NCBI GenBank assembly: GCA_021734045.1
Contig: JAIPJR010000024.1
Location: 1 to 33,359, forward strand
DNA length: 33,359 bases
Reading direction: 5' to 3'
From: Fidelibacterota bacterium
Lineage (GTDB): Bacteria; Fidelibacterota; UBA8477
Part shown: positions 1 to 33,359 of the stretch, in pieces
How the letters are laid out: each line of letters starts with the position of its first letter
How positions within the stretch are numbered: the stretch's first letter is position 1
Notes under the pieces: generated by a model
Seen by the model: only the letters and a program-made list of their open reading frames with translations
Databases searched by the model: none
Told to the model about the DNA's origin: nothing
Position numbers and translations under genes: made by a program

Positions 1-11
1 GCATACTTCAT
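1..11 (-). CDS. IS3-family transposase OrfB, first codons only (cut by window edge)
   Basis: The ATG at 11-9 on the minus strand overlaps the orfA TGA and reads M-K-Y before the window ends. As I recall, many IS3-group OrfB proteins (DDE catalytic subunit) begin with MKY. The same frame is the -1 frame relative to orfA and is open back to the A7 run, so it could also be entered by frameshifting. Only three codons are visible, so the call rests on position and context. Confidence 0.5.
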
Positions 12-313
12 TTGGGATCCTTTGAGAAAATGCTCACCACTTTTTTTAAGATATCACGCTCCTCCTTTACTGAACGGAGTTCCCGTTCAAGGGCGCGGAT
101 TTGTTCTTCTTCAGGGGTTTGGAGATGACCGGTTCCGGGGAATGCCGTTGACTGATCTGCCAAGTATTCCCGTTTCCAGCGGTGTAACATATTGGCGGTA
201 ATGCCAAGATCATCTGCAATTTCTTTTGCGGGTTTCCTACTTCGAAGCAATAACTCAACTGATTCTCGCTTGAACTCTGCTGGATATTGCCGCCGCTGTC
301 GCTCTGAATGCAT
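8..313 (-). CDS. IS3-family transposase OrfA (HTH DNA-binding subunit)
   Basis: This 101-residue protein is the usual size for an IS3 OrfA, which binds the element ends and forms the N-terminal part of the OrfAB transposase. An N-terminal helix-turn-helix lies at about residues 12-50 (YPAEFKRESVELL, then KEIADDLGI and HRWKREY). A leucine-zipper-like coiled coil lies at about 68-96 and ends in the family-typical ERDILKK. A strong ribosome site, GGAGGAGG on the minus strand (321-328), precedes the ATG by 7 bases. An A7 run near the 3' end is set as a frameshift heptamer (see the separate entry). The stop codon overlaps the ATG of orfB. Family assignment is confident. Confidence 0.88.
   Translation of the reverse strand: MHSERQRRQYPAEFKRESVELLLRSRKPAKEIADDLGITANMLHRWKREYLADQSTAFPGTGHLQTPEEEQIRALERELRSVKEERDILKKVVSIFSKDPK
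40..47 (-). promoter_or_regulatory. Probable -1 programmed frameshift site (A AAA AAA G)
   Basis: On the minus strand, orfA codons TTA AAA AAA GTG contain the heptamer A AAA AAA in correct register for a -1 slip. The frame entered after the slip has no stop and runs straight into the orfB ATG at 11-9. This matches the known IS3-family strategy for making the OrfAB fusion transposase. A stimulatory downstream structure cannot be assessed because the window ends. Confidence 0.6.
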
Positions 314-375
314 CTTGATTCCTCCTCCGACAACTTAAGGCTTCTTGCTCTGTCCACCAAAATGTAGAAAGTCCA

Positions 376-568
376 ACTCCAAGAATTAAGAATAAAACCT
401 ACTGGAATTCCTGAAGTTGACCTGGGACACCCTATACAATTTGTTGCTGAATAAATTTGCTTCTATAGGAACTCACCAATAAATTCCGCCAAAAGCCAAA
501 ACAGAACACAATCATCAGGGGATGGGTGTATTGGATTTAGTCCGCTACATATCAGAAAGGTTAATAAA
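376..568. other. Non-coding interval between IS element and first gene
   Basis: No credible ORF is present. The interval is AT-rich and must carry the promoter of the downstream genes unless the IS supplies one, but I could not find a convincing -35/-10 pair. A GGAACTC box (468-474) resembles the -35 of ECF-sigma promoters, without a clear -10 partner. The stretch 417-437 (TTGACCTGGGACACCCTATAC is just over 20 bases, so only its key part GACCTGGGACACCC is given) resembles insertion-sequence tips and could be a remnant or an alternative IS boundary. Confidence 0.4.
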
Positions 569-1735
569 ATGAAGAAAGCAGTTCTGCTACTCATATTAAT
601 GGTACCCTTTCTGGCATTTAGTCAGAATCTGGTGGTACAGGCCGATGTGGATCTGGCAGATTATGACATAATTTATTTGATGGATTTTGATTTTGAAAAT
701 GGCCAGAATAATCCACTTATTTTTCAGTATCGCCTCATGAATCAATCCACTTCAGCGATGCCACGCGTACGGATAAATTTTTCCCTGGATGCCTATATCC
801 CCTCAATGGACATGGATGGAGATGGCTCCTTCGATCGGACATTCAAGAATATTTTTGTTGTCAGTACAGAAATTGATACGCTCTTTCCTTCAAGCTATAT
901 CACCGTCTCAAGCCGCGATCTGGATCTGAATGCCGAAGGTCGGGAAGTACGCGACAGCCGCAACCACATGATAAGATTCATTAATACCAGTATCGAACAA
1001 AATTACGATGTTGGTAATCAGAACCAGATTATCTCCACGATTCTGGCCATGGGTAGAGTACCCGCTGGTCAATACCGCTTCGGTATTTCGGTGTTTGATG
1101 CTGAGAACAACGAAGCCGTGTACGCCTTTAATCCCAATAAAACCATTGTTATTCAGAATCCTACTACCATTCAATTAATCTCGCCTACGAATGATTACGA
1201 ATATATTGGTGACTTGTATCCGGTTTTTCAGTGGAGTTCTACCGGTTGCGAAAATTACGCTATAAGGATATGCGAGTACGATCCCAGGGTTCACTCGTCA
1301 CCGGACGATGCGATACAATCGGAATCCATGCTGCCCTTTCCTGACAATGGTGGCTATCTGGATGTGGGCACTGCTAACCAACTGGACTACTCCTCTTCCG
1401 GTGGCAGGCCACTGGAGTACGGTACATCCTACGTCTGGCGGGTGAAAAAAACCTGTATGACTACCGGTGCATATGAAGTTCTCTACAGTGATATTTACAC
1501 CTTCACCGTGAACGATGCCAGCCAACCACTCTCCCAATGCATGCAGCAAATCCGTAACATGTTGGGTGATAATCAATACAATGCCTTTTTCGGACCCAAT
1601 GGCCCCTTGAATGGTTTCGTAGATTGCGGTGATTTTTCACTGGATGGAAATCCCATTAGCATGGATGAGTTTGGCAACCTCGTGCTACAGTTTGCCGGTG
1701 GAATTTACACAATTGAAAGCATTACAACCCAGTGA
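569..1735 (+). CDS. Secreted protein with fibronectin-III-like domain, function unknown
   Basis: This 388-residue protein is not recognised as a named family. A signal peptide is clear (MKKAVLLLILMVPFLAFSQ, cleavage around residue 18-19). The first half, about 25-190, is probably beta-rich and contains an Asp-rich DMDGDGSFDR segment resembling a calcium loop. Residues about 199-312 read like a bacterial Fn3/Ig-type domain: ISPTN, then YPVFQWSS, then YGTSYVWRVKKTC, ending YTFTVND. The C-terminal 75 residues include several Cys. There is a weak AGAAAGG ribosome site. The gene ends 9 bp before the FecR gene, so the two are probably co-transcribed. A surface or periplasmic role is inferred from export and domain type only. 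Confidence 0.7.
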   Translation: MKKAVLLLILMVPFLAFSQNLVVQADVDLADYDIIYLMDFDFENGQNNPLIFQYRLMNQSTSAMPRVRINFSLDAYIPSMDMDGDGSFDRTFKNIFVVSTEIDTLFPSSYITVSSRDLDLNAEGREVRDSRNHMIRFINTSIEQNYDVGNQNQIISTILAMGRVPAGQYRFGISVFDAENNEAVYAFNPNKTIVIQNPTTIQLISPTNDYEYIGDLYPVFQWSSTGCENYAIRICEYDPRVHSSPDDAIQSESMLPFPDNGGYLDVGTANQLDYSSSGGRPLEYGTSYVWRVKKTCMTTGAYEVLYSDIYTFTVNDASQPLSQCMQQIRNMLGDNQYNAFFGPNGPLNGFVDCGDFSLDGNPISMDEFGNLVLQFAGGIYTIESITTQ

Positions 1736-1744
1736 GGTAAAAAA

Positions 1745-2458
1745 ATGAAATTGCTAAGCAAAATCTGTTTTCTGATCGCCTTTGGGGGGTACCTGCTTTT
1801 GCCTGCATATGGACAGGAAGCTGTGGGAGTAATTGCAAAATCAACAGGCCAGACATTTCATAAAAAGTTCAATTCCGACGAGTACATGCCGAAAGCCAAC
1901 ATTGGTTCAAAGATTATGAACAATGATTGGGTTAAAACCGGTGAAGATGGTTATGTCGCCCTGTTTTTTCTGGATGATAAAAGCCAGTTGAAAATTCGTG
2001 AAAATTCCGAGATGGAAATATTGGGCAGCGTGGAAAGAGGTCGCATCGATAAAACCATCTCTATGGACTTTGGTACCGTCAAGGCCAAAGTGGACAAGCA
2101 ACAGGGCGAATTTAGAATCGCAACACCTACCTCTGTAGCGTCCGTTAAAGGGACCGAATTTTGGGTAATTTCCGGACCTACTGGCGATCGATTTATCGGT
2201 CTGTCTGGAACTGTTGAAGTGGAAAATCGCTCCAGTGGCCAAACCACTACCGTTACCACAGACCAAACAGCTACCTCAGGATCTGATGGGAGTTTGGAAG
2301 TAACGGTGACAACCAATACAGATATCCCAGATGACCCGGATGAACCTACTACCACTGGTGATGAAGGTGGTAGCAGCACAACCCTCCATCAATTACGAAT
2401 TCGTGTTACCGACGAAAACAACAACGAGCGAGAACTCATTATCGAGTACGCTGAATAA
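1745..2458 (+). CDS. Exported FecR-domain protein
   Basis: This 237-residue protein has a signal peptide (about residues 1-24, ending PAYGQ). A FecR domain spans about 27-142, visible as VGVIAKSTG, then DWVKTGEDGYVALFF, and the core FGTVKAKV...ATPTSVASVKGTEFWV. The C-terminal part is a Thr/Asp/Gly-rich low-complexity linker (about 175-215) and a short tail. FecR domains are periplasmic; in iron transport FecR relays a signal from an outer-membrane receptor to a sigma factor. This protein has no N-terminal cytoplasmic or transmembrane anti-sigma part, so it is not a classical FecR regulator. It is followed by a beta-barrel and a CHASE2 cyclase. Its role as a periplasmic adaptor is inference. 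Confidence 0.8.
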   Translation: MKLLSKICFLIAFGGYLLLPAYGQEAVGVIAKSTGQTFHKKFNSDEYMPKANIGSKIMNNDWVKTGEDGYVALFFLDDKSQLKIRENSEMEILGSVERGRIDKTISMDFGTVKAKVDKQQGEFRIATPTSVASVKGTEFWVISGPTGDRFIGLSGTVEVENRSSGQTTTVTTDQTATSGSDGSLEVTVTTNTDIPDDPDEPTTTGDEGGSSTTLHQLRIRVTDENNNERELIIEYAE

Positions 2459-2485
2459 TCCCGGAAAAATCGGATTCCACACCCT

Positions 2486-5233
2486 ATGTCACGATTAAAA
2501 ATTTTATTCGCGGCCGCAGTCATCAGTACGTTCTCCTTTGCAGCGGATATGTCCTTCAGCAATTTTCAGGGGGAAATGGCCCATCTGCCGCCCCGTGAGG
2601 GGCTTCAGGGGCGCGATCTGGAGTTAGAGGTCATCTATACCGGTGACCAGGATGATGTAGCGGCAGCAAAAATTCTCTATCGACTCTACGGACAAGTGGG
2701 ATACCTGGAAACTTCCATGTCTTTCAAGGGATTAACGCTGACTGGTGTAATCCCCGGTGATAATGTGGCCGCCCCCGGCATCGAATACATCATCGTCATC
2801 CAACTGAAAGATGGTGGGATTCTGGCGTACCCGGCCATCGAAAATCCTATGGAACAACCGGTTTATGTTCCCATTGTTGAGCCACAATCCCAGGTGGAGA
2901 ACCGTCAAAGCGGCGCCCAGTCGGGTCAGGTGATTATTCTGACACCCGATCCGGGCGCGACCATTCCCTACGGCGAAGATGTGGTCATTGCGGTATCACT
3001 CTTTAACCTGGAGAATGTCGATGTCAATTCGATTAAAGTTTTCTTCGATAATGTAAATGTGACGCCCTATTCCGTCGTATCAGAGGATTTGGTTACCTAC
3101 AAGCCGGATTTTCTCCAGGCCGGGAATCACATGGTCTCCATCGAGGTGTCCAATCTGTACCGCGTACGAATTGCCACTACCAGTTGGAATTTTATGGTTG
3201 AATCCAAAGCCAAGTCCATGTTTCAGGTGGATTTGCACAGTAATCTTACCCTGAGTAACCGGTCCAACCTGATTCATATTCCCCAGTACGATTCAGCGAA
3301 AATCGTCACTGGTGTGGATGCACAGACAGTGGATGTGAGCCGTTTGGATTTCAGCATTGATGCAAATTTGGATTGGATTCGATTGAAATCCGGTGTGAAC
3401 CTGACGACCCAGGAAGATCCTACTCGCCAACCCCAAAACCGTTATAATTTCAGTGTCCAGAACTCATGGCTGCGCTATACTTATGGCGATGCCTCACCCA
3501 TGGTTAATCGCCTGGCACTCTGGGGAAAACGGGTGCGGGGACATTCGTTACGATTATTATCCAATTGGGCAACACTGGACATCGTTTCCGGTGAAACCGC
3601 CCGTAGTATCGTGGGGTCGGCTACTTTTGATTCTACCGGTATGCGTTGGAATCGGACGGGATACAGTTTCGAACGCAGTTTGTTTGGGATTCGTCCTGCC
3701 TTCGGAAACAGCCGCAAGTTTCAAATCGGTTTTTTCTATGTCCATGCTCGCGATAGTGTAAACTCAGTCAAACTCAGGCCCGGATTGGATCTCATGCACC
3801 CGTATCAAATTTCCGGGAGTGACAGTATCATCAATATCAATTTTGGTGACAATCAATTAATTACCTTCGGCGATACCGCCCAGATTGGATACAATTTTTT
3901 GGGAAGTTATCCGGAGGACAATATTGTTGTAGGGTCAGACCTGACCATTGGACTGGATGACCGGCGCATATTATTAGAATTTGAAGGGGCTATGTCGCTC
4001 AGCAATCGCAACATTTTCGACGGCGCATTGACCCGTGCACAGCTGGATACATTTTCCCTGCTCCAGGACAGCCTGGCCGATGATACTTTGGGCTCAGGCA
4101 GCCTTGACATCCCCTTTAGTGCTATTGATGATATGCTATTGAGCAGCGGACTGGGCTTTTTGCTTACTGACAACCAATTTGATCCGGCTAAACTGGAGAA
4201 GTATTTCGTTCTCAATAAGAACATGCTAATCCCTATCGATGTAAATAAGTTTGATCAAAACCCCCTGAAGGGCCTCACCTCCATTGCCTATTCCATGCGG
4301 TTGCGCATGAATTATTGGAATAATTTCATTTCAGCTACCTATAACTATGTAGCGCCCCTGTTTCGAGCTGCCGGAAGTCCATTTATCACTGCAGATGTCG
4401 CTGGATGGAAAATTTCTGATAAAATCCGATTGTTGGATAACATGCTTTACCTGAATCTGGGATATGAGGCCATGAAGGACAATGTACTCAGCCTGGATGA
4501 AAATCTTGAACCACGCACTGCGCTCACCAGTTACATCGGCGGGTTTACCTTTAATCCCGGACACGGTTTGCCGACATTTTCAGCGAATTTTAAATCGTAC
4601 ACCCGCGATAACAGCATTGATACGCTCTCAGCTGACACATCCGGATTCACGAATGACCCACGAATCCTGGACAATACCCTCTCCTCATCTATCAATCTGG
4701 TTTACAATCTGCGCCTGGGAAATGTCCAGAATAATATCAATTTGAATTATATGAATTCCGGTCGGAATGACTTACGAGTGGGCCGTAAAGGCCTTTTACA
4801 GTCCGCGGATCTGATTGGATTAAATTTACGCTCCGAATGGACGATTCCGCTGATTACAACCCTGACGGTACGCCGGAACATGAATGAGTTGTTCGTGAAA
4901 TCCAATCCCCTCTACCGCAGCAACCAATACCTGACCCTGGGTGGTGCAGCTTCCTATAATCTGTTCAATGGCCGGCTCAATCTTCGTAGCGGCCTTTCGC
5001 AAATAATGTCCGATCAGGAAAGCTATTCCAAAACTGATTCTGTGTTGGTAAAATCCCAGGAGAGTCAGCTAAAATTTGAATTGAGCACGCGCTATCGGTT
5101 TAAGCCAATCAATGTACGCAACACTTCCGCCAAGTCCCAATTGGCATTCATGCTGGATATGCGTCGTTACGCTGGCGAAAATTATAATTATGTTGATCGG
5201 ACATACTTCGTTAGATATGAGATGAATTTCTAA
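2486..5233 (+). CDS. Large outer-membrane beta-barrel protein with N-terminal Ig-like domains, function unknown
   Basis: This 915-residue protein has a signal peptide (about residues 1-19, MSRLKILFAAAVISTFSFA). The N-terminal region, about 25-235, holds two probable beta-sandwich units; the second begins with VIILTPDPGATIPYGEDVV and contains SLFNLENVDVNSIKVFFDN. From about residue 245 the chain shows alternating hydrophobic/polar strands with many aromatic residues and turns typical of a barrel (for example NFSVQNSWLRYTYGD, NYWNNFISATYNYVAP, LNLRSGLSQIMSDQ). It ends in RYEMNF, and a terminal Phe is the usual outer-membrane insertion signal. No named porin or receptor family is recognised, and no TonB plug is obvious. 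It lies between the FecR protein and the CHASE2 cyclase. There is no clear ribosome site before the ATG. Confidence 0.7.
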   Translation: MSRLKILFAAAVISTFSFAADMSFSNFQGEMAHLPPREGLQGRDLELEVIYTGDQDDVAAAKILYRLYGQVGYLETSMSFKGLTLTGVIPGDNVAAPGIEYIIVIQLKDGGILAYPAIENPMEQPVYVPIVEPQSQVENRQSGAQSGQVIILTPDPGATIPYGEDVVIAVSLFNLENVDVNSIKVFFDNVNVTPYSVVSEDLVTYKPDFLQAGNHMVSIEVSNLYRVRIATTSWNFMVESKAKSMFQVDLHSNLTLSNRSNLIHIPQYDSAKIVTGVDAQTVDVSRLDFSIDANLDWIRLKSGVNLTTQEDPTRQPQNRYNFSVQNSWLRYTYGDASPMVNRLALWGKRVRGHSLRLLSNWATLDIVSGETARSIVGSATFDSTGMRWNRTGYSFERSLFGIRPAFGNSRKFQIGFFYVHARDSVNSVKLRPGLDLMHPYQISGSDSIININFGDNQLITFGDTAQIGYNFLGSYPEDNIVVGSDLTIGLDDRRILLEFEGAMSLSNRNIFDGALTRAQLDTFSLLQDSLADDTLGSGSLDIPFSAIDDMLLSSGLGFLLTDNQFDPAKLEKYFVLNKNMLIPIDVNKFDQNPLKGLTSIAYSMRLRMNYWNNFISATYNYVAPLFRAAGSPFITADVAGWKISDKIRLLDNMLYLNLGYEAMKDNVLSLDENLEPRTALTSYIGGFTFNPGHGLPTFSANFKSYTRDNSIDTLSADTSGFTNDPRILDNTLSSSINLVYNLRLGNVQNNINLNYMNSGRNDLRVGRKGLLQSADLIGLNLRSEWTIPLITTLTVRRNMNELFVKSNPLYRSNQYLTLGGAASYNLFNGRLNLRSGLSQIMSDQESYSKTDSVLVKSQESQLKFELSTRYRFKPINVRNTSAKSQLAFMLDMRRYAGENYNYVDRTYFVRYEMNF

Positions 5234-5277
5234 AGGTATTCATTTGCGCTCGTTGGGCATATCTGACTGACTGACCA

Positions 5278-7740
5278 TTGCTATTGAAAAAATTACTGAC
5301 TAAATACGGCCCCGGCATCGGGATTACCTTCATCGCAATCGCGATTGTGACACTCCTGAAAGCTGCTGGCCTGTTCGATTTACTCAGTTATCAGATTCTA
5401 GATTTTAGCTTCAAAGTCCGCGGTCCCCTCTCCGGTTGGGCAGCACGTACCGGTGTCACCGCCGATAGTCTGGATGTGGTTCTCGTGGATGTGGATGATG
5501 AAAGTTTTCGGCTCGTTCCGGAAACGTGGCCATATCCCAGGGGCATAGTCTGGAATCGTGTGATTGAAAATCTCACCAATGCCGGCGCGAAAGTCATCGT
5601 ATTTGATATCCAGTTCGACTCCCGTGACCAATACACGCAAAATGTGTTGAATATCTATAAGGGCAACCCGCCGGAAAATTACAACGATGGTGACCGGCTA
5701 TTAGCTGAAGCGGTTCGATATGCAGAATCCCAGGGAACTGATGTCATCATGGCAGCCACTATGAAACGGGAGCCCACCCGTGTACCGCCTCAGATGATTG
5801 TCACACCCAATCAATATATCATGTCGGTACAACCAGAGTATGGATTGGTGGATGTACCGGAAGACCCGGATGGCTTTAGCCGTCAGTATGCAGTGTTCTG
5901 GTCAATGGAACACGAACCTACCGCTTGGTATCTCACGCTGGCTCTCAAAAGTGTTAAGGATTTCAAAAACTTACCGGATTCCGTGAGCATCAGCTATAAT
6001 CCGGAAACCAACCATTTCGAGTATGGTGACATAGAAATTCCCTCTTACGGGAGTTTCAAGCAGACTTTCCTGGTCAATTTCTACGGCCCCAGCTCCAAGG
6101 CAACATATCCACACTTGGATAAAGCCTGGTCCACGTTCAACCGCTACCCGCTTTCCAATGTGGTTGATACCGAAGATTATGATTTGAAAATGGAGGACAC
6201 CGATTGGATGTCCCTGTTCGACTCTACCAGTAGTTTCAATCAAATGATGCTCATGGTGGATGAAAATTACGAAATCCCCGAAAGTCCGTTTAAGGATAAA
6301 ATTTGCATTATCGGTGCATCGGTAGAGGTGCTCCACGACTACAAAAAAACGCCCTTTTTCACCTATGGTGGTGACCCGGTACTTCTACCTGGATTTGAAT
6401 TTCACGCCAATGCCATTCAGGAAATACTGGATGAAAATTTTATCCGCGTTTTCGGCTCAACACTGGAATTCACCAGCGACTCCGCTTTGACACAAATTGC
6501 GTTAATCGTATTCGTTGGCCTACTTACCTATATTTTCCTCACCGCATTTCACCCGTTGGTGGGGGGGGTGCTCATTATTGTGGAGATCTTGGTGTATCTT
6601 AGCCTGAGCATTGGGTTATTCACTGCCGATGTATTATGGCTGTTGAAATTTTTACTTTCTGCGATCCTGCCCGATTCCTTTGTGCAGAATGCTGAGTGGC
6701 TGGTCATTAATACCCCCAAAACCGGCGGATCCCTGGTGGTCCCGGTGATTGCGCCGGTGGCTACGATTCTCCTCACCTACGGTGGAAATGTCATCTACAA
6801 ATTTCTGGTGGAACAGAAGGATAAACGCTTTCTCCGCAAAGCATTTGGAGCCTATATCTCGCCCGAACTGATTGATATGATGCATGAAAATCACCAGCAG
6901 CCCAAGTTGGGTGGTGAGGCTGCGATTTGCACGCCCTATTTCACCGACATTCAGGGATTTTCAACTTTCTCGGAAATGCTGAGTGCGGAAGAATTGGTTA
7001 CGCTCCTGAATGAATACCTCACCGAAATGACCAATATCCTACTGGACGAAAAAGGTACACTGGATAAATACGAAGGTGATGCAATCATCGCGTTCTTCGG
7101 TGCTCCGGTACGATTGGAGGATCACGCGGAGCGGGCTGTCCGGACGGCTATCCGAATGCAAAACCGGCTCAGCGAATTACGGGAAAAATGGAAAGCCGAA
7201 GGTGACCGGTGGCCGGAAATTGTCCATATCATGCAAATGCGCATCGGGATTAGCTCTGGAGAAATCGTTACCGGAAATATGGGCAGTGCCGGACGCATGA
7301 ACTACACCATGATGGGTGACCCGGTGAATACCGCCGCCCGCCTGGAGTCCTCCGCGAAACAATATGGCGTGTACACACAAATCAGTCATCATACAGCCAA
7401 ACTTTTAAGCCAAGAGTTCGCTCTGCGTGAATTGGGGACGACCCGGGTAAAGGGAAAACAGGAAGCATTGCAGACATTTGAAGTTCTGGGCTTTACCAGG
7501 GACTTAACCGATGATGACCAGAAGCTGCTGGAAATCTGGCCGCAGGCGCTGGAAGCCACTCGTCAGCAACGATGGAATGACGCCATTAAGCTCTTCCAGG
7601 AGGCAGAAAAGTTTGAACGTCAGTTTGAAGGACGCAATTCCAATCCCTGCCAAACCTACCTGAATGACCGTATCCCGGTTTGGCAGGAAAACCCGCCTGG
7701 TGATGAGTGGGACGGCGTGTGGGTACTCACCTCCAAATAA
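5278..7740 (+). CDS. CHASE2-domain class III adenylate cyclase
   Basis: This 820-residue membrane enzyme is predicted to make cAMP from ATP. An N-terminal membrane segment lies at about residues 13-35. An extracytoplasmic CHASE2 sensor at about 40-395 includes VVLVDVDDESF, the WPYPRG segment, GAKVIVFDIQFD and PGFEFHANAIQ. Three or so membrane segments follow (402-423, 426-447, 487-510), then a cytoplasmic cyclase at about 545-735. Catalytic residues are present: metal Asp557 (FTDIQGFS) and Asp601 (KYEGDAIIAFFG), Lys597 and Thr677 at the purine-specificity positions (the Lys/Thr type seen in bacterial adenylate cyclases), Asn684 and Arg688 (NTAARLE). The start is TTG at 5278 or 5284; an in-frame TGA just upstream rules out a longer form, and no ribosome site is visible. 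It probably ends the envelope block. Confidence 0.9.
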   Translation: MLLKKLLTKYGPGIGITFIAIAIVTLLKAAGLFDLLSYQILDFSFKVRGPLSGWAARTGVTADSLDVVLVDVDDESFRLVPETWPYPRGIVWNRVIENLTNAGAKVIVFDIQFDSRDQYTQNVLNIYKGNPPENYNDGDRLLAEAVRYAESQGTDVIMAATMKREPTRVPPQMIVTPNQYIMSVQPEYGLVDVPEDPDGFSRQYAVFWSMEHEPTAWYLTLALKSVKDFKNLPDSVSISYNPETNHFEYGDIEIPSYGSFKQTFLVNFYGPSSKATYPHLDKAWSTFNRYPLSNVVDTEDYDLKMEDTDWMSLFDSTSSFNQMMLMVDENYEIPESPFKDKICIIGASVEVLHDYKKTPFFTYGGDPVLLPGFEFHANAIQEILDENFIRVFGSTLEFTSDSALTQIALIVFVGLLTYIFLTAFHPLVGGVLIIVEILVYLSLSIGLFTADVLWLLKFLLSAILPDSFVQNAEWLVINTPKTGGSLVVPVIAPVATILLTYGGNVIYKFLVEQKDKRFLRKAFGAYISPELIDMMHENHQQPKLGGEAAICTPYFTDIQGFSTFSEMLSAEELVTLLNEYLTEMTNILLDEKGTLDKYEGDAIIAFFGAPVRLEDHAERAVRTAIRMQNRLSELREKWKAEGDRWPEIVHIMQMRIGISSGEIVTGNMGSAGRMNYTMMGDPVNTAARLESSAKQYGVYTQISHHTAKLLSQEFALRELGTTRVKGKQEALQTFEVLGFTRDLTDDDQKLLEIWPQALEATRQQRWNDAIKLFQEAEKFERQFEGRNSNPCQTYLNDRIPVWQENPPGDEWDGVWVLTSK

Positions 7741-7840
7741 TTTCCCCATTACCGACCTGCTTTCACCGTACATGTGCCGCCAACTTAATTAGCAAAATAC
7801 AGCAATAATAGAATTCCTAAGGGGCCGCACGCTATCCACA

Positions 7841-7868
7841 TTGACAACCCTGGAAGGGAGATTATCTT
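7841..7868 (+). promoter_or_regulatory. Possible promoter of porX (TTGACA, 16 bp, TATCTT)
   Basis: A perfect TTGACA at 7841-7846 is followed after 16 bp by TATCTT at 7863-7868, which matches 4 of 6 positions of the sigma-70 -10. Transcription starting 7 bases after the -10 would begin at or next to the porX ATG (7875), giving a leaderless message. This agrees with the lack of a well-placed ribosome site there. FCB bacteria often use a different promoter consensus, so the call is tentative. Confidence 0.3.
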
Positions 7869-7874
7869 TCGCGG

Positions 7875-9440
7875 ATGGATGTGAAATTGCATAGAGCACG
7901 GATTCTCTGGACAGATGATGAAATTGACCTGCTGAAGCCCCACATTCTTTTCCTGAAACAGAAAGGTTTTGATGTACTTACTGCCACCAATGGCGAAGAT
8001 GCCATCACATTGGCGCGTCAACAGCCTATTGATTTGGTGCTTCTGGATGAAATGATGCAGGGGAAAGATGGTTTGGAAACGCTGAGTCTTTTGAAAGAAG
8101 AACATCCGGCTCTCCCGGTTATCATGATTACCAAGAACGAGGAAGAATCGTTGATGGAAGAGGCCATCGGTGGTCAGATTGCCGACTATCTGACCAAGCC
8201 GGTGAACCCCTCACAGATTCTCTCGGCAATAATGAAGCATCTGGAAAAGAAACGTATCTCCCAGGACCGCTTGTCACAACGCTACATTCAAGCGCTGAAT
8301 GAACTTTCCGACCGCTTGTCAGAACGCCTAACCCCTTCGGAATGGATTAACATCTACCATCAACTTACGCAGTGGGATCTGGATCTGACCGGTAGTAATG
8401 AAGCCGATCTGGATGAAATGCTGTCTCAGCAAGCTCAGGAAGCCAATAACTTATTTTCACGATTTATGATGCGTGAGTATGAACAATGGGTGAATGCGCC
8501 CTCAGATGAGCGCCCCACACTCTCCCCTGATGTATTTCGTACATTCATCAAGCCCAGATTGAATCAGGGGCAGAAAATTCTGTTGGTGGTGATGGACGGT
8601 TTACGCTGGGACCAGTGGCTTACCCTGGAAAGTCAGCTCCATAGCGATTTTAAAATTAATCGGCACGGATATTATTCGCTGTTACCCACAACTACAGAAT
8701 ACAGCAGGAATGCCATTTTTAGCGGGCTGTTTCCCGATGACATGGCGGAATTTCACCCGGAATGGTTCCAGACTGATGAAGAGGGAGGTCTGAACCAGCA
8801 TGAACGGGAATTTCTCATTGAGCAACTCCACCGGCTGGGATTGGATATTAAACCCGAACCAAAATATGCCAAGATTATTACAGCTCAGCAAGGCCAGCAA
8901 ACGGTGAAACAATTCAGCTCCTGGAGTAATCAGCAATTGATTACCCTGGTGGTGAACCAGGTGGACATTCTGGCGCATCAGCGCACCAATTCCCCCTTGT
9001 TACAGGATTTATTGCCCAACGAAGCCAGCTATCGCCAGGTGGTGCGTGCGTGGTTTGAAAATTCCTGGCTGTTTGATTTGATGAAGGAGGCGGCAAGGAA
9101 TGGTTTTACAACCCTGGTGACCTCGGATCACGGGACGGTCAAGGTAAAACGGCCAACTCAGATCAAAGCAGACCGCGAAGCATCGGTCAACTTGCGCTTC
9201 AAACAGGGTCGGAATCTGAAAGCCAATCCACGGGATGCCTGGTTCATCAATGACCCGAAACGGTTACGGATTCCTTCGGGTGCCAGCAGTGACACACTGG
9301 CCATTGCCCTGAGCGATTTTTACTTCCTCTATCCCACCAACTATCGAAAATACCAAAACCGGTATAAAGATACCTATCAGCATGGTGGCCTCTCTATGGC
9401 TGAAATGATTATTCCATTTGTCATACTGGAACCCAAATAG
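7875..9440 (+). CDS. porX: PorX-like response regulator with PglZ-type phosphodiesterase domain
   Basis: This 521-residue protein is close to the length I recall for Porphyromonas gingivalis PorX. A receiver domain (residues about 8-128) has the acidic pocket Asp14/Asp15, phospho-acceptor Asp58 (LVLLDEMM), Thr86 and Lys108 (LTKPVNP). A helical linker (about 130-225) leads to a PglZ domain of the alkaline-phosphatase superfamily (about 230-515), with metal and nucleophile motifs VVMDGLRWDQW, LPTTTEYSRNA and TSDHGTVKVKR. PorX is the regulator of the type IX secretion system with kinase PorY, and its PglZ domain has been reported to cleave oligonucleotides, including cyclic ones. No PorY or secretion gene is visible here. 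tsaE follows after 6 bp, a neighbourhood I recall from Bacteroidota genomes. Confidence 0.88.
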   Translation: MDVKLHRARILWTDDEIDLLKPHILFLKQKGFDVLTATNGEDAITLARQQPIDLVLLDEMMQGKDGLETLSLLKEEHPALPVIMITKNEEESLMEEAIGGQIADYLTKPVNPSQILSAIMKHLEKKRISQDRLSQRYIQALNELSDRLSERLTPSEWINIYHQLTQWDLDLTGSNEADLDEMLSQQAQEANNLFSRFMMREYEQWVNAPSDERPTLSPDVFRTFIKPRLNQGQKILLVVMDGLRWDQWLTLESQLHSDFKINRHGYYSLLPTTTEYSRNAIFSGLFPDDMAEFHPEWFQTDEEGGLNQHEREFLIEQLHRLGLDIKPEPKYAKIITAQQGQQTVKQFSSWSNQQLITLVVNQVDILAHQRTNSPLLQDLLPNEASYRQVVRAWFENSWLFDLMKEAARNGFTTLVTSDHGTVKVKRPTQIKADREASVNLRFKQGRNLKANPRDAWFINDPKRLRIPSGASSDTLAIALSDFYFLYPTNYRKYQNRYKDTYQHGGLSMAEMIIPFVILEPK

Positions 9441-9446
9441 CATCCC

Positions 9447-9908
9447 ATGACCCCGGCAGCATTCAAATCCAAGGTAAGCACGAATTCCGTTGCTGAGACC
9501 CAGGCTTTGGCCGCTCGTCTGGCAGCCAAGCTTCTGCCGGGAGATATCGTGGCGTTGGAGGGAGAATTAGCCAGCGGAAAAACCACATTTACCCAGGGAC
9601 TTACCCAATATTTTTCAATCGATGAGTACGCAGCAAGTCCCACGTTTACCTATATGAATGAATACCACGCGGAAAATGTGACCATTCTGCATATTGATGC
9701 CTATCGGTTGAAATCGGGTAACGAATTGGTGGAAATGGGTTTCTGGGAATATGTGGAAAATGGCGCGATCGCGGTTATCGAATGGGCGGACATTGTAGCG
9801 GATATTCTGCCTCCGGAAATCATTCGACTTCAATTCCGACGGGATGATGCGGCACAGAACAGGCGTCATATCATCATTTCCAGCCTGCGGGGGCTTGATC
9901 TAACATGA
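9447..9908 (+). CDS. tsaE: tRNA threonylcarbamoyladenosine biosynthesis ATPase TsaE
   Basis: This 153-residue protein is the family's usual size. TsaE is the P-loop ATPase that works with TsaB and TsaD to place threonylcarbamoyl on A37 of ANN-decoding tRNAs. The Walker A motif GELASGKT is at residues 39-46 and is followed by TFTQGL. Downstream are the family blocks ASPTFTYMNEY, HIDAYRL and AVIEWADIV. It begins 6 bp after the porX stop, and its TGA overlaps the tsaB ATG (ATGA), so translation of the two is probably coupled. tsaD is not in the window. Confidence 0.95.
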   Translation: MTPAAFKSKVSTNSVAETQALAARLAAKLLPGDIVALEGELASGKTTFTQGLTQYFSIDEYAASPTFTYMNEYHAENVTILHIDAYRLKSGNELVEMGFWEYVENGAIAVIEWADIVADILPPEIIRLQFRRDDAAQNRRHIIISSLRGLDLT

Positions 9909-10615
9909 ATATCCTGGCGGTGGAAACCAGTACAGCCGTATGTAGCGTCGCGCTGTTATCAGAAGGGAATGAGGTTTTTCATCAATCCCTAACTGGTCAG
10001 CAAGTGCATATTGAGAATTTAGCCACCATGCTGCAACGAGCGACCAATGCGTCATCCGCTGAGGGACTGGTTATAGATAACCTGGCAATTGGAATTGGTC
10101 CCGGGAGTTTTACCGGATTACGAATTGGTTTGGCTACGATAAAAGCCTACGGATTGGTACAAAACTTACCACTCATCCCAATTCCTACGCTGGACGCGCT
10201 GGCATTATACTATATTGAAAATCAGCCGGAAACTGGCCAGCACCAACTTTTGGGTGTGCTGTTTTCCCACCGTAGTTTTGTACACACGGCGAGGTTTGAT
10301 TTGCAATCAGAGGATCCCACGCGGGGGGGGTATGCTTACAGCAGTCTGGAAGATCTCACCTCGGAGATAGAAAACCGAGGGTGGTTTGGTCCCGCGTCAG
10401 ACAAGGTGCACAACTGGATACAATCTCACACGAGATCGTTTGATTTTACCACCATAAAACCCGACGCCCGGTTAGTCGCCAGGCTGGCGGAGCAGCGGTG
10501 GTCAGAAAAAATCCGGGATTATGGCACCATTGAGCCCTTTTACAACACGATTTACCAGGCAAAGAAATGGCAACGGCCCACATTCGACATCCAACCGGAA
10601 AATTCCGGGCAATAG
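9905..10615 (+). CDS. tsaB: tRNA threonylcarbamoyladenosine biosynthesis protein TsaB
   Basis: This 236-residue protein is a pseudo-enzyme scaffold of the ASKHA fold that pairs with TsaD for t6A synthesis. The start MNILAVETST and the signature GIGPGSFTGLRIG (about residues 63-75) are diagnostic. The remainder (about 100-236) is a more variable C-terminal domain. A run of eight G residues at 10323-10330 lies inside the frame (codons CGG GGG GGG TAT), a possible site for slippage or sequencing error. The gene overlaps tsaE by 4 bp and rimI by 49 bp, forming the common tsaE-tsaB-rimI group. Confidence 0.93.
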   Translation: MNILAVETSTAVCSVALLSEGNEVFHQSLTGQQVHIENLATMLQRATNASSAEGLVIDNLAIGIGPGSFTGLRIGLATIKAYGLVQNLPLIPIPTLDALALYYIENQPETGQHQLLGVLFSHRSFVHTARFDLQSEDPTRGGYAYSSLEDLTSEIENRGWFGPASDKVHNWIQSHTRSFDFTTIKPDARLVARLAEQRWSEKIRDYGTIEPFYNTIYQAKKWQRPTFDIQPENSGQ

Positions 10616-11043
10616 TATCAGAAGATATTCCTAATCTGGCACGGTTGGAGCGGGAACTATTCGCCCAACCCTGGACTGAAGGAATGCTGACCGCGGCACT
10701 GGCGGATTATGGCGCTCGCCATCAATTATTTGAACAAGGAGATGTAATTCTGGGATACTTTTTTTTGACCCGCATTGTGGACGAAGCGGAGTTACATAAT
10801 ATCGCAGTACCCAGGCAGTTTCAGCATCGGGGAATCGGCCGCTACATGCTGGAAAAAATTGTGAATCAATGCGATGCGGAACAGATTGAGCGTCTATATT
10901 TGGAGGTGCGCGAGGACAATACCGCAGCCATTCATCTCTATGAGAAAATGGGATTCGAATGTATCGGTCGGCGTCCCGGCTATTATGTTATTGAAAAGCG
11001 TGATGCACTGATTTATATGAGGACCAAGCATGAGCTGGTTTAA
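10567..11043 (+). CDS. rimI: Ribosomal-protein-alanine N-acetyltransferase RimI (GNAT)
   Basis: This 158-residue protein has a single GNAT domain that acetylates the N-terminal Ala of ribosomal protein S18 in the characterised family member. Visible motifs are LERELFAQPWTEGML near residues 27-41, the beta4 strand DEAELHNIAVP (72-82), the acetyl-CoA loop QHRGIGRYML (86-95), and EVREDNTAAIHLYEKMGF (113-130) with the conserved Asn118 and Tyr125. The ATG at 10567 gives a 49 bp overlap with tsaB. No ATG, GTG or TTG follows until the domain has begun, so this start is favoured. It overlaps accD by 14 bp. Confidence 0.9.
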   Translation: MATAHIRHPTGKFRAIVSEDIPNLARLERELFAQPWTEGMLTAALADYGARHQLFEQGDVILGYFFLTRIVDEAELHNIAVPRQFQHRGIGRYMLEKIVNQCDAEQIERLYLEVREDNTAAIHLYEKMGFECIGRRPGYYVIEKRDALIYMRTKHELV

Positions 11044-11881
11044 ACGAACAGTTAGAAACATCCTCACGGATACGGAAGATAAAAAGGACATTCAGGCCGG
11101 TCTCTGGATAAAATGTGAGAATTGTAAACAGATTCTCTACCAGGCGGAGCTGCAACGGAATTATCATGTCTGCTACAAGTGCAATTATCATTTTCGCGTG
11201 CCGGCCAACACATATGTGGATTTGCTCCTTGATGAAAATGACCGCCAGCCCCGCTTCACAAATGTAAAACCTGCTGATCCGCTTCAATTCAAAGCTCAAA
11301 AAAAGTACAGCGACCAATTGACTACTGCCCAGAAAAAGACCGGTAGCAATGATGCGGTAAAGGTTTTTGAAGGTCACAGCTCTGGAATTCCGGTGGTGCT
11401 GGCAGTGATGGATTTCAGCTTCATCGGCGGCAGTATGGGATCAGTAGTGGGTGAATTGATTGCCCGTGCAACGGATCTGGCCCGGGAAACCCGTAAGCCA
11501 CTCATCATCGTTTCCGCCTCCGGTGGTGCCCGCATGATGGAGGGCTCCTATTCCCTGATGCAAATGGCCAAAACCGCCGCCAAACTTGGTCAACTGGGCG
11601 ATGCCGGGATTCCCTATATATCATTAATGACTGATCCCACCACAGGTGGGGTGACAGCCAGTTTCGCCATGCTGGGTGATGTGAATATGGCTGAACCAGG
11701 CGCGCTGATTGGCTTTGCGGGACAGCGGGTAATTAAGCAAACTATTGGAGCCGATTTGCCGGAAGGCTTCCAGCGGGCCGAATTCTTACTGGAAAAAGGC
11801 TTTTTGGACCTCATCGTTCCACGCAAGGAATTGAAGCAAAAAATCCATGAAATACTGAGTATCCTTCATGTCCCGGCCTAA
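11030..11881 (+). CDS. accD: Acetyl-CoA carboxylase carboxyltransferase subunit beta
   Basis: This 283-residue protein is the beta subunit of the carboxyltransferase that transfers CO2 from carboxybiotin to acetyl-CoA, the first committed step of fatty-acid synthesis. A zinc ribbon with Cys29, Cys32, Cys48 and Cys51 (CxxC-x15-CxxC) is followed by the crotonase-fold domain, with MDFSFIGGSMGSVVGE, SASGGARMMEG and TDPTTGGVTASFAMLGD clearly present. Length is normal. The start MSWFKR overlaps the end of rimI by 14 bp, and surE begins inside its last codons, so translation is probably coupled. accA is not in the window. Confidence 0.96.
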   Translation: MSWFKRTVRNILTDTEDKKDIQAGLWIKCENCKQILYQAELQRNYHVCYKCNYHFRVPANTYVDLLLDENDRQPRFTNVKPADPLQFKAQKKYSDQLTTAQKKTGSNDAVKVFEGHSSGIPVVLAVMDFSFIGGSMGSVVGELIARATDLARETRKPLIIVSASGGARMMEGSYSLMQMAKTAAKLGQLGDAGIPYISLMTDPTTGGVTASFAMLGDVNMAEPGALIGFAGQRVIKQTIGADLPEGFQRAEFLLEKGFLDLIVPRKELKQKIHEILSILHVPA

Positions 11882-12650
11882 ACTTCTGCTCACCAATGAC
11901 GATGGGATTAATGCGCCGGGAATTGCTGCTCTGGCTCAGGCTGTCAAACCGCTGGGTGACATTTTTATCGTAGCGCCCATCAGTGAGATGAGCGCAATGG
12001 GACATGCTATTACACTTTCAGATCCCATCAAGATGGTTGAAATCTCCAAGAATGGCGATTTTTTCGGATACGGGATTGGTGGCACGCCCTCCGACTGCGT
12101 GAAACTGGCCATTCACGGTGAAATCATCCCGCGTCCCGACCTGGTCATTTCCGGGATTAACCAGGGTGCTAATCTGGGCATTGACATTATCTATTCCGGA
12201 ACGGTTGCCGGTGCTTATGAAGGCTCGGTTTTGGGCGTCCCCTCTATGGCGATCTCTCTGAATTCCTTTACCCGCAAGGATTTCAGTCCGGCGGGGTATT
12301 TTGCCCGCTATTTTGCCGGGAAAATTCTAACGCACGGCCTGCCAAAAGGCACGTTGCTCAACATCAATATCCCGGACGCTGATTTGGATGATATACGCGG
12401 CATTTCAGTAGTACGGCAGGGGCAAGCGGAATATCATGAGCGTTTTGATCGTCGCCTGGATCCCCGCCAACGGGTGTATTACTGGCTCTCCGGACAGCGT
12501 GACTATAAAGACTTATCACCGGATCTGGATGAAATTGCTATACAGGATAACCATGTGACCGTTACGCCGATTCATTATGATTTGACCAATTATGAGTTGT
12601 TGGATTCTGTGAAATCCTGGGGTTTAAATATGCAGGAAATCCATGAGTGA
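11868..12650 (+). CDS. surE: 5'/3'-nucleotidase (survival protein SurE)
   Basis: This 260-residue metal-dependent nucleotidase removes phosphate from nucleoside monophosphates. The N-terminal LLLTNDDGINAPGI carries the metal ligands Asp11 and Asp12. The other family blocks are APISEMSAMGHAITL, GTPSDCVKLA and ISGINQGANLG followed by YSGTVAGAYEG. The start overlaps accD by 14 bp and the stop overlaps guaA by 8 bp. Sitting next to guaA fits a shared link to purine nucleotides, although surE is often found beside unrelated housekeeping genes. Confidence 0.95.
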   Translation: MSRPKLLLTNDDGINAPGIAALAQAVKPLGDIFIVAPISEMSAMGHAITLSDPIKMVEISKNGDFFGYGIGGTPSDCVKLAIHGEIIPRPDLVISGINQGANLGIDIIYSGTVAGAYEGSVLGVPSMAISLNSFTRKDFSPAGYFARYFAGKILTHGLPKGTLLNINIPDADLDDIRGISVVRQGQAEYHERFDRRLDPRQRVYYWLSGQRDYKDLSPDLDEIAIQDNHVTVTPIHYDLTNYELLDSVKSWGLNMQEIHE

Positions 12651-14175
12651 ACTTGCCCTGATTATTGATTTTGGATCTCAGTACACTCAACTCATCGCCC
12701 GGCGTGTGCGGGAAATGCAGGTGTATTGTGAAATTGTACCCGCTGACCTAACTGCGGACCAGATTGCTGCAAAAAATCCTCGCGCCATCATACTCTCCGG
12801 TGGACCGGAAAGTGTCTTTTCACCTCATGCACCACAACTGGATGAGAATGTTTGGAAGCTTAATCTCCCAACCCTGGGAATTTGCTATGGCTTACAATTG
12901 TTGACGCAGCATTTTGGTGGAAAAGTAGAGCCTGGAAAACTGCGTGAATATGGTGCTGCCCGGGTGCAGCGAGCCCAGGAGCACGCGCTGCTGGAAAATA
13001 CCGCCGATAATAGTCAGGTTTGGATGAGTCATGGTGATCATGTGGCGGTGCCGCCACCAGAATTTCAGGTCATCCTCCGGTCAAAAAATGATTTAATATC
13101 GGCCATTGCCCACCAGGAGATGCCGGTGATGGGACTTCAATTCCATCCGGAAGTGTCCCACACTGAGGAGGGGCAAACCTACCTAAATAATTTCCTGTTC
13201 AAAATAGCCGGGTTCAGCGGCGACTGGACGCCAGCGCACTTCATCGAGCAGACGATTGAGAGTGTGCGTAAGACGGTGGGTAGTGCGCGTGTGTTGCTGG
13301 GTCTTAGCGGTGGGGTAGATTCCTCTGTTTTGGCGTTTTTACTCCACGAGGCGATTGGTGACCAACTGCTGCCTATTTTCATCGATAATGGGTTACTACG
13401 CCTCCATGAAGCCCGGCAGGTGCTGGATCAGTTTGAACACTCCAATGTCAAAATTAAATATCATGATTATTCCGACGAGTTTCTGGCCGCATTAAAGGGT
13501 GTTACGGATCCGGAGCAGAAACGAAAAATTATCGGTCGTGTGTTTATCGAAGCCTTCGAATCGGCAGCGAAAAAGCATGGCGCGGCTGAATTTCTCGCCC
13601 AAGGGACACTCTACCCGGATGTGATTGAATCGGGAAGCGTGATCGGGAAATCCCATACGATTAAATCGCACCATAATGTGGGCGGGCTGCCGGAGCGGTT
13701 AGACATGACGGTATTGGAGCCCTTTAGAGAGTTGTTCAAAGATGAGGTTCGCGCAGTAGGTCGGGCGCTGGGTGTACCGGAACATATCATCGGTCGTCAT
13801 CCCTTCCCGGGTCCGGGTTTAGCCGTGCGCTGTTTGGGCGAGATAACACCTGAAAAACTGGAAGTCATTCGTCAGAGTGACCATGTTTTTATTCAAACCC
13901 TGCGGGAATATGGATGGTACGATAAGGTTTGGCAGGCGTTCACGGTACTTTTGCCAGTGCAAACGGTGGGGGTGATGGGGGACCAGCGGACATTTGAGAA
14001 TGTCGTCGCCTTGCGCTCGGTGGACAGTATGGATGGCATGACCGCTAATTGGTCACGCATTCCGGCGGAATTGCTGGCCGAAGCAGCCGAAAAAATTGTG
14101 AATCATGTAGTTGGCGTTAACCGAGTTGTTTACGATATTACATCAAAACCACCAGCAACGATCGAATGGGAGTAG
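12643..14175 (+). CDS. guaA: GMP synthase (glutamine-hydrolysing)
   Basis: This 510-residue enzyme converts XMP to GMP using ATP and glutamine. The class I glutamine amidotransferase half (residues 1 to about 195) has the triad Cys81 (LGICYGLQLL), His168 and Glu170 (GLQFHPEVSHTEEG). The ATP-pyrophosphatase half has its P-loop SGGVDS at 222-227, and the C-terminal dimerisation domain ends in DITSKPPATIEWE, the conserved tail of bacterial GuaA. Length and domain order are normal. It closes the porX-to-guaA run; 103 bp of non-coding DNA follow before glmS. Confidence 0.97.
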   Translation: MSELALIIDFGSQYTQLIARRVREMQVYCEIVPADLTADQIAAKNPRAIILSGGPESVFSPHAPQLDENVWKLNLPTLGICYGLQLLTQHFGGKVEPGKLREYGAARVQRAQEHALLENTADNSQVWMSHGDHVAVPPPEFQVILRSKNDLISAIAHQEMPVMGLQFHPEVSHTEEGQTYLNNFLFKIAGFSGDWTPAHFIEQTIESVRKTVGSARVLLGLSGGVDSSVLAFLLHEAIGDQLLPIFIDNGLLRLHEARQVLDQFEHSNVKIKYHDYSDEFLAALKGVTDPEQKRKIIGRVFIEAFESAAKKHGAAEFLAQGTLYPDVIESGSVIGKSHTIKSHHNVGGLPERLDMTVLEPFRELFKDEVRAVGRALGVPEHIIGRHPFPGPGLAVRCLGEITPEKLEVIRQSDHVFIQTLREYGWYDKVWQAFTVLLPVQTVGVMGDQRTFENVVALRSVDSMDGMTANWSRIPAELLAEAAEKIVNHVVGVNRVVYDITSKPPATIEWE

Positions 14176-14264
14176 CGCCCGGTCATTTTTTGCTAAGTTT
14201 CACAGTCGGTAATCAAAACCTGAATACATTTGAGCGTTTTATCTTTAAGCTATTGGCTTAGTAC

Positions 14265-14270
14265 AAGGAG
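14265..14270 (+). promoter_or_regulatory. Ribosome binding site of glmS
   Basis: AAGGAG lies 8 bases before the glmS ATG. A 5-bp perfect hairpin (TAAGC / GCTTA, loop TATTG, 14246-14260) stands immediately in front of it. The site fixes the start. Most other genes here have poor ribosome sites, so this one probably supports independent initiation. Confidence 0.7.
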
Positions 14271-14278
14271 AAATTTTT

Positions 14279-16105
14279 ATGTGTGGAATCGTTGGATATA
14301 TCGGAAAACGCAACGCCGTTCCTATCGTGATGGAGGGCCTTAAGCGCCTGGAATATCGGGGGTACGATTCGTGCGGCATTGCTGTTTTGCACGAAAACCA
14401 GATGGATGTGGAGAAAATCGCCGGGAAGGTAGATGAGCTACAGTCCCGCCTGGCGCAAGCGCATTGGACAAGTGAGATTGCGATCGGCCACACCCGCTGG
14501 GCAACGCATGGCGAACCTGACCAGAAGAATGCTCATCCTCAGGTGAGTATGTCGGGAGATATTGCCGTCGTGCATAATGGTATTATCGAAAATTTTTTGC
14601 CCCTGAAGCGTGAGCTACAGAATAGTGGGTACAATTTTTCCAGCGAAACCGATTCAGAAGTCATTGCCGCGCTCATCAGTACCGTTTATGCCGGAAATCT
14701 TGAAACTGCCGTGCAGGAAGCCCTGTCCCGTATTATTGGTGCATATGGAATCGCGGTGATGAGCACGCGGGAGCCGGGGAAGATTGTTTGTGCCCGGAAC
14801 GGTGCACCGCTTATCATGGGCTTGGGGAAAGAGGAGTTCTTTGTAGCCTCGGATGTCGCTGCGATTCTGGCACATACCAAGGATGTCATTTACCTGGATA
14901 ATGGTGAAATCGGTATTCTCACCGCCGATGGTTACGAGACGTTATCCCGTAAAAATGAGAGTATTTCCAAAGAAGTCCATCGTGTGAGCTTTGATTTAGC
15001 AGCCATTGAACGAGGCGGCTTCGAGCATTTCATGCTCAAGGAAATTTTTGAGCAGCCCCAGACCATCTTCGATGCCATGCGCGGCCGGTTACTACCCAAG
15101 GACGGTAATGCCCGTCTGGGTGGAATCGCCGACGACATTGGGACGATTCTGCATGCGGATCAACGCTATTTAACAGCATGCGGAACCTCCTGGCACGCGG
15201 CATTGATTGGTGAAATGATGTTCGAGCAGTTCGCCCATCTTCCGGCGGAAGTGGAGTATGCATCTGAATTTCGTTATCGTGAACCGCTGGTGGATAAGCG
15301 GTCGGTCATTTTTGCCATTAGCCAGTCCGGTGAGACTGCTGATACGCTGGCTGCTATCCAGGAAGCAAAAAGTCATGGCGCAACTGCTCTGGGAATATGC
15401 AATGTGGTTGGCAGTTCCATCGCCCGGGAAACCAAAGCAGGTATTTATATCCACGCCGGCCCGGAAATCGGCGTGGCCTCCACCAAGGCATTCACGTCTC
15501 AGGTAACCGTTTTAACGCTGTTAACACTGCGTCTGGCCCGCATGATGGGAATGTCTGAAAAACAGGGGCTGGAGACTGTAGGATCGCTCCAAAGACTGCC
15601 GGAACAGGTGGAGTGGATATTAAACCAGGCCGATCGGATTGCAGAAATCGCTCAAGTTTACGCCAAGGCGCGGAATTTCCTCTACCTGGGGCGTGGTGTG
15701 AACTTCCCGGTGGCGCTGGAAGGGGCATTGAAACTCAAGGAGATTTCGTACATCCATGCGGAAGGCTATCCCGCCGCTGAGATGAAGCACGGTCCTATCG
15801 CCCTCATCGATGAGGATATGCCGGTTGTTTTTCTGGCTCCCAAGGATAAAACCTATGACAAGATTCTCAGTAATATCCAGGAAGTGAAGGCTCGCAAGGG
15901 TCGGGTCATCGCGGTGGCATCCGAAGGTGACCAAGAGATAGCCGAATTAGCGGACCACGTAATTTACGTGCCGGCCGCCCTGGCATTCACAGCGCCCATT
16001 CTGAATGTGGTACCGCTCCAGTTATTGGCGTACTATATCGCGGTAGAACGGGGCTGCAATGTGGACCAACCACGTAATCTTGCCAAGAGTGTAACCGTGG
16101 AATAA
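14279..16105 (+). CDS. glmS: Glutamine--fructose-6-phosphate aminotransferase (isomerising)
   Basis: This 608-residue enzyme makes glucosamine-6-phosphate, the first dedicated step to UDP-GlcNAc for peptidoglycan and LPS. After Met removal the nucleophile is Cys1 (MCGIVGYIG), with LEYRGYDS, HTRWATHGEP and HNGIIENF in the glutaminase domain (to about residue 220). Two SIS sugar-isomerase domains follow, with the phosphosugar-loop motifs TACGTSWHA, ISQSGETADTLAAI and GVASTKAFTSQV, then LGRGVNFPVALEGALKLKE. The tail NLAKSVTVE is the conserved family end. No glmS ribozyme is recognisable in the 103 bp leader. The next gene starts 1 bp after the stop. Confidence 0.97.
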   Translation: MCGIVGYIGKRNAVPIVMEGLKRLEYRGYDSCGIAVLHENQMDVEKIAGKVDELQSRLAQAHWTSEIAIGHTRWATHGEPDQKNAHPQVSMSGDIAVVHNGIIENFLPLKRELQNSGYNFSSETDSEVIAALISTVYAGNLETAVQEALSRIIGAYGIAVMSTREPGKIVCARNGAPLIMGLGKEEFFVASDVAAILAHTKDVIYLDNGEIGILTADGYETLSRKNESISKEVHRVSFDLAAIERGGFEHFMLKEIFEQPQTIFDAMRGRLLPKDGNARLGGIADDIGTILHADQRYLTACGTSWHAALIGEMMFEQFAHLPAEVEYASEFRYREPLVDKRSVIFAISQSGETADTLAAIQEAKSHGATALGICNVVGSSIARETKAGIYIHAGPEIGVASTKAFTSQVTVLTLLTLRLARMMGMSEKQGLETVGSLQRLPEQVEWILNQADRIAEIAQVYAKARNFLYLGRGVNFPVALEGALKLKEISYIHAEGYPAAEMKHGPIALIDEDMPVVFLAPKDKTYDKILSNIQEVKARKGRVIAVASEGDQEIAELADHVIYVPAALAFTAPILNVVPLQLLAYYIAVERGCNVDQPRNLAKSVTVE

Positions 16106-16106
16106 T

Positions 16107-18038
16107 ATGCGACGAATTGTCTTACTGATAAGTTTACTGGCCACGGTGGTTTTGGGCCAACAATCGGCATTTGACCGGGGTGTCCGGCTTTATAACCAGG
16201 GGGAATATTGGCAGGCATTAGTCCAGTTTTCAGCCTTGGCGAATCAAACTGCCGAACAAAATCCCCAACTCACTGCCTCGCTGCTGATGCGCATGAAATG
16301 CTATGCTAAACTGGAAGCGTATCAGCGAACGATACTGCTGGCGCGGGATTTTCAGCGGAAATATCCCGTTAGCCGGTATCAGGTTGATGTGAATTTCCTG
16401 CTGGGAGAAGTTTACAGTAATCGCGGAGACTATACCGAGGCTGCTTGGCATTATGCCCAGGCCAGGATTTTGAGTGAACGAAAAAACCTCACCGACGAAG
16501 CTGCTCGCCGTACCCGGCACCTGGTCTTAAATCTGGTACCGCTGGAGGAGCTCAGTCGGCTCTATTCACGGGATTTAGGACCGGTGGGTCAATTCCTGGG
16601 ATTACTATCGGTGGAACGCTTACAGCGGGAAGGTCAAACTACGGCAGCAGCAGATCTGATGTTCAATCTGCGTCCCTATTTCAAAATAGATTGGTTGGTA
16701 AAAGAGGCCATGCGCTTGGATTGGCAATTGAGTAATGACAAGGCCGAAACCATTGTTTTGGGCGTTATGTTGCCTTTGTCTGGCGCCCTATCGGAGGTGG
16801 GGAATCAGATCTTAACCGGCCTGCGCTATGCGGTAATGACCTATGCTGATTCTGTTCAAATTGCGGTGGAATTGGATGTACGGGATAATGGTGCATCCCT
16901 GGGGCGCTCGATTGAAATCGCACGTGAATTTGCTGACAATCCACGCATGATTGCAGCCGTAGGACCACTCATCAGTGATAATGTGAAGGCAGTGGCCGCA
17001 CTGCTGGATGGCAGCGGGAAGGTTGTGCTCACCCCGACCGCGACAGAGAATGATCTGGTAGAATTCTCCGATTTACTGTACCAATACCAGCCTAACCGAT
17101 CGATTCGTGGTGCCGCATTGGCAGCTTACGCTGTCAATACCCTGGGACTCCACACGTTTGCAGTGATAGCGCCTACGGATGCTTATGGGCGGGAACTCAC
17201 AGATAGTTTTACAAAAAAAGTGGATGATCTGGGGGGCCAGGTTTTGTATGAAGGCTGGTATACGGGAGAGCCCACCGATCTTTCCTTCCATTTCACCAAT
17301 CTGAGATCCATAGGATTTCGCCGGCTACTCGAGCAGGTTGCCACGGATACCGACTCGGTACATCAAGCAGAATATCGTCGCCTGTTAAGACCAGTTATAC
17401 CGGATTCGGGTCGATTTGCCCCGCGAATCACCGCGTCAGACTCTTTGAAAGTCAAACTTCCCACGATTGATGCACTTTATATGCCCATCCACCAGGGGCA
17501 TGTGTATGTCTCATCCCAGGTCGCTTTTTACAACCTCACTACCTATATCCTGGGGGATGAGAATTGGGCGGATAAGGATAATTTGAATAAAAATTACCGT
17601 TATGTTCCCCGTCTGGCATTCGCATCAAGTGCAACGATTGATTCAACGAAATTAGATCAGAGCGACATTCATAACTATTACACCCGGCGCTATGATCGTG
17701 ATCCAACCAATTATGATTACCTGGGCTATGATGCAGCCAGCTTGTTGCTGGAAGGGTTAACCCAAGCACGTTTTAATCCCGTGGTGCTGGGCGAGGTACT
17801 CAAAACCATGGGTACCCATCGCGGTATCATCAGCCAGGTAAAATTTGGTGGCAATTCGCCCCGCCAAAATCAATCGGTATTCATCATGGAATATGATAAT
17901 CAGGCTCGGGAATTGGAACAGGCCGGCTTTTATGACCAATTCGGTTTTCATCCCAAGGCTATGATTCTACCAGACTTGATGTCCTTGGATACCGCCGGGA
18001 CCGACAGTTTCAAGGTGGACGGAGTTGTGAATGATTGA
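16107..18038 (+). CDS. Exported TPR plus periplasmic-binding-protein-fold protein, LpoA-like
   Basis: This 643-residue protein has a signal peptide (about residues 1-18, ending VVLGQ) without a lipobox Cys. An N-terminal helical, TPR-like region (about 20-165) includes FDRGVRLYNQGEYWQALVQF and YPVSRYQVDVNFLLGEVYSNRGDYTEAAWHYAQA. A type 1 periplasmic-binding-protein domain (about 213-615) begins VLGVMLPLSGALSEVGNQI and contains AAVGPLISDNVKAVA, FAVIAPTDAYGREL and IDALYMPI. The layout resembles the penicillin-binding-protein activator LpoA and, more loosely, branched-chain amino-acid binding proteins. Neighbours glmS, pgeF and uppP favour a cell-wall role, which is inference. It overlaps pgeF by 8 bp. 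Confidence 0.75.
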   Translation: MRRIVLLISLLATVVLGQQSAFDRGVRLYNQGEYWQALVQFSALANQTAEQNPQLTASLLMRMKCYAKLEAYQRTILLARDFQRKYPVSRYQVDVNFLLGEVYSNRGDYTEAAWHYAQARILSERKNLTDEAARRTRHLVLNLVPLEELSRLYSRDLGPVGQFLGLLSVERLQREGQTTAAADLMFNLRPYFKIDWLVKEAMRLDWQLSNDKAETIVLGVMLPLSGALSEVGNQILTGLRYAVMTYADSVQIAVELDVRDNGASLGRSIEIAREFADNPRMIAAVGPLISDNVKAVAALLDGSGKVVLTPTATENDLVEFSDLLYQYQPNRSIRGAALAAYAVNTLGLHTFAVIAPTDAYGRELTDSFTKKVDDLGGQVLYEGWYTGEPTDLSFHFTNLRSIGFRRLLEQVATDTDSVHQAEYRRLLRPVIPDSGRFAPRITASDSLKVKLPTIDALYMPIHQGHVYVSSQVAFYNLTTYILGDENWADKDNLNKNYRYVPRLAFASSATIDSTKLDQSDIHNYYTRRYDRDPTNYDYLGYDAASLLLEGLTQARFNPVVLGEVLKTMGTHRGIISQVKFGGNSPRQNQSVFIMEYDNQARELEQAGFYDQFGFHPKAMILPDLMSLDTAGTDSFKVDGVVND

Positions 18039-18771
18039 CCTGGTTCAGCCTGTTCATCTGCCAGTACCTCAAGATGTTCTGGTGGGAATGACGACCCGCT
18101 CCGGTGGTGTGAGCGAAGGAGCTTTTGAGTCTCTAAATATGGGATTAGACGTCGGTGATAATCCGGACCATGTGCGGACAAATCGAAGCCGTGTATGGAA
18201 GTCATTTCAACTTTCGGAAGATGTCTTGGCGAAACCTGAGCAGGTTCATTCAGCCCGGTTTAATCTTGTGCAGTCGCCGGGTGTTTTCCCTGCAACCGAT
18301 GGTCTCATTACCCATGAGTCCAATATTTTTCTTACCATTCAAACAGCTGACTGCCTGCCCATTTTGATATGGACGCATGACGGTGAATGGCTTGCGGCAA
18401 TTCATAGTGGCTGGCGTGGTACCGAGCAGAGAATTCCGGCGGAGGTGATTGCTTTTTTACTCAGTGGAAGCGGTTATTCACCCCATGAGTTTTTTGTATG
18501 GATTGGCTCTGGACTGGGTGTGTGCCATTTCGAAGTAGGACCGGAGTTCGCGTCAAAGTTTGACACTCAATTCCTCAACAACCGGAACGAGTCATTGTAT
18601 TTCGACAATGTGGCGGCTGTATATGATCAAATTCTGAGACAAGGTATCCCGGCAGACAACTTTGAAGTTGTAGATGAATGTACGTACTGTGAATCGGGAA
18701 AATATTTTTCTCACCGCCGGGACAAGGGCGTCACGGGACGTATGCTGGCAGTTATCGGGAGACAAAATTGA
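18031..18771 (+). CDS. pgeF: Peptidoglycan editing factor PgeF (laccase-domain, YfiH family)
   Basis: This 246-residue cytoplasmic protein belongs to the multicopper-laccase-domain family. E. coli YfiH has been described as preventing misincorporation of L-Ser into the peptidoglycan stem, and other members act as purine nucleoside phosphorylases. Diagnostic motifs are MTTRSGGVSEGAFESLNMG, the metal residues His73 (EQVHSARF), Cys108 (TADCLPI) and His125 (AIHSGWRGT), and the C-terminal CTYCESGKYFSHRRDKGVTGR. The ATG overlaps the preceding gene by 8 bp, and the TGA overlaps the uppP start codon (TTGA). The position between an LpoA-like gene and uppP supports the cell-wall role. Confidence 0.92.
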   Translation: MIDLVQPVHLPVPQDVLVGMTTRSGGVSEGAFESLNMGLDVGDNPDHVRTNRSRVWKSFQLSEDVLAKPEQVHSARFNLVQSPGVFPATDGLITHESNIFLTIQTADCLPILIWTHDGEWLAAIHSGWRGTEQRIPAEVIAFLLSGSGYSPHEFFVWIGSGLGVCHFEVGPEFASKFDTQFLNNRNESLYFDNVAAVYDQILRQGIPADNFEVVDECTYCESGKYFSHRRDKGVTGRMLAVIGRQN

Positions 18772-19580
18772 ATATAATTGAAGCAGCGATTTTGGCCATT
18801 GTGCAGGGTCTCACTGAATTTCTGCCCGTCTCCAGTTCAGGACATCTGGTGCTGGGGCGTCAAATATTGGGTGTGGCAAATCAGGGAGATGTGGGTTTTG
18901 AGGTAGTAGTCCATTTTGGGACATTTTTAGCGGTTTTACTGGTATTTTGGCAGGATATTCGAACCCTGCTGAGCCATTTTTTAAGAGGAATTGGAAAGCC
19001 GACAAGGCTGGTCAGGGTCTACCGGGAAGATACCCAGTTCCGATTGAGCCTGCTTATGTTGCTGGGTATGGTTCCCGCTGGAATTGTGGGGCTTGCATTT
19101 GACGATCAGCTGGAAGCGTTATTCGCAGATAGCCGTCTGGTCAGTGGCATGCTCATTACAACGGGTGTACTCCTTTTGCTCACAAAGTGGGCTCATAAAC
19201 AAGACAAACCGGTTACACCTTGGAGCGCACTATTGATTGGCATTGCCCAGGCATTAGCAATCATTCCGGGAATTTCGCGTAGTGGGTCTACCATATCGGT
19301 AGCGCTCTACCTGGGAATTAGCCGGCGCGAGGCAGCACGATTTTCATTCATCATGGTGTTACCACTCATTTTTGGCGCCATGTTGTTACAGCTACTCAAG
19401 ATGGGTGAAGTGGGTATGGGTTCGGTCGGGGTAGAAATTATGCTCACCGGGTTGGTGATGTCATTTGCCGTGGGATGGGCTGCGCTCAAATGGCTCATGG
19501 GTGTGCTGGAACGAGGACAATGGCACTGGTTTGCATATTATTGCTTTGTAATCGGGCTGACCGGACTGGTTTTCACCTGA
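18768..19580 (+). CDS. uppP: Undecaprenyl-diphosphatase UppP (BacA)
   Basis: This 270-residue integral membrane enzyme dephosphorylates undecaprenyl diphosphate so the carrier lipid can be reused for peptidoglycan and surface glycans; it also gives bacitracin resistance. Both family signatures are present: GLTEFLPVSSSGH (residues 14-26, catalytic Glu17) and PGISRSGST (167-175, catalytic Arg171). Roughly eight hydrophobic segments are visible. The start is TTG, overlapping the pgeF stop as TTGA, and gives MNIIEAAILAIVQG, which fits the family N-terminus exactly. Confidence 0.96.
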   Translation: MNIIEAAILAIVQGLTEFLPVSSSGHLVLGRQILGVANQGDVGFEVVVHFGTFLAVLLVFWQDIRTLLSHFLRGIGKPTRLVRVYREDTQFRLSLLMLLGMVPAGIVGLAFDDQLEALFADSRLVSGMLITTGVLLLLTKWAHKQDKPVTPWSALLIGIAQALAIIPGISRSGSTISVALYLGISRREAARFSFIMVLPLIFGAMLLQLLKMGEVGMGSVGVEIMLTGLVMSFAVGWAALKWLMGVLERGQWHWFAYYCFVIGLTGLVFT

Positions 19581-19595
19581 AATTGACAAGGATAT

Positions 19596-20618
19596 ATGGC
19601 TGACTCCTCCTTTGATAAGTTTACCAAGATTACAGCACAGGTGCGAAGTGGTGCTTTGGAACCCGCATATCTGGTACTGGGAAGCGATACATTTTTTGTG
19701 TCGTTGTTCATCAAGCTCGTGAAGGCCACATATCAGCAAAAATTCGGTGGAAACGGGGATATTACGCAACTCGATGGGAATGAGGTGAAAAAGCGGGACG
19801 ATTTGGAAGCTTATCTCTCCGGAGGCGGGCTGTTTAGTTCTGCATCTCTGATTATCCTGCAAAATGTTAACAGCCTGGATGCCGGTAGTCGGAAATTGTT
19901 ACAGCAGGTGGTCAGTCAGGGAAATCCTGATATGTTTTTTCTCATCACCCATCCGGAATCCAGCAGATCAAAGCGAGTACCACAGTGGGTTTTAAGGTTT
20001 GCTGAGAATGGGCAGATTGTGCCGGCCGATACGCCTTATGAGAACGAAATCCCTCGTCTGGTTCATCGTTTTGCTGAGATACGCGGGAAGAAAATTCAAC
20101 CGCGGGCTGTGGAACTGCTCATGCAACTCACCTCCAATGATTTGGCTTTGATTGAACATGAAATGGAGAAGCTGAGTCTGTTTTTGGGTGAAGATGCAGA
20201 AATGATTACCGTAGATGTGGTACAGGATTGCATCGCTGCTGTTTCCCATGCAACCGTGTTGAATCTTTACGATGCCATCAGCGAGCGAAATGCTGCCCAA
20301 GCGATTAAGGCATTTCATGAAATATTTTCCCGGGATGACAGTATTCCCTATGTCATCATAAGTATCTATACCCACCTTAATAAAATTTTAGGATTTACAG
20401 ATCATCGTACATTCCCTGATGTCAGTACTGCTGCAACCATTGCCAGCTCGGGATCCCGGTTTTATCAGCAAAAAATTTTCAAAGCCTCCAGGCAATTCAG
20501 TCAGGATGAGCTTGAAGCGGCACTGTGTGACTTGGCTGATATTGATTATCAATTTCGTCAGGCGTCAATTCCATCCATGAGCTATTTCACTACCTGGGTC
20601 GCGAACCATTTGGTGTAA
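19596..20618 (+). CDS. holA: DNA polymerase III subunit delta
   Basis: This 340-residue protein is the size of HolA, the clamp-loader subunit that opens the beta clamp. The N-terminal part has the family pattern PAYLVLGSDTFFVSLFIKLVK, then LSGGGLFSSASLIILQNV. The middle has VPADTPYENEIPRLVHRFAEIRGKKI and LTSNDLALIEHEMEKLSLFLGE, and the C-terminal helical domain runs from about 210 to 340 (NLYDAISERNAAQAIKAFHEI). No Walker A is expected in delta and none is seen. It starts 15 bp after uppP and is followed after 1 bp by the sigma-factor gene. Confidence 0.88.
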   Translation: MADSSFDKFTKITAQVRSGALEPAYLVLGSDTFFVSLFIKLVKATYQQKFGGNGDITQLDGNEVKKRDDLEAYLSGGGLFSSASLIILQNVNSLDAGSRKLLQQVVSQGNPDMFFLITHPESSRSKRVPQWVLRFAENGQIVPADTPYENEIPRLVHRFAEIRGKKIQPRAVELLMQLTSNDLALIEHEMEKLSLFLGEDAEMITVDVVQDCIAAVSHATVLNLYDAISERNAAQAIKAFHEIFSRDDSIPYVIISIYTHLNKILGFTDHRTFPDVSTAATIASSGSRFYQQKIFKASRQFSQDELEAALCDLADIDYQFRQASIPSMSYFTTWVANHLV

Positions 20619-20619
20619 T

Positions 20620-21201
20620 ATGAGCGGAATGCAACCCATTACTGATGAACAACTCATTGCCCAATTTCAGGCGGGTAGGGAGTCGGCATTCATCGAACTG
20701 GTGAATCGTTACAAAGATCGTCTCCTAAATTTCGTTTACCGGTTTGTGGGTGATCGGGATGAAGCTGAAGACATTGTTCAGGATACCTTTCTAAAAGTCT
20801 ATAAAAACCGCCACGCCTATCGTGAGGTAGCAAAATTTTCCACCTGGATTTACACCATCGCGGGAAATTTGGCGCGCTCTGAATTGCGGAAGCGCCGGCG
20901 TCATAAGACATATAACATGAGCCAGATTGGCTTGGAAGATCGGGATTTTGACCCGCCGGATACTGATTTGGGACCAGATTCGCATGTGAGCTGGCGATTT
21001 GAGGAAGCTGAAATCCAGCGCGCCATACGCCAGTTACCGGACCAATTCCGCACCATCATCATTTTGCGAGATATTCAGGAACTTTCTTACGAAGAGATCA
21101 GTAGAATACTGGACATTCCGATGGGTACGGTCAAGTCACGCGTTAACCGGGCCCGCTTGAAAATGCAGGAATTATTGAAACACCTAAAGGAGAATGGCTA
21201 A
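20620..21201 (+). CDS. ECF-family RNA polymerase sigma factor (RpoE-like)
   Basis: This 193-residue protein has the two ECF sigma domains. Region 2 (about residues 20-95) contains ESAFIELVNRYKDRLLNFVY, the DEAEDIVQDTFLKVYK core contact and FSTWIYTIAGNLARSELRKRRR. Region 4 (about 133-185) contains IRQLPDQFRTIIILRDI, ELSYEEISRILDIPMGTVKSRVNRAR. The zinc-finger protein that follows is the expected anti-sigma factor. It is probably co-transcribed with holA (1 bp gap), which suggests constitutive expression held in check by the anti-sigma. The stress it answers cannot be read from sequence; envelope damage would suit the cell-wall neighbours. Confidence 0.93.
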   Translation: MSGMQPITDEQLIAQFQAGRESAFIELVNRYKDRLLNFVYRFVGDRDEAEDIVQDTFLKVYKNRHAYREVAKFSTWIYTIAGNLARSELRKRRRHKTYNMSQIGLEDRDFDPPDTDLGPDSHVSWRFEEAEIQRAIRQLPDQFRTIIILRDIQELSYEEISRILDIPMGTVKSRVNRARLKMQELLKHLKENG

Positions 21202-21258
21202 TCGTAAACGGCTAGATCCTCGAACGAATTAGACAAATGGGTAATGGGAGCTTCTGAC

Positions 21259-21783
21259 ATGAAGTGTCAATTGGTTTTAGACAGTTATACTGCTTATGTT
21301 GATTATGAATTAACTGCGACAACGCGAACACAAATTGAAGACCATCTGAAGCAATGCCGTCCGTGTCGTGAAGTCTTCCAGGAGTTAGACAGCATGGTGG
21401 CCAGCCTGAATGACATCTCACCCATTCAAACCTCCCCCGACTTCAACGAACGCTTACTTTCAAAAATATCCAAATTAAACACAGAACCCGCTCAATTACC
21501 CTGGTATCGTCTGCCTACCGTAAAATTAAGCGGATACGCTACAGCAGCAGGTGTGGCTTTAGCGCTGGTATTCAGCCAGTGGATGAGTCCCCCTGCTTCC
21601 ACACTACCAGCAACAAACTCGAAATCTCTGCCGGTTGCAGGTCAGACAACACCTAAGGCAGTGAATGAACCGGTGTTTGTCTCACAGGACACAACCGGAA
21701 GTGGCACAGATTCGCTTCAATTACACGACAGGCGAACGCTTAACCCCGATCAGCCACTCCAACTTGTGAATCAACGGCCCTAA
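21259..21783 (+). CDS. Zinc-finger anti-sigma factor, membrane-anchored
   Basis: With the start at 21259 the protein has 174 residues. An N-terminal zinc-binding anti-sigma (zf-HC2) domain shows Cys3, His29, Cys33 and Cys36 (HxxxCxxC). A single membrane segment follows near 91-108 (SGYATAAGVALALVFSQW), then a Pro/Thr/Ser-rich extracytoplasmic tail of about 65 residues. An ATG at 21244 would add five residues, but GGGAG lies 8 bases before the ATG at 21259, so the latter is preferred. It should hold the upstream ECF sigma factor at the membrane until a signal triggers release. The tail has no recognised sensor domain. Confidence 0.85.
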   Translation: MKCQLVLDSYTAYVDYELTATTRTQIEDHLKQCRPCREVFQELDSMVASLNDISPIQTSPDFNERLLSKISKLNTEPAQLPWYRLPTVKLSGYATAAGVALALVFSQWMSPPASTLPATNSKSLPVAGQTTPKAVNEPVFVSQDTTGSGTDSLQLHDRRTLNPDQPLQLVNQRP

Positions 21784-21940
21784 TTTTTTTTAGACCCCCA
21801 CCCAAAGCCCCAACAAATTTTTAAATCACCCTGACTTGGTCTGACTCCAGGCAGATCATTTTTCTGGCGTGGTACATCCTATAACAATCAGAAAACTTAT
21901 GGCAATGCTTTGCTTTTGAATTGCTTTTAAAAGTCATTCA

Positions 21941-21975
21941 GCTAACTTTTTCGACCGGCTGAAAAGCTGGTTAGC
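21941..21975 (+). other. Hairpin in the diguanylate cyclase leader
   Basis: ACCGGCT (21954-21960) pairs with AGCTGGT (21965-21971) through six Watson-Crick pairs and one G-T wobble around a GAAA loop. An outer pair GCTAAC (21941-21946) / GTTAGC (21970-21975) offers an alternative, longer stem with a bulge. No T-run follows, so it is not a standard terminator. It may be an RNA regulatory structure or a protein-binding site. Confidence 0.45.
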
Positions 21976-22037
21976 CAAGCATTCTGGACACGTATGAGCA
22001 GGCATTTGCATGAAGAAAATATTTATGACCGTCGTCA

Positions 22038-22067
22038 TTGAACTGATGAACAGGAACCATGCATAAC
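22038..22067 (+). promoter_or_regulatory. Possible promoter of the diguanylate cyclase gene
   Basis: TTGAAC (22038-22043), an 18 bp spacer and CATAAC (22062-22067) each match 4 of 6 sigma-70 positions. A GGAACC box at 22053-22058 also resembles an ECF-sigma -35. Both are weak by eye. Confidence 0.25.
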
Positions 22068-22106
22068 AAGGATCAGATTATCACTGTTGGGACACGCAGC
22101 TTAAGT

Positions 22107-22114
22107 GGGGGAGG
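22107..22114 (+). promoter_or_regulatory. Strong ribosome binding site deciding the start at 22123
   Basis: GGGGGAGG is followed by 8 bases and then GTG at 22123. A GTG at 22105 would give a longer frame but would place this site inside the coding sequence, so 22123 is chosen as the start. Confidence 0.65.
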
Positions 22115-22122
22115 ATGATGCA

Positions 22123-23646
22123 GTGATCGGTGAACAGCGCGATTTATTGGTCGATTTAAACAGTCTCTTTTTAACCCAATTGACGCTTCTTATGAAAAGT
22201 GCAATCTCGCTCAGCGGTTGCGAAAATGTCTATTATTACGCCCTGCAGCCTGAGAAGAAAGAATATTCGCTGGAAAAAATGGAAAGTGTCCATCCATCAG
22301 AGGTGGCGAAACGATTACCCGCAACCGATGAACTGGTGACAGCGATAGGTCAGGCCGATAAAAAGTCACCTGTTTCAGAAAAGACAACCAGGCTATTACT
22401 GCAATCAGTTTATACTGACATTCCTGAAAAGGAACGCCCCCTGAGCCTGCTTTATTCCCCGATTGAGTTCAATAAAAGTCATATTGGCTTTTTACTGTTC
22501 GATCATCACAAACCGGATTTTTTTACCGCTGATGATATTCCTTCGGTCAGGTCGTTGACAGAGCTTCTCTCAGCACAAATTAACTCTTTCCAGTATTTGG
22601 ATCTGTTCCGGGAACGATGTGATTTGTATAGCATCATGCTGGAAGTGAACACCCATTTGAATGTGGCAGCCAGTAAAGAGGACTTTCTTACCGAAATCGG
22701 AAGAATCGGGAAATATTTTCTCAAATGCGACCGGGCGATTATCGCACTGCGACAAGACACTTTTGGCTCGAGATTCATTATCGATGCCATTGACGGTTCG
22801 AATGAGGATGTGCAGGTAGGGGATTCCTATCCGGTCGAGAACACGCTGGTGGGACGTGCAATCCAGAAGGGCAAGATTCAGCTCTATAAACCGGAAGCAC
22901 CCCCGCCGATTCAGGGGATATTTAAGCCCGGGGACCGGGACTCGTACCCCTTTAACAGTGCGGTGGCATTTCCCTTAAATGAAGAGCCCAATTCCACCGG
23001 TGCGCTGGTTCTGGAGTTCAATGACCCACCGGACATCGTTGAGATGGATATTAAACTTTTCGGGATGATAGGGCTGAATTTGGGTGCTGCATTAAACCGG
23101 CTGAACCTGTATGCCATGATGAAGGAAAATGCCACAACCGACGCGCTCACAAATGTGTATAATTCACGTACTGTCCGGGAACGGTTAAGTGAAGAAGTCG
23201 CCCGTGCGAGGCGATATCAATCGGCACTAACCCTACTCTTCCTTGATCTGGATAAATTTAAAGCAGTCAATGACACTTACGGTCACCTCATGGGGGATTA
23301 TGTCCTCCGGGACACAGCCAAAATTATTAAAGACAATGTACGAACCGGTGATATTGTGGGTCGATATGGCGGTGAAGAATTTGTCGTAATCCTGATTAAT
23401 GCGGTAGCAGAAGATGTTGTCAAAACGGCTGAACGCATACGAGATTGCATCGCCAAGCATAATTTTGAATTTGAAGATCAGGTGGTTCATATCAAAATCA
23501 GTATCGGGATCGCTCAATTCCCGAAGGATGGTGATTCGGAAGAGCACCTCCTTCGTTCAGCCGATGCGGCTATGTACGAGACCAAGCGCAAAGGTGGAAA
23601 CGACATTACACTTTACCAACCCGGCATGCAGCCGAAATATCATTAA
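22123..23646 (+). CDS. GAF-GGDEF diguanylate cyclase
   Basis: With the GTG start at 22123 this is a 507-residue soluble protein predicted to make c-di-GMP from two GTP. An uncharacterised N-terminal part (1 to about 160) is followed by a GAF-type sensor at about 165-325 (SIMLEVNTHLNVAASKEDF, then FNSAVAFPLNEEPNSTGALVLEF). The GGDEF domain at about 335-500 starts TTDALTNVYNSRTVRERL and includes LFLDLDKFKAVNDTYGHLMGD. The active-site motif is GGEEF (416-420), the usual active variant. An RTGD sequence (407-410) lies exactly five residues before it, the RxxD product-inhibition site. No membrane segment is seen. The NhaC-type gene follows after 41 bp. Confidence 0.92.
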   Translation: MIGEQRDLLVDLNSLFLTQLTLLMKSAISLSGCENVYYYALQPEKKEYSLEKMESVHPSEVAKRLPATDELVTAIGQADKKSPVSEKTTRLLLQSVYTDIPEKERPLSLLYSPIEFNKSHIGFLLFDHHKPDFFTADDIPSVRSLTELLSAQINSFQYLDLFRERCDLYSIMLEVNTHLNVAASKEDFLTEIGRIGKYFLKCDRAIIALRQDTFGSRFIIDAIDGSNEDVQVGDSYPVENTLVGRAIQKGKIQLYKPEAPPPIQGIFKPGDRDSYPFNSAVAFPLNEEPNSTGALVLEFNDPPDIVEMDIKLFGMIGLNLGAALNRLNLYAMMKENATTDALTNVYNSRTVRERLSEEVARARRYQSALTLLFLDLDKFKAVNDTYGHLMGDYVLRDTAKIIKDNVRTGDIVGRYGGEEFVVILINAVAEDVVKTAERIRDCIAKHNFEFEDQVVHIKISIGIAQFPKDGDSEEHLLRSADAAMYETKRKGGNDITLYQPGMQPKYH

Positions 23647-23687
23647 TCCAAACTGAAGTTAGCGGTAAAACACGCAGGGGTAAGTCA

Positions 23688-25553
23688 GTGAAACGATTCT
23701 ATCTGGCATTCATTTTTTTAACAACGATTGGCTGGTCACAGACATTTTCCATTCCGGATGCAGTTCTGAAAGGCGTCCCGTTTGACATCAAATGGGAGGG
23801 TCTGATCGCGCAGCCCGGAGAAGAAATCGCGGTGTATGGTGTCGTGGATGCGCCGGTGATTATCTCTCCGCAGGATAATCTTGTAGAGGTCCGGAAGGTG
23901 GATAACTCACCGGTGATGGTGAAGAGTCAATATACCCACTATGCCGAAAGTACTCCCAATGTGATTCCAGCCTGGCTATCCATCCTGCCGCCCCTTATTG
24001 CTATTGCCTTGGCGCTCTTGACGAAGGAGATGTTACTCTCGCTCTTTGCCGGGATCTGGGCGGGTGTGACCATATTGGCCCATTATAACCCGGTGAAGGG
24101 GTTTTATGGTGCGCTGGATACTTATGTTGTAGAGAGTATCGCCAACCCGGGGCACGCAACGATTATTTTATTTTCTTTCGGTTTTGGTGGATTAATTGGG
24201 CTGATTCAGCGCAATGGAGGGTTAGCGGGCATCGTCAATGTCACAGCCCGGTATGCTAAGACACGCCGACGGGGTATTATTTCTACCGCTTTCATGGGCT
24301 TATTCGTTTTCTTTGATGATTATGCCAATTCGCTGTTGGTGGGGAATATGATGCGTCCTTTTACGGACAAATTGCGCATCAGTCGTGAAAAATTGTCTTA
24401 CCTGGTTGATTCTACCGCTGCCCCGGTAGCCAGCGTGGGCATTATCAGTACCTGGATTGTGTTCGCCATGTCGCTATTGGACGGTGAATTGAAGGCAGAG
24501 GGGATTAGTACCAATGCATATATCTATTTTCTGGCATCAATTCCCTTCAGTTTTTACGCCATTCTGGCGTTAGCGTTTGTCTTCATCAATGGCATTCAGG
24601 GGCGGGATTATGGTCCCATGTACCAGGCGGAAAAACGTGCCTTGGAAGAGGGTAAGTTGATACGCGATGGATCCCAGCCGCTGGCGGATGACTCCATGAT
24701 GAAAGATATTTTGCCGGAAAAAATCCCTTTAAGGTGGTTTAACGCGGTCATTCCCATATTTACGGTTGTAGTCATGACGGTGGTGGGGATGTACGCGAGT
24801 GGAGCACCTGATCATTTTCCAGCCGGCTCCACCTTCACCCAAAAAGCTCTTATGGTGATTGATGGCTCGGATTCATCTACCGCCTTATTGTGGGCAAGCT
24901 TTACAGCCGCAGTTGTAGCATTGGTTCTCTCCCTGTTGCAGCGATTGATTAATGTTCGTGAAGCATTCGACAGTTGGTTTAAAGGTGCGCGTTCCATGGC
25001 CCTGGCTGTAATGATCCTGATTCTGGCGTGGGCGTTGGGGGCGATTTGCCGGTCCGTCATGACGGCTGACTTTATTGTGTATTACACACAAGATTTTATT
25101 TCGCCGGCGTTGTTGCCTACACTGACATTTATTCTGGCTGCGGCGATTAGCTTTGCTACCGGCACCAGTTATGGAACCATGTCCATTTTGGTACCGCTTA
25201 TCGTTCCGTTAGCCGGACTGCTGTTGGGCGATTTGAATGATATCGTGTTTCTTGCCACATACGCAGCCATTATTAGTGGTGCTGTATTTGGGGATCACTG
25301 TTCACCCATTTCAGATACAACGATTCTGTCAAGTCTCGCTTCTGGCGCCGATAATGTGGATCATGTGAAAACACAAATGCCGTATGCTTTAACTGTAGGC
25401 GGGGTGGCGATTTTGTTTGGGTACCTGCCTATCGGTTACATGAGTCATTTGCCCTATGCTACCGGCTTGCTGTTGTATATCCTGAGTTTAAGCTCCCTGT
25501 GGCTTATCATGCGCTATGTGGGTAAACCGGTAGAAGCGCGGGTGATTCACTAA
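23688..25553 (+). CDS. nhaC: NhaC-family Na+/H+ antiporter with exported N-terminal extension
   Basis: This 621-residue protein starts at GTG with AGGGG 8 bases upstream. An N-terminal signal-like segment (residues 1-18, MKRFYLAFIFLTTIGWSQ) is followed by about 75 polar residues with a beta-rich look. The transporter core begins near 92 (IPAWLSILPPLIAIALALLTKEM) and has about a dozen membrane segments. Family features are FVFFDDYANSLLVGNMMRP with Asp210 and Asp211, STAAPVASVGIISTW, FATGTSYGTMSILVPL and FGDHCSPISDTTILSSLA. It should exchange Na+ for H+ across the inner membrane. The classical NhaC lacks the N-terminal extension. The ion and substrate assignment is by family only. Confidence 0.85.
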   Translation: MKRFYLAFIFLTTIGWSQTFSIPDAVLKGVPFDIKWEGLIAQPGEEIAVYGVVDAPVIISPQDNLVEVRKVDNSPVMVKSQYTHYAESTPNVIPAWLSILPPLIAIALALLTKEMLLSLFAGIWAGVTILAHYNPVKGFYGALDTYVVESIANPGHATIILFSFGFGGLIGLIQRNGGLAGIVNVTARYAKTRRRGIISTAFMGLFVFFDDYANSLLVGNMMRPFTDKLRISREKLSYLVDSTAAPVASVGIISTWIVFAMSLLDGELKAEGISTNAYIYFLASIPFSFYAILALAFVFINGIQGRDYGPMYQAEKRALEEGKLIRDGSQPLADDSMMKDILPEKIPLRWFNAVIPIFTVVVMTVVGMYASGAPDHFPAGSTFTQKALMVIDGSDSSTALLWASFTAAVVALVLSLLQRLINVREAFDSWFKGARSMALAVMILILAWALGAICRSVMTADFIVYYTQDFISPALLPTLTFILAAAISFATGTSYGTMSILVPLIVPLAGLLLGDLNDIVFLATYAAIISGAVFGDHCSPISDTTILSSLASGADNVDHVKTQMPYALTVGGVAILFGYLPIGYMSHLPYATGLLLYILSLSSLWLIMRYVGKPVEARVIH

Positions 25554-25593
25554 AATGTTAGTTTCGCCTCCACGAGACTGCTATTTTGTAAGC

Positions 25594-27150
25594 ATGTTGC
25601 GTAAATCCTTATTCCTACCCGTTTTCTTCATTTTGGGAATTGGCTTCCCGGGGCTGTCGTTCGCCCAATCCGGTGCGGAAGAGGTGAATGATCAGGCACT
25701 CAATTTCTATATGGAAGGAATGCGTCTGGAGATGGTGGGGGAGTATGATTCTGCGGCCAGGGCATATACCCGTGCCGTGGAGGCGGATAGTACCTCTGCA
25801 ACGCTCTTCTTTGCTCTGGCGCGAACCCAATTACGTATCGGCAAAATGCAGGCGGGCGAAGAGTCTCTGGAAATGGTGATTCGGTTAGACAGCACCAATA
25901 CAGATGCCTTGAAAATGTTGGCTGAGTTAGCGGGAGCACAAAAGGATTCTGAACGGGCAATCGCTTATTTGCAGAAAATCTTAAACCACGATTCGGAGAA
26001 CCAATACGCGTTAAGTGACCTGGCCGAGCATTACCGGGCACTGGGAGATTCATTGCTGGAAGCAGCCACACTGGAGCGTTTGTACGAAGTAAACCCCCGG
26101 GCGATTCACGCTCTGGGACGGGCGGAGCAAATCTACCTGAACGCCAAAGAATTTGAGAAAGCCCTGGCACTGTATAACAAACTGCTCCGAACCATGCCAG
26201 ATAATACCGAATTAATTGAACGGGAATTGCGTCTCCTGGTCGCGTTGGAACGCATTCCGGAGGCGGATACGTTCATTGATTCCGTCCTGGAGAAACACGC
26301 TGGTGAAGGGGAATTCATTGCGTTAAAAGGAAAATATCTGGGGAATGTAAAGGGTAGCGAAGCTGCAATTAACTATCTGGAACAAGCTCTTATCAACTCA
26401 GATTCGGGCTGGGAACCGCGCTTCATGTTGGGGCAATTATATTTTGAGACGAAAAATTATGAGAGTGCAATTCCCCACTTACGAGCAGCATTGGATGCAA
26501 ATCCTGCCGAACCAACGGCGGTTTCATTTCTGGCATTGTCCCACTTGAATTTGGAACAAGCCGAGGCTGCGTATAAACTTTTGGAGAATTTTATCCCCGC
26601 ATTTCCGGACAATTTCTTTCTCCACTACCTGTTAGGGAGTGTCGCCCGCGATCTGGGAACCCGCGAAAATGACACCGCTTTGCTGGAGAAAGCGTTGCGC
26701 GAACTGAGCCGGGCAATCGAGCTACGTCCTGATGACAACCAATCCCTCCATGTCTATGCCACGACTGCCGATCAACTGGGGAAAACCCGGAAGGCCATGA
26801 ATGCTTATGAGCGCATTTTGAAAACCACCCCGGAAGATGATCTGGCCATGAATAATTACGCCTATATGATTAGTGAGAATGTGACAGATGTGGACTCCCT
26901 GCTCTATGCTGCGAAACTTATCCAGAAAGCACTGGTGATTACACCGGACAATCCATCCTATCTGGATACGGCCGGCTGGGTGTATTTTAAGCTGGGACAC
27001 CTCAGAGCAGCCCGGGAAATGCTGGAGAAATCGCTATCAAAAGATCCGGCCAATGCGGAAGTATTGAACCACATGGCTAAGTTATTGGAAACAATGGGAC
27101 AGGTTGAGGCAGCAGCACGATACCGGCAGGAGGCGCAGCAGAGTGAGTAA
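25594..27150 (+). CDS. Exported TPR-repeat protein
   Basis: An ATG at 25555 sits next to the nhaC stop, but the frame gains a clean signal peptide only from the ATG at 25594 (MLRKSLFLPVFFILGIGF, ending SFAQ), so that start is preferred and gives 518 residues. The mature chain is almost entirely helical TPR repeats, about twelve. Examples are GEYDSAARAYTRAVEADS, KNYESAIPHLRAALDANPAEP, and the last pair NPSYLDTAGWVYFKLGHLRAAREMLEKSL (partly listed in segments under 20 residues elsewhere) and DPANAEVLNHMAKLLETMG. Such proteins act as scaffolds in the periplasm or outer-membrane assembly. The lipoprotein gene begins inside its last codons. No enzymatic domain is visible. Confidence 0.82.
   Translation: MLRKSLFLPVFFILGIGFPGLSFAQSGAEEVNDQALNFYMEGMRLEMVGEYDSAARAYTRAVEADSTSATLFFALARTQLRIGKMQAGEESLEMVIRLDSTNTDALKMLAELAGAQKDSERAIAYLQKILNHDSENQYALSDLAEHYRALGDSLLEAATLERLYEVNPRAIHALGRAEQIYLNAKEFEKALALYNKLLRTMPDNTELIERELRLLVALERIPEADTFIDSVLEKHAGEGEFIALKGKYLGNVKGSEAAINYLEQALINSDSGWEPRFMLGQLYFETKNYESAIPHLRAALDANPAEPTAVSFLALSHLNLEQAEAAYKLLENFIPAFPDNFFLHYLLGSVARDLGTRENDTALLEKALRELSRAIELRPDDNQSLHVYATTADQLGKTRKAMNAYERILKTTPEDDLAMNNYAYMISENVTDVDSLLYAAKLIQKALVITPDNPSYLDTAGWVYFKLGHLRAAREMLEKSLSKDPANAEVLNHMAKLLETMGQVEAAARYRQEAQQSE
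27128..27133 (+). promoter_or_regulatory. Ribosome binding site deciding the lipoprotein start
   Basis: AGGAGG lies 9 bases before GTG at 27143. It supports this start over the ATG at 27104, and it lies inside the end of the TPR gene. Confidence 0.75.
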
Positions 27151-27919
27151 AATTCTCCATCTCCTCCCAGCCTTGATTGTAAGCCTTCTCCTTGTTCAAT
27201 GTAGCACCCTGCGCCAGACCATCCCATGCCTTGACCCGGGAAAAGTCCCGTCAGAGAAGCAATTCTGGAAGCGTCAAACCCTACTAAGCGAGACCCCTCA
27301 CAACGTGTCCGGCACGGGTTATATGCAAATTGACCTTCCTGAATTGGCAGGGAAATCCCGTGCGCGATATGCCTATAGTTCCGCAGGTGAAATGTCACTG
27401 GAATTATCAACGCTGCTGACGGGTAAACTGGCGGATATCTTCCTAAGAAACGATACAGTTGTGGTGAATGATTATATTCAGAAACAGAGTTTTGTGGATA
27501 AAGTGGATAATTTGGCTTTACCGGGTATTGGACAGTTGCAGCTGGGCTCCTGGGATTTGAAGACGATATTTCTAGGGATTGTGGAATTGAAAAAAAACGA
27601 CTGGGAGTTTCGATTGACGCCGGTTCCACATCTGTTCCGCACAAATGAGGAAGTGTTGATTGACGAGCACGGACGGGTGAAAGCCTGGTTCATTCGTGAG
27701 ACTGGAAATGGTGTTCTGCAACGCGAACTCGTGTTGGAATATGAGACAGGTGAAGCACTTTTCCCGGTTTCCATAACAGTTTCCGATTACAAAATGAAGC
27801 GCAAAATAAAGCTAACCCATCAAAAGGTTGTCTGGGATGATCCCTACTTCCAGGTGGCAGCGGTAGAGCCCGTGTATCCGCAACCATTTAAATTTTCAAC
27901 ACCGCAAGATAAGTTGTGA
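27143..27919 (+). CDS. DUF4292-like outer-membrane lipoprotein
   Basis: The GTG at 27143, placed by the AGGAGG upstream, gives a 258-residue protein whose N-terminus is a lipoprotein signal, MSKILHLLPALIVSLLLVQC, with the lipidated Cys at residue 20. The longer frame from 27104 would bury the signal behind 13 charged residues. The mature part resembles the DUF4292/LolB-like type: an all-beta half-barrel pattern with GTGYMQIDLPELAGKSRARY, MSLELSTLLTGKLADIF and KIKLTHQKVVWDDPYF. By analogy with LolA/LolB it might bind lipid or lipoprotein, but no function is established. The overlap with the TPR gene (8 bp) and with the next gene suggests one operon. Confidence 0.75.
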   Translation: MSKILHLLPALIVSLLLVQCSTLRQTIPCLDPGKVPSEKQFWKRQTLLSETPHNVSGTGYMQIDLPELAGKSRARYAYSSAGEMSLELSTLLTGKLADIFLRNDTVVVNDYIQKQSFVDKVDNLALPGIGQLQLGSWDLKTIFLGIVELKKNDWEFRLTPVPHLFRTNEEVLIDEHGRVKAWFIRETGNGVLQRELVLEYETGEALFPVSITVSDYKMKRKIKLTHQKVVWDDPYFQVAAVEPVYPQPFKFSTPQDKL

Positions 27920-27921
27920 TT

Positions 27922-28848
27922 ATGTATTCCATTAGTGTGGTTATTCCAGTTTTAGATGAAAAAGAATCATTACCCGAACTGGTCACGCAGGTAAAAGCGG
28001 CCCTGGAAGCCCTAACTGAAACCTATGAGATTATTTTTATTGACGATGGGAGCACGGATGGCTCCTCAGAATTAATGACCGAGCGCGCCCAGAATGATGA
28101 ACATATTCATCTGGTGCAATTTTTTCGAAATTATGGCAAGGCAGCCGCATTGGCGGAGGGATTTCGGCAGGCAACCGGCGATGTTGTGATTACCATGGAT
28201 GCCGATTTGCAGGATGATCCGGCTGAATTCAAGGGTTTGATTAAGAAACTTGATGAGGGATATGATTTGGTTTCGGGCTGGAAAAAAGTTCGGCACGATC
28301 CCTTATCAAAACGCATTCCTTCAAAAATCGCCAATCTGGTGACGCGTTTGATTACCGGTGTAAATGTCCACGATATGAATTGCGGACTCAAAGCCTATCG
28401 GAAAGCAGTTATCAAATCGCTGGAGATTTATGGCGGGCGGCACCGGTATATTCCCGCGCTTGCGGGTCAGCAGAAATTTCGTATCACCGAGATGGTGGTG
28501 AATCACCGTCCTCGGCAATTTGGCAAGACCAAATATGGCGGTTCCCGATTTTTTCATGGGTTTTTTGATTTACTGACGATTCTGTTTCTATCTAAGTACA
28601 CCCAGCAGCCATTGCATTTGTTTGGGATGATTGGTTTTCTAAGCCTGGTATTGGGTCTTGCGATTGATATTTATGTCATTATTCTCAAGTATTTTTTCGG
28701 TGCTTCATTCCAGAAACACATGGCCGCCCTCCTTTCCGGTGTCCTCCTGATTGTGGTGGGGGTCCAATTCATATCCCTGGGTTTGCTGGGTGAACTCATC
28801 GCCAAATCCTCCCATGAGAAGGAAAATATGGTGAGGCGGGTTATCTGA
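27922..28848 (+). CDS. Family 2 glycosyltransferase, DPM1/GtrB-like, membrane-anchored
   Basis: This protein is about 308 residues from the ATG at 27922; a GTG at 27916, overlapping the previous stop, would add two. The GT-A domain (about 1-165) has SVVIPVLDEKESLPELV, FIDDGSTDGS, RNYGKAAALAEGF and the metal-binding MDADLQDDP. The C-terminal part has two membrane segments, at about 230-255 and 265-292, with SKYTQQPLHLFGMIGF before the first. This is the layout of polyprenyl-phosphate sugar transferases (ArnC, GtrB, YkcC-like). It probably loads a sugar onto undecaprenyl phosphate for surface-glycan assembly; the sugar cannot be read from sequence. Confidence 0.9.
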   Translation: MYSISVVIPVLDEKESLPELVTQVKAALEALTETYEIIFIDDGSTDGSSELMTERAQNDEHIHLVQFFRNYGKAAALAEGFRQATGDVVITMDADLQDDPAEFKGLIKKLDEGYDLVSGWKKVRHDPLSKRIPSKIANLVTRLITGVNVHDMNCGLKAYRKAVIKSLEIYGGRHRYIPALAGQQKFRITEMVVNHRPRQFGKTKYGGSRFFHGFFDLLTILFLSKYTQQPLHLFGMIGFLSLVLGLAIDIYVIILKYFFGASFQKHMAALLSGVLLIVVGVQFISLGLLGELIAKSSHEKENMVRRVI

Positions 28849-28879
28849 GCCAGCTCATTATCCTGTGAACTAGTACCCA

Positions 28880-30028
28880 ATGCAACCACAATCATTACCA
28901 ACCTTGCGCGTCTGCTACTTCGGCACCTATGAGCAAGAATATCCGCGTAATCGAATGTTTATAAATGGCTTGCGAATGAACGGTGCATCAGTTTCAGAGT
29001 GTCACGAGCCCTTCTGGGAAACGTTTGAGCAGAAGGATGCCGAATTTGGCTTCAGCTTTTCGACGATAATTCAATTTATAAAATGTCAATTCAAACTGGC
29101 CTGGAAATATGTGAGCCGAACGCCGGACCATGATGTGGTTATCGTGGGATTTATCGGGCAGCCGGATATGTTTCTTGCCAAATTCCTCACCTGGCTTACC
29201 GGACGGAAATTGGTTTTCAACCCCTTGGTGTCTATTTATGATACTGTCGTTGGTGACCGAAAGTTTGTTAGCAAAACCTCCGCTAAAGCGAATGTTTTCA
29301 GGTGGCTGGATAAAATAGCCTGCCAATTGGCTGATCTGATTTTTCTGGATACTCAGGCACATATAGAATACTTCAGTGAAGAATTTGGGATTCAAAGGGA
29401 GAAGTTCGAAAGGGTCTGGGTCGGTGCCGATGAGCATGTTTTTAAACCGGTGAATTCTAAACAGAACAATCCTGACCCATTCAAAATCCTGTTCGTGGGA
29501 AAATTTATACCCTTACATGGTCTTCCCAGAATTGTTGAGACAGCCAAATTATTGGAATCAAGTGCTGATATACGGTTCACCCTGATTGGTAAAGGGCAGC
29601 TTCGTGAGGCGATTGAACGGCAAATTGCGGAAAAGGGTATTAAAAATATTCAAATCATTGATTGGGTTCCCTATCAGGAATTAATGCAAGTCATGTCTGA
29701 AGCTGATCTTATCCTGGGAATTTTCGGGGAATCTGAAAAGGCGAAGCGGGTTATTCCCAATAAAGTGTACCAGGGGTTAGCTGTAGGGAAACCGGTTTTG
29801 ACAATGGATTCGCACGCCGGTAGAGAGCTTTTGGTGCATGAACATACGGCATTCCTGGTAAAAAACCATCCTGCTGAGCTGGCAGACAAAATTCGACAAT
29901 TAAAAAAGCAGAGAGATATGTGCGACGCAGTGGGTCGTGCCGGTTATGATCTATTTAAAGAGAAACTGAACACGCGCGTTATTGGAAAGGATGTTCTACG
30001 CGCGATGCAGGCCAGGGTATTGATATAA
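28880..30028 (+). CDS. Group 1 (GT4-type) glycosyltransferase
   Basis: This 382-residue cytoplasmic protein has a GT-B fold. The N-terminal half (about 10-190) contains LRVCYFGTYEQEYPRNRMF and DVVIVGFIGQPDMFLAKFL. The C-terminal nucleotide-sugar domain (about 195-370) contains FKILFVGKFIPLHGL, FTLIGKGQLREAI, IIDWVPYQELMQVMSEADL, then the donor-site segment FGESEKAKRVIPNKVYQGL and AVGKPVLTMD. Donor and acceptor are unknown. It lies 31 bp after the DPM1-like gene and 4 bp before another glycosyltransferase, so a surface-polysaccharide or glycolipid pathway is likely. No good ribosome site precedes the ATG. Confidence 0.88.
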   Translation: MQPQSLPTLRVCYFGTYEQEYPRNRMFINGLRMNGASVSECHEPFWETFEQKDAEFGFSFSTIIQFIKCQFKLAWKYVSRTPDHDVVIVGFIGQPDMFLAKFLTWLTGRKLVFNPLVSIYDTVVGDRKFVSKTSAKANVFRWLDKIACQLADLIFLDTQAHIEYFSEEFGIQREKFERVWVGADEHVFKPVNSKQNNPDPFKILFVGKFIPLHGLPRIVETAKLLESSADIRFTLIGKGQLREAIERQIAEKGIKNIQIIDWVPYQELMQVMSEADLILGIFGESEKAKRVIPNKVYQGLAVGKPVLTMDSHAGRELLVHEHTAFLVKNHPAELADKIRQLKKQRDMCDAVGRAGYDLFKEKLNTRVIGKDVLRAMQARVLI

Positions 30029-30032
30029 CAAC

Positions 30033-31229
30033 ATGACGGACCTTAAGATACTAATCAATCGTGATATTGTGATCATATCCGGTCAAATGCTCCATGACCG
30101 GTACTGGACATCTAAACAATACATCGCTCATGAGTTAATCAAGCAAAATCGCGTTTTGTATGTTGAGGCGAATTATTCATTCGGCAAATTGTTTTTAGGG
30201 CTGCTGGGTAAAGGCTGGCCGGTAACACTTTTCGGCCGATTGACACAGGATGAGTCCGGGATTGATGTCCTTACTCCGCCTCCTCGACTACCTTGGCGGA
30301 ATCATTTTCACTGGATTGGTCAACTTAATCAGCTCCTCTTGCGCTGGAAAATCAAACGAGCAATGCGCAAGTTGAATTATCAACGCCCTATTTTATGGAC
30401 ATTTTTACACCAGACAGCAGCCCTCATCGGGAAACTTCCGGCTGAAAAATGGATTTATCATTGTGTGGATGACTGGCCGGAATTACTACCCATGGCAAAA
30501 ATGGGGCGACCGAAAACCGTGCGGCATGACGAAGGAGAGTTGATCAGAAAAACGGATCTGGTTTATTCTGTGTCTCAGACGCTGCTTTCCCACTATAAAA
30601 TTCCCACAGAAAAAGTAAATCTCATTGCAAACGGTGTGGATGTTTCATTATTTGATCGAGACAACCTTCCGGAAGATTCAATTCCGGAAGATTTGAGGGG
30701 GTTACCCAAGCCGATTATTGGATTTTCCGGTTCACTCGGAAAATGGATAAATACCGATTTGATTCTGCAAACTGCACACGCATTTCCCCGGGCATCTATC
30801 GTAATGATTGGTCTGAATGAAAAAAATCCTGGTGTAGATGAATTACTACGGCAAGAGAATATTCATTTCTTGGGAATGAAGCAGCGTGGAGAAGTTCCGC
30901 ATTATATCAATGCTTTTGATGTATGCCTCATGCCATTTGCCCGCTCTGAGGTGGGTGAGGGCTTGCTGCCACTGAAACTATTCGAATATCTTGCTATGGG
31001 TAAACCGATTGTCGCGACAAGTTCTCCGACTTTAATTTTATTCGCGGATATCTTATACTTGGCGGAAAACGATACTGAATTTATTCAGCAAGTGGGCGAG
31101 GCATTGAAAGAATCAAATAGTGAACTCATGCTGCAACGGCTGGCTCGTGCCCGGGAATTTTCATGGGCAGCTCGGTTGAGGAAATATGATGCAGCTCTGA
31201 AGGATAATTATAACCAGACAGAAAACTGA
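30033..31229 (+). CDS. GT-B glycosyltransferase (TuaH-like)
   Basis: This 398-residue protein has two Rossmann-like halves. The first contains RDIVIISGQMLHDRYWTSKQY, given here only as a marker, with YVEANYSFGKLF and the motif YHCVDDWPELLP. The second, from about residue 225, contains IIGFSGSLGKWINTDLI, FPRASIVMIGLNE, HYINAFDVCLMPFARSE and LLPLKLFEYLAMGKPIVAT, with the conserved Glu of the donor site in FEYLAMGKP. Similar proteins are labelled glycosyltransferase or TuaH-like in polysaccharide loci. It starts 4 bp after the preceding gene and ends 13 bp before the YfhO-like gene. Substrates are unknown. Confidence 0.85.
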   Translation: MTDLKILINRDIVIISGQMLHDRYWTSKQYIAHELIKQNRVLYVEANYSFGKLFLGLLGKGWPVTLFGRLTQDESGIDVLTPPPRLPWRNHFHWIGQLNQLLLRWKIKRAMRKLNYQRPILWTFLHQTAALIGKLPAEKWIYHCVDDWPELLPMAKMGRPKTVRHDEGELIRKTDLVYSVSQTLLSHYKIPTEKVNLIANGVDVSLFDRDNLPEDSIPEDLRGLPKPIIGFSGSLGKWINTDLILQTAHAFPRASIVMIGLNEKNPGVDELLRQENIHFLGMKQRGEVPHYINAFDVCLMPFARSEVGEGLLPLKLFEYLAMGKPIVATSSPTLILFADILYLAENDTEFIQQVGEALKESNSELMLQRLARAREFSWAARLRKYDAALKDNYNQTEN

Positions 31230-31242
31230 GCGGATATTCATT

Positions 31243-33359
31243 ATGACACAGACGAAGAATACTGGGAAATTAAGCAATCAAAATTCTAAATCCTCTCAAA
31301 TCCCAAAACCCCAATGGCAAATTTGGGGAATACTTGCCCTCATCATCTTGGCAGTTGTGCTGTTTATGTATCAGGATGCTGTATTCAAAGGTCATAAACT
31401 CAATATTGCAGATGTGAGTTCACAAGGGGTTATCTTTGATAATTATCGTGCTAATTTTGAAAAAACATACAACGATTATCCCCAATGGTATCCCTACATT
31501 TTCTGCGGTATGCCATTTCATGCCAGCGGTACTTACCGGATTCGGTATACTTTGGAGACGCTCTACAAAATTATACCATCGTTTATCAGGAGCCCTCTGA
31601 ATGCATCTTTTACGCTGAATATATTTCTTGGCGGGCTATTTATGCTCCTGCTCCTGAGGAGCTACGGCTTGAGCTATATGGCCAGTCTGGGTGGCGCATT
31701 GGCATTTATCCTGACGACCAAACTCATGGGCACGCCGCATACAAATCGTATTGTCACTTTTATTCACATTCCACTGATTTTCTATGCCCTCCGTCAACTA
31801 ATCGAGACCCGAAAATGGATATTTATCGTCATTCTCGGTGGTGCATTGGGGTCACAGATTGGTTCTTACCATCCCCAGATTGCTTATTATACGCTGCTGC
31901 TAATTGGACTCTATAGTCTCTACCGAATTGTGCGATCGATTCAGGATAAAGAAAGCTGGCAATCAATGGGGTCATGGGTGCTGATGGTGGCGATCAGTAT
32001 GGGCATTGCCTATTTCATGGCATCCATTGTACTCATGCCCATGCGTGAATATCTGCCCTTCTCCATCCGAGGAGCGGGAAGTGGCGGGAGCGCCGGAGGT
32101 GGTTTATCCACAGAATATGCAACGGCATGGTCATTCGGATGGCTGGAAATTTACCAATTTATTCTACCCTCATTCAGCGGATTCGGTGGCGCGACTTATT
32201 GGGGTGATGCGCCATTTACTTCGTACCCGCATTATCTGGGAATCTCTGTTGTCATTCTTGCTGTCATCGGCTTTTGGAAAAATCGGAAACATAAAGATTT
32301 CTGGTTCTGGGGCATCCTTCTGGCATTATCCCTACTCATTGCCCTGGGAAAAAACTTCGCTATCCTGTCCAATCTCTTGCTGAGCTACCTGCCGTATTTC
32401 AACAAATTCCGAGAGCCATCCATGATCCTGATTCTGTTCATTTTTGGTACGGCGATTCTCACCGCATTTGGATTACAGGCGGTTTTAAATAAGATTCGGG
32501 AAGTTGATGCCAATCAAAAATGGATGAAAATGATGGTGCGGGGTCTGATTGCTGTGGGTGTACTTGCCCTGATTGGTGTTTTGTTTAGGAGTTCACTCCA
32601 ATCCATGATGACGGGATTTTACCTGTCGGCCGATGAGGCTTCCGGTCGTCTGGCGCGCTTTCCTGATCAACGACAGATTGCTTACCTATATGAATTGCGA
32701 TTTGAGGCGTTTTACCGGGATTTTTTCATCATGTTGGCTTTTGCCGCCGCCACCATAGGCTTGATCTGGGCTGGATTGAAGCAATCCTTGAGCGCGAAAG
32801 GCGTGGGATACATTATGGTGGGGTTAATTGTTATAGATCTGGCGATTCCCGGACGAAAAGTTATCACTGATATGTTTTCACCCATCACGCGTGAAAGTAT
32901 GTTACCTCAAAAAACGGCGGCGATTGATTTTCTCCAGTCTCAACCCGGAGAGTTTAGGGTATTTCCGTTGGACGAATTGACCACCAATAAGTACGGTTAT
33001 TTTGAAATTGCCTCCATCGGTGGCTACCATGCGGCAAAAATGGCCAACTACCAGGACATGCTGGATGGGAATTTTCTCAATAATTTCAATTTTTTGCGCA
33101 TAACCAATACACGGTATCTCATTTCAAAGCAGCAATTGCAATTACCCATTCTCCAGCTTGTTCACAAAGCTGGACAGGAAAATATTTATGAACTGGCCGG
33201 CGCTCTCCCGCGAGCCTGGTTCGTTGATTCAGTGATTGTGGCGTCGGATGAGAAGCAGGTTTTATCAATTTTGCAGGGACAGGACTTTTCGCCAGCGGAG
33301 GAGGTAATCCTTACTGAAACGCCAGATCGCAGCCCTCTCCAAAATGCCAGGCTTGGTGT
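31243..33359 (+). CDS. YfhO-like polytopic membrane protein (3' end outside window)
   Basis: An ATG at 31243 opens a frame of 705 codons that reaches the window edge without a stop. Its product begins MTQTKNTGKLSN and has a first membrane segment near residues 26-45 (IWGILALIILAVVLFMYQD). About ten more hydrophobic segments follow. Family-like landmarks are YIFCGMPFHASGTYR, SIRGAGSGGSAGGG, SFGWLEIYQFILPSFSGF, YWGDAPFTSYPHYLG, FNKFREPSMILILF and, late, EFRVFPLDELT and NIYELAGALPRAWFVD. YfhO proteins are GT-C-like membrane proteins thought to glycosylate lipid-linked or cell-wall polymers. The location after three glycosyltransferases fits this. Smaller frames at 31485-31916 and 32006-32383 are shadows of it. 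Confidence 0.85.
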   Translation, partial: MTQTKNTGKLSNQNSKSSQIPKPQWQIWGILALIILAVVLFMYQDAVFKGHKLNIADVSSQGVIFDNYRANFEKTYNDYPQWYPYIFCGMPFHASGTYRIRYTLETLYKIIPSFIRSPLNASFTLNIFLGGLFMLLLLRSYGLSYMASLGGALAFILTTKLMGTPHTNRIVTFIHIPLIFYALRQLIETRKWIFIVILGGALGSQIGSYHPQIAYYTLLLIGLYSLYRIVRSIQDKESWQSMGSWVLMVAISMGIAYFMASIVLMPMREYLPFSIRGAGSGGSAGGGLSTEYATAWSFGWLEIYQFILPSFSGFGGATYWGDAPFTSYPHYLGISVVILAVIGFWKNRKHKDFWFWGILLALSLLIALGKNFAILSNLLLSYLPYFNKFREPSMILILFIFGTAILTAFGLQAVLNKIREVDANQKWMKMMVRGLIAVGVLALIGVLFRSSLQSMMTGFYLSADEASGRLARFPDQRQIAYLYELRFEAFYRDFFIMLAFAAATIGLIWAGLKQSLSAKGVGYIMVGLIVIDLAIPGRKVITDMFSPITRESMLPQKTAAIDFLQSQPGEFRVFPLDELTTNKYGYFEIASIGGYHAAKMANYQDMLDGNFLNNFNFLRITNTRYLISKQQLQLPILQLVHKAGQENIYELAGALPRAWFVDSVIVASDEKQVLSILQGQDFSPAEEVILTETPDRSPLQNARLG

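Follow-up and report, generated by a model that had tools for sequence, protein, structure and literature searches.

Do four close-set genes for two exported proteins, an outer-membrane barrel and an adenylate cyclase form a pathway that carries a signal from the outer membrane to cytoplasmic cAMP? This question is raised by one end of the window, by which we mean the whole analysed stretch of 33,359 nucleotides from a Fidelibacterota bacterium (contig JAIPJR010000024.1), and a preliminary description of this DNA had proposed such a relay. Our analysis suggests that the four genes probably form one operon for an outer-membrane-to-cAMP relay, as a split-gene counterpart of NsrA-CyaK of Sinorhizobium. 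The basis is formed by gene structure, domains, predicted folds, intact catalytic residues, conservation, FecR-barrel fusions and FecR-CHASE2 pairing, from which we infer every contact, the direction of the signal, the cue and the cAMP output.

Organization of the gene cluster

The features of the locus are:
411 to 568, + strand: upstream region, presumed promoter region, 89% homologous to the 5S-to-Fn3 spacer of the congener L003
569 to 1735, + strand: Fn3-fold protein gene (388 aa)
1745 to 2458, + strand: FecR-domain protein gene (237 aa)
2486 to 5233, + strand: outer-membrane barrel gene (915 aa)
5278 to 7740, + strand: CHASE2 class III adenylate cyclase gene (820 aa, TTG start)
7875 to 9440, + strand: porX, a conserved neighbour outside the four-gene unit, encoding a response regulator-PglZ protein, the T9SS regulator (NCBIfam NF052313, 650 bits against a cut-off of 300)

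As described earlier, the four genes are consecutive and lie on the same strand, with intergenic gaps of 9, 27 and 44 nt. No forward terminator was found between them; the single match, a weak one, lies inside the cyclase gene (2 found versus 7.1 expected). The corresponding spacer of L003 is closely preceded by the 5S gene with its terminator. The earlier statement that there is no sigma factor holds for the cluster itself, but not for the surrounding DNA, in which ECF sigma and zinc-finger anti-sigma genes are present at 20620-21783, 13 kb downstream.

Predicted properties of the four proteins

The nature of all four proteins was largely as had been read from the letters alone. The first had been called a secreted Fn3 protein. 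A Pfam search gave no family above its cut-off, but the protein has a signal peptide, two beta-sandwich domains and a helical C-terminal tail, and its predicted fold shows tandem beta-sandwiches of which the second (residues 196-317) is Fn3-like (mean pLDDT 87.6), with 3pdd as top Fn3 structural match (Z 8.8, rmsd 2.1 over 83). Neither a cysteine-haem motif nor a T9SS tail was seen in its sequence, and a PHROGs search with the Fn3 and barrel proteins returned nothing.

In the FecR protein the signal peptide runs straight into the FecR domain (residues 63-156, nt 1931-2212; PF04773, E 3.8e-10). The protein has no transmembrane segment and no cytoplasmic anti-sigma part, which agrees with the claimed lack of a cytoplasmic segment. 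Its C-terminal strand tail, RELIIEY, is conserved.

The third protein starts with a signal peptide and ends in a C-terminal Phe; two beta-sandwich domains span approximately residues 31-131 and 150-238. Behind the two sandwich domains, a 26-strand barrel with a helical insertion (517-596) was predicted for residues 249-914 (pLDDT 88.4), as expected for the proposed outer-membrane barrel. The best structural match of the barrel was MtrB (6r2q_B; Z 20.3, rmsd 5.0, 458 aligned), followed by a runner-up with Z 17.1. The Pfam search detected no family above cut-off in this protein, and even with E values up to 1 neither a plug nor an STN domain appeared.

Domain matches and hydropathy agree on the fourth protein, which had been described as an inner-membrane cyclase with a periplasm-facing CHASE2 sensor. 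CHASE2 spans residues 20-415 (nt 5335-6522; E 1.2e-36) and Guanylate_cyc residues 552-730 (nt 6931-7467; E 1.5e-25). The hydropathy profile places TM1 at 14-32, followed by the periplasmic CHASE2 domain and TMs at about 403-421, 427-445 and 482-500. All catalytic or adenine-specifying residues (D557, K597, D601, T677, N684 and R688) are present, and these six residues are kept in 60/60 main-locus orthologues and 17/17 paralogues. The tail of the cyclase is also conserved, ending in DGVWVLTSK. In some lineages the AC score is weak (about 190 bits). Replacement of their cyclase was considered and rejected, as the tree places these proteins in the main-locus cyclase clade.

Conservation of the four-gene unit

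Conservation of the gene order, which had been set beforehand as a test of the relay, was determined in 60 loci from 24 of the 28 Marinimicrobiota families. All four genes were found in the same order in 55 of the 60 loci, which exceeds chance. Four of the five exceptions were contig ends or masked sequence, and one was truly without the cyclase. The CHASE2 cyclase followed the barrel in 58/60 loci; of the other two, one ends at a contig end and one is without cyclase. Across the loci the median inner gaps were -1, 37 and 11 nt. In 42 measured loci porX came after the cyclase, at a median distance of 95 nt and a maximum of 1781 nt. None of the papers in the collection searched dealt with both Marinimicrobia and PorX.

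The unit usually lies immediately downstream of the rRNA operon, from which a terminator separates it, and ahead of porX. Of the 53 loci that extend 250 nt or more upstream, 44 had a 5S or 23S gene directly upstream on the same strand, and an intrinsic terminator followed the 5S gene in 34/43 loci, compared to 36/215 mononucleotide shuffles. By eye, most of the nine other 5S loci showed imperfect terminator hairpins. The set was also intact where no rrn was found upstream (L121, L123-L125 and L033). L033 belongs to another phylum and harbours the same four genes, permuted to cyclase-Fn3-FecR-barrel. Its cyclase nests within the Marinimicrobiota clade in the tree, suggesting that the four-gene set travelled together. 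The gene order is therefore kept through the phylum, and the set survives permutation in another one, so that the lack of co-conservation named beforehand as a refuting outcome did not occur. The argument from adjacency is weakened, however, because synteny around rrn and porX is generally conserved.

Fn3-FecR-barrel trios without a cyclase were present in 17 fetched loci (L132-L148) with varied neighbours, several of them cut by contig ends; no cyclase partner for these second trios was found in the fetched stretches. In addition, the rrn-linked locus L079 has lost the cyclase. Together, these loci indicate that the trio can stand alone.

FecR is encoded with barrels and with CHASE2 proteins

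One locus of the window's own genome (L150) encodes a fusion of FecR to a C-terminal barrel-like region. In 10 Marinimicrobiota loci a FecR gene immediately precedes that of another CHASE2 cyclase. The same holds for FecR and CHASE2 genes in 13 loci of another phylum, where all four CHASE2 proteins scanned are Ser/Thr kinases. The FecR-CHASE2 pairing was again present in 3/3 alphaproteobacterial loci chosen by the cyclase alone.

We also compared evolutionary distances between the proteins, as partial r controlled for PorX. Over 38 loci this gave 0.74 for FecR-barrel, 0.35 for FecR-CHASE2 and -0.06 for FecR-cyclase domain, although shared rates can also correlate distances. In a subset of 26 loci without the fast clade, chosen post hoc, the values were 0.76, 0.81 (the strongest FecR-CHASE2 value) and 0.26, respectively. 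TsaE and TsaB control correlations were at most 0.27. In this subset CHASE2 is more closely correlated with FecR and the barrel than with the catalytic domain of the same protein. Judged from these sequences, FecR is the shared partner.

The recognition target of CHASE2 has been stated to be unknown (PMC5192318), and a PDB search with a CHASE2-containing profile gave cyclase-domain structures only. The recurrent FecR-CHASE2 pairing offers a testable answer, namely that the ligand is a FecR-domain protein. We put forward tentatively that FecR-domain proteins may be general direct CHASE2 ligands, with one periplasmic coupling that joins barrel inputs to cyclase, histidine-kinase or Ser/Thr-kinase outputs, and of which the Marinimicrobiota operon would be a separable, reconstitutable form. 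This operon suits such a test: in contrast to NsrA, its barrel, FecR and cyclase are made as individual proteins and could be combined in vitro.

Comparison with known systems

In S. meliloti, nsrA is reported to lie immediately upstream of cyaK. On pSymB of strain SM11 (L185), a gene for a protein with a FecR domain (85-179), TPRs and a C-terminal barrel region is located one gene before that of the CHASE2 cyclase CyaK. This gene is our candidate for NsrA, which it matches in where it lies, in its length and in the residues 600-1200 that PMC7529298 gives for the NsrA barrel. The cAMP response that an external protein signal elicits depends on both the NsrA receptor and CyaK (PMC7529298, PMC13001267). 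As in NsrA-CyaK(-Clr), an outer-membrane barrel, a FecR domain and a CHASE2 adenylate cyclase are encoded side by side in Marinimicrobiota, and the features of this type are present here as an intact-site CHASE2 adenylate cyclase adjoined by a FecR domain and a predicted barrel. The plant symbiont Sinorhizobium thus already provides a known relative with these parts, and the separate-gene form is what differs. NsrA combines FecR, TPRs and barrel in one 1209-aa chain, whereas in Marinimicrobiota FecR and barrel are separate genes and there is no TPR, so that the unit is a variant rather than a strict member of the NsrA-CyaK type. It further has the extra Fn3-fold protein, no adjacent CRP gene and a larger barrel that matches MtrB.

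Other systems share fewer parts. In a Campylobacterota cluster, a FecR-domain outer-membrane protein is likewise clustered with a CHASE2 cyclase, and its authors propose one pathway; this cluster also encodes a TPR protein as well as a phosphodiesterase, is not reported to have an Fn3 protein of its own, and spread by horizontal transfer, whereas the Marinimicrobiota unit is phylum-wide in one place (PMC9239204). In the BiofilmReg operon of Burkholderiales, too, the gene of a CHASE2 sensor is immediately preceded by one for FecR, but FecR is fused to LysM there, the CHASE2 protein is a histidine kinase with response regulator output, and there is no barrel (PMC5192318). In magnetotactic bacteria, the gene of MtxA, a secreted Fn3/Big-fold protein, directly precedes a CHASE2 cyclase gene; MtxA carries TPRs, FecR or a barrel are not reported there, and no phenotype was reported for an mtxA mutant (PMC4439547).

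The preliminary description had pointed to the classical role of FecR domains in relaying a signal from an outer-membrane protein. In FecA-FecR-FecI, which gave the FecR domain its name, an outer-membrane protein passes the signal to periplasmic FecR. The FecR domain and the proposed outer-membrane-to-FecR link are common to both, whereas the sigma-type model is weaker and NsrA-CyaK is closer: no sigma factor lies beside fecR, FecR has no cytoplasmic segment or TM, the barrel has two beta-sandwich domains instead of a TonB-dependent plug or STN, and the output is a cyclase.

A possible relay and its alternatives

In the relay that we favour, the 26-strand barrel would form a surface receptor or gate together with the Fn3-fold protein and with its own beta-sandwich domains in the periplasm. 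The FecR protein would sit on the periplasmic face of the barrel, perhaps held by its C-terminal strand tail, and report the state of the barrel to CHASE2 of the inner-membrane cyclase. CHASE2 would then set cytoplasmic cAMP synthesis, and CRP-like proteins may read the cAMP; three cNMP-binding proteins are found elsewhere in the window's genome. Both links of the proposed chain are supported, FecR-barrel by fusions and FecR-CHASE2 by recurrent pairs and correlated evolution, with NsrA-CyaK as experimental precedent for the whole, but a constant need for the cyclase is not supported (L132-L148, L079). If true, this would be a surface-sensing route for an uncultured marine phylum, nearly universal across the sampled families.

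The trio could instead work by itself in the envelope, as a pore for transport or secretion aided by two accessory proteins, and the cyclase would then only be co-expressed with it. The 17 trios without cyclase, the generally conserved synteny and a barrel fold nearest to MtrB and ushers, which are conduits and not receptors, fit this reading. We nevertheless regard it as unlikely, given the cyclase behind the barrel in 58/60 loci, the set staying together when permuted in L033, the closer correlation of CHASE2 with FecR and barrel than with the cyclase domain in the subset of 26 loci, and the NsrA-CyaK precedent. A flow in the reverse direction, in which the cyclase responds to some other cue and the trio is expressed under cAMP control, with FecR and barrel as outputs, appears improbable. 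It is in line with smc02177, a S. meliloti FecR gene near cyaD1, which the cAMP regulator Clr targets and which is dispensable for shoot-signal perception (PMC5498481). This dispensability also speaks against the relay that we favour, though the shoot signal runs through CyaK (PMC7529298). Against it, FecR genes are also found paired with CHASE2 proteins that have kinase outputs, perception requires NsrA (PMC7529298), which our match identifies as a FecR-barrel protein, and such control would be autoregulation because the cyclase shares the operon with the trio.

MtrB is by a margin the best structural match and has the same 26 strands, which would fit an electron conduit, with redox state signalled by cAMP. 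The barrel differs from MtrB in its two N-terminal beta-sandwich domains and its genetic setting. However, no CxxCH haem motif is present in any of the four proteins, and no cytochrome gene was found among nearby domain matches, so that we give this reading hardly any weight. Very improbable as well is positional inertia, that is, functionally unrelated genes that stay next to the rRNA operon because their expression there is high or follows growth rate, as the 5S or 23S genes directly upstream might suggest. Read-through from the rRNA operon was rejected as main cause of the location because of the terminator hairpins after most 5S genes, and the set stays together in L121, L123-L125 and L033, where no rrn was found upstream.

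Four consecutive genes conserved across the Marinimicrobiota

The window covers the opening 33 kb of contig C98 in a 2.5 Mb genome; among named organisms, the nearest relatives of this genome are Candidatus Neomarinimicrobiota. The four consecutive genes from which the preliminary description had inferred a possible outer-membrane-to-cAMP relay are present at 569-7740 as described, with the following neighbours:

8-313, minus strand, HTH_Tnp_1 transposase fragment in an insertion element
569-1735, plus strand, Fn3 gene
1745-2458, plus strand, FecR gene
2486-5233, plus strand, barrel gene
5278-7740, plus strand, CHASE2 cyclase gene
7875-9440, PorX, response regulator-PglZ, T9SS regulator, which follows the operon in most lineages

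Pfam recognises only the FecR and cyclase genes. Fold predictions for the Fn3 and barrel proteins were built on alignments of 60 and 71 sequences. The first protein is predicted to consist of two beta-sandwiches, the second of them Fn3-like, and the third to carry two beta-sandwich domains ahead of a barrel of 26 strands, with MtrB as its best structural match (Z 20.3, rmsd 5.0, 458 residues aligned). The cyclase has a periplasmic CHASE2 domain with one transmembrane segment ahead and three behind, and its six class III catalytic residues are intact.

A cyclase-based scan returned 39 related loci, and on almost every Marinimicrobiota contig of sufficient reach the Fn3, FecR, barrel and cyclase genes follow one another in this order, at about 25-60% identity. 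Among 149 genomes sampled phylum-wide, model matches numbered 108 for the barrel, 100 for Fn3, 116 for CHASE2 and 118 for FecR. We fetched 60 loci covering 24 of the 28 family labels, and 55 of them contain all four genes in order. Three exceptions (L077, L090 and L094) end at a contig end, L128 has masked sequence where the Fn3 gene is expected, and L079 is devoid of the cyclase. The inner gaps are small (medians -1, 37 and 11 nt; outliers are rare) and the gap to porX varies up to 1781 nt, so that the four genes form a tighter unit than their surroundings. In one clade of main-locus cyclases (L105-L129) the catalytic domain is fast-evolving (about 190 bits vs about 400), with all six catalytic residues still present. 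The observation of four genes is real and conserved far beyond what one window could reveal. All four also occur in L033, a locus from another phylum, in the order cyclase-Fn3-FecR-barrel. Since its cyclase nests within the Marinimicrobiota clade in the tree, the set moved jointly and was reordered.

Position behind the rRNA operon

Upstream sequence of 250 nt or more was available for 53 loci. In 44 of these, an rRNA operon (16S-tRNA Ile-tRNA Ala-23S-5S) of the same strand immediately precedes the Fn3 gene, with 68-721 nt between 5S and the latter (for example L027 2157-5413, L017, L030 and L007, among others). Because of this placement many contigs break at the operon; rrn repeats make such breaks a common artefact of assembly. 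A terminator hairpin follows the 5S gene in 34 of 43 loci under a strict rule, compared to 36 of 215 shuffled sequences; the operon therefore most likely carries its own promoter. No 5S gene was seen in the window itself. Its contig starts inside the insertion element (1-410), and homology to the congener L003 picks up again at position 411. Judging from L003, the element separates the operon from the place where a 5S gene would be expected, and it sits about 140 nt past the end of 5S.

SprA is also encoded in the window's genome. An ECF sigma factor gene and, behind it, the gene of a zinc-finger anti-sigma protein lie at 20620-21783, 13 kb from the operon, and show no sign of connection to it.

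FecR genes accompany barrel and CHASE2 genes in independent arrangements

Three independent gene arrangements, with FecR as the hub, supply the pairings required for the relay. One of them is the permuted four-gene set of L033. FecR accompanies the barrel without a cyclase in the second trios (L132-L148), which indicates that the envelope part can function alone or with a distant partner. Both are fused in the window's own genome (L150:5157-7415, contig C116, 752 aa). The fusion has a signal peptide, a FecR domain (58-156) and a linker, and its C-terminal part, with Phe as the last residue, looks like a barrel, a call made from sequence rather than fold prediction; no cyclase lies near this fusion. 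Most of the phylum has FecR domains within open reading frames of about 700-820 aa. By search pattern, a conserved strand tail ends the FecR proteins of 41 of 59 main loci and 11 of 12 second trios; none of ten CHASE2-pair FecRs has it, as these end differently. This tail is a candidate barrel-docking element.

In the second-trio barrels checked among L135-L143 (L135, L136, L137, L139 and L141), the first of the N-terminal beta-sandwich domains, which lies before about position 142 of the model, is missing. L144, L147 and L148 represent a third kind of trio, in which a divergent barrel accompanies Fn3-like proteins of about 700-2000 aa and a FecR protein of about 400 aa.

FecR also pairs with CHASE2 where there is no barrel. 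In 10 loci (L152-L161) a second CHASE2 cyclase of the Marinimicrobiota is immediately preceded by a FecR gene of its own. In the phylum holding L033, 13 loci have FecR immediately ahead of CHASE2 genes (see L186-L199); of the CHASE2 proteins there, the four that were scanned all proved to be Ser/Thr kinases. On Ruegeria and Shinella plasmids a CHASE2 cyclase lies 57 and 44 nt downstream of FecR, respectively, and a Paracoccus plasmid is similarly arranged.

Neighbours of the FecR-CHASE2 pairs in L152 and L154 end in T9SS-like tails. Other CHASE2 cyclases of the Marinimicrobiota (L149:4591-8196 and L163) have an SH3-M48 peptidase gene after them and not a FecR gene before. L033's phylum also contains L031, a record named Fibrobacter succinogenes.

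Correlated evolution of the envelope proteins

Partial correlations of distances were calculated with PorX distances as the control for history. Over 38 loci the values were 0.74 for FecR-barrel, 0.35 for FecR-CHASE2 and -0.06 for FecR-cyclase domain. In a post hoc subset of 26 loci, without one fast-evolving cyclase clade, they were 0.76, 0.81 and 0.26, respectively, and between CHASE2 and the catalytic domain on the same polypeptide the correlation was only 0.40. The neighbouring cytoplasmic proteins TsaE and TsaB gave -0.10 to 0.27. These values fit periplasmic contact, but could also be explained by rates common to envelope proteins.

Relation to the NsrA-CyaK system

The cAMP response of S. 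meliloti to an external protein signal requires both NsrA, an outer-membrane protein, and CyaK, a CHASE2 cyclase (PMC7529298, PMC13001267). On SM11 pSymB, the CHASE2 cyclase gene is preceded by one for a 1209-aa protein, in which a FecR domain (85-179) and TPRs (about 397-606) come before a C-terminus of barrel type; for NsrA the barrel has been published as residues 600-1200 (PMC7529298). This experimentally tested relay thus appears to contain the same three parts as the operon. Counting against the relay, smc02177, a FecR gene near cyaD1 in S. meliloti, is dispensable for perceiving the shoot signal (PMC5498481); since that signal runs via CyaK, the cyclase neighbouring smc02177 may have escaped testing. 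The best explanation is that the operon encodes a relay, a variant of the NsrA-CyaK kind with its parts on split genes and an extra Fn3-fold protein. In this reading a signal would pass from the barrel through FecR to CHASE2, with the contacts and the cAMP output as proposed steps.

In Burkholderiales, FecR adjoins a CHASE2 histidine kinase (PMC5192318). A single pathway was proposed in 2022 for a Campylobacterota cluster of a FecR-domain outer-membrane protein, a TPR protein, a phosphodiesterase and a CHASE2 cyclase (PMC9239204).
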